51,193 nt of DNA from NCBI GenBank assembly GCA_030685215.1, contig JAUXQB010000192.1, positions 1 to 51,193 of the forward strand, written 5' to 3'. The first letter of the stretch is position 1, and the number at the start of each line of letters is the position of its first letter. Positions 1 through 51,193 of the stretch are shown here, in pieces. Below the pieces are notes generated by a model, which was given only the letters and a program-made list of their open reading frames with translations, had not been told where the DNA came from and searched no databases. Both the position numbers and the translations under genes were made by a program. The stretch is from Actinomycetota bacterium (GTDB taxonomy: Bacteria > Actinomycetota > Acidimicrobiia > Acidimicrobiales > Ilumatobacteraceae).

Positions 1-418
1 ACTGCTGGATGCGTCCCCAGCCGCCGTCGTGCCAGAACTCCACGGGGAACGGGTCGTTGTGGATGAGCGAGGCGCCGTCGAGCCCGGCCAGGTAGCGGTC
101 GATCTGCTCGCGCGACTTGATCGGGTAGTCCTGACCGCTGATGAGCACGGCGTAATCGAACGTGAGCGAGCGGCAACGCCGGAGCCCTTCCAGGGTTGCT
201 TCCACGAGCGAGTACGCGCCCCATGCGCAGCGGTGGCGGGGCAGGAACTCGACGTTCGGGCGAGCGACCAGACCTTGGCGGATGATCCGGACCTCGTGGT
301 CGGACATGTTGCGGTCGAGATGAACCAGGATGCGGACGTCGGGCCCCTCGAGCCGATCGACGAGGCGGATCAGCTGCTCCGGCAGTTGGTGCGCGAGCAC
401 GATGTAGACCAGCCGCAT
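1..418 (-). CDS. Core-2/I-branching-type glycosyltransferase (GT14 family), 3' end outside window
   Basis: Only the first ~139 codons are present; the gene runs off the left edge. The visible N-terminus begins [20 protein letters not shown], typical of bacterial GT14 (core-2/I-branching beta-1,6-N-acetylglucosaminyltransferase-like) proteins, followed by HLDRNMSD and, near the edge, [14 protein letters not shown], the family's SGxDYP sequence. A role in adding sugar to a surface glycan is inferred from the family; donor and acceptor cannot be read. The ATG at 418 is supported by a TANNNT -10 hexamer 7 bases upstream and by the family N-terminus. It is divergent from the SDR gene. Confidence 0.85.
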
Positions 419-425
419 CGGGCGG

Positions 426-431
426 AAGGTA
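426..431 (-). promoter_or_regulatory. -10 element (TACCTT) of the GT14 gene, leaderless
   Basis: TACCTT on the minus strand ends 7 bases before the ATG at 418. There is no room for a Shine-Dalgarno sequence, so the transcript would start at or next to the start codon. Confidence 0.55.
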
Positions 432-469
432 CCAGACCGGCGCGGCGACCACCTTCGCCGCGTGTTCGG

Positions 470-475
470 TACATT
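470..475 (+). promoter_or_regulatory. -10 element (TACATT) of the SDR gene, leaderless
   Basis: TACATT lies 7 bases before GTG 483. It lies downstream of the alternative GTG at 462, which argues for 483 as the true start. Confidence 0.55.
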
Positions 476-482
476 CGACGCC

Positions 483-2021
483 GTGCCCGACGATCCTGCT
501 GCCCGCCTACGCGCCGCGGCCGAGGCGTTGGAGGCGGTGGTGGCCGACCGGTCGCTGCTGCAGTCGCTGTCGCTCGACGAGCGCACCCGGCTGCTCAACG
601 CGGCGGGCAACGTGTACGAGCCCGACGTCGAGGCTCGACGGCGTCAGATCAAGGCCGAGCGGCGCCAGCTGAAGCAGCAGAAGGCACAGCGCGATCAGGG
701 TGCGCTGAACGAGACCGGCATCCGCTCGCTGCGGGCGAAGCCGGTGTTCACCACGCCGAACGTGTTCGCACCGGCGATCACCGGACCCGACGAGATCGAC
801 GACTCGGCCGCCGACGAGCCCGCTCGTGAGTCGGTGCAGCTGCAGCACTGCTACATCTGCAAGCAGAAGTACTCGCAGATCCACCCGTTCTACGACCAGA
901 TGTGCCCCGACTGCGGCGCGTTCAACTACGCGAAGCGCAGCGAGACCGCCGACCTGCGCGGGCGGGTGGCCCTGCTCACCGGCGGACGGGTGAAGATCGG
1001 GTACCAGGCGGGGATCAAGCTGCTGCGAGCCGGCGCGCACCTCATCGTCACCACCCGCTTCCCGCGCGACTCGGCGCAGCGCTACGCGCAGGAGGCCGAC
1101 TTCGCCGACTGGGGCGATCGGTTGGAGATCTTCGGGCTCGACCTGCGCCACACGCCCAGCGTCGAGGCGTTCTGTCAGCACCTGATGGACACGCGCCACC
1201 GGCTCGACTTCATCGTCAACAACGCGTGCCAGACCGTGCGACGTCCGCCCGACTTCTACCAGCACATGATGGAGCTCGAGACGGGCCCGTTGGCCACGCT
1301 GCCGGCGCACGCCGCCGGCCTGCTCGGCGCGTACGAAGGCCTGCGCGGCTACGACATGCTCAGCTCCGGCCGTGTCGACGAGCGCGCCGACGCGCCGCCC
1401 GTGCTGCCGATCGGCGTCACCCGCTCCGCGGAGCTGTCGCAGGCCGCACTGCTGCCCGACGACCTTGCCGGCAGCGGCGATCTCTTCCCGCAGGGCCGGC
1501 TCGACCAGGACCTGCAGCAGGTGGACCTGCGCGACCGCAACAGCTGGCGGCTCACCATGGCCGAGGTGTCGTCGGTCGAGCTGCTCGAGACGCAACTCGT
1601 CAACGCGGTGGCGCCGTTCGTGCTCAACGCTCGGTTGAAGCCGTTGATGCTGCGCACACCGGACCGCGACAAGCACATCGTCAACGTCTCGGCCGTGGAG
1701 GGCCAGTTCTACCGACGGTTCAAGACCACCCGCCACCCGCACACCAACATGGCCAAGGCCGCGCTGAACATGATGACGCGCACGTCGGCGGCCGACTACC
1801 ACGCCGATGGCATCCACATGAACAGCGTCGACACCGGCTGGGTGAGCGACGAGGACCCCGTGCACATCGCCGAACGCAAGACTGCGCAGCATCACTTCCA
1901 CCCGCCGCTCGACATCGTCGACGGTGCGGCCCGCATCGTCGACCCGATCATCGACGGCATCAACACCGGCACTCATGTGTGGGGCAAGTTCCTCAAGGAC
2001 TATCGACCCACCGACTGGTAG
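483..2021 (+). CDS. SDR-fold oxidoreductase with zinc-ribbon insertion
   Basis: A 512-residue protein. Residues ~1-110 are charged and helical (rich in R, K, Q, E). A CYIC...CPDC pair at ~123-143 looks like a zinc ribbon. A short-chain dehydrogenase/reductase fold follows, with the dinucleotide-binding TGGRVKIG (~166), NNACQT (~250) and NVSAVEG (~400, carrying the usual Ser). The usual YxxxK is TNMAK here (~420-424): Lys is kept but Thr sits where the catalytic Tyr belongs. It is about twice the length of a classical SDR. Cofactor binding is likely; the reaction and substrate are unknown. GTG 483 was chosen over GTG 462 because of the -10 spacing. Confidence 0.75.
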
Positions 2022-2046
2022 CGGCAGGGGGCCCGCTGCGTCGGGT

Positions 2047-2052
2047 TACGAT
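2047..2052 (+). promoter_or_regulatory. -10 element (TACGAT) of the ECF sigma gene, leaderless
   Basis: TACGAT ends 8 bases before ATG 2061, in the 39-base gap after the SDR stop codon. Confidence 0.5.
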
Positions 2053-2060
2053 CGGCCACC

Positions 2061-2621
2061 ATGAGTCAGCGCGCCGACGAGCCCTCGTTGGTGAGCGCCT
2101 TCGTGGCCGGCGACGAACTGGCCGTGCGCAGCGTGTATGGCGCGTACTCGGGCCTGGTGATGTCGGTGGCCATGCGCGTGCTGGGCGACCGCGGCCTGGC
2201 CGAGGAAGCCACGCAGCACACGTTCGTGCAGGCGTGGCGCAACGCGCGCAGCTTCGATCCCGAGCGCGAGCTGGCGCCGTGGCTGGTCACCATCGCTCGC
2301 CGCGCGGCCATCGACATCCAACGTCGTGAGGCCCGTCGCCCTGCCGACGCGCTCGACGACGCCGATCCCGGCGACGGGGCGCTCGTCGCACTCCCACCGA
2401 GCGCAGAGGCGATGTGGGAGGCCGCGCAGGTCCGCCTCGCGGTCGACGCGCTGCCGCCCGACGAACGCAGCATCGTGCGCCTGCAACACGTCGACGGGTT
2501 CACGCACAGCCAGATCGCCGAGCAGCTCGGGGTGCCGCTCGGCACCGTGAAGAGCCGTAGCTACCGTGCGCACCGTGCGCTGGCCGCTTCGTTGGCCCAC
2601 CTGCGCGAGGAGGCACCATGA
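2061..2621 (+). CDS. ECF-type RNA polymerase sigma factor (SigK/SigL-like)
   Basis: 186 residues, normal for an ECF sigma factor. Region 2 spans ~20-90 (YSGLVMSVAMRVLGD, EEATQHTFVQAW, PWLVTIARRAAID), followed by an acidic linker. Region 4 lies at ~135-178 with the helix-turn-helix FTHSQIAEQLGVPLGTVKSR. It directs RNA polymerase to a small regulon, probably under control of the membrane anti-sigma factor encoded 55 bases downstream. The target promoter is not evident: the gene's own -10 is the same TANNNT type as that of its neighbours. Confidence 0.93.
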   Translation: MSQRADEPSLVSAFVAGDELAVRSVYGAYSGLVMSVAMRVLGDRGLAEEATQHTFVQAWRNARSFDPERELAPWLVTIARRAAIDIQRREARRPADALDDADPGDGALVALPPSAEAMWEAAQVRLAVDALPPDERSIVRLQHVDGFTHSQIAEQLGVPLGTVKSRSYRAHRALAASLAHLREEAP

Positions 2622-2661
2622 ACCGTTCGTGTGTCGCCGGCGTAGTAGAGGTGGTCGTGGT

Positions 2662-2670
2662 GGAGGAGGT
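2662..2670 (+). promoter_or_regulatory. Strong Shine-Dalgarno sequence (GGAGGAGGT) for the anti-sigma gene
   Basis: GGAGGAGGT lies 6 bases before ATG 2677. It fixes this start and contrasts with the SD-less leaderless starts around it. Confidence 0.8.
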
Positions 2671-2676
2671 GCACGT

Positions 2677-3321
2677 ATGTCGAACGAAGAGCTGACCGAG
2701 CGCGAGCGTGCGCTCATCGCCGAGTTCGACGACCTGCTCGCCGATCCGTCGCTGTGGGCCGTGCCCGATCCCGAGCTCGAGGACCGTGTGGTCGCCGCCA
2801 TCACCGTCGAGGCCGAGCGCTCGGCTCCCGCCGGGTCGGTCACGCACAGCTACTCGGCCATGCCCTCCCGTCGCCGCCGTTGGCTCGCAACGGCGGGCGC
2901 TGCCGCGGTGGGCGCAGCGGCAGCAGCCGTGTTCACGCTGATCGCCACACGCGACTCGTCGCCGGCGGCCGATGCCACCGTGGCGATGACCGGTACCGAA
3001 CTCGCGCCGGGCATCACGGGCAGCGCCGGCATCACGTCGGGCGCGTCGGGTGTGGAGATCCACCTCGAGGTGCCCGGGCTGCCGCGCCGCGACGGCGGCG
3101 AGTTCTACCAGGTGTGGCTGAAGAACTGCGACGGGTCGGAACTGGTGCCCGCCGGTTCGTTCCACGAGCTCGACTGGGCCATCGCCTGGGCCGGTGTGTC
3201 CACCGACGACTTCCCGCTCATCACCGTCACCAAGGAAGTCGCGGCGGCCCCCACCGACCCCGCGCAAGGCAGCTCCGGCGAGGTCGTCGTCGCCGGCGCC
3301 GTCGCCCCCTGCCCCACCTGA
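2677..3321 (+). CDS. Membrane anti-sigma factor, RskA-like C-terminal domain
   Basis: 214 residues. The cytoplasmic N-terminus (1-65) is acidic and helical, without the His/Cys ligands of zinc anti-sigma factors. A basic RRRRW stretch precedes one transmembrane segment (~68-90, Ala-rich). The extracytoplasmic part (~95-214) resembles the RskA C-terminal domain: FYQVWLKNCDG, VPAGSFHELD, ITVTKEVAAAPT. By family it should bind and restrain the sigma factor encoded just upstream, with release by regulated proteolysis. The start is set by the strong SD sequence. The signal sensed is unknown. Confidence 0.82.
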   Translation: MSNEELTERERALIAEFDDLLADPSLWAVPDPELEDRVVAAITVEAERSAPAGSVTHSYSAMPSRRRRWLATAGAAAVGAAAAAVFTLIATRDSSPAADATVAMTGTELAPGITGSAGITSGASGVEIHLEVPGLPRRDGGEFYQVWLKNCDGSELVPAGSFHELDWAIAWAGVSTDDFPLITVTKEVAAAPTDPAQGSSGEVVVAGAVAPCPT

Positions 3322-3339
3322 CCGCCGTTCACGAGCGCA

Positions 3340-3385
3340 CGTGTCGCGGCTCCACCTGGGCGTGAGTCGGTCGCGCAGCGACACG
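3340..3385 (+). terminator. Possible terminator hairpin after the anti-sigma gene
   Basis: Inverted repeat CGTGTCGC (3340-3347) / GCGACACG (3378-3385), perfect over 8 bases but with a 30-base loop and no T-run. Weak evidence for termination. Confidence 0.25.
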
Positions 3386-3433
3386 AAGGGGCGCGCGACG
3401 GGCGGGGTGGCGGCGCTGGTTGACTGGGCGGTC

Positions 3434-4276
3434 ATGCCGGTCCTGCTCGCCTTCGCCTCCGCGCTCGTGTACGGGGTGGGCGACTACTGCGGCGGCCGCG
3501 CCAGCCGGCACCAGGCCAGCATCGTCGTCGCTGCGGTCGGGCAGATGGTGAGCCTCGCGCTCGTCATCACCGCCGTGCTGGTGATGGGCACGCCGGCGCC
3601 CGATGCCTCCACGTGGTGGTGGAGCATCGCCGGTGGCGTGGTCGGCGCACTTGGCCTCGTCGGCCTCTACCACGGGTTCGCCCACGGCGACATCACGGTC
3701 GTCGCGCCGACGAGTGCCGTCGTCGGTGCGGTCGTGCCGGTGGCGGTGGGGCTGGGTCTCGGAGAACGACCGAGCGCACTCGCGCTGCTCGGCATCGCCA
3801 TCGCGGTCACCGCGGTCGCGCTGGTCAGCGGCGCAGTGGGCACTCACCAGCACAACACGCCGCTGCGCATCGTCGTGCTCGCGGTGGCCGTCGGCGCCTG
3901 CTTCGGCCTGCTGTTCGTGGCACTCGACCGCACCGACCCCGACTCGGGCATGTGGCCGCTGGTGATCGCTCGTCTGGCATCGGTGCCGATGTTGTTGGTC
4001 GTCGGCGCACTCGCCGGCGTCCGTGCGGCGCCTCACCGCCCGTCGCTGAAGATCGCCGTCGTGGCGGGCGTGTTCGACATGGGGGCCAACGTGCTCTACC
4101 TGCTGGCCGTGCGCGGCGGCATGCTGGCCATCGTGTCGGTGGTGGCGTCGCTGTACCCGGCGACCACGGTGGCGATGGCCTTCGGTCTCGACAAGGAACG
4201 CGTCACTCGCTGGCAGAGCATCGGTCTCGGCGCGGCGGCCCTCGCACTCGTGATGGTGAGCCTCAGCCGCCAGTGA
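3434..4276 (+). CDS. EamA/DMT-family transporter
   Basis: 280 residues, almost wholly hydrophobic, fitting ten membrane helices in two EamA-type halves (about 1-135 and 145-280). The start MPVLLAFASALVYGVGDYCG is typical of the first helix of drug/metabolite transporters. The second half has the usual GVFDMGANVLYLLA and SLYPATTVAMAF segments. It is likely an inner-membrane exporter of small metabolites; the substrate cannot be read. No clear SD or TANNNT precedes ATG 3434. The frame is open further upstream, so the start is less certain than the family. Confidence 0.82.
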   Translation: MPVLLAFASALVYGVGDYCGGRASRHQASIVVAAVGQMVSLALVITAVLVMGTPAPDASTWWWSIAGGVVGALGLVGLYHGFAHGDITVVAPTSAVVGAVVPVAVGLGLGERPSALALLGIAIAVTAVALVSGAVGTHQHNTPLRIVVLAVAVGACFGLLFVALDRTDPDSGMWPLVIARLASVPMLLVVGALAGVRAAPHRPSLKIAVVAGVFDMGANVLYLLAVRGGMLAIVSVVASLYPATTVAMAFGLDKERVTRWQSIGLGAAALALVMVSLSRQ

Positions 4277-4287
4277 GCGCTCGCGTG

Positions 4288-4324
4288 TGAGCACTTCCGC
4301 TCGCCTGCCGGGCGAAAGTGCTCA
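4288..4324. repeat. Hairpin repeat element acting as bidirectional terminator between convergent genes
   Basis: TGAGCACTT (4288-4296) pairs perfectly with AAGTGCTCA (4316-4324), and inside it TCGCC (4301-4305) pairs with GGCGA (4311-4315). It lies between the 3' ends of the EamA and MBL genes and overlaps the MBL stop codon. Its sequence (GAGCACTT...CGC...GGGCGA..AAGTGC..CAGACG) is the same family as the repeats at 20363, 21336, 21397 and 21458. Confidence 0.6.
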
Positions 4325-5635
4325 GACGGCGGTGGCGGCGTCGACGACCTGTTGGCTCTCGCGAGCAGCGGCAGCGAAGATGCCCTTGCTCATCAGGCTG
4401 CTCTCCATCTTCCGGCGAGCGAGGTAGATGGCCGCGCGGCCACCGTGGATGGTGGGGTCGTCGGGCGCTGCCCATCCGGCCAGGTCGGCCAAGTGCGACG
4501 CCAGCCGTTCGTCGCCGTCGGCGATGGCCTGCTCGGCCCGCCGCAGCAGCACGTCGGCGCCGCCCGCCAGATCGGCCAACACCGAGGCCAGGTGCGCGTC
4601 GGGCGAGGGCTTCAGCCGCGATGCCGCGCCGTCCCACCAGCCGCCGAACTGGCGCCAGATGCCGCGCACCACGAACTCGGGCTCGTCGTACAGCGGGCGC
4701 AGGTAGGGCTTGGCCAGCGTGTCGGCCGGCACCTTCACGGTGTGGATGATGGTGTCGAGGTTGGCGCCGCTGTTCATCATCGCGACCACGTCGCGCACGA
4801 TGTCCTCCAGCGCGCCGGCCACGTCGCCGAGCACACGAGCGATGCGATCGGCGCCCTCGATGGGAAGGCCGTGCGCGGGCAGCAGGAGTTCCGGGCCCAT
4901 CGCCACCATCCGGCGCAGCGCGGCCGCCCACTCGATGGGGTAGCGCTGCACCTTCTGCGGGTTGCCGGCGTTGGGGAAGTTCCAGATGAGGAAGTCGCCG
5001 GTGACCACTGCCTTCTGCTCGGGCAGCCAGGCCCACAGGTGGTCGTCGGTCTCGCCGCGAGCGTGGTGCATCTCGATGCGGTGCCCGCCGACGGTGACCT
5101 CGTGCGAGTCGCGAAAGGTCTCGTCGGGCCGCATGGTCGCGGCCGGCAGGAAGCGACGCGCCTTCGGGTTCGCCTGCACCTCCAGCCCCGTGCCGGTGTC
5201 GCCGACGCTGAAGTTGAGATCGCCGCTCACGCCACCGAACTGGCGTGCATTGATGATGAGGTTCCACGTGCTCGTGTAGTCGTAGCGGTCCATCCGCACG
5301 GCGACGTTCTCGTGGCCCACCACCACCGGGCGGTCGTCGGCGAAGAACATGCTGCCACCCACGTGGTCGGCGTGGCCGTGGGTGTAGACGAGGTGGCTCA
5401 CCGGGGCGGGGCGCCAGCCGCGCAACGACTCACGCACGGCCTGGCCGGTCATCACCCCGGACGCGTCGAAGCACACCAGGCCGGCGTCGGTGTCGAGGGC
5501 GACGCAGTGGCTGAAGCTCTCCACCATCGCGATGCCGGGGGCGATCTCGCTGAGCTCGTTGGTGACCCGGTTCACCGGTTGATCGGTGTGACCACTGTCG
5601 ATGATGCGGGACGAGAGCGCGAGCAGATCTGCCAT
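4322..5635 (-). CDS. Metallo-beta-lactamase-fold hydrolase, alkyl-sulfatase-like
   Basis: 437 residues. The metal site is clear: THGHADHVGG (HxHxDH, ~110), then GETDDHLWAW (His ~205) and VVTGDFLIWN (bridging Asp ~220). LPAHGLPIEG follows, then FVVRGIWRQFGGWWDG (~325), which matches the dimerisation region of SdsA1/BDS1-type alkyl sulfatases. It is shorter than the ~650-residue sulfatases and ends after the helical dimerisation domain, so the C-terminal SCP2-like domain appears absent. The reaction is probably hydrolysis of a sulfate or related ester; the substrate is unproven. ATG 5635 is preceded by TACCGT with a 7-base gap. Confidence 0.8.
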   Translation of the reverse strand: MADLLALSSRIIDSGHTDQPVNRVTNELSEIAPGIAMVESFSHCVALDTDAGLVCFDASGVMTGQAVRESLRGWRPAPVSHLVYTHGHADHVGGSMFFADDRPVVVGHENVAVRMDRYDYTSTWNLIINARQFGGVSGDLNFSVGDTGTGLEVQANPKARRFLPAATMRPDETFRDSHEVTVGGHRIEMHHARGETDDHLWAWLPEQKAVVTGDFLIWNFPNAGNPQKVQRYPIEWAAALRRMVAMGPELLLPAHGLPIEGADRIARVLGDVAGALEDIVRDVVAMMNSGANLDTIIHTVKVPADTLAKPYLRPLYDEPEFVVRGIWRQFGGWWDGAASRLKPSPDAHLASVLADLAGGADVLLRRAEQAIADGDERLASHLADLAGWAAPDDPTIHGGRAAIYLARRKMESSLMSKGIFAAAARESQQVVDAATAV

Positions 5636-5642
5636 GTGCGCG

Positions 5643-5648
5643 ACGGTA
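5643..5648 (-). promoter_or_regulatory. -10 element (TACCGT) of the MBL gene, leaderless
   Basis: TACCGT on the minus strand ends 7 bases before ATG 5635. Confidence 0.5.
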
Positions 5649-5720
5649 CTCGCGCTGCGGGTCGGCGGAGCGTGGCAGCCGATCGCGCCCGGCCCGAGCC
5701 GAGGCCGCACGTGGGGGAGG

Positions 5721-6821
5721 TCAGCGGGGGAGACCGAGGACGCGTTCGCCGAGGATGTTGCGCATCACGTTGGAGGTGCCGCCCATGATGGTGTAGCCGG
5801 GCGCGTAGGCGAGGCCCTTGGTGACGTCGTCCCACAGCGTTGCCTCGGCGCCGAGCACGCCGGCGATGAACTCGCTGACGCGGATCTCGTGCTCGGTGCA
5901 GAAGCACTTGGTGGCCGCGCTGAACCCGGCCGGCGCCTGCTTCAGCACTTCCCGGATGACCAGGATGCGGCCGATGCGGTACCCGATCTCGAGCTGGGCG
6001 ATCTGGTCGCGGACCACAGAGTTGGTGGTGTCGGCTCGTTCGCGAGCCATCAGGTAGAGCGCGTGGTTGCTGACCAGGCGGTCGATGCCGCCACGCTCGT
6101 GCTCGAGCTGGCGCATGGTCTGCTTGAAGGCGCCACCCTCGACGCCGACCAGGTTCACCAGGGGCACCCGCACGTCGGTGAAGAACACCTCGCAGAAGTG
6201 GCGGTTGGTGGTCATGTCCTTGATCGGGCGCACCTCGATGCCCGGGGTGTCCATCGGCACGATGACCTCGCTGATGCCCGCGTGCGGAGGACCCTCCTGC
6301 GACGTGCGACAGATGAGGTAGCAGTAGTCGCTCACCGCGCCGAAGCTGGTCCAGATCTTCTGGCCGTTGATGACGAACGAATCGCCGTCGCGCACGGCCG
6401 TGGTGCGCAGACTGGCGAGGTCGCTGCCGGCCTCGGGCTCGCTCATCCCGATGCACCAGGTGGTCTCGCCGGCCACGATGCCGGGCAGGAACGCGGCCTG
6501 CTGGTCGGGCGTGCCGTACGCCAGCAGTGCCGGACCCATCTGGCGGTCGGCGAACCATGACGCGGCGATGGGGGCGCCGGCCTTGATGAGCTCCTCGCCG
6601 ACGATGAGCCGGTCGATGCCCGGGCTGGCGGCGCCGCTGTACGGGTTGTCGGGCCAGGTCATGCCGATCCAGCCGTGACCGGCGAGCTCCTTGGAGAACT
6701 CCTTCGAGTAGCCGTTGATCCACGAGTCGTTGAATCGTCCGTAGCGGGCGACGGCGTCGGCGGCCACATCGGCGGCCTTGGCGCGCAGCGCGAGTTGGTC
6801 AGCTGTCCACGAGAAGTCCAT
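5721..6821 (-). CDS. Acyl-CoA dehydrogenase
   Basis: 366 residues. The N-terminal helical domain is followed by the flavin-contacting CIGMSEPEAGSDLASL (~120-138) and FVINGQKIWTSFG (~150-162), then the C-terminal helical domain ending GGTSNVMRNILGERVLGLPR. It oxidises an acyl-CoA thioester to the 2-enoyl-CoA with FAD. The Glu of the common YEGT/GTSE motif is missing here (MGGTSN). A Glu in LEHERGG (~245) may serve as base, as in the isovaleryl/long-chain group, but that is inference. The substrate is unknown. The downstream MBL gene is on the same strand but has its own promoter. Confidence 0.92.
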   Translation of the reverse strand: MDFSWTADQLALRAKAADVAADAVARYGRFNDSWINGYSKEFSKELAGHGWIGMTWPDNPYSGAASPGIDRLIVGEELIKAGAPIAASWFADRQMGPALLAYGTPDQQAAFLPGIVAGETTWCIGMSEPEAGSDLASLRTTAVRDGDSFVINGQKIWTSFGAVSDYCYLICRTSQEGPPHAGISEVIVPMDTPGIEVRPIKDMTTNRHFCEVFFTDVRVPLVNLVGVEGGAFKQTMRQLEHERGGIDRLVSNHALYLMARERADTTNSVVRDQIAQLEIGYRIGRILVIREVLKQAPAGFSAATKCFCTEHEIRVSEFIAGVLGAEATLWDDVTKGLAYAPGYTIMGGTSNVMRNILGERVLGLPR

Positions 6822-6829
6822 CGCTGCCG

Positions 6830-6835
6830 ATGCTA
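6830..6835 (-). promoter_or_regulatory. -10 element (TAGCAT) of the acyl-CoA dehydrogenase gene, leaderless
   Basis: TAGCAT on the minus strand ends 8 bases before ATG 6821. Confidence 0.5.
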
Positions 6836-6870
6836 CGAGTTGGTGCGGGCGAGTGCCGCAACGAGCCTGG

Positions 6871-7338
6871 TCAGGCCGTGGTGTGAGCGTGAACGTGCAC
6901 CGTGGTGGTGCTCGTGGAACTGACCAGCAGGTGCGGCGTGTTCGGCGGCACGAGCGTGGTGCTGCCCGACTCGCGCACCTTGCGCATGACGGAGGAGCCG
7001 ACCATGCGTTCCTCCATCAGCGAGCCGCTGACCACGTGGAAGGCGACGAACTGCTCGTGAGCGTGCAGGTCGCTGGTGGCACCGGCCGGCCACGACATGA
7101 CCCACACGTCGTACGCGGGAGTGGACAGGACGAGTTCGCGCGACAGCGAGCGTGAAGGGTTCGGTGCCAACTCGTCGGGCACGGTGACGGCACCGATGCC
7201 GGCGGCGATCTCGACGAGCAGGTCGCCCGGGTCGAGGATGGGCGCGACTCGCTGCGACGGGTGCGTGGCACGGGAGGCAGTGAGCTGCCACGAGTTCACC
7301 TCGGCGCGTTCAGATGAGGTGAGGTCGGAGGACGTCAT
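6871..7338 (-). CDS. Cupin protein, cysteine-dioxygenase-like
   Basis: 155 residues. The central part reads SRELVLSTPAYDVWVMSWPA, then DLHAHEQFVAFHVVSGSLME and LVPPNTPHLLVS. This follows the order of the cysteine dioxygenase-type cupin: a metal-binding HxH, a downstream G.L.E turn and a later His. A thiol dioxygenase-like iron enzyme is the best guess, but the similarity is limited to the barrel core, so substrate and activity are open. ATG 7338 has TAGGCT six bases upstream. It is separated from the acyl-CoA dehydrogenase gene by a 49-base gap that holds the latter's promoter. Confidence 0.65.
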   Translation of the reverse strand: MTSSDLTSSERAEVNSWQLTASRATHPSQRVAPILDPGDLLVEIAAGIGAVTVPDELAPNPSRSLSRELVLSTPAYDVWVMSWPAGATSDLHAHEQFVAFHVVSGSLMEERMVGSSVMRKVRESGSTTLVPPNTPHLLVSSTSTTTVHVHAHTTA

Positions 7339-7344
7339 GGCACC

Positions 7345-7350
7345 AGCCTA
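7345..7350 (-). promoter_or_regulatory. -10 element (TAGGCT) of the cupin gene, leaderless
   Basis: TAGGCT on the minus strand ends 6 bases before ATG 7338. Confidence 0.5.
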
Positions 7351-7358
7351 CCCAAAAG

Positions 7359-7375
7359 ATGACCAGATCAGTCAT
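7359..7375. promoter_or_regulatory. Candidate operator, dyad ATGAC-N7-GTCAT
   Basis: Perfect 5-base arms (7359-7363 and 7371-7375) around CAGATCA, just upstream of the cupin -10 in the -35 region. The shape would suit a dimeric regulator such as a GntR-family protein, but no regulator is identified. Confidence 0.3.
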
Positions 7376-7439
7376 GAATTGTCCGAGTCGGGCGGGTGAA
7401 CAGCGGGTCCGCCGTTTTCGCCGACCCGGGCGGGTGCGG

Positions 7440-7468
7440 TAACCTGTACAAGTCCGATACAAGTTCCG
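7440..7468 (+). promoter_or_regulatory. icd promoter region: TAACCT -10 plus direct repeat TACAAGTCCG/TACAAGTTCCG
   Basis: TAACCT at 7440-7445 is the best -10 for icd and would give a leader of about 60 bases. A direct repeat follows at once: TACAAGTCCG (7447-7456) and TACAAGTTCCG (7458-7468), one helical turn apart. A hairpin CGGGTC (7404-7409)/GACCCG (7423-7428) lies upstream. The repeat could be a regulator site at the transcription start. Confidence 0.35.
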
Positions 7469-7512
7469 CGGTCGAACAACCGGTTCCGACACGAGTGCAG
7501 AGGTAGACGCAG

Positions 7513-8730
7513 ATGGCAAAGATCAAGGTGAAGAACCCCGTCGTCGAGATGGACGGCGACGAGATGACCCGCATCATCTGGCAGTTCATCAAGGACAAGC
7601 TCATCCTGCCGTACCTCGACATCGAGCTCGACTACTACGACCTGGGCATCGAGCACCGTGACGCCACTGACGACCAGGTCACCATCGACTCCGCCGAGGC
7701 CACCAAGCGACACGGCGTCGCCGTGAAGTGCGCCACGATCACCCCCGACGAGCAACGCGTCGAGGAGTTCGGCCTGAAGAAGATGTGGAAGAGCCCCAAC
7801 GGCACCATCCGCAACATCCTCGGCGGCGTCATCTTCCGCGAGCCGATCGTCATCTCCAACATCCCGCGGCTGGTGCCGGGCTGGACCAAGCCCATCGTCA
7901 TCGGCCGTCACGCACACGGCGACCAGTACAAGGCCACCGACTGGAAGGTGCCCGGCGCCGGCACCGTCACCATGACCTACGTGCCCGCCGACGGCAGCCA
8001 GCCGGTGGAGATGAAGGTGGCCGACTACGGCGACGACGGCGGCGTGGTGATGGGCATGTACAACTACAACGACAGCATCCGCGACTTCGCCCGCGCCTCG
8101 CTGCGCTACGGCCTCAACCGCAACATGCCCGTCTACCTCAGCACCAAGAACACCATCCTCAAGGCGTACGACGGCTCGTTCAAGGACATCTTCGAAGACG
8201 TCTACCAGACCGAGTTCAAGACCGAGATGGACGCGGCAGGCCTCACCTACGAGCACCGCCTCATCGACGACATGGTGGCCTGCGCGATGAAGTGGGAGGG
8301 CGGCTACGTCTGGGCGTGCAAGAACTACGACGGCGACGTGCAGAGCGACACCGTGGCCCAGGGCTTCGGCTCGCTGGGCCTGATGACCAGCGTGCTGATG
8401 ACCCCCGACGGCAAGACCGTCGAGGCCGAAGCCGCCCACGGCACGGTCACTCGCCACTACCGCGAGCACCAGAAGGGCAACAAGACCTCCACCAACCCGA
8501 TCGCCAGCATCTACGCCTGGACCCAGGGGCTCACGTACCGCGGCAAGATGGACGACACTCCCGAGGTCGTTGCATTTGCACAGTCACTGGAGAACGTGTG
8601 CATCGAAGCGGTGGAAGCCGGCGAGATCACCAAGGACCTGGCGCTGCTCATCGGCAAGGACGCGCCGTGGCTCACCACCGAGGACTTCCTCGACGCGCTC
8701 GACCGTCGCCTCCAGGCGAAGATGGCCTGA
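7513..8730 (+). CDS. icd: NADP-dependent isocitrate dehydrogenase, dimeric eukaryotic-like type
   Basis: 405 residues, the usual length for the short homodimeric subfamily. It starts [20 protein letters not shown] and carries [14 protein letters not shown] and VFREP-like GVIFREPI for isocitrate binding, the [15 protein letters not shown] region, metal-binding Asp residues, and [20 protein letters not shown] with the NADP-contacting segment. It catalyses oxidative decarboxylation of isocitrate to 2-oxoglutarate in the TCA cycle, in the cytoplasm. Unlike most neighbours it has a leader (~60 bases) with a weak AGAGG before the ATG, pointing to extra regulation. Monocistronic. Confidence 0.97.
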
Positions 8731-8743
8731 CCGCCACCCCCGT

Positions 8744-8749
8744 TAGCCT
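8744..8749 (+). promoter_or_regulatory. -10 element (TAGCCT) of queA-tgt, leaderless
   Basis: TAGCCT ends 9 bases before ATG 8759, in the 28-base gap after icd. Confidence 0.5.
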
Positions 8750-8758
8750 TCACGGGCC

Positions 8759-9769
8759 ATGCGCCTCGACGACTTCGACTATCCGCTGCCGCCCGAGCGC
8801 ATCGCCCAACACCCCGCCGAGCCTCGCGACTCGGCGCGCCTGCTCGTCGATCAGGGTTCTGCCGCGCCACTGCACCGGCGCGTGCGCGACCTCGGCGAGT
8901 ACCTGCGCGAGGGCGATCTACTGGTGGTGAACGACACCAAGGTCATCCCGGCACGGCTGCGACTCACACGCGAGACGGGCGGCGCGGCCGAAGCCCTGCT
9001 GCTCGAGCCGATCGACGGCGAGCGGCGCACGTGGGAAGCGATGGTGCGCCCCGCGAAGAAGATGCGCGCGGGGGAGGAGCTGCTCGCCGCCGGCACGCCA
9101 CTGGTGCGCGTGCTGCGACGCAGCCACGCGGGCGACACGATGATCGTGGAGCTGATCGGCGAGGGCGACCCGCTCGCACTGCTGCAGGCCCACGGTGAGA
9201 TGCCGCTGCCGCCGTACATCACCGCACCGCTCGAACAGCCCGACCGCTACCAGACCGTGTACGCGAACCTGCCGGCCTCGGCAGCCGCGCCCACCGCCGG
9301 TTTGCACTTCACCCCGGCGCTGCTGGCACAGCTGGAGTCGGCCGGCGTGCGCACCGCCACCGTCGAGCTGGTGGTGGGTCTCGACACCTTCAAGCCGGTC
9401 AGTGAAGCCGACCCGCGCCACCATACGATGCACAGCGAGCGGTACCGCGTGCCGTCCGAGGTGCTGCAGGCGTGCCGCGACGCTCGCCGAGTGGTGGCAG
9501 TGGGCACCACCAGCGTGCGTGCGCTGGAGAGCGCCGCGACGCTCGGCGCCGCCGAGGGCCGCACGCGCATCTTCATCCACCGGCCCTACGACTGGCAGCT
9601 GGTCGACGTGCTGATGACCAACTTCCACCTGCCGCGCACCACGCTGCTGATGATGATCGACGCGTTCGTCGGGCCACGCTGGCGACGCCTGTACGACGAG
9701 GCGCTCCGCGAGGAGTACCGCTTCCTGAGTTTCGGCGACGCGATGTTGCTGGATCGGAGCCTGAACTAG
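8759..9769 (+). CDS. queA: S-adenosylmethionine:tRNA ribosyltransferase-isomerase
   Basis: 336 residues. It starts MRLDDFDYPLPPERIAQHPA and contains LLVVNDTKVIPARL, YANLPASAAAPTAGLHFT, THTMHSERY-type HHTMHSERYRVP and NFHLPRTTLLMMIDAFVG, all standard QueA sequences. The enzyme transfers and isomerises the ribosyl part of AdoMet onto preQ1 at position 34 of tRNAs with GUN anticodons, giving epoxyqueuosine. tgt follows after 2 bases, so the two form an operon. The other preQ1 genes are not in the window. Confidence 0.97.
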   Translation: MRLDDFDYPLPPERIAQHPAEPRDSARLLVDQGSAAPLHRRVRDLGEYLREGDLLVVNDTKVIPARLRLTRETGGAAEALLLEPIDGERRTWEAMVRPAKKMRAGEELLAAGTPLVRVLRRSHAGDTMIVELIGEGDPLALLQAHGEMPLPPYITAPLEQPDRYQTVYANLPASAAAPTAGLHFTPALLAQLESAGVRTATVELVVGLDTFKPVSEADPRHHTMHSERYRVPSEVLQACRDARRVVAVGTTSVRALESAATLGAAEGRTRIFIHRPYDWQLVDVLMTNFHLPRTTLLMMIDAFVGPRWRRLYDEALREEYRFLSFGDAMLLDRSLN

Positions 9770-9771
9770 TC

Positions 9772-10869
9772 ATGCACGCAGTTCGATTCGACACCGCGGC
9801 CACCGACGGCAGCGCCCGCACCGGCGTGGCGCACACCGCTCGCGGCAGCTACCGCACGCCGTGCTTCATGCCGGTGGGAACCCGCGGTGCCATCAAGTAC
9901 CTCAGTGCCGCCGACTACGAGCGGCTGGGCGCCGAGATCGTGCTCGGCAACACCTACCACCTGATGCTGCGGCCGGGCGCGGAGACCGTCGCCCGCTTCG
10001 GTGGCCTCGGCGCGTTCGCCGGTTGGGGAGGGCTCACGCTCACCGACTCCGGTGGGTTCCAGGTGTTCTCGCTGGAGCCGAAGGTCGACGACGACGGTGT
10101 CACCTTCAAGAGCACCTACGACGGCTCGTCGCACCGATTCACGCCGGAGGTGGCGGTGCACACGCAGGAGCTGCTCGGCGCCGACATCCAGATGGTGCTC
10201 GACGTGTGCCCACCGCTGCCGTCACCCGACCACGTCGTGCGCCTGGCGGTCGAGCGCACATCGATGTGGGCGGCGCGGGCGCGGGCCGCGCACCAGCGAC
10301 CCGATCAAGCGCTGTTCGGGATCGTGCAGGGTGGCGTCGACGAGGCCATGCGCGCCGAGAGCGCGCAGCGCACTGCCGCGCTCGAGTTCGACGGCTACGG
10401 CATCGGTGGGCTGAGCGTGGGCGAGACTCGCGAGCAGATGCTGCCCGCGCTCGCCGCCGCGCTGACCCATCTGCCCACCGATCGACCGCGCTACCTGATG
10501 GGCGTCGGCGATCCCGCCAGCCTCGTGGAGGCGGTGGCACTCGGAGTGGATCAGTTCGACTGCGTGATGCAGACGCGCATCGGCCGCCACGGCACCGCGT
10601 TCACCAGTCAGGGCAAGCTGCACGTGAAGAACGCCGTGCACGCCATGTCCGACGAACCGCTCGACCCCACCTGCACGTGCGAGGTCTGCACCCGCCACAG
10701 CCGCGGCTACATCCGCCACCTGTTCCAGGTGGGCGAGCCCACGGCGTCACGCCTGCTCAGCCTGCACAACATCGCCTGGACGCTGCAGTTGATGGATCGC
10801 ATGCGCACTGCCATCGCCACCGGCACGTTCGATTCTCTGCGGGCGGAAGTGCTCGCCGCGTGGGGGTGA
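9772..10869 (+). CDS. tgt: tRNA-guanine(34) transglycosylase
   Basis: 365 residues. Signatures: VGTRGAIKYL, GNTYHLMLRPG, TLTDSGGFQVFSL (catalytic-pocket Asp), IVQGGVDEAMR and GGLSVGE. A CTCEVCTRHSRGYIRHLF zinc site (three Cys and His) lies near the C-terminus. It exchanges guanine 34 for preQ1 in tRNA, the step before QueA. The usual catalytic-loop sequence MPTRxxRxG is MQTRIGRHG here: Pro is replaced by Gln, while the nucleophile Asp (FDCV) is kept. ATG 9772 was chosen because it is the family N-terminus and lies 2 bases after the queA stop. Confidence 0.96.
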   Translation: MHAVRFDTAATDGSARTGVAHTARGSYRTPCFMPVGTRGAIKYLSAADYERLGAEIVLGNTYHLMLRPGAETVARFGGLGAFAGWGGLTLTDSGGFQVFSLEPKVDDDGVTFKSTYDGSSHRFTPEVAVHTQELLGADIQMVLDVCPPLPSPDHVVRLAVERTSMWAARARAAHQRPDQALFGIVQGGVDEAMRAESAQRTAALEFDGYGIGGLSVGETREQMLPALAAALTHLPTDRPRYLMGVGDPASLVEAVALGVDQFDCVMQTRIGRHGTAFTSQGKLHVKNAVHAMSDEPLDPTCTCEVCTRHSRGYIRHLFQVGEPTASRLLSLHNIAWTLQLMDRMRTAIATGTFDSLRAEVLAAWG

Positions 10870-10894
10870 CCCACCGTTCAGGCCGTGGCCTGGA

Positions 10895-10900
10895 TACAAT
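10895..10900 (+). promoter_or_regulatory. -10 element (TACAAT) for yajC-secD-secF
   Basis: GATACAAT is the closest match to the sigma-70 -10 consensus in the window. It lies ~54 bases before ATG 10954, so this operon is leadered, unlike most others here. Confidence 0.5.
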
Positions 10901-10953
10901 CGCCCGTCGATCAACGAGGGTCCCTCCTCCTTTCTGAACACTCTGGACGTTCC

Positions 10954-11337
10954 ATGCATCTGTCCCTGCTGGCGGCTGAAAGCACCAACCCGCTGCCGTC
11001 ACTCATCATCTTCATGCTCATCCCGGTGGCCATGTACTTCTTGCTCGTGCGCCCGCAGCGTCGCCGCCAGCGTGAGGCCGTGGCACTCCAGCAGTCGGTC
11101 GAGGTCGGCGATGAAGTGATGACCACCTCCGGTGTGTACGGATTCATCACCGGGTTCGACGGCGACATCGCATGGCTCGAGATCGACGACAACGTGCAGA
11201 TCCGCATCGCCCGTCAAGCCGTGCAGCGCAAGGTCGACACGGCCAAGGGCGAGACCGCGGTGCCCACCGACGACGGCAGCAAGGCCAAGCAGACCAAGAT
11301 CGACGACGTGGTCCTCGGCGACGACGACGAAGGCTGA
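10954..11337 (+). CDS. yajC: Preprotein translocase subunit YajC
   Basis: 127 residues. One membrane helix (~12-32, LPSLIIFMLIPVAMYFLLV) is followed at once by RPQRRRQREAVALQQSVEVGDEV and TTSGVYGFITG, the standard YajC domain, and by a charged acidic tail. It is an accessory membrane subunit of the SecDF complex, and secD begins 12 bases after its stop. ATG 10954 gives a normal N-terminus. The frame is open upstream, but the extra residues lie over the promoter. Confidence 0.95.
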   Translation: MHLSLLAAESTNPLPSLIIFMLIPVAMYFLLVRPQRRRQREAVALQQSVEVGDEVMTTSGVYGFITGFDGDIAWLEIDDNVQIRIARQAVQRKVDTAKGETAVPTDDGSKAKQTKIDDVVLGDDDEG

Positions 11338-11349
11338 CCCAGGCCCGCG

Positions 11350-12975
11350 ATGCGCAAGCAACTCATCATCTCCCTCGTGGGGATCATGCTGCTGGCCTAC
11401 GGCTCGATGGCCGTGGTGCTCATCAGCGGTTCCGGTCCCGCCCTCGGCCTCGACCTGCAGGGTGGCATCTCCATCACGCAGCGACCGAAGGACGGCACCC
11501 CGTACAGCGACGAGAGCCTCGACCTCGCCGTCGAGAAGATCCGTGAGCGCGTCGACAGCCTCGGCGTCGCCGAGCCCGAGATCCTGCGCCAGGGCAACAC
11601 CATCGTGGTCAACCTGCCCGGCGTGAAGAACCAGCGGCAGGCCGAAGAGCTCGTCCAGGTCACCGGTCAGGTGTACTTGCGCCCGGTGCTGCAGTGCCAG
11701 GCCATCGACCCGCCCTCCGCCGACACCACCACGTCGGCCGGTGGTTCCACGACTTCGGGCCCGTCCACCAGCGGCCCCACCACGACGGCAGCCGGTGGCC
11801 CGTCACGCCCGGCGAGCGGCGACACCACCACCACGCCCGACACCACCGTCGACGGCGCCACCACCACGGCGCCAGTGTCGCCCGAACCCGCGTCGGCCAC
11901 CACCACACCCGGCGCAACCACCACCACCGTCGCCAGCGGCCCGACCACCACGGTCGACGTGCCGCTCGACCAGAACGGCTTCCCGCTGCAGCAGAGCGAC
12001 CCCACCACGCAGCAGTTCCTGCCGCTGAAGGGCGACGACTCCGTGTACTGCCTGGTCGGCCCCGCACAGGGCACTGGCGAGGTGTTCTCCGACAACGCGT
12101 CGGCCGTGGTGCTGCCCACCGGTTGGGGCGTCACCGTCGACCTTCGTGAAGGCCCTGAAGGCGAAGGCGTGTTCAACGCCGTCGCCGCCGAGTGCAACCA
12201 GCTCGCCGAAAGCTGCCCGACCGGCCAGCTCGCCATCGAGCTCGACGGCACCATCCAGTCGGCGCCCAGCATGAACGCCGCCAGCTACTCGGGTGGCGTC
12301 GAGATCTCCGGCGACTTCACCCCCGACGAAGCACGCAACCTCGCCCGCGTCATCAACAGCGGCTCGCTGCCCGTGCAGCTGCAGCTGGAGTCGGTGCAGA
12401 CCGTGTCACCCACGCTCGGCTCCGACTCGCTGCGCGCCGCCTGGATCTCCGGCCTGTTCGGCGTGTTCCTGGTCCTCGTGTTCATGGTGCTCTACTACAA
12501 GGCGCTCGGGTTCATCGTCGCAGTCGGCATCACCATCTCGATGTCGCTGCTCTGGAGCGTCGTCACCCTGCTCTCCAAGACGCAGGGCCTGGCGCTCTCG
12601 CTCAGCGGCATTGCCGGCATCATCGTCTCGGTCGGCGTCACCGTCGACTCCTACGTGGTGTTCTTCGAGCGCCTGAAGGACGAAGTGCGCTCCGGCAAGA
12701 CCTTGCGCAACAGCGCCCAGCGCGGTTTCACCGGCGCATGGCACACCATCGTGCTCGCCGACGTCGTCTCGCTCATCGGCGCGCTGGTGCTGTGGTACCT
12801 CACCGTCGGCGCGGTCCGCGGGTTCGCGTTCTTCCTCGCGTTGTCCACGGCCTGCGACCTGTTCGTGTCGTACTTCTTCACTCGGCCGGCGGTGCTGCTG
12901 CTGGCCCGCACGAAATGGATGGAGCGCCGCAAGGTGATGGGTATCGAAGTGGCACACGCCGGCGGTGTGGCATGA
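11350..12975 (+). CDS. secD: Protein translocase subunit SecD
   Basis: 541 residues. First membrane helix at ~5-25, then GLDLQGGISIT (~36), the periplasmic domain and five C-terminal helices with SVGVTVDSYVVFFERLKDE and GFTGAWHTIVLADVV. With SecF it drives a late, proton-motive-force-dependent step of Sec export. Residues ~118-202 form an insertion made almost only of Thr, Ser, Pro, Gly and Ala (many TTT and TTTT runs) within the periplasmic P1 domain, like the stalk of surface proteins. It overlaps secF by ATGA. Confidence 0.97.
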   Translation: MRKQLIISLVGIMLLAYGSMAVVLISGSGPALGLDLQGGISITQRPKDGTPYSDESLDLAVEKIRERVDSLGVAEPEILRQGNTIVVNLPGVKNQRQAEELVQVTGQVYLRPVLQCQAIDPPSADTTTSAGGSTTSGPSTSGPTTTAAGGPSRPASGDTTTTPDTTVDGATTTAPVSPEPASATTTPGATTTTVASGPTTTVDVPLDQNGFPLQQSDPTTQQFLPLKGDDSVYCLVGPAQGTGEVFSDNASAVVLPTGWGVTVDLREGPEGEGVFNAVAAECNQLAESCPTGQLAIELDGTIQSAPSMNAASYSGGVEISGDFTPDEARNLARVINSGSLPVQLQLESVQTVSPTLGSDSLRAAWISGLFGVFLVLVFMVLYYKALGFIVAVGITISMSLLWSVVTLLSKTQGLALSLSGIAGIIVSVGVTVDSYVVFFERLKDEVRSGKTLRNSAQRGFTGAWHTIVLADVVSLIGALVLWYLTVGAVRGFAFFLALSTACDLFVSYFFTRPAVLLLARTKWMERRKVMGIEVAHAGGVA

Positions 12976-14189
12976 CCGACATCGAGCTCCCCGAGTCCGA
13001 CACCGGCGACGACAAGGTTGCCGTCGACACGGTCGACGCACCGACCGGTCAGCAGCGTCGTGGGCCGGGCGGACGCCTGTACCACGGCGAGACCTCCATC
13101 GACTTCTACGGCCGCCGCTGGTGGGGTTTCGGCCTCTCCATCTTCCTGCTGGCGCTCAGCATCGGCTCGCTCGTCATCAGCGGCCTCAACCTCAGCCTCG
13201 ACTTCGAGGGTGGCGTCGTGTGGTCGGTGCCGTCCGCCGAGCTCTCCGAGGACGACGCACGCGCCGTCCTCGACGAGCAGGGGCTCGACGGCGAGAACGC
13301 CAAGATCACCGTGCTGGTCAACCGCGACACAGGGCTGCGCACCGTCGAGGTGCAGGTGGGCGAGCAGCCCGACACCGTCCGCCAGACCGTGCAGGAAGCC
13401 TTCGCCGAGGTGGCCGGTGTCACCAACGACGAGGTGAGCAGCACCTCCGTCAGTTCCACGTGGGGCCAGAGCATCACCGAGAAGGCCCTCACCGCGCTGG
13501 TGGTGTTCCTGTTCCTGGTCGCAGCGTTCATCGCGTGGCGGCTGGAGTGGCGCATGGCCATGGCTGCCATCGCGGCCATGTTGCACGACGTGCTGCTCAG
13601 CGTCGGCATCTACTCGCTGCTCGGCTTCGAGGTCACGCCCGCCACCGTGGTCGCGTTCCTCACCATCCTCGGCTTCTCGCTCTACGACACCATCGTGGTG
13701 TTCGACAAGGTGCGCGAGAACCAAGCCCGCTTCACGGGTGCGAAGGTGCCCTACGCCGACATCATGAACGTGTCGATGAACCAGGTGCTGATGCGCTCGC
13801 TCAACACCAGCCTCGCAGCCGTGCTGCCGGTGCTGTCGCTGCTCGTCCTCGGGTCCGGCATCCTCGGCGCGGTCACGCTGCGAGAGTTCGCCCTCGCGCT
13901 GCTGGTCGGCATGATCACCGGCTCGTACTCGTCCATCTTCATCGCCGCCCCGCTCGTGGCCATCGCCAAAGAGCGCGAGCCGCGGTTCCGCGGTCTGCGC
14001 GGGCGTCACGCCACCGGCAAGGAACTCGAGCTGATGGTGCTCGGTGGCGCGCCGAGCGGCCGCCGCGAGGGTCGCCGCGCCACGCAAAAGGATCTGGTCG
14101 CGGCTGCTGCCGCGTCGATCACACCGCAGACTCCCGAGGCGGTGCTCACGCACACACCACGACCTCGGAAGAAGAAGCGTCGCAGCTGA
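12972..14189 (+). CDS. secF: Protein translocase subunit SecF
   Basis: 405 residues. After a hydrophilic N-terminus of ~45 residues comes a helix, then LDFEGGVVWSV (the SecF LDFxGG motif) and the periplasmic domain. Five helices follow, with FLTILGFSLYDTIVVFDKVRENQ and MNQVLMRSLNTSLAAVLPVL. A basic tail ends RPRKKKRRS. It is the partner of SecD in the export complex. The ATG overlaps the secD stop codon (ATGA), implying coupled translation and equal amounts. Confidence 0.97.
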   Translation: MTDIELPESDTGDDKVAVDTVDAPTGQQRRGPGGRLYHGETSIDFYGRRWWGFGLSIFLLALSIGSLVISGLNLSLDFEGGVVWSVPSAELSEDDARAVLDEQGLDGENAKITVLVNRDTGLRTVEVQVGEQPDTVRQTVQEAFAEVAGVTNDEVSSTSVSSTWGQSITEKALTALVVFLFLVAAFIAWRLEWRMAMAAIAAMLHDVLLSVGIYSLLGFEVTPATVVAFLTILGFSLYDTIVVFDKVRENQARFTGAKVPYADIMNVSMNQVLMRSLNTSLAAVLPVLSLLVLGSGILGAVTLREFALALLVGMITGSYSSIFIAAPLVAIAKEREPRFRGLRGRHATGKELELMVLGGAPSGRREGRRATQKDLVAAAAASITPQTPEAVLTHTPRPRKKKRRS

Positions 14190-14199
14190 GAGTGCGGGC

Positions 14200-14205
14200 T
14201 ACCCT
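14200..14205 (+). promoter_or_regulatory. -10 element (TACCCT) of apt-rel, leaderless
   Basis: TACCCT ends 6 bases before ATG 14212. Confidence 0.5.
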
Positions 14206-14211
14206 CTACGC

Positions 14212-14739
14212 ATGACTCCCAATGCAACATGGATCTCAGGGCTCGTCCGGGACATTCCCGACTATCCCGAGCCAGGAGTCACGTTCCGCGACATCACGCC
14301 CCTGCTGGGCGACGCGGAGGGCTTCACGAGGTCCATCACCGAACTGGTGCATCGCTTCGCCGACGTGCCGGTCGATCGTGTGCTCGGCATGGAGGCAAGG
14401 GGCTTCATCGTGGCCGCACCCGTCGCCTATCGCATGGGCGCGGGCTTCATCCCGGTGCGCAAGGCGGGCAAGTTGCCGTGGGCCGTCGTGCGCGAGGAGT
14501 ACCAGCTCGAGTACGGCAGCGACAAGCTCGAGATCCATCGCGACGCCATCCACCCCGGTGAGCGCATCCTGGTCATCGACGACGTGCTCGCCACCGGCGG
14601 CACTGCGGCGGCCACATGCCGTCTGGTCGAGGCACTCGGCGGTGTGGTGGTCGGGCTCGGCTTCCTCATCGAGATCGAGCAGCTCGGCGGCCGCGGCCAG
14701 TTGAAGGGGCGCTTGGTCGAGAGCCTGGCCAGGTACTGA
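14212..14739 (+). CDS. apt: Adenine phosphoribosyltransferase
   Basis: 175 residues. It has the Apt N-terminus IRDIPDYPEPGVTFRDITPL-type sequence, GMEARGFIVAAPVAYRMGAG, VRKAGKLPW and the PRPP-binding loop VLVIDDVLATGGTAAA-type (ILVIDDVLATGGTAAATCRL). It salvages adenine to AMP with PRPP. rel follows directly (TGATG overlap); the apt-rel pairing joins purine salvage to (p)ppGpp metabolism and is common in actinobacteria. Confidence 0.97.
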   Translation: MTPNATWISGLVRDIPDYPEPGVTFRDITPLLGDAEGFTRSITELVHRFADVPVDRVLGMEARGFIVAAPVAYRMGAGFIPVRKAGKLPWAVVREEYQLEYGSDKLEIHRDAIHPGERILVIDDVLATGGTAAATCRLVEALGGVVVGLGFLIEIEQLGGRGQLKGRLVESLARY

Positions 14740-16958
14740 TGGCCGCTGTCGATCGTGTTCTGCCCTGGCGTCGCCACCAGAACGCGACGGCCGAGGAACT
14801 GACGCCGCTGCTCACCGCCTACCGCCGTCGCCACCCGAAGGCGTCGGTGGCCATGATCAACCGCGCCTACGAGACCGCCAAGCAGGCGCACCGACATCAG
14901 CAGCGCAGCAGCGGCGAGAGCTACATCAACCACCCGCTGGCCGTGGCACAGATCGTCGCCGACCTCGGCCTCGACGAGATCTCGTTGGCAGCGGCGCTGC
15001 TCCACGACGCGGTGGAGGACACCGAGATCACCATCGCCGACGTGGAGAAGAGCTTCGGCGCGGAAGTCGCGCAGATCGTCGACGGGGTCACCAAGCTCGA
15101 GCGCCTGCAGTTCGACTCGAAGGAGGCGCAGCAGGCGGCCACCATGCGCAAGATGCTGGTGGCCATGGCCCGCGACCTGCGCGTGCTCATCATCAAGCTC
15201 GCCGACCGGCTGCACAACATGCGCACCATCGCCGCGATGCCCAGCGAGAAGCAGCAGCGCATCGCGCACGAGACGCTCGAGATCTACGCACCGCTCGCGC
15301 ACCGTCTCGGCATGCAGGAGCTGAAGCAGCAGCTGGAGGACCTGTCGTTCGCGTCGCTCTACCCGAAGCGGTTCGCCGAGCTCGACCACCTGGTGGCCAC
15401 CCGCTCTCCCGAGCGCGAGATCTACCTCGCGAAGTCCATCGCCGAGGTGCAGGGCCGGCTGCTCGAGCTGAACATCAACGCCGAGGTCACCGGTCGCGGC
15501 AAGAACCTGTGGAGCATCTACGAGAAGATGGTGCAGAAGGGCCGCGAGTTCGACGAGATCTTCGACCTCATCGCCGTGCGCGTCATCGTCGACTCGGTGA
15601 AGGACTGCTACGCCGCGCTGGGCTGCATCCACGGCCGTTACAAGCCGGTGGTGGGGCGGTTCAAGGACTACATCGCGATGCCGAAGTTCAACCTCTACCA
15701 GAGCTTGCACACCACCGTCATCGGACCCGGCGGCAAGGTGGTCGAGATGCAGATCCGCACACGCGAGATGCACCAGCGCGCCGAGTGGGGCGTGGCCGCG
15801 CACTGGGCGTACAAGGACGAAGGTGCCGCGAGCGACATCGACTGGCTGAACCGCATCATCGACTGGCAGGCCGACATCAGCGATCCGGCCGCCTTCATGG
15901 AGAACCTGAAGACCGACCTCGAGCAGGACGAAGTGTTCGTCTTCACGCCCAAGGGCAAGGTGGTCACGCTGCCGGTCGGGTCCACCACCGTCGACTTCGC
16001 CTACGCGGTGCACACCGAGGTGGGCCACGCGTGCATCGGCGCCAAGGTCAACGGTCGGCTGGTGCCGTTGCAGCACCAGATGAAGAGCGGCGACACCTGC
16101 GAGATCTTCACTTCCAAGGTCGAGTCCGCCGGACCGTCGCGCGACTGGCTGCAGTTCGTGGTGTCGCCCCGTGCGCGCAACAAGATCAAGCAGTGGTTCT
16201 CGCGCGAGCGGCGCGACGACATGGTGGAAGCCGGGCGCGACGAGCTCACCAAGGAGTTCCGCCGCGAGGCGCTGCCCATCCAACGCATGTGGTCGAGCCC
16301 GGCCATCGCCGCCGAGATCGAGGCGGCCTCGTACACCGATCTGGATTCGTTGCTCGCGGCCATCGGGGAAGGGCACGTGTCGGCGCGCTCCATCGCGCAG
16401 AAGGTGGCACGCACGTTCCGCACCGGCGACGACGCCGAGCAGCCACCGGCGATGGTGCTGCCCAACCGCACCGGCCCTCGCCGGCCGCGCAACGCGGTCG
16501 GCGTGCACGTGGAGGGGCTCGACGACGTGCTCGTGCGCCTCTCTCGCTGCTGCACGCCCGTGCCCGGCGACGACATCGTCGGCTTCGTCACGCGTGGTCG
16601 CGGCGTGTCCGTGCACCGCACCGACTGCGCCAACGCCGAGAGCCTGATGTCGGAACAGGCCGCTCGCCTCATCGACGTCGAATGGGACGGCGACCAGTCG
16701 AAGGCCGTGTTCCGCGCCGGTGTCGAGGTCATCGCGCTCGACCGCTCCAAGCTGCTGCGCGACGTGGCCAACTCGTTGAGCGAGCAGCACGTCAACATCG
16801 TCGCCTGCAGCACCCACACCGGCTCCGACCGCGTCGCGAAGATGCGCTTCGAGTTCGAGCTCGCCGACCCCTCGCACCTCGACTCCGTACTGCGAACGAT
16901 CAAGCAGATCGACGCCGTCTACGACGCCTACCGCCTGGTGCCCGGCAAGGGCAGCTGA
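14739..16958 (+). CDS. rel: Bifunctional (p)ppGpp synthetase/hydrolase, RelA/SpoT family
   Basis: 739 residues. The HD hydrolase domain has HDAVEDTE (~89) and KLADRLHNMRT. The synthetase domain has RFKDYIAMPKFNLYQSLHT (~307), whose RxKD loop is the type found in bifunctional Rel enzymes. A TGS domain (~395-460), a RCCTPVPGDDI zinc-finger/helical region (~603) and a C-terminal ACT domain follow. It makes and removes (p)ppGpp in the stringent response. Both active sites look intact. The start overlaps the apt stop (TGATG). Confidence 0.97.
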   Translation: MAAVDRVLPWRRHQNATAEELTPLLTAYRRRHPKASVAMINRAYETAKQAHRHQQRSSGESYINHPLAVAQIVADLGLDEISLAAALLHDAVEDTEITIADVEKSFGAEVAQIVDGVTKLERLQFDSKEAQQAATMRKMLVAMARDLRVLIIKLADRLHNMRTIAAMPSEKQQRIAHETLEIYAPLAHRLGMQELKQQLEDLSFASLYPKRFAELDHLVATRSPEREIYLAKSIAEVQGRLLELNINAEVTGRGKNLWSIYEKMVQKGREFDEIFDLIAVRVIVDSVKDCYAALGCIHGRYKPVVGRFKDYIAMPKFNLYQSLHTTVIGPGGKVVEMQIRTREMHQRAEWGVAAHWAYKDEGAASDIDWLNRIIDWQADISDPAAFMENLKTDLEQDEVFVFTPKGKVVTLPVGSTTVDFAYAVHTEVGHACIGAKVNGRLVPLQHQMKSGDTCEIFTSKVESAGPSRDWLQFVVSPRARNKIKQWFSRERRDDMVEAGRDELTKEFRREALPIQRMWSSPAIAAEIEAASYTDLDSLLAAIGEGHVSARSIAQKVARTFRTGDDAEQPPAMVLPNRTGPRRPRNAVGVHVEGLDDVLVRLSRCCTPVPGDDIVGFVTRGRGVSVHRTDCANAESLMSEQAARLIDVEWDGDQSKAVFRAGVEVIALDRSKLLRDVANSLSEQHVNIVACSTHTGSDRVAKMRFEFELADPSHLDSVLRTIKQIDAVYDAYRLVPGKGS

Positions 16959-16981
16959 CCGGTCCGCGCAACGCCACAGGA

Positions 16982-17055
16982 TTCTGGACAGGAATCGTCC
17001 CACCGAAGGTTTCTGGACAGGAATCGTGCCGTTCTCCGAGACGATTCCTGCCCAG
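16982..17055. repeat. Short repeat: two direct copies of TTCTGGACAGGAATCGT and one inverted copy
   Basis: Direct copies at 16982-16998 and 17011-17027, 29 bases apart. An inverted copy (ACGATTCCTGCCCAG) lies at 17041-17055. CAGGAATCGT of copy two and ACGATTCCTG of copy three can pair as a perfect 10-base stem with a 13-base loop. It lies just after rel and may also end its transcript. No T-run follows. Confidence 0.6.
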
Positions 17056-17134
17056 TCGCTGCGCCAGCGCCGTTCGGCGCGTCGCGGCGTGACGTTCGTG
17101 CGCACCGCTCCGTGCACCTGGCCCCGTACAGGGG

Positions 17135-17163
17135 TGAGGGCCACGGGCTAGGCGTGGCCCTCA
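17135..17163 (+). terminator. Hairpin, possible rel terminator
   Basis: TGAGGGCCACG (17135-17145) pairs perfectly with CGTGGCCCTCA (17153-17163) around a 7-base loop. No T-tract follows, so it may be a terminator or a structural element before hisS. Confidence 0.4.
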
Positions 17164-17282
17164 GTGCACCCTTACTCGATGGAGCGGGCGTGGTTTCATC
17201 GTGCGCCTCTGTGGCCGCGGTGTCAACCCATCCGCCACGGCACCGACGCAAAAGGTCACCGGGGGCGGCGGGAGACCGCCGG

Positions 17283-17288
17283 TAGCCT
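17283..17288 (+). promoter_or_regulatory. -10 element (TAGCCT) of hisS-aspS, leaderless
   Basis: TAGCCT ends 8 bases before GTG 17297 but only 2 bases before ATG 17291. The spacing rule seen across the window therefore favours GTG 17297 as the hisS start. Confidence 0.5.
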
Positions 17289-17296
17289 TGATGCTC

Positions 17297-18571
17297 GTGC
17301 CCGAGTTCCAGACCAGCCCAGGGATGCGCGACATCCTTCCCCCCGAATCGGCCCGTTGGCGCCGGTTCGTGGAGGTGTTCGCCCAGGTCTCGGAAGCAGC
17401 CGGCTACGGGCAGGTCATCTCACCCTTGCTGGAAGATCTCGGCGTGTTCCAACGCATCGGCGACGCCACCGACGTGGTCACCAAGGAGATGTACGACTTC
17501 GTCGACAAGGGCGGCCGTCACATCGCACTGCGCCCCGAGCTCACCGCCTCCGTCTGCCGCGCGTTCGTGCAGCACCGGCCGCTCACGCCGTGGAAGGTGT
17601 GGTACACCGGCTCGCAGTTCCGCTACGAGAAGCCGCAGCGTGGGCGCTACCGCCAGTTCGACCAGGTGGGCATCGAAGTGCTCGGCGCCGACGACCCGTA
17701 CCTCGACGTCGAGATCATGGCGCTCGGCTGGCAGTTCTTCCGCGCCCTCGGGCTCAGCCAGGTCACGCTGCTGCTCAACTCGCTCGGCGAGCCCGCCGAC
17801 CGTGCGCGCTACGTGCACGCGTTGCAGGCCTACTTCGAGGCCAACCTGTCGTCGCTCAGCGAGGCCAGCAAGGTCACGTTGCAGAAGAACCCGTTGCGCG
17901 TGCTCGACTCGAAGCGCCCCGAGGATGCACCCCTCATCGCGGCCGCGCCCCGCATCGCCGAGTTCTACAGCCCGCTCGCGGCGGCACACTTCGAAGCCGT
18001 GCAGGCCGGCCTCACCGCGCTGGGCATCCCGTTCACCATCGACCCCAAGCTGGTGCGCGGGCTCGACTACTACCGCCACACCACGTTCGAGTACACCGGC
18101 GGCACGCTCGAGTCGGCACAGAACGCACTCGGCGGCGGCGGTCGTTACGACGGGCTGGTGGAATCGCTCGGCGGGCCGTCCACACCCGGTGTCGGCTTCG
18201 CGCTCGGTCTCGACCGCACGCTCATCGCCTGCGACGACGAAGGCGTCTTCGCGCCGCCGGTCACCGATGTCGACGTGTTCGTCGTCGACACCACCGGCGG
18301 GCTGCAGGCGCTGCAGATCACCGACCAGCTGCGCGCCGCCGGCATCAGCGCCGATCGCGCCTTCGAGAACCGCAGCATGAAGAGCCAGATGAAGGTGGCC
18401 GACCGCAGCGGTGCTGCGTGGGCCGTCATCGTCGGCAGCAACGAGCTCGAGGCCGGCGAAGTGGTCGTGCGCCCGATGCGCACCGGCGACGCACACGATT
18501 CCACCCAGTCCGGCCAGACCACCATCCTCCGAACCGATCTCCTCGAGTACCTGCAGAAAGCAATGTCATGA
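17297..18571 (+). CDS. hisS: Histidine--tRNA ligase
   Basis: 424 residues. The class II core shows RDILPPESARWRRF (N-terminus), ALRPELTASVCRAF (motif 2 area), RYEKPQRGRYRQFDQVGIE, LVRGLDYYRHTTFEY (the HisRS-specific histidine A region) and GGGGRYDGLVE. The C-terminal anticodon-binding domain (~325-424) follows. It charges tRNA-His. GTG 17297 gives the usual N-terminus (PEFQTSPGMRDILPP) and fits the leaderless promoter. It overlaps aspS by ATGA. Confidence 0.97.
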   Translation: MPEFQTSPGMRDILPPESARWRRFVEVFAQVSEAAGYGQVISPLLEDLGVFQRIGDATDVVTKEMYDFVDKGGRHIALRPELTASVCRAFVQHRPLTPWKVWYTGSQFRYEKPQRGRYRQFDQVGIEVLGADDPYLDVEIMALGWQFFRALGLSQVTLLLNSLGEPADRARYVHALQAYFEANLSSLSEASKVTLQKNPLRVLDSKRPEDAPLIAAAPRIAEFYSPLAAAHFEAVQAGLTALGIPFTIDPKLVRGLDYYRHTTFEYTGGTLESAQNALGGGGRYDGLVESLGGPSTPGVGFALGLDRTLIACDDEGVFAPPVTDVDVFVVDTTGGLQALQITDQLRAAGISADRAFENRSMKSQMKVADRSGAAWAVIVGSNELEAGEVVVRPMRTGDAHDSTQSGQTTILRTDLLEYLQKAMS

Positions 18572-20310
18572 CCTCCACGTCCATGCGTACCCATCAGTGC
18601 GGCGAGTTGCGCCCCGAGCACATCGGGCAGCAGGTCACGCTCACCGGGTGGGTCGCCACCCGCCGCGAGCACGGTGAGAAGCTCGCGTTCATCGACGTGC
18701 GCGACCACACCGGTGTCACGCAGGCCGTCGTCGACAACACCGTCGACGTGCGCTCCGAGTACGTGGTCCGGGTCACCGGCACCGTCGCGGCCCGCCCGAC
18801 GGAGAACCTCAACGAGAAGCTCGCCACCGGCGGCATCGAGCTGCAGGACTGCACCGTCGACATCCTCAACGTCGCCGAGGCACCGCCGTTCCCCGTCAGC
18901 GAGCGCGCCGACCAGGTGGCCGAGAACACCCGCCTGCAGTACCGCTTCATCGACATCCGCCGCGAGCGCATGCAGCGCAACCTGCGCCTGCGTGCCGCCA
19001 TCAACAGCGCCATCCGCACCTCCATGGAGGATCAGGGCTTCGTCGAGGTCGAGACCCCCATGCTCGTGCCCAGCACGCCCGAGGGCGCTCGCGAGTTCAT
19101 CGTGCCCAGCCGCCAGCAGCCGGGCTCCTTCTACGCGCTGCCGCAGAGCCCGCAGCTGTTCAAGCAGCTGCTGATGGTGGCCGGCATCGACCGCTACTAC
19201 CAGATCGCTCGGTGCCTGCGCGACGAAGACCTGCGGGCAGATCGCCAGTACGAGTTCATGCAGCTCGACGCCGAGATGAGCTTCGTCGACCAACTCGACG
19301 TGCACGAGGCCATCGGCGCCTGCGTGGTCGCGGCGGCGAAGGCGGCCGGCCAGGACCCGGGCGAGATCATCAAGATCACGTGGCACGAGGCGATGAACCG
19401 CTTCGGCAGCGACAAGCCCGACCTGCGCTTCGGCATGGAGCTCACCGAGCTCACCGACGTGTTCGCCGCCACCGAGTTCAAGGCGTTCGCCGGCGCCGCC
19501 ACCATCAAGGGCATCAACGCTGCCGGCAAGGCCGACGACTACGGCCGCAACAAGCTCGACGGCATGACCGACAAGGCGAAGAAGATGGGCGCCAAGGGCC
19601 TCGTGTGGCTGAAGGTCGCCGCCGACGGCACGCTCGAGTCGCCCGTCGCGAAGTTCCTCGGCGAGGCCGAGCAGGCTGCGCTGAAGTCCGCCCTCTCGGC
19701 GCAGCCGGGCGACCTGCTGCTCATCGTCGCCGACGAGTGGGCCACCACCTGCGAGGTGCTCGGCACCCTGCGCAACGACATCGGCCGCCCGCCGGTGTAC
19801 GAGGGCCCCTACCGCTACCTGTGGGTGATCGACTTCCCGATGTTCGTGGGTGTCGACGCGGTCAGCGGCCACCCCATCCCGGCGCACCACCCGTTCACCC
19901 GGCCGCACCCCGACGACCTGCACCTGCTCGAGACCGACCCGATGAACGTGCGCAGCCAGGCCTACGACCTGGTGCTCAACGGGTGGGAGCTCGGCTCCGG
20001 GTCCATCCGCATCCACGAACACGAGCTGCAGGCCCGCATCTTCACCATCCTCGGCATCAGCGACGAGGAAGCACAGAAGAAGTTCGGCTTCTTCCTCAAC
20101 CCGTTCCGATACGGTGCCCCGCCGCACGGCGGCTTCGCGTTCGGCATCGACCGGCTGGTGGCCGTGCTCGCCGGCGAGGAGAACATCCGCGAGATCATCG
20201 CCTTCCCCAAGACGCAGAGCGGCATGGACCCGATGACCAACGCGCCCACGCCTGTCGTGCAGAAGCAGCTCGACGAGCTCGGCATCCGCGTCCTGCCCCC
20301 GAAGGCGTAA
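18568..20310 (+). CDS. aspS: Aspartate--tRNA ligase, bacterial type
   Basis: 580 residues. An OB-fold anticodon domain (QVTLTGWVATRREHGEKLAFIDVRD) comes first, then class II motifs with YALPQSPQLFKQLLM, ARCLRDEDLRADRQYEF (motif 2) and GFAFGIDRLVAVLAG (motif 3). The GAD insertion of bacterial AspRS (FAGAATIKGINAAGKA) is present. It charges tRNA-Asp; whether it also charges tRNA-Asn was not determined. ATG 18568 overlaps the hisS stop codon, so the two synthetases are co-translated. Confidence 0.97.
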   Translation: MTSTSMRTHQCGELRPEHIGQQVTLTGWVATRREHGEKLAFIDVRDHTGVTQAVVDNTVDVRSEYVVRVTGTVAARPTENLNEKLATGGIELQDCTVDILNVAEAPPFPVSERADQVAENTRLQYRFIDIRRERMQRNLRLRAAINSAIRTSMEDQGFVEVETPMLVPSTPEGAREFIVPSRQQPGSFYALPQSPQLFKQLLMVAGIDRYYQIARCLRDEDLRADRQYEFMQLDAEMSFVDQLDVHEAIGACVVAAAKAAGQDPGEIIKITWHEAMNRFGSDKPDLRFGMELTELTDVFAATEFKAFAGAATIKGINAAGKADDYGRNKLDGMTDKAKKMGAKGLVWLKVAADGTLESPVAKFLGEAEQAALKSALSAQPGDLLLIVADEWATTCEVLGTLRNDIGRPPVYEGPYRYLWVIDFPMFVGVDAVSGHPIPAHHPFTRPHPDDLHLLETDPMNVRSQAYDLVLNGWELGSGSIRIHEHELQARIFTILGISDEEAQKKFGFFLNPFRYGAPPHGGFAFGIDRLVAVLAGEENIREIIAFPKTQSGMDPMTNAPTPVVQKQLDELGIRVLPPKA

Positions 20311-20323
20311 CGCCGCCCACCTC

Positions 20324-20338
20324 GGCCGCCCGGCGGCC
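20324..20338 (+). terminator. Short GC hairpin after aspS
   Basis: GGCCGCC-C-GGCGGCC is symmetric about 20331, 13 bases after the aspS stop. A real loop would have to open the central pairs. No T-run follows. Confidence 0.25.
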
Positions 20339-20362
20339 CAGCGCTTCCCCCACCGATCCACC

Positions 20363-20416
20363 GTCTGTGCACTTTCGCTCGCTCCGCGAGCGGAACTGTT
20401 CGGACGCGACGGAAGG
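20363..20416. repeat. Copy of the hairpin repeat, left of the AbiEi/DUF559 gene
   Basis: It reads GTCTGTGCACTTTCGCTCGC, then a CCGCGAGCGGAA inverted arm and GACGCGACGGAAGGGG. Aligned with the copy at 21398 it matches at most positions (GTCTGxGCACTTTCGC, GCGAGCGGAA, GACGCG.GGAAG.GGG). CGCTCGC and GCGAGCG form the hairpin. Confidence 0.65.
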
Positions 20417-20424
20417 GGCGCGAG

Positions 20425-21342
20425 ATGCGGCCAGAACACCACGATGCGCAGCCGACTCCCGAGGAGTGGGCCGAGCGTCACGACGGACTCTTCACTCACG
20501 ACGTCGCTAGGGCCGCCGGTCTCAGCCGACAGCAGATCAGCCGACGGCGAACGAGCGGGCGCGCCCGCGGCATTCGGCGCGGCGTCAGTGCGATCGGCGG
20601 CGCGCCGTCCACTCGCCGCCAGGCGTTGCGCGCGGTGACGCTGACCACGCCCTCCGACGTGGTCCTGTCGCACGAGGCCGCGGCGTGGCTGCTCGGTGCT
20701 CCATGCCCCGCCGACGATCTCATCAACGTGGTCGTTCCGCCGCATCGGGTCGTTCGCGTTCCCGGAGTCCGAGCCCATCGAAGCGCAACGCTCGAGGACG
20801 GCGACGTCACCAGTCGCAGCGGCATCCGCTGCACGTCGCCGTTGCGCACGGTGATCGACCTCAGCGGACGGCTCACCGTTGCAGAGCTCGGCAAGCTCGT
20901 CGACCACTTCCTGCGCCAGAGGCTCCTGCGACTGGAGGACCTGCGCGGTCGTGTGAGCAGGACACGCCCGGCTCCCGGTAGGTCGGTCCGCGCGCTGCAG
21001 CAGGTGCTGCGCGATCGCATCCCCGGCTACGACCCGGGCGAGAGCGAGCTGGAGGGCCGGCTCGCGCGAATCATCGCGCGTGCTGGACTGCCGTCTCCGG
21101 CCCAGCAGCACCGTGTCAGCTACGGCGCCACCCGCTACAGGATCGACTTCGCCTGGCCCGACAGGAAGCTCTACCTCGAGGGCAACGGGTTCGGTTGGCA
21201 CCAACTGTCGTCCGATCTCGACAACGACGCCACCCGTCAGAACGAACTCGTGCTCGACGGGTGGAGGCCCATCGAGCTCACGTGGCGGATGACCGACGAC
21301 TACATCGAGACGACCCTCCGCCGATTCCTCGCACGCGTCTGA
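20425..21342 (+). CDS. AbiEi-like N-terminal domain fused to DUF559/Vsr-like nuclease domain
   Basis: 305 residues. The N-terminus (~15-75) is a winged-helix-like segment (LFTHDVARAAGLSRQQISRR) of the AbiEi type IV antitoxin kind. A middle part with VVLSHEAAAWLLG and SPLRTVIDLSG is usual for this actinobacterial family. The C-terminus (~235-305) reads YRIDFAWPDRKLYLEGNGFG then WH, a DUF559/very-short-patch-repair-like PD-(D/E)xK fold. No toxin partner gene is adjacent, so it is an orphan; its function is unknown (defence or DNA repair are guesses). AAGGGG 8 bases before the ATG may be its SD. Related repeats lie on both sides. Confidence 0.7.
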   Translation: MRPEHHDAQPTPEEWAERHDGLFTHDVARAAGLSRQQISRRRTSGRARGIRRGVSAIGGAPSTRRQALRAVTLTTPSDVVLSHEAAAWLLGAPCPADDLINVVVPPHRVVRVPGVRAHRSATLEDGDVTSRSGIRCTSPLRTVIDLSGRLTVAELGKLVDHFLRQRLLRLEDLRGRVSRTRPAPGRSVRALQQVLRDRIPGYDPGESELEGRLARIIARAGLPSPAQQHRVSYGATRYRIDFAWPDRKLYLEGNGFGWHQLSSDLDNDATRQNELVLDGWRPIELTWRMTDDYIETTLRRFLARV

Positions 21343-21509
21343 GCAGTTTCGCTCGCTGGGCGAGCGGGAGTGCACACACGCGGAAGAGGGGCACGGCGTC
21401 TGAGCACTTTCGCCCGGTGGGCGAGCGGAAGTGCACAGACGCGGAAGAGGGGCACGGCGTCTGAGCAGTTTCGCCCGCTGGGCGAGCGGAAGTGCACACA
21501 CGCGGAAGG
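21336..21509. repeat. 61-bp tandem repeat, three copies, right of the AbiEi/DUF559 gene
   Basis: Copies begin at 21336, 21397 and 21458 (exact period 61; the third ends near 21509). Each starts CGTCTGAGCA(G/C)TTTCGC, contains the hairpin CGC(T/C)CG(C/G)-TGG-GCGAGCG and continues GTGCACA(C/G)ACGCGGAAG. The first copy overlaps the end of the preceding gene. There are no variable spacers, so it is not a CRISPR array. It resembles the single copies at 20363 and 4288. Confidence 0.85.
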
Positions 21510-21524
21510 GGATGGGGTGGGAGG

Positions 21525-21530
21525 TACGGT
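21525..21530 (+). promoter_or_regulatory. -10 element (TACGGT) of the Nudix gene, leaderless
   Basis: TACGGT ends 6 bases before ATG 21537. Confidence 0.5.
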
Positions 21531-21536
21531 GGCGAG

Positions 21537-21989
21537 ATGGCGAGTCAGCACTTCCGAGCGGGCGTGGTGATCGTGGTGCGCGACCCCGGCCAGTCGAAGG
21601 TGCTGGCGTTCGAGCGGTCCGACAACCCGGGCAGCTGGCAGCTGCCGCAGGGCGGGCTGAAGGCGGGGGAGAGCCCGATCGAGGGCGCCTGGCGCGAACT
21701 CGAGGAGGAGACCGGACTGCACGCCGAACACGTCGAGGTTCGTGCCGAGTTCCCCGAGTGGCTGGCCTACGAGTGGCCGGCCGACGTGCAACACGAGCAG
21801 GGTGGCACCCACAACCGCATCGGCCAGGTGCAGCGCTGGTTCCTCTTCGACGCTCTCACCGCCGACGTGGAACCCACGCCCGACGGCAGCGAGTTCGTGG
21901 CGTGGCAGTGGGTGGAGCCACGCTGGTTGATCGATCACGTGGCCGAATGGCGCCGGCCGCCGTACGAACGCGTGCTGAGCACGCTCTGA
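21537..21989 (+). CDS. Nudix hydrolase, RppH-like
   Basis: 150 residues. The Nudix box is complete: GGLKAGESPIEGAWRELEEE followed by TGL (GX5EX7REUXEEXGU). The sequence just before it, SWQLPQGG, is the WQxPQGG signature of RppH/Ap4A hydrolases. It therefore probably removes pyrophosphate from 5' ends of RNA or splits dinucleoside polyphosphates; the substrate is not proven. This has possible relevance here because most mRNAs seem to begin directly at the start codon. It has its own leaderless promoter and so does rarA after it. Confidence 0.85.
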   Translation: MASQHFRAGVVIVVRDPGQSKVLAFERSDNPGSWQLPQGGLKAGESPIEGAWRELEEETGLHAEHVEVRAEFPEWLAYEWPADVQHEQGGTHNRIGQVQRWFLFDALTADVEPTPDGSEFVAWQWVEPRWLIDHVAEWRRPPYERVLSTL

Positions 21990-21995
21990 CCCCGC

Positions 21996-22001
21996 TACGG
22001 T
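21996..22001 (+). promoter_or_regulatory. -10 element (TACGGT) of the rarA operon, leaderless
   Basis: TACGGT ends 7 bases before GTG 22009, inside the 19-base gap after the Nudix gene. Confidence 0.5.
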
Positions 22002-22008
22002 CGACGGC

Positions 22009-23286
22009 GTGTCCGACCTGTTCAGCGCCGCCGCCGAGGATCGCCTCCGCCAACAGGCGCCGCTCGCCGCGCGGCTGCGGCCCCGCACCCTCGACGACGT
22101 GGTCGGCCAGACGCACCTGGTGGGGCCGAACAAGCCGCTGCGCCGTCTCGTCGAGCAGGATCGCCTGACCAGCGCCATCTTCTGGGGGCCCCCCGGCACC
22201 GGCAAGACCACGCTCGCACTGGCCGTCGCCGGCTCCACGAAGCGGGCATTCGAGCAGCTCAGCGCCGTGACCGCCGGCGTGAAGGACGTCCGTGAGGTCA
22301 TCGAGCGTGCCCGGCAACGCCTGGGCGAGCACGGGCGCGGCACCATCCTGTTCCTCGACGAGATCCACCGGTTCAGCAAGTCGCAGCAGGACGCACTGCT
22401 GCCTGCGGTGGAGGACGGCACGCTCACGCTCATCGGCGCCACCACCGAGAACCCGTTCTTCGAGGTGAACCCACCGCTGCGCAGTCGCAGCACGCTGTTC
22501 CGGCTCGACCCCCTCGGCTACGACGACATCGAGACGCTCATCCACCGTGGTCTCGCCGCCGAAGGCCGCACCGCAGCCCCGGAAGCCATCACCTACCTCG
22601 CCGACCGTGCCGGCGGCGACGGCCGCCAGGTGCTGACCGCCCTGGAAGTGGCGGTCGCCCTCGCACACCCGGGCGAAGTGGCCCTGGAGCACGTGGAGCA
22701 GGCGCTCGGCACCAGTGCCCTGCGCTACGGCCGCGACGACCACTACGACGTGGTGAGCGCGTTCATCAAGAGCATGCGCGGCAGCGACCCGCAGGCGGCC
22801 GTCTACTACCTGGCCCGCATGTTGGAGGCCGGCGAGGACGCTCGCTTCATCGCGCGCCGGATGATCATCTTCGCCAGCGAAGACGTCGGCCTCGCCGACC
22901 CCACCAGCCTGCAGGTGGCCGTGGCCACGGCACATGCGCTCGAGCACGTAGGGCTGCCCGAGGCGCAACTGAACCTGAGCCAGGCGGCCATCCATCTGGC
23001 CACGGCACCGAAGAGCAACCGTGCCGCGCTGGCCATCTGGAACGCCCGCGCCGACGTGCAGGCCGGCGCGGTCGGCGAAGTGCCTGCTCACCTGCGCGAC
23101 GCGCACTACCAGGGTGCGAAGAGCCTCGGTCACGGCGTCGGCTACGACTACCCTCATGATCACCCCGACGGGTACGTGGAGCAGCAGTACCTGCCCACCG
23201 AGCAAGCCGACAAGCGCTACTACGAGCCCACGCACCACGGTGCCGAAGCCCGAGTGGCCGAACGCATGGAGAAGCGACAGCAATGA
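22009..23286 (+). CDS. rarA: Replication-associated recombination protein A (RarA/MgsA) AAA+ ATPase
   Basis: 425 residues. RLRPRTLDDVVGQTHLVGP opens the AAA+ domain. Walker A is FWGPPGTGKTTLA (~60), Walker B ILFLDEIHRFSK (~116), sensor 1 LIGATTENPFFEVN and arginine-finger area LRSRSTLF. The C-terminal MgsA tetramerisation domain has KSMRGSDPQAAVYYLARML and HLRDAHYQGAKSLGHGVGY. It acts at stalled replication forks. The start GTG fits the -10. Its stop overlaps the next start (ATGA); it is the first of six overlapping genes. Confidence 0.95.
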   Translation: MSDLFSAAAEDRLRQQAPLAARLRPRTLDDVVGQTHLVGPNKPLRRLVEQDRLTSAIFWGPPGTGKTTLALAVAGSTKRAFEQLSAVTAGVKDVREVIERARQRLGEHGRGTILFLDEIHRFSKSQQDALLPAVEDGTLTLIGATTENPFFEVNPPLRSRSTLFRLDPLGYDDIETLIHRGLAAEGRTAAPEAITYLADRAGGDGRQVLTALEVAVALAHPGEVALEHVEQALGTSALRYGRDDHYDVVSAFIKSMRGSDPQAAVYYLARMLEAGEDARFIARRMIIFASEDVGLADPTSLQVAVATAHALEHVGLPEAQLNLSQAAIHLATAPKSNRAALAIWNARADVQAGAVGEVPAHLRDAHYQGAKSLGHGVGYDYPHDHPDGYVEQQYLPTEQADKRYYEPTHHGAEARVAERMEKRQQ

Positions 23287-23672
23287 CCGCAGGTGAACTC
23301 GCAGTCCTCCTCGCCGCCGTGCTCTGCTGCATCGGCTTCGCCGCCCTCGTGGTCGTGCTGATGCGCGTGCTCGACTCGCTGAAGGCGCTGCGCGGCGAGG
23401 TCGAATCGCTCCGATCCGAGACCCGCCCACTGCTCGCCGAGCTCAGCTCGTCCACCGCCGACGCCCGCGCCGCCATCGAAGAAGCACGCGACGACCTCGA
23501 CCGCTTCGACCGCGTGCTCGGGTCCGCGGAGGCCATCAGCGGCGCAGTCGCGGGCGGCAGCCGCGTCGCCCGCGCCGCGCTGTCGGCGCCCGTCATCAAG
23601 ACCGTCGCCATCGGCACCGGCACCAAGCGCGCCGTCCGCCGCCTTCGCCGCCGGGAGAGGAACGTCGCATGA
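23283..23672 (+). CDS. DUF948-like membrane protein with coiled coil
   Basis: 129 residues. One N-terminal membrane helix (~5-28, AVLLAAVLCCIGFAALVVVL) is followed by a helical, charged coiled-coil stretch (~30-80), an Ala/Gly-rich part and a basic C-terminus RRLRRRER. This matches DUF948 proteins, which sit between rarA and alaS in many actinobacteria. The function is unknown. It overlaps rarA and the following gene by ATGA. Confidence 0.7.
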   Translation: MTAGELAVLLAAVLCCIGFAALVVVLMRVLDSLKALRGEVESLRSETRPLLAELSSSTADARAAIEEARDDLDRFDRVLGSAEAISGAVAGGSRVARAALSAPVIKTVAIGTGTKRAVRRLRRRERNVA

Positions 23673-24022
23673 TGAAGCGACTCACCTGGTTCGTGGGTGG
23701 CGCAGCAGCCGGCATCGCGGGCGCGAGTGTGGCCAAGAAGAAGGTGAAGGCCGCTGCGCACGAGATGGCACCGGCCAACGTGGCCAAGAAGGTGAGCGGT
23801 CGCGTGCGCGACGCGTACGACGACGGCAAGCGAGCGATGCGGGCGAAGGAAGCCGAGCTGCGCGCACGGCGCGACGGCCGTGCCAACACCCTGGCCGACG
23901 ATCTCGACGAAGGCGACACGGTGCTGGTCGACGGCATGCCGGTGGAGCCGGGCAAGGTGATCGTGCTCAAGCAGGTGCGCGACCGCAACGACGCACCCGG
24001 TCACCGACGCCGGCAGGCATGA
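23669..24022 (+). CDS. DUF6167-like small protein
   Basis: 117 residues. It starts MMKRLTWFVGGAAAGIAGASVAKKKVKAAA: a short Gly/Ala membrane-associated helix and then Lys-rich amphipathic sequence, with a charged, acidic and basic C-terminus. Position and pattern fit the DUF6167 proteins that follow DUF948 genes and precede alaS in streptomycetes. Here alaS is not next; glcD begins within its last codons. The function is unknown. The start may be either of two adjacent ATGs (23669 or 23672). Confidence 0.6.
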   Translation: MMKRLTWFVGGAAAGIAGASVAKKKVKAAAHEMAPANVAKKVSGRVRDAYDDGKRAMRAKEAELRARRDGRANTLADDLDEGDTVLVDGMPVEPGKVIVLKQVRDRNDAPGHRRRQA

Positions 24023-25467
24023 GCCGCAGCGCACACGCGGCCTCGACCATCGAGGCGCTCGCCGCCGAACTGCGCGCGGCGCTGCCCGCGAACCACGTGC
24101 GCACCGGCGCCACCGAGCTCGGGTTGTACGAGCGCGACGCGTCGAACATCTCCGGCGCCGCGGGCATCGTGTGCTTCCCCACCAGCACCGCCGAGGTGCA
24201 GGCGTGCGTGCGTGCCGCCGCGCGCCACGGCGTGCCGTTCGTCGCGCGCGGCTCGGGCACCGGCCTGGCCGGCGGCGCCACTCCGCTCGATCACGCCCTG
24301 GTCATCACGCTCACCAAGATGGACCGGGTGCTGTCGGTCGACCCGGTGAACCGGCTGGCGTGGGTGGAACCGGGCGTGCTCAACCTCGACCTGACCCGCC
24401 AGGTGGCCCACCTCGGGCTGCACTTCGCGCCCGACCCGAGCAGCCAGCAGAGCTGCAGCATCGGCGGCAACGTCGCCAACAACTCCGGTGGGCCGCACTG
24501 CCTCAGCGACGGCGTCACCGCGGCGCACATCCTCGGGCTGGAGGTGGTGCTCAGCGACGGCTCGCTGGTGCAGTTGGGCAGCACCGAAGCCGAGCCACAC
24601 GGACTCGATCTGCGTGGTGCGTTCGTGGGCAGCGAGGGCATGTTCGGCATCGCGACGAAGGTGTGCGTGCGCCTCACCCAGAACGCTCCCGCGGTGCGCA
24701 CCCTGCTGATGGACTTCGCCACGGTCGACGCCGGCGCGCAGACGGTGAGCGCCATCATCGCCGCGGGCATGGTGCCCGCCGCGTTGGAGATGATGGACCA
24801 GCTGTGCGTGCAGGCGGTCGAGGCATACATCCACGCCGGGCTGCCCACCGAGGCCGCTGCCGTGCTGCTGGTGGAAGTCGCCGGGCTGCCCCACGGCCTG
24901 GAGGCCGACGTCGCGCGCATCGTGGAGATCGGCACCGCACACGGCGCGGGCACGGTGCGCATCGCGCAGGACGAGGCCGAGCGAGCGTTGCTGTGGAAGG
25001 GCCGCAAGACGGCGTTCGGCGCGATCGCGCGCATCAAGCCCAACTACTACCTGCACGACACGGTGGTGCCGCGGCGGATGCTGCCGGAGGTGCTGCGCCA
25101 GGTCTACGAGATCGTGCAGCGCCACGACCTGCTGGTGCTCAACGTGTTCCACGCGGGCGACGGCAACCTGCACCCGTTGCTCGTGTTCGACAAGAGGGAG
25201 CCGGGCGTGATGGAGCGCGTGCACGCCGCGGGCGAGGAGATCGTGCGCGCGTCGGTGGCCGCCGGGGGAGTGCTCAGCGGCGAACACGGCATCGGGTTGG
25301 AGAAGCGCGACTTCATGCCGTTGATGTTCGGCCCCGCCGACCTCGCCGCACAGGCTGCCATGCGGCGCGCGTTCGACCCCGCGGGTATCGCCAACCCGTT
25401 CAAGGTGCTGCCCACCGCAGCAGCGTGCGGCGACGTGCAGCACGTGCCGGAAGGCGCGTGGGTGTGA
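24019..25467 (+). CDS. glcD: FAD-binding subunit of glycolate/D-lactate oxidase (GlcD-like)
   Basis: 482 residues. The PCMH-type FAD domain shows VPFVARGSGTGLAGGATPLD (~75), SQQSCSIGGNVANNSGGPHC (~135) and GSEGMFGIATKV. The C-terminal domain has FHAGDGNLHPLLVFD and GGVLSGEHGIGLEKRDFM, as in GlcD and D-lactate dehydrogenases. It oxidises a 2-hydroxy acid and passes electrons through GlcE and GlcF. The start overlaps the previous gene (ATGA) and the stop overlaps glcE (GTGA). Confidence 0.93.
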   Translation: MSRSAHAASTIEALAAELRAALPANHVRTGATELGLYERDASNISGAAGIVCFPTSTAEVQACVRAAARHGVPFVARGSGTGLAGGATPLDHALVITLTKMDRVLSVDPVNRLAWVEPGVLNLDLTRQVAHLGLHFAPDPSSQQSCSIGGNVANNSGGPHCLSDGVTAAHILGLEVVLSDGSLVQLGSTEAEPHGLDLRGAFVGSEGMFGIATKVCVRLTQNAPAVRTLLMDFATVDAGAQTVSAIIAAGMVPAALEMMDQLCVQAVEAYIHAGLPTEAAAVLLVEVAGLPHGLEADVARIVEIGTAHGAGTVRIAQDEAERALLWKGRKTAFGAIARIKPNYYLHDTVVPRRMLPEVLRQVYEIVQRHDLLVLNVFHAGDGNLHPLLVFDKREPGVMERVHAAGEEIVRASVAAGGVLSGEHGIGLEKRDFMPLMFGPADLAAQAAMRRAFDPAGIANPFKVLPTAAACGDVQHVPEGAWV

Positions 25468-26324
25468 TCGACCTCACGACGTTCGCCGCCGAGGTGGGCG
25501 CCGACGGACCGGTCACCATCTCCGGTCTCGGCACCCGCGGCGGCCCGGTGCCCGAGGTGCGGTGCGTGCGCGCCCCGAGCGGCATCGACTGGGTGCAGCC
25601 CGACGAGATGACCGTCGCCTGCGGTGCTGCCACACCCGTCGACGAGCTCGTCGCCGCGCTGGCCGAGCACGGCCAGACCGTCGCACTGCCGCCCGGTGGC
25701 ACCGTCGGCGGCGCGCTCGCGGTCGGCCACAGCGACGTCCGTCGTCTCGGCTACGGCCCCGTACGCGATGTGCTGCTGCAGGCCCGATACGTGTCGGCCG
25801 CGGGCGAGGTGGTGAAGGCGGGTGGCCCGACGGTGAAGAACGTCAGCGGATTCGACCTGCCACGCCTGCTCGTCGGCGCTCGCGGCACACTCGGCTTCCT
25901 CGGCGACGTGATCGTGCGCACGCGGCCGCTGCCGCAGCACTCGCAGTGGTTCACGCGTGCCACCGACGACCCCAGCGCCACCTTCCAGCTGCTCTACAAG
26001 CCGATCAGCGTGCTGTGGGACGGTGGCGCGGTGTGGGCGCTGCTCGAGGGTCATCCCACCGACGTGGCCGAGCAGGCGGCGCTGGCCGGGATGGTCGCGT
26101 GCAAAGGGCCGCCGCCACTGCCCACGGGGAGCCGCCGAGTGATCCCTCCGGCGGCGGTGCTCGCATGCACCGGCCGCTTCGTCGCCGAGGTGGGTGTGGG
26201 CATCGTGCACCACACCGACCCGTGGGAACCACCGGCTCGCGATGCCCGCGCCGCAGCGCTGGCAGCTGCGTTGCGCCACGAGCTCGACCCCTCCGGTCGC
26301 CTCAACCCCGGCATCGATGTCTGA
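25464..26324 (+). CDS. glcE: FAD-binding subunit GlcE-like
   Basis: 286 residues, a short FAD/PCMH-domain protein: TVALPPGGTVGGALAVGHSD, RRLGYGPVRDVLLQARYVSA, KAGGPTVKNVSGFDLPRLLVG (the GlcE KxGG.VvKNVaGyDl sequence) and GTLGFLGDVIVRTRPLP. It ends LDPSGRLNPG. It is the partner of GlcD in glycolate oxidase. It begins with GTG overlapping the glcD stop and overlaps the phosphotransferase gene by 8 bases. Confidence 0.9.
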   Translation: MIDLTTFAAEVGADGPVTISGLGTRGGPVPEVRCVRAPSGIDWVQPDEMTVACGAATPVDELVAALAEHGQTVALPPGGTVGGALAVGHSDVRRLGYGPVRDVLLQARYVSAAGEVVKAGGPTVKNVSGFDLPRLLVGARGTLGFLGDVIVRTRPLPQHSQWFTRATDDPSATFQLLYKPISVLWDGGAVWALLEGHPTDVAEQAALAGMVACKGPPPLPTGSRRVIPPAAVLACTGRFVAEVGVGIVHHTDPWEPPARDARAAALAAALRHELDPSGRLNPGIDV

Positions 26325-27213
26325 CCCGCTGCCCTTCGTCAGCCGGCCCCCGGGCGACCCCGCGACGGCGGCGCACGCAGCGCGCGCTGCAGCATCGGCG
26401 TGGGGGTTCGGCGAGCCACAGCACCTGCGCACCGGCATGAACGCGCTGTTCACGTGCAGCGACGACGTGATGCTCCGCGTCAGCCACACCAACGCCCCAC
26501 CCGAGCAGGCGGCATGGCTGATGGCGCGCCTGCGCGAGCGCGGCGTGGGCGTGCCGACACTGCTCCGTCCGGAGCCGGTCGACGTCGATGGGCTCGCCGT
26601 GTTCGCCATCGAACGACTGCACCCGGCCGGCCGGGTCGACTGGAGACAGATCGGCGCCATGGTGCGCATCGTCCACGACTGGCCTGCACACGAGGTGGTC
26701 GGCCGCTACCCGCTGCCGCACGCCGACACCTTTCCCTGGTGGGACACGCACGCCGCGCTCGCAGCGGTCGACGACCTGCTCGACGAGCAGGCCCGAGCGG
26801 GCCTTGCCGCCGCGATCGATGCGCACGGCGCGTGGCTGGCGCTGGTGACCGATCGGGTGGTGTGCCACGGCGACGTGCACCCCGGCAACGTGCTGCAGTC
26901 CGCTGCCGGGCCCGTGCTGCTCGACTGGGACCTGCTCTGTCTCGGGCCCCCGGCGTGGGACCACGGGCCGCTGATGTCGTGGGCCGAGCGGTGGGGCGGC
27001 GACCCGACGATGTACCCAGAGTTCGCCGACGGTTACGGACGCTCGCTGGTGGGCGACCCACTCGCCGAGTCGTTGGCCACCATGCGCAACGTCATCGCCA
27101 CGCTGATGCGCGTGCGCGCCGGCCGCACGGACCCGGCCGCGGCGGAGGAGGCAGAACGACGCCTGCGCTTCTGGCGAGGCGACCCGGCAGCGCCCATGTG
27201 GCGCGCGCAGTGA
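26317..27213 (+). CDS. Aminoglycoside-phosphotransferase-like kinase (APH family)
   Basis: 298 residues. The catalytic loop VCHGDVHPGNVL (~187) and the metal-binding DWDLLCLGPPAWDHG (~207) are typical of APH/choline-kinase-fold enzymes. LRVSH (~52) may carry a charged residue of the nucleotide site, but the usual Lys is not obvious. It probably phosphorylates a small molecule; resistance should not be assumed. It overlaps glcE by 8 bases and ends the rarA-to-phosphotransferase run, 10 bases from the convergent nei gene. Confidence 0.8.
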   Translation: MSDPLPFVSRPPGDPATAAHAARAAASAWGFGEPQHLRTGMNALFTCSDDVMLRVSHTNAPPEQAAWLMARLRERGVGVPTLLRPEPVDVDGLAVFAIERLHPAGRVDWRQIGAMVRIVHDWPAHEVVGRYPLPHADTFPWWDTHAALAAVDDLLDEQARAGLAAAIDAHGAWLALVTDRVVCHGDVHPGNVLQSAAGPVLLDWDLLCLGPPAWDHGPLMSWAERWGGDPTMYPEFADGYGRSLVGDPLAESLATMRNVIATLMRVRAGRTDPAAAEEAERRLRFWRGDPAAPMWRAQ

Positions 27214-27223
27214 GCCGCGAGCC

Positions 27224-28018
27224 TCAGCGCGGTTGGCAGACCGGGCAGTAGTAGCACGCTCGCCCACCGAGCTCGACGATCTGCACCGGCGTGCCGCAGC
27301 GGAGGCAGATGTCGCGGTGGTACACGTAGGTGTTGTCACCCCGACGGGCGCGGCCACGCGTGACCGGGAACTCGCGACGGTCGATGGTGATGATGCGGTT
27401 GTCCTTCACGCCCTGCTTGAGCATCGCGACGATGGTGACCCAGAGCGCCCTCGCCTCCTCGACGCTGAGGTCGACACCGGCGCGCGACGGGTGGATGCCG
27501 TTCACGAACAGCGCCTCGGCGCGGAAGACGTTGCCGACACCGGCGAGCACCTTCTGATCCAGCAGCAGCGCGCCGATCGTCTGCTTGCTCTTGCGCATGC
27601 GTTCGATGGCGACATCGGCGTTGGCATCGCGCCGCAATGGGTCGGGACCGAGGCGAGCCACGATGCGGTCGCGGTCGTCGGCAGTGCCGATGCTGCAGTC
27701 GGTGGGACCCGCCAGGTCGATGGTGCCGGCGTCAGTGGACATGCGCATGCGCACCTGGCCGACCACGTCGGGCACCTCCGGCCCCTTCGCCACACGGAAC
27801 TTGCCGAACAGGCCGAGGTGCACGTGCCCGACGAGACCGTTGCTCCACCAGTAGAAGAGGTGCTTGCCGATCGGCTCGATGCGTTGCAGCACGGATCCGT
27901 CGACCAGCGCCGCGTCGCTGTCGAAGCGGCCCTGCGGCGAGGAGACGGCGACGGGTTGCCCGACGAGGATGGGGGAGTGGTCCTTGGCGATGCGGTGGAT
28001 GGTGTGGCCTTCGGGCAT
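27224..28018 (-). CDS. DNA glycosylase/AP lyase of the Fpg/Nei family (Nei2-like)
   Basis: 264 residues. It begins MPEGHTIHRIAKDH (Pro2 is the Schiff-base nucleophile and Glu3 the general acid). It has IGKHLFYWW with the conserved Lys (~52), the helix-two-turn-helix LLLDQKVLAGVGNVFRAEAL with its Gly-Asn, and a C-terminal zinc finger CLRCGTPVQ...CYYCPVCQPR. PEGHTIHR is the form seen in actinobacterial Nei2-type proteins. It removes oxidised bases from DNA. ATG 28018 is fixed by the need for Pro2 at the N-terminus and by TAGCGT upstream. Confidence 0.93.
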   Translation of the reverse strand: MPEGHTIHRIAKDHSPILVGQPVAVSSPQGRFDSDAALVDGSVLQRIEPIGKHLFYWWSNGLVGHVHLGLFGKFRVAKGPEVPDVVGQVRMRMSTDAGTIDLAGPTDCSIGTADDRDRIVARLGPDPLRRDANADVAIERMRKSKQTIGALLLDQKVLAGVGNVFRAEALFVNGIHPSRAGVDLSVEEARALWVTIVAMLKQGVKDNRIITIDRREFPVTRGRARRGDNTYVYHRDICLRCGTPVQIVELGGRACYYCPVCQPR

Positions 28019-28028
28019 GGTGCCGCTG

Positions 28029-28038
28029 ACGCTACGGT
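28029..28038. promoter_or_regulatory. Overlapping divergent -10 elements of nei and glcF
   Basis: ACGCTACGGT holds TACGGT on plus (28033-28038, 9 bases before GTG 28048) and TAGCGT on minus (28034-28029, 10 bases before ATG 28018). The two hexamers share the TA pair, so one site opens DNA for both genes. Confidence 0.6.
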
Positions 28039-28047
28039 GGGCGTGCC

Positions 28048-29196
28048 GTGAAGTTCCACCTCGACGACACAGAACTTGCGACATGCGTGAGCTGCGGCCT
28101 CTGCCTGCCGCACTGCCCCACGTTCCGGGTCACCGGCGAGGAAGCGCTGTCGCCGCGCGGTCGCATCGCCGCCATTCGTGCGGTGCACCTCGACGACGCG
28201 CCGGTCACCGACGAGTTCGTGTCGTTCATGGAGACGTGCGTGCAGTGCCGCGGCTGCGAGCCGGCGTGCCCGTCCGGTGTGCCCTACGGCCGCCTGCAGG
28301 AGGGTGTGCGCGAGACCCTCGCCGAACAGCACCGCATCACCCCTCGCTGGCAGCGGGCGGGCTTCGCGGTGCTCCCGCGCCATCGACTGCTGCTCGCCGG
28401 TTCGTCGATGCTCGCCGTTGCCCAACGACTGCGACTGGTGCCGAAGCGGATGAGTCTGCCGCAGTTGCCGGTGCGGCGCGCGAAGCCATTGCAGCCCACC
28501 GGCAGCGACGTGTGGCTGTTCACCGGATGCGTGATGGATGCGTGGTTGCGCGACACCCACCACAGCACCGCGAAGGTGCTGCACCACCTGGGCATCACGT
28601 ACGCACTCCCTGGCCGAGGTGGTGGCTGCTGCGGTGCGTTGCACACGCACGCCGGACTCACCGACAGCTCGCGCCGGTTGGCAGAACAGGTGATGCAGTC
28701 GATGCCGGGTGATGCCCCGATCGTGGTGAACTCGGCCGGCTGCGGCGCCGCGTTGAAGGAGTACGGGCACCTGCTGGGCACCCCCGCTGCGCATGCCTTC
28801 AGCGAGCGTGTGCTCGACGTGCACGAGTTCCTGGCGCCGCACGTCGAGCGCCTGCGGCCGGCGCGCCACCTCGGCGCCGTGGTCGTGCAAGACCCGTGCC
28901 ACCTGCGCCACGTGCAGCGCGCGCAGCAGTCCGTGCGCACGGTGCTCGCACCGATCGCCCATCTGGTCGAGCTCGACGACGACGGTCTCTGCTGCGGGGC
29001 GGGTGGCGCCTACTCGGCACTGCAGCCCGAGCTCGCCGCCGACATCCGCACGAGGAAGCTGGCTGCGCTCGATCGTGCCGGAGCCACCAGCACGTCGGGC
29101 CTGGTCGCCAGCGCCAACCCCGGTTGTGCAATGCATCTCGCAGCGGCGGGCATCACCGTCCGCCATCCCATCGATCTACTGGCGGAGGCCCTATGA
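28048..29196 (+). CDS. glcF: Iron-sulfur subunit of glycolate/D-lactate oxidase (GlcF-like)
   Basis: 382 residues. Two [4Fe-4S] motifs lie near the N-terminus: CVSCGLCLPHCPTF (~13) and CVQCRGCEPACPSG (~63). Two CCG (HdrB-type) domains follow, with GRGGGCCGALHTHAG (~192) and DDGLCCGAGGAYSA (~311), plus the VQDPCHLRHVQ segment. It carries electrons from GlcD/GlcE to the respiratory chain. It is separated from glcD-glcE by the phosphotransferase and by nei on the other strand. GTG 28048 fits the leaderless -10. Confidence 0.93.
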   Translation: MKFHLDDTELATCVSCGLCLPHCPTFRVTGEEALSPRGRIAAIRAVHLDDAPVTDEFVSFMETCVQCRGCEPACPSGVPYGRLQEGVRETLAEQHRITPRWQRAGFAVLPRHRLLLAGSSMLAVAQRLRLVPKRMSLPQLPVRRAKPLQPTGSDVWLFTGCVMDAWLRDTHHSTAKVLHHLGITYALPGRGGGCCGALHTHAGLTDSSRRLAEQVMQSMPGDAPIVVNSAGCGAALKEYGHLLGTPAAHAFSERVLDVHEFLAPHVERLRPARHLGAVVVQDPCHLRHVQRAQQSVRTVLAPIAHLVELDDDGLCCGAGGAYSALQPELAADIRTRKLAALDRAGATSTSGLVASANPGCAMHLAAAGITVRHPIDLLAEAL

Positions 29197-29387
29197 GCGG
29201 TACCTACGATCACCTGGCCGACCGGCTCGACACCATGGCCGAGGAGCTCGACGAGGTGATGTTCGACCAGCTCCGCGAAGCGTCGGCCGCACGTGGTGGC
29301 CGCCCCGTCGACGACAAGCGGCTGACGCAGGCGCGCCGGGCGATCGAGAAGGCCAGCCGCCTGCTGCGCGGCAGCACCGACGACTGA
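29193..29387 (+). CDS. Small helical protein, unknown function
   Basis: 64 residues, acidic first half (YDHLADRLDTMAEELDEVMF) and basic second half (RLTQARRAIEKASRLLRG), predicted fully helical. GGAGG lies 5 bases before the ATG and the ATG overlaps the glcF stop (ATGA), so it is translated with glcF. No family is recognised. It ends 5 bases from the convergent MOSC gene. Confidence 0.6.
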   Translation: MSGTYDHLADRLDTMAEELDEVMFDQLREASAARGGRPVDDKRLTQARRAIEKASRLLRGSTDD

Positions 29388-29392
29388 CGCGG

Positions 29393-30277
29393 TCAGGCGT
29401 CGACGAGTCGGTCGCCGGCGCTGATGGTGCCCGGTTGCACCACGGTGGCGTAGACGCCGACGTCCTGGCCCAGATCGCGCACGATGTGCCGCAGCACCGC
29501 ACGGTCTGCGGGAACGTGCTGGTCGATCTCGCGAGTGACCATCACGCAGCGCGGACACGCGACGGCGATCTCGATGACGGCGCTGCCGATGGCGAACCGG
29601 CGACCCACCCAGTCGAACTCCGGATGACCGACCGCGGAGCCGGTGTCGACCAGCAGGTTGGGTCGGAAGCGGCGGATGTCGATGGCCGAATCGGGCAGCG
29701 CAGCGGCGAGCGCGGCCAACGCCGACGTGGTCATCACCAGCAACGGGAACGCATCGAGGTACGTGCCAGGCGGTGACTCGAACTCCATGATGACCTCGGG
29801 GAACTTGCTGAGGTCGGGGAGCGGTTCGTCGGTTTCGCGACCGAAGATGTCGCGCAGCTCCACCATGATGTCGGGATTGTCGGCCGCGCCACGCCGGTAG
29901 TGCGCCAGGTCGGTCGCCGGCTGCAGCGGCCACAGCGTGACCCGATGGTCGAGCGCTTCGCTGAGCACCGCGTGCACCTGCGGGTCGTCGCTGCTCACCT
30001 CGCGGCCGCCGGGGAGCGTGATGACCACCGTGCCGTCGTCGACGTGTCGCGCGGCCAGTTGCATCAGCGCGCCGATCTTCTTCGCGCCACGGATGCCGCC
30101 GCGCTCCTCGTCGCGCACGGCCCACGCGCGATCGCCCTGCATGCCGTCGGTGGTGAGGGCGGCCGAGGCGACGGTGCCGCCGATGAGCGACTTGACCGGG
30201 TACTGCCAGATCTCGTGCAGGCGAAGGTCAGGCGTCGACGAAGGAGTTGCAGAGGTCGATGAGTCCACGCAGCTCAC
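29393..30277 (-). CDS. MOSC-domain protein with N-terminal beta-barrel domain
   Basis: Up to 294 residues. The N-terminal MOSC_N domain has LHEIWQYPVKSLIGG (~20) and MQGDRAWAVRDEE. The C-terminal MOSC domain has DIRRFRPNLLVDTG (~200) and CPRCVMVTREID, with the conserved Cys that binds molybdenum cofactor in MOSC enzymes. It may be a molybdenum-dependent reductase of the mARC/YcbX type; substrate unknown. The start overlaps the upstream LOG gene by ~50 bases if ATG 30277 is used; GTG 30268 is the only later start before the family sequence begins. Confidence 0.85.
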   Translation of the reverse strand: MSCVDSSTSATPSSTPDLRLHEIWQYPVKSLIGGTVASAALTTDGMQGDRAWAVRDEERGGIRGAKKIGALMQLAARHVDDGTVVITLPGGREVSSDDPQVHAVLSEALDHRVTLWPLQPATDLAHYRRGAADNPDIMVELRDIFGRETDEPLPDLSKFPEVIMEFESPPGTYLDAFPLLVMTTSALAALAAALPDSAIDIRRFRPNLLVDTGSAVGHPEFDWVGRRFAIGSAVIEIAVACPRCVMVTREIDQHVPADRAVLRHIVRDLGQDVGVYATVVQPGTISAGDRLVDA

Positions 30278-31250
30278 CGTAGCCGTGCTTGCCGAACTCG
30301 AAGGAGATGCGAGCGAGGTGCAGTCGATCGTTCTCGCGCCGCTCTGGTTCGAACGGCTCGGCGAGGTGGATGGAGCCTTCCTTGCACAGGTGCGAGAAGC
30401 GCTCGTTGAGCAGGGCCAGCTGCTCGGGCGTGGGGGCGACCCGGAGTCGGATGACGAGGTGGTCGCCCACGTGCCGCAGCGAGTCGTAGTTGCGGTAGAA
30501 GCCGATCACTTCCTGCACTGCCTGCTCGCACGAGTCGGTGATGAGGTACAGGTTGGTGTCGGCTGCGGCCACCAACCCACGTGCCACCAGTTGTTCGCGG
30601 ATGAACTCGTCGACGGTCTCCCAGTACGGATCTCCGGGCGTGTCGAGGAACACGATCGGCACGGGCACACCCTTGCCGGTCTGCGTGAGCGTGATCAGCT
30701 CGAAGGTCTCGTCGAGCGTGCCGAACCCACCGGGGAGGCAGATGAAGCCCATGCTCTCCTTCACCAGCATCAGCTTGCGGGTGAAGAAGTAGCGCATGCT
30801 CACGTACTTCGCGTCGCCGGCGATGACGTGGTTGGCGCCCTGCTCGAACGGCAGGCGGATGGAGACACCGATGGAGCGCTCGCGCCCGGCTCCCTCCATG
30901 CCGGCCTGCATGATGCCCGGGCCGGCACCGGTGATGACCATCCACCCCTGCTCGGCAAGGTGCTGCGCGACGTCGCGAGCGGCCGCGTAGAGCGGGTCGT
31001 TGGAGGTGGTGCGAGCCGAGCCGAAGATGGTGACCTTGGGGATGCCGACCGACCCGGCGAACATCGCGAACGCGTCGCCCATCTCCTCCAGCGCCGCGGC
31101 GGCGATCTTCAGATCGAGCGTGGCCGGACGCTGCGACACGAGGTCGACGGCAGCGCGGAGCAGCTGTTGCGAGTGCCGGCGGTCGGCACCGGCGGGCACG
31201 CCGGCGAGCAGTTCGGCGAACATCTCGTCGGCCGGATGAGGGGTCGTCAC
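30228..31250 (-). CDS. LOG-family (TIGR00730) nucleotide phosphoribohydrolase-like protein
   Basis: 340 residues, longer than the usual ~180-230. The Rossmann-like LOG domain has VTIFGSARTTSNDP (~82), WMVITGAGPGIMQAGMEGA, MRYFFTRKLMLVKES and the signature CLPGGFGTLDETFEL (~178). Relatives cut cytokinin ribotides or AMP to the free base and ribose phosphate. ~80 N-terminal and ~90 C-terminal extra residues are present. GTG 31250 was chosen because TAGAGT lies 7 bases upstream; ATG 31295 is an in-frame alternative. The gene overlaps the MOSC gene. Confidence 0.85.
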   Translation of the reverse strand: MTTPHPADEMFAELLAGVPAGADRRHSQQLLRAAVDLVSQRPATLDLKIAAAALEEMGDAFAMFAGSVGIPKVTIFGSARTTSNDPLYAAARDVAQHLAEQGWMVITGAGPGIMQAGMEGAGRERSIGVSIRLPFEQGANHVIAGDAKYVSMRYFFTRKLMLVKESMGFICLPGGFGTLDETFELITLTQTGKGVPVPIVFLDTPGDPYWETVDEFIREQLVARGLVAAADTNLYLITDSCEQAVQEVIGFYRNYDSLRHVGDHLVIRLRVAPTPEQLALLNERFSHLCKEGSIHLAEPFEPERRENDRLHLARISFEFGKHGYGELRGLIDLCNSFVDA

Positions 31251-31257
31251 GGCCGCC

Positions 31258-31263
31258 ACTCTA
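31258..31263 (-). promoter_or_regulatory. -10 element (TAGAGT) of the LOG gene, leaderless
   Basis: TAGAGT on the minus strand ends 7 bases before GTG 31250. It lies inside the coding sequence if ATG 31295 were used, which argues against that start. Confidence 0.5.
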
Positions 31264-31384
31264 CGGCCGAAAAGATTTCTCGTTTTCTGCGTCATGGATG
31301 CGAGTGGCCCACGTCTTCCAGGCAGACAACACAGCACGCGCGGGAAACTCCGAGCCCACCCCCGTGGGTTCGGTGCGTAGCGAA

Positions 31385-31400
31385 GGCCACCTGAGTGGCC
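31385..31400. other. Perfect small hairpin GGCCAC-CTGA-GTGGCC
   Basis: Six-base-pair stem with a four-base loop, between the tal terminator and the LOG promoter. A second small hairpin, CCCAC/GTGGG, lies nearby (~31360). Meaning unknown. Confidence 0.35.
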
Positions 31401-31410
31401 TGACGCTGAG

Positions 31411-31451
31411 AGAAGGTGGTGGAGGGCGGCGGAATCCCTTCACCACCTTCT
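31411..31451 (-). terminator. Terminator of the tkt-tal operon
   Basis: AGAAGGTGGTG (31411-31421) pairs perfectly with CACCACCTTCT (31441-31451), an 11-base-pair stem 26 bases beyond the tal stop, with a GC-rich 19-base loop that may pair further (GGG/CCC). Confidence 0.65.
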
Positions 31452-31454
31452 TTC

Positions 31455-31467
31455 GCGTCTGAGCACG
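31455..31467. repeat. Partial copy of the hairpin repeat (CGCGTCTGAGCAC)
   Basis: CGCGTCTGAGCAC matches the start of the 61-bp repeat unit (CGTCTGAGCAC) but lacks the hairpin arm. It may be a remnant or chance. Confidence 0.3.
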
Positions 31468-31476
31468 AATGCGAGG

Positions 31477-32583
31477 TCAGCCCGCCAGCTTGTCGGCGTT
31501 GGCCGAGAGCGCTTCCAGCAGCTCCTCGAAGCTCTTCTGGAAGCTGGCGACACCGTCGCGTTCGAGCTTCTCCGCCACGTCGTCCATGTCGACACCCACG
31601 TCGGCGAGCCGGCTCCAGACCAGTTCGGCGTCGGCCACGCCCTCGTCGATGGTGCGTGCGGCGGTGCCGTGGTCGATGAACGCTTCGATGGTGGCATCGG
31701 GCAACGTGTTGACGGTGTCGGGGCCGATGAGCTGGTCGACGTAGAGCGTGTCGGGGTAGGCCGGGTTCTTGGTGGAGGTGCTGGCCCACAGCGGCCGTTG
31801 CACGACGGCACCGTCGGCCGCCAGCGCCTCCCAGCGCGGGCCGCTGAACGTGTGCCGGAACGCCTGATACGCGAGCTTCCCCTGCGCCACGGCAGCCTTG
31901 CCGCGCAAGGCCAGCGCCTCGGGTGTGCCGATGGCATCGAGCCGGGCATCGACCTCGCTGTCGACGCGGCTGATGAAGAAGCTGGCGACGCTGGCCACGC
32001 GGGCCAGATCGGCGTCGAGCGTGTCGGCGTAGGCCTCGAGACCGTCGATGTAGGCGTCCATCACCTGCTGGTAGCGGCTGAGGCTGAAGATGAGGGTGAC
32101 GTTGATGTTGCGCCCTTCGGCGATCATCTGGCGGATGGCGGGAATGCCCTCCGCAGTGCCCGGGATCTTCACCATCAGGTTGGGACGCGCGATCTGCTCG
32201 TGCAGCGACCGGGCCGCGACTTCGGTGCCGGCACCGTCGTGCGCGAGCCCGGGGTCGACCTCGACGCTGACGAACCCGTCGCCGCCGAAGCTCTCGTGGT
32301 ACATCGTGGAGAACTCGTCGAGCGCGCCGTTGATGTCGGCGAGCACCAGCGCCCAGTACTGCTCGATCACCGACGCACCGGTCTCCACCAGGCCGCGCTG
32401 CTGCTCGTCGTAGTCGGCCGAACCCTGGATGGCCTTCTGGAAGATGGTGGGGTTGCTGGTGAGGCCGCGAATGCCGCGCTCGATGAGGGCGTGCAACGTG
32501 CCGTCGGTGAGATAGCTGCGCTTCAGGTTGTCGAGCCAGGGGCTCTGTCCTTGATCGAAGTAGAGGTGATTGAGACGGTCCAT
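31477..32583 (-). CDS. tal: Transaldolase, actinobacterial type
   Basis: 368 residues, the longer Tal form found next to tkt in actinobacteria. It starts NHLYFDQGQSPWLDNLKRS and has GIRGLTSNPTIFQKAI, NLMVKIPGTAEGIPAI (catalytic Lys that forms the Schiff base), NVTLIFSLSRYQQVM and WASTSTKNPAYPDTLYV. It moves a dihydroxyacetone unit between sugar phosphates in the pentose phosphate pathway. It follows tkt after 5 bases and shares its promoter. Confidence 0.96.
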   Translation of the reverse strand: MDRLNHLYFDQGQSPWLDNLKRSYLTDGTLHALIERGIRGLTSNPTIFQKAIQGSADYDEQQRGLVETGASVIEQYWALVLADINGALDEFSTMYHESFGGDGFVSVEVDPGLAHDGAGTEVAARSLHEQIARPNLMVKIPGTAEGIPAIRQMIAEGRNINVTLIFSLSRYQQVMDAYIDGLEAYADTLDADLARVASVASFFISRVDSEVDARLDAIGTPEALALRGKAAVAQGKLAYQAFRHTFSGPRWEALAADGAVVQRPLWASTSTKNPAYPDTLYVDQLIGPDTVNTLPDATIEAFIDHGTAARTIDEGVADAELVWSRLADVGVDMDDVAEKLERDGVASFQKSFEELLEALSANADKLAG

Positions 32584-32588
32584 TGGGG

Positions 32589-34556
32589 TCAGCCCTTCTT
32601 GACGGCGAGTGCGGTGGCTCGGGCCACCACGTTGGCGACGTTGATGCCCAGGTTCTCGAGCACGGTGGCACCCGGGGCACTGGCTCCGAAGCGGTCGATG
32701 CCGATGGTGTCGTCGGCCCAGCGTGCCCACCCGAACGTGGTGGCAGCTTCGACGGACAGCACCGGCACGCCGGCGGGCAGCACCATCTGGCGGTACGCGG
32801 CCGGCTGGGCCTCGAAGCGATCCCACGACGGAAGGCTCACCACGCGAGCGGCGACGCCGTCGGCTTCCAGCGCCGCGGCCGCCTCGACGCACAGGCTCAC
32901 CTCGGAGCCGGTGGCGAGCAGCACGACCTGCGGATCGGCGGCGTCGCGCACGATGCCGCCACCGGTGGCGACCGCGGACCCGTCGGTGACGACCGTGAGG
33001 TTCTGGCGAGACAGCACCAGCGCCGTGGGGCCGGGGTGCTCGACGGCGGCGACGAAGGCGGCCACGGTCTCGTTGCCGTCGGCCGGGCGGATGACCTGCA
33101 GGTTCGGGATGGCCCGCAGCGTGGCGACGTGCTCGACCGGCTGGTGGGTTGGCCCGTCCTCGCCGACGCCGACGGAGTCGTGCGTGAACACGAAGATGAC
33201 CTTCGCCCCGCTGAGCGCGGCCAGCCGCACGGGCGGGCGCATGTAGTCGAGGAACACGAAGAAGGTGCCGCCGGCCGGCAGCACGCCGCCGTGCAGCGCC
33301 ATGCCGACCATGGCAGACCCCATCGCGTGCTCGCGGATGCCGTAGTAGACCTGCCGGCCCGTGGGATCCGCGGCGGTGGCGGCCACCTGGCCGGCGAGCT
33401 TGGTGCCCGTGTTGCCGGTGAGGTCGGCCGCGCCGGCGACGAGGCCGGGCACGGTGTCGAGGGCCGCGTTGAACGCCTTCTCGATGGCGACTCGGGTGGC
33501 GATGGACTCGCCCTGCTCGAACACCGGCAGCGACGACTTCCAGCCGTCGAGACCCTCGGCCGCCCACAGCGCGTGCCACAATGCGGCGTCGATCCCGGCC
33601 GCCTCGAAGCGTTGCTGCCACTGCTCGCGCTCGTGCGTGCCGCGAGCCGCGCAGTGGGCCCGGTAGGCCTCGACCAGCTCGGCGGGCGCCCAGAACGGCT
33701 CGTCGGGGATGCCCATGACGGCCTTCGTGCGCGCGATCTGCTCGGCGTTGAACGGGTTGCCGTGTGCGGTGTGGTGATCGGTGAGATCGGGGCTGGGCGC
33801 ACCGATGTGGCTGCGCAGGATGAGCAGGCTGGGCCGATCAGTGACGGCCATCGCGCGCCGGATGGCGGCTTCGAGTGCGTCGCAGTGGTCGGCGATCTCG
33901 CCGAGGTGCTCGACGTGCCACCCGTACGCCTCGAAGCGGCCGGCCACGTCGTCGCTGTACGCGAGCGCGGTGTCGCCGTCGATGGTGATGTGGTTGTCGT
34001 CGTAGATGCACACCAGGTTGCCGAGCCGCTGGTGTCCGGCCAGCGAGGCGGCCTCGTGGCTGACGCCCTCCATGAAGCAGCCGTCGCCGGCGAGCACGAA
34101 CGTGTGGTGGTCGATGACCTGCTCGCCGAACCGGCCGCGCAGGTTGCGTTCGGCCATGGCCATGCCGACAGCGTTCGCGAAGCCCTGACCGAGCGGGCCG
34201 GTGGTGACCTCGACGCCGGCCGTGTGGCCCACCTCCGGGTGACCGGGTGTGGCGGAACCCCATTGGCGGAACGCCTGGATGTCGGCCATCTCGAGGCCGT
34301 AGCCGCTGAGGTAGAGCATCGCGTACTGGAGGATGGAGGCATGCCCGTTCGACAGCACGAACCGATCGCGGTCGGCCCAATCGGGGCGAGCCGGATCGTG
34401 GCGCATGATGCGGCTGTAGAGCACGTGGGCGAGCGGAGCGAGCGCCATCGCGGTGCCCTGGTGGCCGCTCTTCGCGCGGAGTGGTGCGTCCATCGCGAAG
34501 CCGCGGATGAGCGAGATGGCCTGTTGTTCGAGGTCGGGGGAGAGGCTGTCGGGCAC
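32589..34556 (-). CDS. tkt: Transketolase
   Basis: 655 residues. Thiamine-diphosphate enzyme motifs: SGHQGTAMALAPLAHVLY, FVLSNGHASILQYAML, GPLGQGFANAVGMAMAERN, FVLAGDGCFMEGVSHEAASLAGH (ThDP-binding GDG...N) and, in the pyrimidine domain, YYGIREHAMGSAMVGMALHG and FTHDSVGVGEDGPTHQPVEH. It transfers two-carbon units in the pentose phosphate pathway. The start GTG 34556 has TACAGT 7 bases upstream. Operon tkt-tal. Confidence 0.97.
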   Translation of the reverse strand: MPDSLSPDLEQQAISLIRGFAMDAPLRAKSGHQGTAMALAPLAHVLYSRIMRHDPARPDWADRDRFVLSNGHASILQYAMLYLSGYGLEMADIQAFRQWGSATPGHPEVGHTAGVEVTTGPLGQGFANAVGMAMAERNLRGRFGEQVIDHHTFVLAGDGCFMEGVSHEAASLAGHQRLGNLVCIYDDNHITIDGDTALAYSDDVAGRFEAYGWHVEHLGEIADHCDALEAAIRRAMAVTDRPSLLILRSHIGAPSPDLTDHHTAHGNPFNAEQIARTKAVMGIPDEPFWAPAELVEAYRAHCAARGTHEREQWQQRFEAAGIDAALWHALWAAEGLDGWKSSLPVFEQGESIATRVAIEKAFNAALDTVPGLVAGAADLTGNTGTKLAGQVAATAADPTGRQVYYGIREHAMGSAMVGMALHGGVLPAGGTFFVFLDYMRPPVRLAALSGAKVIFVFTHDSVGVGEDGPTHQPVEHVATLRAIPNLQVIRPADGNETVAAFVAAVEHPGPTALVLSRQNLTVVTDGSAVATGGGIVRDAADPQVVLLATGSEVSLCVEAAAALEADGVAARVVSLPSWDRFEAQPAAYRQMVLPAGVPVLSVEAATTFGWARWADDTIGIDRFGASAPGATVLENLGINVANVVARATALAVKKG

Positions 34557-34563
34557 GACGACG

Positions 34564-34569
34564 ACTGTA
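34564..34569 (-). promoter_or_regulatory. -10 element (TACAGT) of tkt-tal, leaderless
   Basis: TACAGT on the minus strand ends 7 bases before GTG 34556. Confidence 0.5.
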
Positions 34570-34586
34570 CCCGCCAGCTCTGGCCC

Positions 34587-34982
34587 TCAGACCGGTGGCA
34601 GCAGCGTGAACGGCACCAGGTGCCACGGGCCGTGGCCCACGCGGCAGTGGGCGATGATCTGTCCGTACTCGGCGAACTCGAGGTCGCCCTTCACCAAGCG
34701 GTAGGTGAACTTGCCCGGCTCCACCGTGAACGGGCTCACGTTGCGGGCGAGCTGCTCGTCGTCGTCGCCGATGCCCTTGCGGAACACCACTTCGAAGACG
34801 CCGCTGCCCGACTCGCCGGGTGGGCAGAAGATGAGCGCCACGAGATGAGGCGCGATGGTGACCGGTACCGGTGACGGCGCAGCCATCGAGAACATCGCCC
34901 CGGTGATGTCGATGCGGGTGGACGGACCGGGGGCCTGACGGAGCTCGAAGTTCTCGACGAACAGGGCGGAAACGATCTGCAT
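34587..34982 (-). CDS. Conserved-looking beta-rich small protein, unknown function
   Basis: 131 residues, starting MQIVSALFVENFELRQAPGP. The pattern suggests an all-beta fold: RIDITGAMFSM, PHLVALIFCPPG, FEVVFRKG, PFTVEPGKFTYRLVKGDLEF, YGQIIAHCRVG. It recalls small DUF6941-like proteins that describe themselves only by a wild-type-like N-terminus, but I do not recognise a function. ATG 34982 is preceded by TACCCT at 7 bases; the open frame upstream runs over the divergent promoter and is not used. Divergent from the PPOX gene. Confidence 0.65.
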   Translation of the reverse strand: MQIVSALFVENFELRQAPGPSTRIDITGAMFSMAAPSPVPVTIAPHLVALIFCPPGESGSGVFEVVFRKGIGDDDEQLARNVSPFTVEPGKFTYRLVKGDLEFAEYGQIIAHCRVGHGPWHLVPFTLLPPV

Positions 34983-34989
34983 GGCGGGC

Positions 34990-34999
34990 AGGGTACCGT
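34990..34999. promoter_or_regulatory. Overlapping divergent -10 elements of genes 34982 (-) and 35006 (+)
   Basis: AGGGTACCGT holds TACCGT on plus (34994-34999, 6 bases before ATG 35006) and TACCCT on minus (34995-34990, 7 bases before ATG 34982). They share the central TA, as at 28029-28038. Confidence 0.6.
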
Positions 35000-35005
35000 T
35001 CACCC

Positions 35006-35443
35006 ATGGGCTACCGAACTGCTCCCGACGGCTGGTGGCAGGAGTTCGTCCGCGCAGTGCCGGCACGCACCGGCAAGCTCGCGGTCACCCGCCTCGACGG
35101 CAGCCCGCACGTCGCCCCGGTGTGGGTCGACCTCGACGGCGACGACATCGTGTTCATGACCTCGGCCGCCACCATCAAGGGCAAGTCGATCCTGCGCGAC
35201 GGGCGCGTGGCCCTCTGCTTCGACGACGAGCGGCCGCCGTTCGCGTTCCTCGCCGTCACCGGCCTCGCGTCCGTGTCCACCGACCCCGACGAGCTGCTGC
35301 ACTGGGGCACCCGCATCGGTGGTCGCTACATGGGCGCCGACCGCGCCGACGAGTACGGCCGGCGCAACGCAGTGCCGCCGGAGATGGTCGTGCGAGTACG
35401 CGTCACCGATGTGGTCGCGAAGGTCGACGTCGCCGGCTACTGA
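35006..35443 (+). CDS. PPOX-class/F420-dependent split-barrel oxidoreductase
   Basis: 145 residues. The sequence GKLAVTRLDGSPHVAPVWVD, DDIVFMTSAATIKGKSILRD and RVALCFDDERPPFAFLAVTG follows the flavin/F420-binding split-barrel fold of the PPOX class proteins common in actinobacteria. The likely cofactor is F420 or FMN; the substrate is unknown. The start is supported by TACCGT six bases upstream. The gene ends 7 bases from the convergent nagA. Confidence 0.85.
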   Translation: MGYRTAPDGWWQEFVRAVPARTGKLAVTRLDGSPHVAPVWVDLDGDDIVFMTSAATIKGKSILRDGRVALCFDDERPPFAFLAVTGLASVSTDPDELLHWGTRIGGRYMGADRADEYGRRNAVPPEMVVRVRVTDVVAKVDVAGY

Positions 35444-35450
35444 GCAGCCG

Positions 35451-36557
35451 TCACCGACCGGGCAGGGCTGGTTCGCCGGCCACCCACACCTGTTCCACCG
35501 CGAGCTCCGGTGTGACGGCGACCAGGTCCGCACGCAACCCGGGGGCGATGCGGCCTCGATCGGTGAGGCCCAGCAGTCGCGCCGGCGTGGTCGACGCGGC
35601 CCGCAGCACCACCGCAGGGTCGATGCCGGCGTCGACGCACGTGCGCACGGCCTCGTCCATGCGCACCGCACTGCCGGCCAGCGTGCCGTCGGGCAGTCGC
35701 GGTGCCCCGTCGCGCAGCTCGAGGCCGATGGAGCCGACGCGGCCACTGCGCCACGCCACCGCGTCGGTGACGAGCACGGCGCGGCCCGGCCCCAACGCGG
35801 CGAACGCGAGGCGTAGCACCCGTGGATGCACGTGCACGCCGTCGGCGATGATCGACGCGCACACGTCGGGGTTGGTGAGGGCGAAGGTGGCGACGCCCGG
35901 TTGCCGGTGGTGCACGCCGGTCATCGCGTTGAACAGATGCGTGGTGAGGCGGGCGCCCGCCGCGACTACCGCATCGAACTCGGCTTCGTCCGCGTGCGTG
36001 TGACCGATCGACACGAGGCGGCCGGCCTCGGCGAGCAGGCGGGCGGCAGCGGCCGCCTGTGGCTGTTCTGCCCCGAGGGTCACCAAGGCGACGTGCGCGG
36101 GGAGGTCGGCCAGCCATCCGAGGTCGATGGGCACGATCTGGTCCACGGGATGTGCGCCGGCAGCACGCCCGAGGAACGGTCCCTCGAGGTGGGCGCCGAC
36201 GATCGTGGGCCGCACCGCCGGCGGGCGCTGCATCGCAGCGGCAATGCGCGCGAGTGGCCGCTGGAAACGGTCGAGCGGCATCGTCACCAGCGTGGGGCAC
36301 CAACTGGTGACGCCTTGCGCGAGCAGCAGATCGTCGAGCCGCGCCCAGTCGTCGCCGTCGGCCACCGACACGTCGACGTCGTCGATCCCGTTGACCTGGA
36401 GGTCCACGAAGCCGGGGACGAGCCACCGCTCACCGGCGGCGCCGGTGACACCGTCGAGCGGCTCGATCGACTCGATGCGGCCCTCGGCGAGCCACACGCG
36501 GGAGGGGCCGAGCCAGCCGTCGGAACTGAGCACCCTGGCCGCGTCGAGGCGTGACAT
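35451..36557 (-). CDS. nagA: N-acetylglucosamine-6-phosphate deacetylase
   Basis: 368 residues, amidohydrolase fold. Signatures: WLVPGFVDLQVNG (~46), IVGAHLEGPFLGRAAGAHP (metal-binding Glu, ~120), VSIGHTHAD (metal His), THLFNAMTGVHHRQPG (metal His and substrate site), IADGVHVHP and VLVTDAVAW (catalytic Asp). It removes acetate from GlcNAc-6-phosphate in amino-sugar catabolism or wall recycling. No nagB or transporter is next to it. TACGAT lies 8 bases before ATG 36557. Divergent from the TetR gene. Confidence 0.93.
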   Translation of the reverse strand: MSRLDAARVLSSDGWLGPSRVWLAEGRIESIEPLDGVTGAAGERWLVPGFVDLQVNGIDDVDVSVADGDDWARLDDLLLAQGVTSWCPTLVTMPLDRFQRPLARIAAAMQRPPAVRPTIVGAHLEGPFLGRAAGAHPVDQIVPIDLGWLADLPAHVALVTLGAEQPQAAAAARLLAEAGRLVSIGHTHADEAEFDAVVAAGARLTTHLFNAMTGVHHRQPGVATFALTNPDVCASIIADGVHVHPRVLRLAFAALGPGRAVLVTDAVAWRSGRVGSIGLELRDGAPRLPDGTLAGSAVRMDEAVRTCVDAGIDPAVVLRAASTTPARLLGLTDRGRIAPGLRADLVAVTPELAVEQVWVAGEPALPGR

Positions 36558-36565
36558 CGATCGGC

Positions 36566-36571
36566 ATCGTA
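36566..36571 (-). promoter_or_regulatory. -10 element (TACGAT) of nagA, leaderless
   Basis: TACGAT on the minus strand ends 8 bases before ATG 36557. Confidence 0.5.
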
Positions 36572-36589
36572 TGTGAGTTGCGCCTCATA
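36570..36589. promoter_or_regulatory. Candidate operator between nagA and the TetR gene
   Basis: TATGTGAG (36570-36577) faces CTCATA (36584-36589), an imperfect inverted repeat (TATG.GAG / CTCATA) lying between and touching both -10 elements. It is a plausible autoregulatory site for the TetR protein. Confidence 0.4.
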
Positions 36590-36593
36590 TGCT
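36588..36593 (+). promoter_or_regulatory. -10 element (TATGCT) of the TetR gene, leaderless
   Basis: TATGCT ends 6 bases before ATG 36600. Confidence 0.5.
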
Positions 36594-36599
36594 GCAGCC

Positions 36600-37214
36600 A
36601 TGGCTGATCACGGGAGCGAGCATCTCTCCACCAGAGAGCTCATCCTCAGTGAGGCCCGCAAGTGCTTCGCGGAGAACGGCTACGACGGCACCTCGCTGAA
36701 CGACATCGCCGCAGGCGTCGGCATCCGGCGCCCCAGCCTGCTGCACCACTTCCCGTCGAAGGAGGCGCTCTACGGCGAGGTGTTCGAGCAACTGCTGAGC
36801 GACTGGTTCGAGCTGCTCGCATCGGCCATCAACCGTCCCGAGACCGGCCAGCACAAGATGGAGCTCGTCATCCAGGCAGGGTTCGACCTGTTCGCCGACA
36901 ACCCCGACTACGTGCGACTGATGCGCCGCGAGGCGCTCGACAGTGGCGCACACCTCGGCATCGACCTGGCCGCCGTGCTGCGCCCGATGTTCGACCGTGC
37001 GGTGGCGTTCTTCGAACGCGAGATGGACGCGGGCGTCTTCCGCCGCCAGGACCCGCAGCACCTGCTCATCACCGGCTACGGCGCACTGCTCAGCTACTTC
37101 AGCGATGCACCGTTCCTGGGCGGGCTGCTCGACGGCGACGCGCTGTCGAAGGAGGAGATGGTGCGCCGCCGCGTGCACATCACCGAGTTCTTCGTCGCCG
37201 CGCTCAAGCCGTAG
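36600..37214 (+). CDS. TetR/AcrR-family transcriptional regulator
   Basis: 204 residues. The N-terminal helix-turn-helix (~12-58) reads RELILSEARKCFAENGYDGT, SLNDIAAGVGIRRPSLLHHF and PSKEALYGEVF, typical of TetR. The C-terminal ligand domain is helical. It probably represses its own promoter and perhaps the lipid/acyl-CoA genes that follow (hydrolase, thioesterase, acyl-CoA synthetase); an acyl-CoA ligand is a guess from context. ATG 36600 fits the -10 spacing; an in-frame ATG at 36573 overlaps the operator region. Confidence 0.9.
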   Translation: MADHGSEHLSTRELILSEARKCFAENGYDGTSLNDIAAGVGIRRPSLLHHFPSKEALYGEVFEQLLSDWFELLASAINRPETGQHKMELVIQAGFDLFADNPDYVRLMRREALDSGAHLGIDLAAVLRPMFDRAVAFFEREMDAGVFRRQDPQHLLITGYGALLSYFSDAPFLGGLLDGDALSKEEMVRRRVHITEFFVAALKP

Positions 37215-37232
37215 CCGCCGACGCCTCGCGGC

Positions 37233-37238
37233 TACGTT
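37233..37238 (+). promoter_or_regulatory. -10 element (TACGTT) of the hydrolase-thioesterase pair, leaderless
   Basis: TACGTT ends 7 bases before ATG 37246. Confidence 0.5.
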
Positions 37239-37245
37239 CGGCCAC

Positions 37246-38031
37246 ATGGCCACGCTCGACGTCGACGGACAACTCATCGGTTACGCAACGGAAGGCGCGG
37301 GCGAGCCGCTGCTGCTGCTGCACGGAACCACCATGAACCGCACCGGTTTCGACACCGTGCGCAGCGCGATGCCGGCCGGCGTCGAGTACTCGTACGTGAT
37401 GGTCGAGTTCCCGGGCTCGGGCGAATCGGCGATGCCCTCCGGCCCGATCACGGTGGCAGCGCTCGCGGCACAGGCGCACGCCGTCATGCAGCACCTCGGC
37501 CACGAGCGGTACCACGTGGCGGGCTACTCGCTCGGTGCCGTCGCCGCGGCCGGGCTCGCCGGGCTGCAGCCCGCGGCGGTGCGCAGCGTGACGCTCATCG
37601 CCGGATGGATCACCACCGACGCCCGCATGCGCGCCACCTTCGAGCTGTGGAAGCGGCTCATCGCCACCGACAAGGAACTGTTCATGCGGTACGCGATGGT
37701 CGACGGGCTCACCGCCGCCGCCCACGAGGCCATGGAGCCGATCCTCGAGATGGCCATCGGCATGGGCGCGGCCACCATCGCCGAGGGGTCGGCGGCCCAC
37801 CTCGACCTCGACATCGTGGTCGACATCGCGGCCGAGGTCGCCGCCATCACCGCACCCACGCTCGTCATCGGCGGCGCCGAGGATCGTTGGGTCGACGCGT
37901 CGCACTCGCATGCGCTGGCCGTCGCCATCGCCGGATCGCGACTCGAGATCATGCCCGCCGGTCACCTGATGATCACCGAATCGGCGCCGCAGATCGCCGC
38001 GTTGCTGCACGAGCACACGTCGGCAGCATGA
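37246..38031 (+). CDS. Alpha/beta-hydrolase
   Basis: 261 residues. The fold is clear: LLLLHGTTMNRTGF (oxyanion region, ~24), HVAGYSLGAVAAAGLAGL (nucleophile Ser in GYSLG, ~90), LVIGGAEDRWVDASHS (acid Asp, ~212) and PAGHLMITES (catalytic His, ~240). The triad is complete. Substrate unknown; the neighbouring thioesterase and acyl-CoA synthetase suggest an ester or thioester. The stop overlaps the next start (ATGA). Confidence 0.88.
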   Translation: MATLDVDGQLIGYATEGAGEPLLLLHGTTMNRTGFDTVRSAMPAGVEYSYVMVEFPGSGESAMPSGPITVAALAAQAHAVMQHLGHERYHVAGYSLGAVAAAGLAGLQPAAVRSVTLIAGWITTDARMRATFELWKRLIATDKELFMRYAMVDGLTAAAHEAMEPILEMAIGMGAATIAEGSAAHLDLDIVVDIAAEVAAITAPTLVIGGAEDRWVDASHSHALAVAIAGSRLEIMPAGHLMITESAPQIAALLHEHTSAA

Positions 38032-38480
38032 GCCGCGCCGAAGGGTTCGCTCCGCTCGACGACGAGCGGCACGCGCGCTGGATGAAGTTCGCGAGCTGGG
38101 ACCGCACCTACTTCCCGATGCTCGTCGGGCTCACCGTGGAGGACGTGCGCACCGACTACTGCCGCATGCGGCTGCCTTTCCGCCCCGAGCTCGAGCAACC
38201 CGCCGGCGTGGTGCACGGCGGCGCCATCGCCACCATCCTCGACAGCGTGGTGGTGCCCGCGGTCGGCTCCGCCTACACGGCCGAGCATCGGTACAGCACG
38301 GTCGACATGCACGTGCAGTACCTGTCGGCGCTGGTGCAGGAAGACGGCATCGCCGAAGGTTGGATCGTACGGCGCGGTCGAACCACCGTGTTCTGCGAGG
38401 CCGAGCTGACCGGCGCCACGAGCGGCAAGCTCATCGCCCGCAGCCTGCTCACCTACAACGTCGGCGCGCCTCGCACCTGA
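38028..38480 (+). CDS. PaaI/YbgC-type hotdog thioesterase
   Basis: 150 residues. The hotdog signature ELEQPAGVVHGGAIATILDS (~55-75) contains the HGG turn and the catalytic acid, and is followed by STVDMHVQYLSAL. It hydrolyses an acyl-CoA, probably of aromatic or medium-chain type; substrate not resolved. It begins inside the hydrolase stop codon, so the two are made together. Confidence 0.88.
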   Translation: MSRAEGFAPLDDERHARWMKFASWDRTYFPMLVGLTVEDVRTDYCRMRLPFRPELEQPAGVVHGGAIATILDSVVVPAVGSAYTAEHRYSTVDMHVQYLSALVQEDGIAEGWIVRRGRTTVFCEAELTGATSGKLIARSLLTYNVGAPRT

Positions 38481-38505
38481 ACGGTGCTGCGGCGGCACGG
38501 TTGGC

Positions 38506-38511
38506 TACCGT
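38506..38511 (+). promoter_or_regulatory. -10 element (TACCGT) of the acyl-CoA synthetase operon, leaderless
   Basis: TACCGT ends 7 bases before ATG 38519. Confidence 0.5.
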
Positions 38512-38518
38512 GGCACCG

Positions 38519-40714
38519 ATGACGACGCCCGGCACGCCTCCCACGACCAACTCCGACACGACGCACGGGCACACGCTCTCCGAGGCAGCCTCGAAGGCAC
38601 TGCTGCGCGAGTACGGGGTGCCGATGGCCGACGAACGCGAAGTGGTCGATGCCGCGGGTGCCGCCGATGCCGCGGCAGCAGTCGGGTTCCCCGTGGTCGT
38701 CAAGCTGTGCGGCGACGCCATCGCGCACAAGACCGAACGAGGGCTGGTCAAGCTGCGCCTGGGCGACGCCGCGGCCGTCGAGGCCGCTGCCAGCGAGCTG
38801 CTCGGCAAGGCCACCGAGGCCGACGGTCCGGTCACGCTGCTGGTCGCTCCGATGATCAGCGGCAACCGCGAGCTCATCGCCGGCGTGGTGCGGGATCCAC
38901 AGTTCGGCGCGAACGTGATGCTCGGCGTCGGGGGAGTGCTGGCCGAGGCGGTGGCCGACGTGGTCTTCCGCCCGGTGCCGCTCAGCTCCATCGACGCGGC
39001 AGAGATGATCGACGGGTTGAAGACCCAGAAGCTGCTCGGTGAGTTCCGCGGCGAGGCGGCGGTCGACGGCGTCGCGCTGCAGCAGGTGCTGCTCGGACTG
39101 TCGGCACTCGCGGCCGCTCGACCCGACGTGGCGAGCGTCGACGTCAACCCGCTCATCATCGCGGCCGACGGCCAACCGGTCGCGGTCGACGCACTCGTCG
39201 AGATCGGTGAACACGCTGCAGAGGAGGCCGTGCACCGCCCGCGCCCCACCGACGCACAGTTCCGTGCGCTGTTCGAGCCGAAGGGCGTGCTCGTCACCGG
39301 TGCGTCCACCCACCCTGGCAAGTTCGGGTTCGTCAGCCTGCACAACATCCTCGCCAGCGGCTACGCCGGGGGCGTGTACGGCACCAACCTGCAGGGCGAG
39401 GAGGTGCTCGGCATCCGCACCGTCGCCGACATCGCCGAACTGCCCGACGATGCCATCGACCTCGTGTTCGTCTGCACACCCGCCAGCGCCAACCCGGCCA
39501 TGCTGCGCGCGTGCGCGGCCAAGGGCGTGAAGGCCGCGTTCCTCACCAGCGCCGGCTACGGCGAGGCCGGCGACGAAGGTCGCCAGGCGGAGGCGGAGCT
39601 GGTGGCGCTCGCCGACGAGCTCGGCATCCTGCTGGCCGGGCCCAACGGGCAGGGCGTGGTCAGCACGCCCGTCAACCTGTGCGCGCAGATCGTGGCGCCG
39701 TTCCCGCCCGCAGGCCGCATCGGCGTCGCCAGCCAGAGCGGCAACTTCGTCAGCAGCTTCCTCAACTACTCGCGCCAGACCGGCGTCGGCATCAGCCGCG
39801 CGGTGTCGGCCGGCAACGCGGCTGCGGTCACGCCTGCCGACTACCTCGACTGGTACGCCGACGACACGGCTACGGCCGTCTCGCTGGCGTACGTGGAAGG
39901 CATCGTCGACGGGCGCGGCCTGCTCGAGCGCTTCGCCTCCGTCGCGGCACGCAAGCCGCTCGTGGTGGTGAAGGGCGGCGCCACCGCGAACGGTGCACGT
40001 GCGGCCGCCAGCCACACCGGCGCCCTCGCGGCCGACGACAAGGTGTTCGACGGTGCCTGCCGCCAGGCCGGCGTCACCCGTGCCGCCACGGTGGAGGAAG
40101 CCTTCGAGGCGGCCGCCACGTTCGCGACGCAGCCGCTGCCCAAGGGGCCGAACACGATCGTGCTCACCACCGCCGGCGGCTGGGGCGTGGTCACCAGCGA
40201 CGCCATCGCGGCCGACGGGCGGCTGCAGCTGATGGACCTTCCCGCCGACCTGCAGGCGCAGATCGACACCAAGCTGCCGCCGCGCTGGAGCCGCAACAAC
40301 CCCGTCGACTGCGCGGGCGGCGAAGTGCGCGACACCATCCCGGAAGTGATGGAGATGATCGCGGCGCACCCCGACGTCGACGCGGTCGTGTACCTCGGTC
40401 TCGGCATCCAGAGCAACCAGGGTCGGCTGATGAAGGAAGGCCACTTCTACCCCGACCACGGCCTCGAGCGCATCGTCGCCTACCACGAGCGACAGGACGA
40501 GCGGTTCGCGCAAGCGGCCCACGAACTGTCGGTGAAGTACGACAAGCCCATCCTCACCGCCACCGAGCTGGCGGTCGCCGACCCCGACAACGCCGGCCCC
40601 CGGGCGGTGCGCGCTACCGGCCGCCTGTGCTACGCCAGCGGCAACCGTGCGGTCACCGCCCTGGGACACCTGTGGCAGTACGCCGAGTTCCGCCAGCGAC
40701 GAGGGCTCGACTGA
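38519..40714 (+). CDS. ADP-forming acyl/acetyl-CoA synthetase, permuted domain order
   Basis: 731 residues. ATP-grasp domain first (~20-235: VGFPVVVKLCGDAIAHKTER, GVVRDPQFGANVMLGVGGVL, SVDVNPLI). Then the CoA-binding domain (~245-370: EPKGVLVTGASTHPGKFG) and the ligase domain with GRIGVASQSGNFVSSFLNY and AASHTGALAADDKVFD (the phosphorylated His, ~498). It interconverts acyl-CoA, ADP and Pi with acid, CoA and ATP. Many bacterial homologues carry the ATP-grasp domain at the C-terminus, so the order is reversed here. dacB follows with no gap. Confidence 0.9.
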   Translation: MTTPGTPPTTNSDTTHGHTLSEAASKALLREYGVPMADEREVVDAAGAADAAAAVGFPVVVKLCGDAIAHKTERGLVKLRLGDAAAVEAAASELLGKATEADGPVTLLVAPMISGNRELIAGVVRDPQFGANVMLGVGGVLAEAVADVVFRPVPLSSIDAAEMIDGLKTQKLLGEFRGEAAVDGVALQQVLLGLSALAAARPDVASVDVNPLIIAADGQPVAVDALVEIGEHAAEEAVHRPRPTDAQFRALFEPKGVLVTGASTHPGKFGFVSLHNILASGYAGGVYGTNLQGEEVLGIRTVADIAELPDDAIDLVFVCTPASANPAMLRACAAKGVKAAFLTSAGYGEAGDEGRQAEAELVALADELGILLAGPNGQGVVSTPVNLCAQIVAPFPPAGRIGVASQSGNFVSSFLNYSRQTGVGISRAVSAGNAAAVTPADYLDWYADDTATAVSLAYVEGIVDGRGLLERFASVAARKPLVVVKGGATANGARAAASHTGALAADDKVFDGACRQAGVTRAATVEEAFEAAATFATQPLPKGPNTIVLTTAGGWGVVTSDAIAADGRLQLMDLPADLQAQIDTKLPPRWSRNNPVDCAGGEVRDTIPEVMEMIAAHPDVDAVVYLGLGIQSNQGRLMKEGHFYPDHGLERIVAYHERQDERFAQAAHELSVKYDKPILTATELAVADPDNAGPRAVRATGRLCYASGNRAVTALGHLWQYAEFRQRRGLD

Positions 40715-42175
40715 GTGGCTCCACGCCGTCGGAACCCGTACCCCGGGCTCGTCGCGGTCGCGCTCGTGCCCACGCTGCTGCTGGGCGGGTGCTGGCGATT
40801 CGCCGACGGCCGCGCACCCGCCGGCTCGGCATCACCCTCCACCAGCTCGGTCGCACCGGGTGAACCTGCCGCCCCCTCGGCGCTCACCACGCCCGTCATG
40901 TCGGTGCGGCGCGCGCCCGCAGTGCTCGCCCGCGACGTGAACGTCTCGACGTTCGTCGACGACCTGCAACCGCTCATCGACGTCATCGATCCCACGTCGT
41001 GCCTCACCGTCGCCATCGACGGCGCGCCGGTCACCGCGGTGAACGACGAGGTGCCGCTGCGCCCGGCCAGCAACGTGAAGGTCATCACGGCCGCCGTCGC
41101 GCTGGAGGTACTCGGCCCGGAGTTCGTGTACACCACCGAGGTGACGGGAGCGATGGGCGACGGGGGAGTCGTGGCCGGCAACCTGTTCTTCGTCGGCGGT
41201 GGCGACCCGCTGCTCAGCAGTTCGTGGTGGACCGGGCCGAACCAGAAGTTCCCGCCGTTCAACGTCACCTCCATCGAGGCGCTGGCCGACTCGGTGAAGG
41301 CCGCGGGGGTCACGGCCGTGAACGGTTCGGTCGTCGGCGATGCGTCGCACTACGACGACGAGTGGTACCTGCCCACGTGGGGCGACGGCGTTCGATTCAG
41401 TGAAGGCGGCCCACTGTCGGGGCTGCTGGTCAACGACTCGCGAGAGGCGATCGACCGCTCGTCGAACGACCCGGTGGTGGGCGCGGCCACCGTGCTCACG
41501 CAACTGCTACGAGAACGCGGCATCACCGTCGGAGGGGCACCCAGAGCCGGCACGGCCGACGACTCACCCGTCATCGCGTCCATCGATTCGCTGCCCCTGC
41601 CGGCCGTGCTCGAGCAGATGCTCACCACCAGCGACAACAACACCGCCGAGCTGATGTTGAAGGAGATCGGGTTGCAGGCCGGAGGTGCCCCCACCTCCGT
41701 CGGCGGCTTGGCGGTGGTGATGGAGACGCTCGGGGAGTGGGGTATCCCGCTCGACGGTGTCACGCTCGTCGACGGGTCAGGCCTGTCCGACGAGAACCGG
41801 CTCACGTGCGCCTCGCTGCTGGAGGTGCTGCAGCACGGCAGCGTCGACGACGCGGTCGGTCAGGGCCTCCCCGTCGGCGGTGAGGAGGGCGGCACCCTCA
41901 ACGACGCGTTCCAGGAAGGGCAACCGCTGTCGGGCGTCATCCGCGCGAAGACCGGCACGCTGCACAACACCGACGGCGTTGCCGACAAGCCGGGCACGAA
42001 AGCGCTCGGCGGCTACATCCCGCAGGTCGGTGGGGGAGCGATCGAGTTCGTGATGTTCCTCAACGGCGAGACCATCACCAACCAGAGCGAGTACCGCCCG
42101 ATCTGGGAGCTGTTCGCCGGCATCATGGCCGGGTACCCGTCGGGCCCCGCGGCCGACACGCTCGGACCACGCTGA
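40715..42175 (+). CDS. dacB: D-alanyl-D-alanine carboxypeptidase/endopeptidase, S13 (DacB/PBP4) family, lipoprotein
   Basis: 486 residues. The N-terminus has a basic start, hydrophobic stretch and lipobox LLLGGCW (Cys ~27), so it is probably lipid-anchored outside the membrane. A Ser/Pro/Ala linker follows. Penicillin-binding motifs: RPASNVKVITAAV (SxxK, ~118), TTSDNNTAELM (SxN, ~304) and IRAKTGTLHN (KTG, ~411). It trims peptidoglycan cross-links. GTG 40715 follows the acyl-CoA synthetase stop with no gap. The LON-domain gene starts in its stop (TGATG). Confidence 0.93.
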   Translation: MAPRRRNPYPGLVAVALVPTLLLGGCWRFADGRAPAGSASPSTSSVAPGEPAAPSALTTPVMSVRRAPAVLARDVNVSTFVDDLQPLIDVIDPTSCLTVAIDGAPVTAVNDEVPLRPASNVKVITAAVALEVLGPEFVYTTEVTGAMGDGGVVAGNLFFVGGGDPLLSSSWWTGPNQKFPPFNVTSIEALADSVKAAGVTAVNGSVVGDASHYDDEWYLPTWGDGVRFSEGGPLSGLLVNDSREAIDRSSNDPVVGAATVLTQLLRERGITVGGAPRAGTADDSPVIASIDSLPLPAVLEQMLTTSDNNTAELMLKEIGLQAGGAPTSVGGLAVVMETLGEWGIPLDGVTLVDGSGLSDENRLTCASLLEVLQHGSVDDAVGQGLPVGGEEGGTLNDAFQEGQPLSGVIRAKTGTLHNTDGVADKPGTKALGGYIPQVGGGAIEFVMFLNGETITNQSEYRPIWELFAGIMAGYPSGPAADTLGPR

Positions 42176-42792
42176 TGCGCGTGCTACCGATGTTCCCGCT
42201 GGGCAACGTGCTGCTGCCCGGCGGTGTGCTGTCGCTGCACGTGTTCGAGCCGCGCTACCAGTCGCTCGTGCGCGACTGCATCGCCGCCGACGACCACGAG
42301 TTCGGCGTCGTGCTCATCGACCGCGGTCACGAAGTGGGCGGCGGCGACGTGCGGCGACCGGTCGGCACGGTTGCCAGGATGGTGCAGGTCGCCGAGCTGC
42401 CCGACGGACGGTTCGCGGTCATCGCGGTGGGGGTGCAGCGTCTTCGAGTCGAGCGCTGGCTCGCCGACGATCCGTACCCGATCGCGGAGATCGAGGAGTG
42501 GGACGACCTCGACGAGCCCGTCGACGCTGGGCGCCTGTCCGAGATCACACAGCGCGCTCGCCGCGCTGCGGCGTTGGCGCTCGAGCTGGGCGACGCGGCG
42601 ACCGACCCGTCGGTCGACGTGTCCGACGAGCCACGCGCCGCCAGCTACCAACTCGCCGAGCTCGCCCCGGTGGGTGCCGCCGATGCGTACGACCTGCTGT
42701 GCTCCGCAGGGCCCGGCGCGCGGCTCGGCCTGCTCGACGCCCTGCTGGGCGATCTGGAGGCCGTGCAGGCGTTCCGGCTGCAGAGCCCCTGA
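42175..42792 (+). CDS. LON substrate-binding-domain protein
   Basis: 205 residues comprising only the Lon N-terminal domain: RVLPMFPLGNVLLPGGVLSL, HVFEPRYQSLVRDCI, VGTVARMVQVAELPDGRFAV, and a helical C-terminus. There is no ATPase or protease part. Such stand-alone proteins are widespread; their role is not established, and a protein-binding or quality-control function is a guess. It overlaps dacB by one base. Confidence 0.88.
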   Translation: MRVLPMFPLGNVLLPGGVLSLHVFEPRYQSLVRDCIAADDHEFGVVLIDRGHEVGGGDVRRPVGTVARMVQVAELPDGRFAVIAVGVQRLRVERWLADDPYPIAEIEEWDDLDEPVDAGRLSEITQRARRAAALALELGDAATDPSVDVSDEPRAASYQLAELAPVGAADAYDLLCSAGPGARLGLLDALLGDLEAVQAFRLQSP

Positions 42793-42852
42793 GCCCCGGG
42801 AATTCGCCGCGACGGTAGGGGAAAGGTGCGATCGCGTGCTACACATGTGGGC

Positions 42853-43197
42853 GTGCCCGAGAAGCCCCGCGCCCCCAAGAACGCTGCACCGCAGGGCCAG
42901 ATCGGCCAGACGGTGCAGCTCATCAAGGACTACGCCCGCCAGGAGACCCTCGGCCCGCTGAAGGGTGCCGGTCGCTGGATCCTCCTCGGCCTGGCCGGCG
43001 CCGTGCTCATCGGCACCGCCACCGCCTTCCTGGTGCTGGGCCTGCTGCGACTCATCCAGACCGAGTGGCCGGGCACGTTCGACGGTCGTGGCATGCGCCT
43101 GTTGCCGTACCTGTTCGGCCTCATCTTCTGCGTGCTGGTGGCCGTGCTCGCCTTCATGCGCATCAACAAGAGTCCTCTCACGAAGGAGAAGCGCTGA
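42853..43197 (+). CDS. Small membrane protein of the actinobacterial holin-X type
   Basis: 114 residues. QTVQLIKDYARQETLGPLKG precedes two membrane helices (~46-68 and ~80-100), then a basic tail. This matches the 'phage holin family protein' type common on actinobacterial chromosomes, which is unlikely to be a lysis protein here since no phage genes lie nearby. GTG 42853 was chosen: TACACA lies 7 bases upstream (a weaker -10), and the ATG-like start at 42826 overlaps it. The next gene begins 1 base after its stop. Confidence 0.75.
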   Translation: MPEKPRAPKNAAPQGQIGQTVQLIKDYARQETLGPLKGAGRWILLGLAGAVLIGTATAFLVLGLLRLIQTEWPGTFDGRGMRLLPYLFGLIFCVLVAVLAFMRINKSPLTKEKR

Positions 43198-43198
43198 C

Positions 43199-43405
43199 AT
43201 GGCGCAGCAACGCATCACTCGCGACGACCTGGAGAGCAAGTTCCGTGAGGCGCAGGGTGGCTGGCAGGGCAAGCTCAACGACCAGAAGCAGACCCTCGCC
43301 ACCATCGCCACCGTCGGTGGTGTGGTGCTGTTGATCCTGGTGTTCCTCATCGGCAAGCGCTCCGGCAAGAAGAAGACCACGTTCGTCGAGATCCGACGGG
43401 TCTAG
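43199..43405 (+). CDS. Small single-span membrane protein
   Basis: 68 residues. A charged N-terminus (RDDLESKFREAQGGWQGKLN) is followed by one membrane helix (~35-52, TIATVGGVVLLILVFLIG) and a Lys-rich tail KRSGKKKTTF. Starts one base after the upstream stop, so it belongs to the same operon. Function unknown. Confidence 0.7.
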   Translation: MAQQRITRDDLESKFREAQGGWQGKLNDQKQTLATIATVGGVVLLILVFLIGKRSGKKKTTFVEIRRV

Positions 43406-43410
43406 TCATC

Positions 43411-43668
43411 GTGGCCCGGCGCACGCGCCTGCTCTCACCCACCGCTCTGCTCCGCCGCAGTGCGCTCTACAAGGGCCTGCTCGGCGGCAGCCGGGGTTGG
43501 ATGGCGGTCGGCGTCATCCTGTGGGGTCCGCGGCTGCTCAAGCGCGTCGCGGGCAAGCAGGAGCAGATCGTGGCCGTCGAGAAGCTCAAGCCCGGGCAGT
43601 TCGTGCGCATCGAGGCCATCGGTCCGCTCACGCGCGCCGAACGCAAGGCCATCAAGCGCGCACGCTGA
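43411..43668 (+). CDS. Small basic protein, probably membrane-associated
   Basis: 85 residues from GTG 43411, 5 bases after the preceding stop. The basic N-terminus and RGWMAVGVILWGPRLLKRV stretch suggest one short membrane segment; the rest (KLKPGQFVRIEAIGPLTRAE) is soluble and basic. No family is recognised. Third gene of the small-protein cluster upstream of ttuB. Confidence 0.6.
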   Translation: MARRTRLLSPTALLRRSALYKGLLGGSRGWMAVGVILWGPRLLKRVAGKQEQIVAVEKLKPGQFVRIEAIGPLTRAERKAIKRAR

Positions 43669-43694
43669 CACCGCTCGCCAGGCACACTGGTGCG

Positions 43695-43892
43695 ATGAAG
43701 GTGCTGCTGCGCAACCCCCGACGCGAACTCGAGCTCACCGGCAAGCGCAGTGTCAACGCGCTGCTGGCATCGCTGGAACTGGCCAGAGAGTCGCACCTCG
43801 TCATCCGCAACGGCACGCTGGTGCCCGGCGATGCCGAGCTGGCGGCCGACGACGTGGTCGAGATCCGGCCCGTCATCTCGGGTGGCTGCTGA
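43695..43892 (+). CDS. ttuB: Ubiquitin-like sulfur carrier (MoaD/ThiS/TtuB type) ending Gly-Gly-Cys
   Basis: 65 residues, beta-grasp pattern: MKVLLRNPRRELELTGKRSV, NALLASL and VIRNGTLVPGDAELAADDVV, EIRPVISGGC. The Gly-Gly end is where sulfur carriers become adenylated and thiocarboxylated; here one extra Cys follows it before the stop. Assignment as TtuB rests on the next gene being ttuA (one-base overlap, TGATG). A MoaD- or ThiS-like role elsewhere cannot be excluded. Trimming of Cys65 would be needed to expose the Gly if chemistry follows the known carriers. Confidence 0.75.
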   Translation: MKVLLRNPRRELELTGKRSVNALLASLELARESHLVIRNGTLVPGDAELAADDVVEIRPVISGGC

Positions 43893-44860
43893 TGGTGGCA
43901 GTGGGTTCCAAGTGCCGGGTGTGCAAGGCGCCGGCCATCATCGATCTGCCGCGCCACAACGCGCACTTCTGCGCCGACCACTTCCTCGAACTGTGCCGTC
44001 GCCAGGTGGTGAAGGCGATCGAGAAGTTCGACATGCTCTCCAAGGACGACCGGGTGCTCGTGGCCGTGTCCGGAGGCAAGGACAGCCTCGCGGTCTGGGA
44101 CATCCTCCTCGAGCTCGGCTACCAGGCCGACGGCCTGTACATCGGCCTCGGCATCGGCGAGTACAGCGAGACGTCGGGCGAGTTCGCCCGCGCGTTCGCG
44201 CATGAGCGCAACCTGCGGCTCATCGAGATCTCGTTGCGCGACGAGTACGGCTACGACGTGCCCACCGCGGCCAAGGCAACCAAGCGAGTGCCGTGCAGTG
44301 CGTGCGGCATCAGCAAGCGTCACCTGTTCGACAAGGCCGCGCTCGACGGCGGCTACACGGTGCTGGTCACCGGCCACAACCTCGACGACGAGGCCGCAGT
44401 GCTGTTCGGCAACACCCTGCGCTGGGACGTCGAGTACCTCTCCCGCCAGCTGCCCGTGCTGCCCGCACGCGACGGCTTCCCGAAGAAGGTGAAGCCGCTC
44501 ATCCGCCTCACCGAGCGGGAGATGGCGGCATGGTGCATCGTGCGCGGCATCGACTACCTGGTCGACGAGTGCCCGATGGCGCTGGGCAACAAGCACCTCG
44601 CGTACAAAGCCGCGCTCAACGCGATCGAGCAGGAGTCGCCGGGCAGCAAGGCCGCCTTCTACCTGAACTTCCTCGACAACATGGCGCCGCTGCTGGCCGG
44701 CCGGTCGGCTGCGGCCACCCACGGGTTGCAGTCGTGCGGCTCGTGCGGGGCGCCCACCACGGGCGACCTGTGCGCGTTCTGCCGCGTGGCCGAGAAGGCC
44801 AGCGCACACGACCCGGTACCGGTGGAACTGGTGCTCGGAAAAGGAAGAGGACGACGATGA
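43892..44860 (+). CDS. ttuA: TtuA-type tRNA 2-thiolation enzyme (2-thioribothymidine synthase-like)
   Basis: 322 residues. N-terminal zinc site: Cys8, Cys11, Cys27, His30. PP-loop VSGGKDS (60-65) for ATP. Catalytic/Fe-S cysteines: PCSAC (~133, 136) and DECPM (~225). C-terminal zinc finger: CGSC (~282) and CAFC (~294). This set and spacing match TtuA of Thermus/Pyrococcus (Fe-S Cys near 130, 133, 222). The known enzyme adenylates U54/T54 of tRNA and inserts sulfur from TtuB thiocarboxylate. It overlaps ttuB and trmI, forming a T-loop modification operon. Confidence 0.82.
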   Translation: MVAVGSKCRVCKAPAIIDLPRHNAHFCADHFLELCRRQVVKAIEKFDMLSKDDRVLVAVSGGKDSLAVWDILLELGYQADGLYIGLGIGEYSETSGEFARAFAHERNLRLIEISLRDEYGYDVPTAAKATKRVPCSACGISKRHLFDKAALDGGYTVLVTGHNLDDEAAVLFGNTLRWDVEYLSRQLPVLPARDGFPKKVKPLIRLTEREMAAWCIVRGIDYLVDECPMALGNKHLAYKAALNAIEQESPGSKAAFYLNFLDNMAPLLAGRSAAATHGLQSCGSCGAPTTGDLCAFCRVAEKASAHDPVPVELVLGKGRGRR

Positions 44861-45627
44861 ACCGACCGCTCGCATACGGCGACAAGGTGCTGCTGCTCGA
44901 CAACAAGCAGCGCCGCTACCTCATCACGCTCGCCGAGGGAGCCGAGTTCCACACGCATGCCGGGCTGGTGCCGCACGCCGAGTTCGTCGACAAGCCCGAA
45001 GGCGTGGTGCTGAAGAGCACCAAGGGCGCCAGCTACACCGCGCTGCGGCCCACGCTGGAGGACTTCGTGCTCGAGATGCCGCGCGGCGCGCAGGTCATCT
45101 ACCCCAAGGACCTCGGGCCCATCTGCATGCTGGCCGACATCGGCCCGGGCGTGCGCGTGCTGGAGAGCGGCGTCGGTTCCGGCGCGCTCAGCATGACCAT
45201 GCTGCGCTACGGCGCCGAGATCGTCGGCTACGAGATCCGCGAGGACTTCCTCAACCGGGCGCGCACCAACGTGCGCAGCTTCCTCGGTGAGGAGGCACTC
45301 GATCGCTACCACCTGCACCTCCGCGACTGCTACGAGGGCATCGACGAGCGCGACATCGACCGCGTGGTGCTCGACCTGCCCGAGCCGTGGAACGTGGTGC
45401 CGCACGCCGTGGAAGCGCTGCGGCCCGGCGGCATCCTCATCGCGTACACGCCGTCCATCACGCAGGCCGCGCAGACCCGCGAGGCCATGGCCAACCGCAT
45501 GTGGAGCGGCACGCGCACGCTCGAGGTGCTGCACCGCGGCTGGCACATCGAGGGCCAGGCGGTGCGCCCCGACCACCGGATGGTGGCCCACACCGGCTTC
45601 CTCACCGTCGGCCGCTTCATCGGCTGA
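44857..45627 (+). CDS. trmI: tRNA (adenine-58-N1)-methyltransferase
   Basis: 256 residues. The N-terminal beta domain has GDKVLLLDNKQRRYLITL and GEFHTHAG-like EFHTHAGLVPHAEF. The Rossmann methyltransferase has PKDLGPICMLADIGPGVRVL, ESGVGSGALSMTML (AdoMet site), YEIREDFLNRARTNV and RVVLDLPEPWNVV (the TrmI DLPxPW motif). It methylates N1 of A58 in the tRNA T loop. An AAGGAAGAGG SD and ATGA overlap with ttuA show it is co-translated. arc lies two genes further on, as in mycobacteria. Confidence 0.95.
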   Translation: MNRPLAYGDKVLLLDNKQRRYLITLAEGAEFHTHAGLVPHAEFVDKPEGVVLKSTKGASYTALRPTLEDFVLEMPRGAQVIYPKDLGPICMLADIGPGVRVLESGVGSGALSMTMLRYGAEIVGYEIREDFLNRARTNVRSFLGEEALDRYHLHLRDCYEGIDERDIDRVVLDLPEPWNVVPHAVEALRPGGILIAYTPSITQAAQTREAMANRMWSGTRTLEVLHRGWHIEGQAVRPDHRMVAHTGFLTVGRFIG

Positions 45628-45639
45628 GGCCCAGGTCGG

Positions 45640-45676
45640 GAAGCCTTTCATCACGGCATCCGTGATGAAAAGCTTC
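45640..45676. terminator. Hairpin terminator after trmI
   Basis: TTTCATCACGG (45646-45656) pairs perfectly with CCGTGATGAAA (45660-45670) around a 3-base loop. Outer GAAGC/GCTTC extend it to 45640-45676 with one mismatch. Confidence 0.7.
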
Positions 45677-45707
45677 GCAAGGCTCTGGGCGACCGGACCG
45701 GTGACGC

Positions 45708-45737
45708 GAAGAAGGCGGCCCGTGGGCCGCCTTCTTC
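45708..45737. terminator. Bidirectional terminator between trmI and the ferredoxin gene
   Basis: GAAGAAGGCGGCCC (45708-45721) and GGGCCGCCTTCTTC (45724-45737), 14 perfect base pairs, 2-base centre, TTCTTC on the plus side. It lies 18 bases beyond the ferredoxin stop and serves both convergent genes. Confidence 0.75.
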
Positions 45738-45755
45738 AGAGAACGTGCTCGCTGA

Positions 45756-46001
45756 TCAGGGTTCGATGAAGATGCACTCGCCGGGGCACTCTTCGGCGCT
45801 CTCGATGACCGCGTCGAGGCGGTTGTCGGGGATGTTCGCCATGCCGTCGGCGCCCTGGGGGAGACCCTTCGCGGTTGCGTACACCTTGTCGCCTTCCTTG
45901 ACGTAGGCAAGGCCGTCGTCGAGCAAGGTGAAGACGTCGGGTGCGATCTCCTCGCACAGGCCATCGCCCGTGCAGAGATCCTGGTCGATCCAGACCTTCA
46001 T
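45756..46001 (-). CDS. Small ferredoxin, [3Fe-4S]/[4Fe-4S] type
   Basis: 81 residues. MKVWIDQDLCTGDGLCEEIA gives Cys10 and Cys16 (CxxDxxC, Asp in place of the second Cys of a full [4Fe-4S] site). The third ligand is in EECPGECIFIE near the C-terminus. This matches the single-cluster ferredoxins that serve cytochromes P450 and other oxygenases in actinobacteria. The partner enzyme is not adjacent. ATG 46001 has AGGAG upstream; a leader of ~40 bases runs from TATGCT at 46041-46046. Confidence 0.9.
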   Translation of the reverse strand: MKVWIDQDLCTGDGLCEEIAPDVFTLLDDGLAYVKEGDKVYATAKGLPQGADGMANIPDNRLDAVIESAEECPGECIFIEP

Positions 46002-46040
46002 GTCGTGTTGTCTCCTAAATCCGAGGGTCAGACGTTCCTG

Positions 46041-46046
46041 AGCATA
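46041..46046 (-). promoter_or_regulatory. -10 element (TATGCT) of the ferredoxin gene
   Basis: TATGCT on the minus strand, ~39 bases before ATG 46001. With the SD sequence it marks a conventional leadered transcript. Confidence 0.4.
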
Positions 46047-46164
46047 CATGCCGAGACTCTCAGACCGGCATTTCTACGGTCCGCACCCGCTCGACCACCG
46101 TGCGTGACAGTTGCCTAGTTCTTGAGGCTCATTTTCGGCGTTTCCGCAGATTGTCCAACACTCT

Positions 46165-46187
46165 GGGTGACGAAGGGTGACTAAGCT
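46165..46187 (+). promoter_or_regulatory. Promoter region of the LPxTG gene: direct repeat GGGTGAC and TAAGCT
   Basis: GGGTGAC at 46165-46171 and again at 46175-46181 (period 10, same face of the helix), directly followed by TAAGCT (46182-46187). The repeat sits where an activator or an alternative sigma factor would bind. Leader ~95 bases to ATG 46288. Confidence 0.35.
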
Positions 46188-46287
46188 CCACAACCAACGA
46201 GACAGGAACGTGGCGACCGACACACGAGTCGCCACCGAGCGGGAACACTCCCTACGTGTCGGCGGCAAGACCACCGGGAAGGCAGTC

Positions 46288-47244
46288 ATGAAGACTCAAC
46301 ACAATCGCAGCTGGCAGCGACTGGCCCTGTTCATCACCGGCGTGGTCATCGCCATCTTCGGCGTGGTCGGTACCGGTGCGGGCACCGCCTCCGCACACCA
46401 TGCCGACCTCACCGCGTCGGTCACCTGCGAACGCATCGTCACCTGGAGCACCCAGGCCTGGGACGGGTGGGGCGATCCCGTCTACCGCACCAACCCCGAC
46501 GTCCGCGTGTATTACCAGCGCGGCAGCGACGCCGGCACCGTGCCGCTGCTGAACGGCGCGTTCAACGCCGGCAACGGCTACAGCCTCTCCGGTCAGTTCA
46601 CGTTCCCCGACGGCGAGAACTACATCATCGTGTGGGTCGCGACGCTCGGCACCTGGGGCGACGGCGGCGGCGGCGGCCAGACGAGCTTCGTGAAGGTGTA
46701 CAACCCGAAGCCGTGCACCACCACCACGCTGCCGGCCACCACGACGACGGTCCCCGCCACCACGACGACGGTCCCGGCAACAACCACCACGGTTCCCGCC
46801 ACCACCACCACGGTTCCCGCCACCACCGTTCCGGCAACCACCACCACCGTTCCGGCAACCACGACCACCGTTCCGGCAACGACGACCACGGTCCCCGCCA
46901 CCACGACCACGGTCCCCGCCACCACGACCACGGTTCCCGCCACCACGACGACGGTGCCGGCCACCACCACGACCGTGCTCGGCACCACCACCACGGTTCC
47001 GGCCACCACCACGACCATCCCGGCAACCACCACCACCGAACTCGGATCGGGCGGCCCCACCACCACCACGACGGTGGCAGGCACGACCACCACCACCGTG
47101 CTCGGTTCCGGTGGTCCCACCACCACGGTGGCAGGCAGCCTGCCCCGCACGGGTGGGTCGAGCGGCTCGCTCGGCCTCATCTCGCTCGGCCTGCTGCTCA
47201 TCGGTGCGTCGTTCATGCTCACCACCCGCCGCCCGGCGGTCTGA
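46288..47244 (+). CDS. LPxTG-anchored surface protein with Thr-rich stalk
   Basis: 318 residues. Signal peptide (~1-36, RLALFITGVVIAIFGVVG, cut after TASA). A folded part at ~37-145 contains two Cys and aromatic beta-like sequence. Then come about 15 VPATTTT-type repeats (~150-250) and a sortase signal LPRTG followed by a hydrophobic helix and RRPAV tail. It should be exported by Sec and linked to the wall by a sortase, which is not in this window. A GGGAAGG SD precedes ATG 46288; the in-frame ATG 46177 lies upstream of the likely promoter repeat. Binding target unknown. Confidence 0.88.
   Translation: MKTQHNRSWQRLALFITGVVIAIFGVVGTGAGTASAHHADLTASVTCERIVTWSTQAWDGWGDPVYRTNPDVRVYYQRGSDAGTVPLLNGAFNAGNGYSLSGQFTFPDGENYIIVWVATLGTWGDGGGGGQTSFVKVYNPKPCTTTTLPATTTTVPATTTTVPATTTTVPATTTTVPATTVPATTTTVPATTTTVPATTTTVPATTTTVPATTTTVPATTTTVPATTTTVLGTTTTVPATTTTIPATTTTELGSGGPTTTTTVAGTTTTTVLGSGGPTTTVAGSLPRTGGSSGSLGLISLGLLLIGASFMLTTRRPAV
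46733..47042 (+). repeat. 21-bp minisatellite coding (V/L/I)PATTTT units
   Basis: About 15 units of seven codons, one shortened (VPATT) and one altered (VLGTTTT). Synonymous changes (ACC/ACG, GTC/GTT) differ in blocks between neighbours, as expected from unit duplication. Copy number probably varies between strains. Confidence 0.85.
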
Positions 47245-47280
47245 TTTCCCACAGTCGTTCTCCCGCTAGAGAACCCGCTG

Positions 47281-47315
47281 CGATGCCCGCCGTTGTCCGA
47301 CAACGGCGGGCATCG
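47281..47315. terminator. Terminator after the LPxTG gene
   Basis: CGATGCCCGCCGTTGT (47281-47296) and ACAACGGCGGGCATCG (47300-47315): 16 perfect base pairs with a CCG loop, the longest perfect hairpin in the window. It lies between the LPxTG stop and the arc promoter. Confidence 0.75.
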
Positions 47316-47321
47316 TGGTGT

Positions 47322-47327
47322 TAGGTT
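47322..47327 (+). promoter_or_regulatory. -10 element (TAGGTT) of arc, leaderless
   Basis: TAGGTT ends 6 bases before ATG 47334, 7 bases after the hairpin. Confidence 0.5.
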
Positions 47328-47333
47328 CCTGCC

Positions 47334-49049
47334 ATGGCCGATGGTGACACCGACGAGTCGATGGCTGTGCTGCAGTCGCAGGTGGTCGTGCTCGAAGGAG
47401 AGATCGAACAACTGCGTCGCAAACTCGCCGACGCACCGAAGCGACAGCGTGCGCTCGAGGAACGCCTCCTCGAGACCAAGGGGCAGCTGGCACACGCCGT
47501 CTCCCAGAACGAGAAGCTGAGCTACACGCTCCGCGAAGCCCGCGAGCACATCGCCGCGCTGCGCGACGAGGTCGAGAAGCTCACCCAGCCGCCGTCCGCG
47601 TACGGCGTCATCGTCGGCAAGAACGACGACGGCACCGTCGACGTGCTCACCAGCGGTCGCAAGATGCGAGTGAGCCTGCACCCCGACATCGACCACGACG
47701 AGATCGAACGCGGCGCCGAGGTGGTGCTCAACGAGAGCTTCAACGTGGTGCAGGCACGCGAGGCCGAGGTCACCGGTGAGGTCGTCACCATCAAGGAGCT
47801 GCTCGACGACGGCGTGCGGGCGCTGGTCATCGGCCGCGCCGACGAGGAACGGGTCTGCGAACTGGCCGACGTGCTGCGCGGCGTGCACCTGCGCAGCGGC
47901 GACACCTTGCGGCTCGATTCACGCAGCAACCTGCTGCTCGAGAAGCTGCCCCGGCCGGAGGTGGAAGACCTGCTCCTCGAAGAGGTGCCCGACATCTCGT
48001 ACGCCGACATCGGTGGCCTCGATTCGCAGATCGAGCAGATCGCCGACGCGGTGGAGCTGCCGTTCCTGTACGCCGACCTGTTCGCCGAGCACCAGCTGCC
48101 CGCGCCGAAGGGCATCCTGCTGTACGGGCCTCCTGGCTGCGGCAAGACCCTCATCGCGAAGGCGGTCGCCAACTCGTTGGCCAAGAAGGTCGCGGAGAAG
48201 ACCGGCGGCGAGAAGGGCCGCAGCTACTTCATCAACATCAAGGGTCCCGAGCTGCTCAACAAGTACGTCGGCGAGACCGAACGCCAGATCCGCCTCGTGT
48301 TCCAGCGAGCACGCGAGAAGAGCGAGGAGGGCTGGCCGGTCATTGTGTTCTTCGACGAGATGGACAGCATGTTCCGCACTCGTGGCTCGGGTATCAGCAG
48401 CGACATGGAGAGCACCATCGTGCCGCAGCTGCTCGCCGAGATCGACGGGGTGGAAGGGCTGCGCAACGTCATCGTCATCGGCGCTACCAACCGCGAAGAC
48501 CTCATCGACCCGGCCATCCTGCGACCCGGCCGGCTCGACGTGAAGATCAAGATCGAGCGCCCCAGCGAGATGGCGGCACGCCAGATCTTCGCGCAGTACC
48601 TCACCGACGAGATCCCCATCGACCCCGAGTCCGCGGTGCCGGCGATGATCGAAGCGACAGCCCGCGAGATGTACCGCGACGACGAGGCCAACCAGTTCCT
48701 CGAGGTCACCTACCAGAACGGCGACAAGGAGATCCTGTACTACAAGGACTTCGCGTCGGGGGCCATGATCGAGAACATCGTCCGCCGGGCGAAGAAACTG
48801 GCCATCAAGCGAGTCATCGCCGGCGGGCAGCGCGGTGTGTGCCAGCAGGACCTGCTCGACAGCATCAAGCAGGAGTACAAGGAACACGAAGATCTGCCCA
48901 ACACCACCAACCCCGACGACTGGGCGAAGATCAGCGGCAAGAAGGGCGAGCGCATCGTGTTCATCCGCACCCTCGTCAAGGGCCGCGAACAGAAGGACCG
49001 CGAGGGCGGCCGCGCCATCGAGCGCGTCGCCACCGGCCAGTACCTCTGA
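47334..49049 (+). CDS. arc: Proteasome-associated AAA ATPase (ARC/Mpa)
   Basis: 571 residues. An N-terminal coiled coil (~12-85) binds Pup in relatives. The OB domains are at ~90-230. The AAA domain has Walker [16 protein letters not shown] (~263), Walker [17 protein letters not shown] (~335) and [20 protein letters not shown]. The C-terminus is GQYL, the docking tail for the 20S proteasome with its penultimate Tyr. It unfolds pupylated proteins for degradation. The usual partners dop, pup, prcB and prcA do not follow; a glycosyltransferase does. Confidence 0.96.
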
Positions 49050-49068
49050 GGCCGCGTTGCACCGGCTC

Positions 49069-50106
49069 GTGTCCGTCGGCGGGAAGCTGGCCAACGCGGT
49101 CGCGTGGAAGGCACTCGGCCTGACTGCGCGCTCGTCGCGCCCGGCGGTCGTGCATCGCCGTCAGGTCCTCACCGGCCGCCGGCGAGACGAGCTGCTGTGG
49201 CGCACCGAATCGGCCACGGTCATCGAGCCGCAGTACGGCTACCCGATCGTCGAACCGCGGCGGCTGTGCCTGGAGGGCTTCGACGCACTGCGCGGCGCAC
49301 TGCCACCGTGGAGCTACGGCATTCCGTCGGTGCGGAAGTGGCACTCACCGCGTGAACGACGTGCCCGTCAGGTGGTGGAGCTCGACCGAGTGGTGTCGCT
49401 GCGTCACTTCTACGAGTGGAACTACTACCACTTCTTCGCCGACGTCATCGGCATGCTCGAACTGCTGCACCGGGCGCGGGCACTCGACGATCTCCCGATC
49501 GTCGTCGGCCCCTCGGCTGCAGAGTTGCGGTTCGTGAGGGAACTGTTGTCGATGGGCGACTTCGCGCGGATGCAGTGGGTGGTGCAGCAGCACGACATGT
49601 ACATCCGCGCACGCGAGGTCACGTTCGGCAGGTCGCGTTCCTCGCATGCCGCCACTGCTCGGTTCATCGTCGATCGCTTGCACCTCACGCCGCTTCCCCC
49701 GTCCGAGCCGGGTCGCAAGGTGTTCCTGGTGCGCCGCCCACCGGCGACGCGTTGCATCGTCAACCTCGACGAGGTCGAGGCGGTCACCACTGCCGCCGGC
49801 TACGAGACCGTCGACACCACCGGGTGGCCGCTCGCCGACCAGATCGAGCTGTTCCGGCGCACGTCGTGTCTCGTCGCGATCCACGGCGCAGGGTTGACCA
49901 ACATGATGTTCCGCATCGGCAACCCGATGAGCGTCGTCGAGCTGTGCTCCGACCGGTGGCACCCGGAGAGCTTCCGGCGCGCGGCCGGCGAACTCGGGTT
50001 CGACTTCACGCGACTGAGCTGTCCCGCCGAGCCCGGCCAGAGCCCGCAGCACGCCAACTTCCGCGTCGATGTGGCCCAACTCGCGGCAACGCTCGCCGCG
50101 CTCTGA
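49069..50106 (+). CDS. GT61-family (DUF563) glycosyltransferase
   Basis: 345 residues from GTG 49069 (TTG 49057 is an in-frame alternative). The N-terminal half has VVSLRHFYEWNYYHFFADVI, common in GT61. The C-terminal half has VFLVRRPPATRCIVN, then LVAIHGAGLTNMMFRIG, the family's HGAGxTNxxF signature. It probably adds a sugar to a surface polymer or glycan; the acceptor is unknown. It lies 19 bases after arc with no promoter seen, so it may be read through from arc. Confidence 0.85.
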   Translation: MSVGGKLANAVAWKALGLTARSSRPAVVHRRQVLTGRRRDELLWRTESATVIEPQYGYPIVEPRRLCLEGFDALRGALPPWSYGIPSVRKWHSPRERRARQVVELDRVVSLRHFYEWNYYHFFADVIGMLELLHRARALDDLPIVVGPSAAELRFVRELLSMGDFARMQWVVQQHDMYIRAREVTFGRSRSSHAATARFIVDRLHLTPLPPSEPGRKVFLVRRPPATRCIVNLDEVEAVTTAAGYETVDTTGWPLADQIELFRRTSCLVAIHGAGLTNMMFRIGNPMSVVELCSDRWHPESFRRAAGELGFDFTRLSCPAEPGQSPQHANFRVDVAQLAATLAAL

Positions 50107-50115
50107 CGCCCGCGG

Positions 50116-51000
50116 TCAGGGAGCCTGATCGGGTCGCAGACGCGAGGCGGGCTGGTAGTTGACGCCGGCGGTCTCGTCGACACGCCGGAGCAGCAGTTCG
50201 CACGGCGGTTCGAAGCGCTGCGCGAACTCGCGCGCACGGGCTTCGCCGATCAGCTCCCACGGCAGGGTGGTGAGCCGGTCGGTGTCGTCCTCGATGCGCT
50301 GTCGCAGCGCGACTCCCTCGGCGGTGACGGTGCGGTCGACGACGAGGCCGCGGCGACGCAGCCGTTCCCAACCGACCTCGATGGCGTCAGGAGTGGTGCC
50401 ACGTGAGCGGGCCAGCCAGTCGGGCTCGTAGCCGAGCCATGCGTTGTGCAGGATCGACGCTTCCGCATGCGAGAGGCCTGCGGCCACCACCAGCGCCCAG
50501 TGCGTGTCGCCGCGCCACTCGCGCAGGCAGTTGACGGCGTGCCAACCGGAGAGCAGCGGGTCGCTCGGCCGCGGCATCGCGAGGTGCGCGCCGTAGAAGG
50601 TGCGGCCCACCAGCGGCAGCTGATCGACCGTCGCCCACAGCTCGTCCGCATACTCCACCAGGGGCTCGACGATGGCGGGCGCGTGCGCACGAAGGCCCTC
50701 CGCCACTGCTTCGTCGCGTGCGTCCCACATCTCCCGAAAGCGATCGACGGTGCCGAGCAGGTCGAACACCGCGGTGATGCCCACCGGGCTGATCGAACCG
50801 AAGGCTGCCGTGATCGCAGCGGGTCCCGCGGCTGCCAGCGGCGCGCACCTGGCAGCGATGTAGCCGAGCGGACCGGCGAAACCCTCCGGGAGACCCGCCG
50901 CCTGGTAGCGCTGCACCGCGCCCGGATCCCAGAAGATCCAGCCGATGGTGGTCTGCACCGAGCGTGCGTTGCGGCGCGTGATGTCGAACCAGTCCGTCAT
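50116..51000 (-). CDS. SalK/SCO6745-family protein
   Basis: 294 residues. Features: DITRRNARSVQTTIGWIFWD at the N-terminus, FAGPLGYIAARCAPLAAAGP, LPLVGRTFYGAHLAMPRPSD, LSGWHAVNCLREWRGDTHWA and a C-terminal winged-helix-like part (GWERLRRRGLVVDRTVTAEG). This follows the actinobacterial SalK/SCO6745 proteins, often annotated as helix-turn-helix regulators. Exact role unknown. ATG 51000 was taken; an ATG at 51039 is in frame but lacks support. It converges with the GT61 gene. Confidence 0.75.
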   Translation of the reverse strand: MTDWFDITRRNARSVQTTIGWIFWDPGAVQRYQAAGLPEGFAGPLGYIAARCAPLAAAGPAAITAAFGSISPVGITAVFDLLGTVDRFREMWDARDEAVAEGLRAHAPAIVEPLVEYADELWATVDQLPLVGRTFYGAHLAMPRPSDPLLSGWHAVNCLREWRGDTHWALVVAAGLSHAEASILHNAWLGYEPDWLARSRGTTPDAIEVGWERLRRRGLVVDRTVTAEGVALRQRIEDDTDRLTTLPWELIGEARAREFAQRFEPPCELLLRRVDETAGVNYQPASRLRPDQAP

Positions 51001-51193
51001 CCGACGATCATGCCCCGTCGACGGCGTGAAGGTCGTCATCGATGACGCTGCCGCGCCGGTGCTCCAGCCTCTTCCACCCGCGAGTTCCGGTCCTCGTCAT
51101 GGATCGACCGAGGATTCCTCGCTCAGGGCATGACACAGAACGCATTTCGGAGGTGGAGAGCCGACGGGATGCGCCTGTTCTTGTGCGCGCGAG
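51001..51193. other. Window end, no supported gene
   Basis: 193 bases upstream of the SalK-like gene. An open frame starts at ATG 51130 and runs to the edge (21 codons, MTQNAFRRWRADGM), too short to judge. No hairpin or repeat stands out. Confidence 0.4.

Follow-up and report, generated by a model that had tools for sequence, protein, structure and literature searches.

An orphan AbiEi-like nuclease gene bracketed by its own dispersed palindrome: a candidate REP/RAYT-like system in Actinomycetota

The window analysed here, a stretch of 51,193 nt from an Ilumatobacteraceae genome (GCA_030685215.1, contig JAUXQB010000192.1), contains a gene for an AbiEi-like protein with a predicted EDxHD nuclease domain. 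The gene stands as an orphan between aspS and a NUDIX hydrolase gene, and no AbiEii nucleotidyltransferase toxin gene adjoins it here or in those loci of relatives that were read (Table 1). A first-pass annotation had described an orphan AbiEi/DUF559 nuclease-like gene among palindromic repeats, a description which the fold search, the PADLOC models and the neighbouring genes uphold, and which proves to understate the extent of the phenomenon. The repeated unit is a palindrome of 47 nt, comprising a 43-nt core, GTSTGWGCASTTYCGC-YCGCNNNNCGR-GCGRAASTGCWCASAC, and GC on each end. One unit does precede the gene, as had been claimed, but with the boundaries of Table 1 and not those of 20363-20416; start-to-start steps along the four units at the gene are 974, 61 and 61 nt. 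The three copies of 61 bp previously placed at 21336, 21397 and 21458, overlapping the gene end, are indeed three units, although each 61-bp period consists of the 47-nt palindrome and a 14-nt spacer, and the first of them supplies the stop codon of the gene (GTC TGA). A related hairpin annotated at 4288-4324 is a fifth unit of the family. With up to three mismatches allowed, the window has 10 matches to the arm pattern, where 1.8 are expected and 100 shuffles yielded at most 4.

Table 1. Position of the nuclease gene, its neighbours and the palindrome units of its family in the window.
Feature	Position	Strand	Remarks
aspS, upstream neighbour	18568..20310	+	place kept at locus in relatives
Palindrome unit upstream of AbiEi-EDxHD gene	20361..20407	.	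18 nt before ATG
AbiEi-EDxHD gene	20425..21342	+	305 aa; predicted from ORF, Pfam, PADLOC, AF2, fold search, alignment
Palindrome unit 1 downstream	21335..21381	.	overlaps AbiEi-EDxHD gene end
Palindrome unit 2 downstream	21396..21442	.	
Palindrome unit 3 downstream	21457..21503	.	
NUDIX hydrolase gene, downstream neighbour	21537..21989	+	Pfam 1e-21; place kept in relatives
Dispersed unit, same family as 20361..20407	4283..4329	.	between convergent genes

Structure comparison of an AlphaFold2 model of the window protein (pLDDT 85.7) matched residues ~7-200 of 305 to the AbiEi antitoxin-like DNA-binding fold (6y8q, Z 13.1) and residues ~205-305 to the EDxHD/Vsr-like nucleases, among them I-Bth0305I (3r3p, Z 12.1, rmsd 2.3 over 92 residues) and Vsr (1cw0, Z 9.8). 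Pfam matches are weak (AbiEi_4, 7.7e-5; MTES_1575, 0.0013), but the predicted architecture, an AbiEi domain joined to a Vsr-like nuclease, is clear and is accepted here because of the fold search and the PADLOC AbiEi models, which match 9/9 homologues. Residues E210, D241, H259 and D268 are invariant in an alignment of nine homologues and would form the predicted EDxHD active site.

The palindrome of the window is dispersed through the genome of 4.3 Mb. A covariance model (E<1e-5) recovered ~54 units on 30 of 340 contigs, occupying ~30 places, although the contig ends C227 and C313, both of which carry units, may represent one place. The units are arranged as 17 doublets, 12 singlets and 1 triplet, and start-to-start spacing within doublets is 61-63 bp (12/19), 72-73 bp (6/19) or 67 bp (1/19). 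Doublet spacing in this family (for example at 21335-21503 of the window) is bimodal, with classes separated by about one helical turn, a hint that binding takes place along a single face of the DNA. Doublets were also considered as long hairpins of the REPIN kind, a possibility that was rejected, the units being direct repeats. Almost all units (46/49) fall outside predicted genes, in a genome whose DNA is 88% coding, and the dispersed units sit at the 3' ends of genes: divergent gaps are poor in them (2/24 sites against 109/345 gaps, p 0.02), and convergent and same-direction gaps are favoured. The earlier view of a palindromic unit interspersed in the manner of REP elements is thereby borne out.

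Across 48 aligned units there is no consistent GTAG tag; the ends are symmetrical (GCGTSTG / CASACGC), and where a unit contains CGTC, this belongs to the palindrome itself and may stand at one end or the other. Within the genome (48 units, alignment A1), the arms differ at columns 5/43 and 8/40 more than expected by chance, with pairing below that of shuffles. This arm mismatch is peculiar to the window's family in its own genome, the other families and the relatives having near-perfect palindromes. Searching Rfam with the palindrome returned only chance matches to microRNA families, and the exact repeat pattern had no match in named genomes.

Orthologues of the nuclease gene, with 56-67% identity, are found in five genomes from the genus as well as two more named metagenome-assembled genomes, and the aspS-gene-NUDIX order recurs in those loci that were read far enough. 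The first-pass annotation had reasoned that relatives with the gene and without the repeats would speak against a connection; there are none, since palindromes flank the gene in 8/8 orthologue holders, our own genome included. In all eight a palindrome precedes the gene, lying ~18-27 nt ahead of the start codon in most relatives, and one to three more occur at the orthologue's end wherever the downstream side is readable (at L152 the contig stops inside the downstream stretch and the upstream units alone are certain). Length and symmetry of the palindrome are conserved, whereas its sequence varies in step with the gene. The sequence is species-specific (e.g. GTTTGAAGGCG..., GTTTGGACACTTC..., GTTTGAACGCTGC..., GTCTGAGCACTTTC...), and because of this drift model R1 missed the units of relatives, which were found by model R2, built on gene-flanking units. 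The core length is constant at 43 nt in six genus genomes, and among 18 gene-flanking units pairing covaries between species, 83.6% of cells being paired compared to 68.2% after shuffling (0/500), with changes on both sides in 14/21 pairs.

Gene and palindrome also occur together at the level of the genus. Palindromes are present in 9 of 15 genus genomes, including 6/6 with the gene, and the gene is present in 0/6 palindrome-free genomes (Fisher p 0.017, a value that ignores kinship); many of the genomes are fragmented metagenome assemblies that break at repeats. Palindromes without a recovered gene were seen in G001 (three units, with a gene-free aspS-NUDIX junction), G009 (whose contig breaks at this locus) and G011 (an assembly 63% complete). 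Gene-free aspS-NUDIX junctions exist among the relatives, and no uncut target could be defined there. In G004, ~18 units persist in the company of an orthologue (L143:8601-9488) with one in-frame TAG, which reflects either a decaying gene or a sequence error.

Copies of the palindrome are gained and lost, but slowly; any single empty site may reflect either event. The dispersed unit of Table 1 is missing from the orthologous junction of convergent genes in G003 and G014, with a gap of ~52 nt, and alignment of this empty site disclosed no clear target duplication. Two of four checkable G003 sites are absent from G014, while the two common to both, kept at 84% identity, have matching changes on both arms; all checkable G003 sites are shared with G009, which is 95% identical. 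From these comparisons we conclude that movement is slow, sites turning over at roughly 16-22% divergence between relatives and being stable at 5%. At the junction in G014 (L305) that is orthologous to G003 C45:85330, other, different palindromes are found where G003 has a unit.

Matching repeats on both sides of a gene, short dispersed copies and empty sites are also features of an ordinary insertion sequence, of which the palindromes would be the terminal inverted repeats and the dispersed copies the MITEs. This seems distinctly improbable to us. An insertion sequence is recognised by target-site duplication and by several gene positions, whereas the gene here is a single copy, always between aspS and NUDIX in the relatives' loci read, and no target duplication is clear; each flank is a complete palindrome and not one half of an inverted pair; a search for plasmid or phage homologues of the nuclease gene found none; and the nuclease fold is that of no known transposase.

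The association extends to the whole gene family. Nine recognisable members are present in the window's own genome and 8/9 are bracketed, each by its own distinct palindrome. Such flanks occur at 3/595 other genes of this genome, a figure that serves as background only, the simple codon-based gene caller having missed most family genes in the all-gene screen. Where the first-pass annotation looked to a genome-wide count for clustering of the repeat around DUF559 genes, the window's palindrome turns out not to be linked to all of them; because each paralogue has a palindrome of its own, the missing link is no refutation. A given palindrome family flags its cognate gene and no other. Further copies of 7/8 palindrome families were detected in a 0.91 Mb (21%) sample of the genome, reversed-sequence controls giving 0. 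The family of the window (C26) occupied 51 places in this sample, followed by C149 (13), C283 (11), C186 (9), C96 (8), C137/C172 (7) and C76 (4), counts that include flanking copies and that, for C283, derive from contigs partly chosen for that family.

Copies of other families also occur in the window. At 17010-17058 lies one of the CTTCTGGACAGGAATCGTCCCG... family, which brackets a cognate gene split across C137 and C172, and dispersed copies of the palindrome families bracketing the C96 paralogue (AGGAAGCTTTTCATCACGG...) and the C186 paralogue lie at 45638-45678 and 51095-51135 respectively. Two more near-palindromes of 45-49 nt (31407-31455 and 47276-47320) have no copies in the 0.91 Mb sample. 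Elsewhere, matching repeats are present on both sides of a Dps-like gene (L173:3716-4198) and a transporter gene (L207:11382-12605).

Beyond this genome, homologues were found in 43/198 sampled Actinomycetota genomes, with up to 11 in each. Defining as bracketed those loci whose matching flank repeats exceed the 99th percentile of controls, we counted 26/38 among loci mostly of the same order and 15/26 among the others. The complete genome G177 has 6/10 homologues bracketed, three such families having dispersed copies in a 9% sample, and the pooled figure is 47/74, compared to ~1% of control positions; about a third of homologues are without bracketing. Palindromes that bracket family genes measure ~41-57 bp, with a median of 49 beside homologues (n=63), and their similarity tracks that of the proteins (Mantel, 0/2000 permutations), the relationship being lost below ~60% protein identity. 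The repeat is scattered, as the first-pass annotation had allowed, yet it is linked to the gene family both in its own genome and across the phylum, and the association of gene and palindrome is near certain.

These results bear on the view that the palindromes are plain terminators or mRNA-protecting hairpins, alike by chance or through gene conversion and without a tie to any protein. Their placement at gene ends and between convergent genes, and their good folding as RNA hairpins, suit such a function. Each family, however, fits the flanks of one gene, the presence of palindromes follows the gene across the genus, and bracketing is far above the level of control positions. A plain intrinsic terminator was rejected since no T-run follows the units that were read, and we regard this explanation as a whole as highly improbable.

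The dimensions of the palindromes, both unit length and doublet spacing, were measured before comparison with published binding sites. The sites of AbiEi and Rv2827c are tandem inverted repeats that precede the genes for these proteins; AbiEi recognises a pair of 23-bp inverted repeats with 3 bp between them (49 bp in all), and Rv2827c has two site pairs of 23+4+23 with 13 bp between the pairs, making a 63-bp repeat (PMC7319586). Our units of 47-49 bp compare with the 23+3+23 of AbiEi, and our doublets, mostly of 61-63 bp, with the 63 bp of Rv2827c. Direct binding is supported mainly by this agreement, which makes it likely that the palindromes are the binding sites of the cognate protein. In addition, EDxHD enzymes of the I-Bth0305I family form dimers on targets almost 60 bp long (PMC3943268). 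The first-pass annotation had suggested that the protein either copies the repeats or binds them; the geometry supports binding, whereas copying is something we infer, no transposition event having been seen in the relatives compared.

The main rival is a regulator and its regulon without any role in spreading. According to this, an AbiEi-type regulator binds the palindromes, the one upstream serving autoregulation and the dispersed copies being useful to the host in gene control, transcription stop or chromosome packing, and the nuclease domain takes no part in their spread. Such a regulon fits the way in which AbiEi and Rv2827c sites with the same geometry precede the genes for those proteins, the short distance from upstream unit to start codon in most relatives, and the preservation of orthologous sites with changes on both arms. 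It fits poorly with dispersed units that shun divergent gaps, the home of promoters, and sit at 3' ends instead, with units that also lie behind the bracketed genes, with units that come and go between relatives, and with the invariance of the nuclease residues E, D, H and D in nine homologues. We consider it unlikely, though a serious contender.

Our preferred reading, which we hold to be reasonably probable, is that an unrelated nuclease here forms the basis of a REP/RAYT-like system: as a dimer, this protein would bind the palindromes and cause them to spread. Two protein molecules would likely occupy one palindrome through their AbiEi domains, with half-sites of ~22-23 bp around a 3-bp centre. 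The copy upstream would probably repress the AbiEi-EDxHD gene, as in AbiE systems, and each palindrome would likely bring a dimer of predicted nuclease domains to the DNA. Less certainly, the nuclease may nick or cut at or near palindromes, perhaps as single-stranded hairpins, and repair may then insert copies, whether of one unit or of a spaced pair, at fresh sites between genes. The gene itself keeps its place and passes vertically, as RAYT genes do. Cognate pairing, bracketing, dispersal and turnover are all observed; that the nuclease spreads the palindromes is what we infer. A broader proposition, to which we give an even chance, is that the AbiEi-EDxHD nucleases make up a second class of REP-making enzyme, independent of the first, in which a dimer recognises a long palindrome, nicks or cuts, and spreads copies, widespread in Actinomycetota and with up to eight gene-palindrome pairs per cell.

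Among enzymes dedicated to dispersed bacterial palindromes the RAYT (HUH) group is the best known, and certain palindrome families, the CGTC type being one, have no known partner (PMC3733652). A literature search on DUF559, AbiEi or Vsr in connection with palindromes or REPs returned nothing relevant from the library covered, which is no proof of novelty. The present findings give a common, unassigned protein family (AbiEi-like plus DUF559-like) a clear candidate DNA target, and with several cognate pairs of enzyme and palindrome side by side in one genome, specificity can be tested by swapping sites and proteins. They also point to convergent evolution of REP-like systems and offer an actinobacterial handle on the origin and persistence of extragenic palindromes.

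Three known systems invite comparison. With the EDxHD homing endonuclease I-Bth0305I and the nicking enzyme Vsr the window protein has in common the predicted catalytic fold and the conserved E, D, H and D, and EDxHD enzymes dimerise on very long targets; its gene, however, is not within an intron, is flanked by its presumed sites and encodes a different DNA-binding part. With AbiE type IV toxin-antitoxin systems (AbiEi, Rv2827c) it has in common the predicted N-terminal fold and, ahead of the gene, inverted-repeat sites that agree in length and in tandem spacing, but the AbiEii toxin gene is absent, a nuclease domain has been added, and palindromes also follow the gene and are dispersed genome-wide. 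The closest parallel is with REP/RAYT (TnpA_REP) and REPINs (PMC3116915, PMC3733652), where a nuclease-type gene is likewise flanked by a palindrome that is also dispersed in the genome, each repeat family is tied to its own gene with sequence diversity following that gene, copies are intergenic, biased to 3' ends and arranged in spaced doublets, and the gene stays in place while turnover is slow, much as for RAYT genes and REPINs (PMC3116915). The differences are that an AbiEi plus EDxHD nuclease replaces the Y1/HUH transposase, no Y1_Tnp/RAYT transposase being found in our genome or the 15 genomes searched, that the palindromes are 41-57 bp rather than the 20-40 bp of REPs, and that there is no GTAG or CGTC tag, the doublets being direct repeats of the whole palindrome. 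Lacking the Y1 enzyme and the tag, the AbiEi-EDxHD system would work much as REP/RAYT does and yet falls outside that class. Several palindrome families in one genome, each flanking a DNA-binding nuclease gene of its own on both sides, suggest that bacteria have a further, hitherto overlooked kind of repeat-making system next to REP/RAYT.
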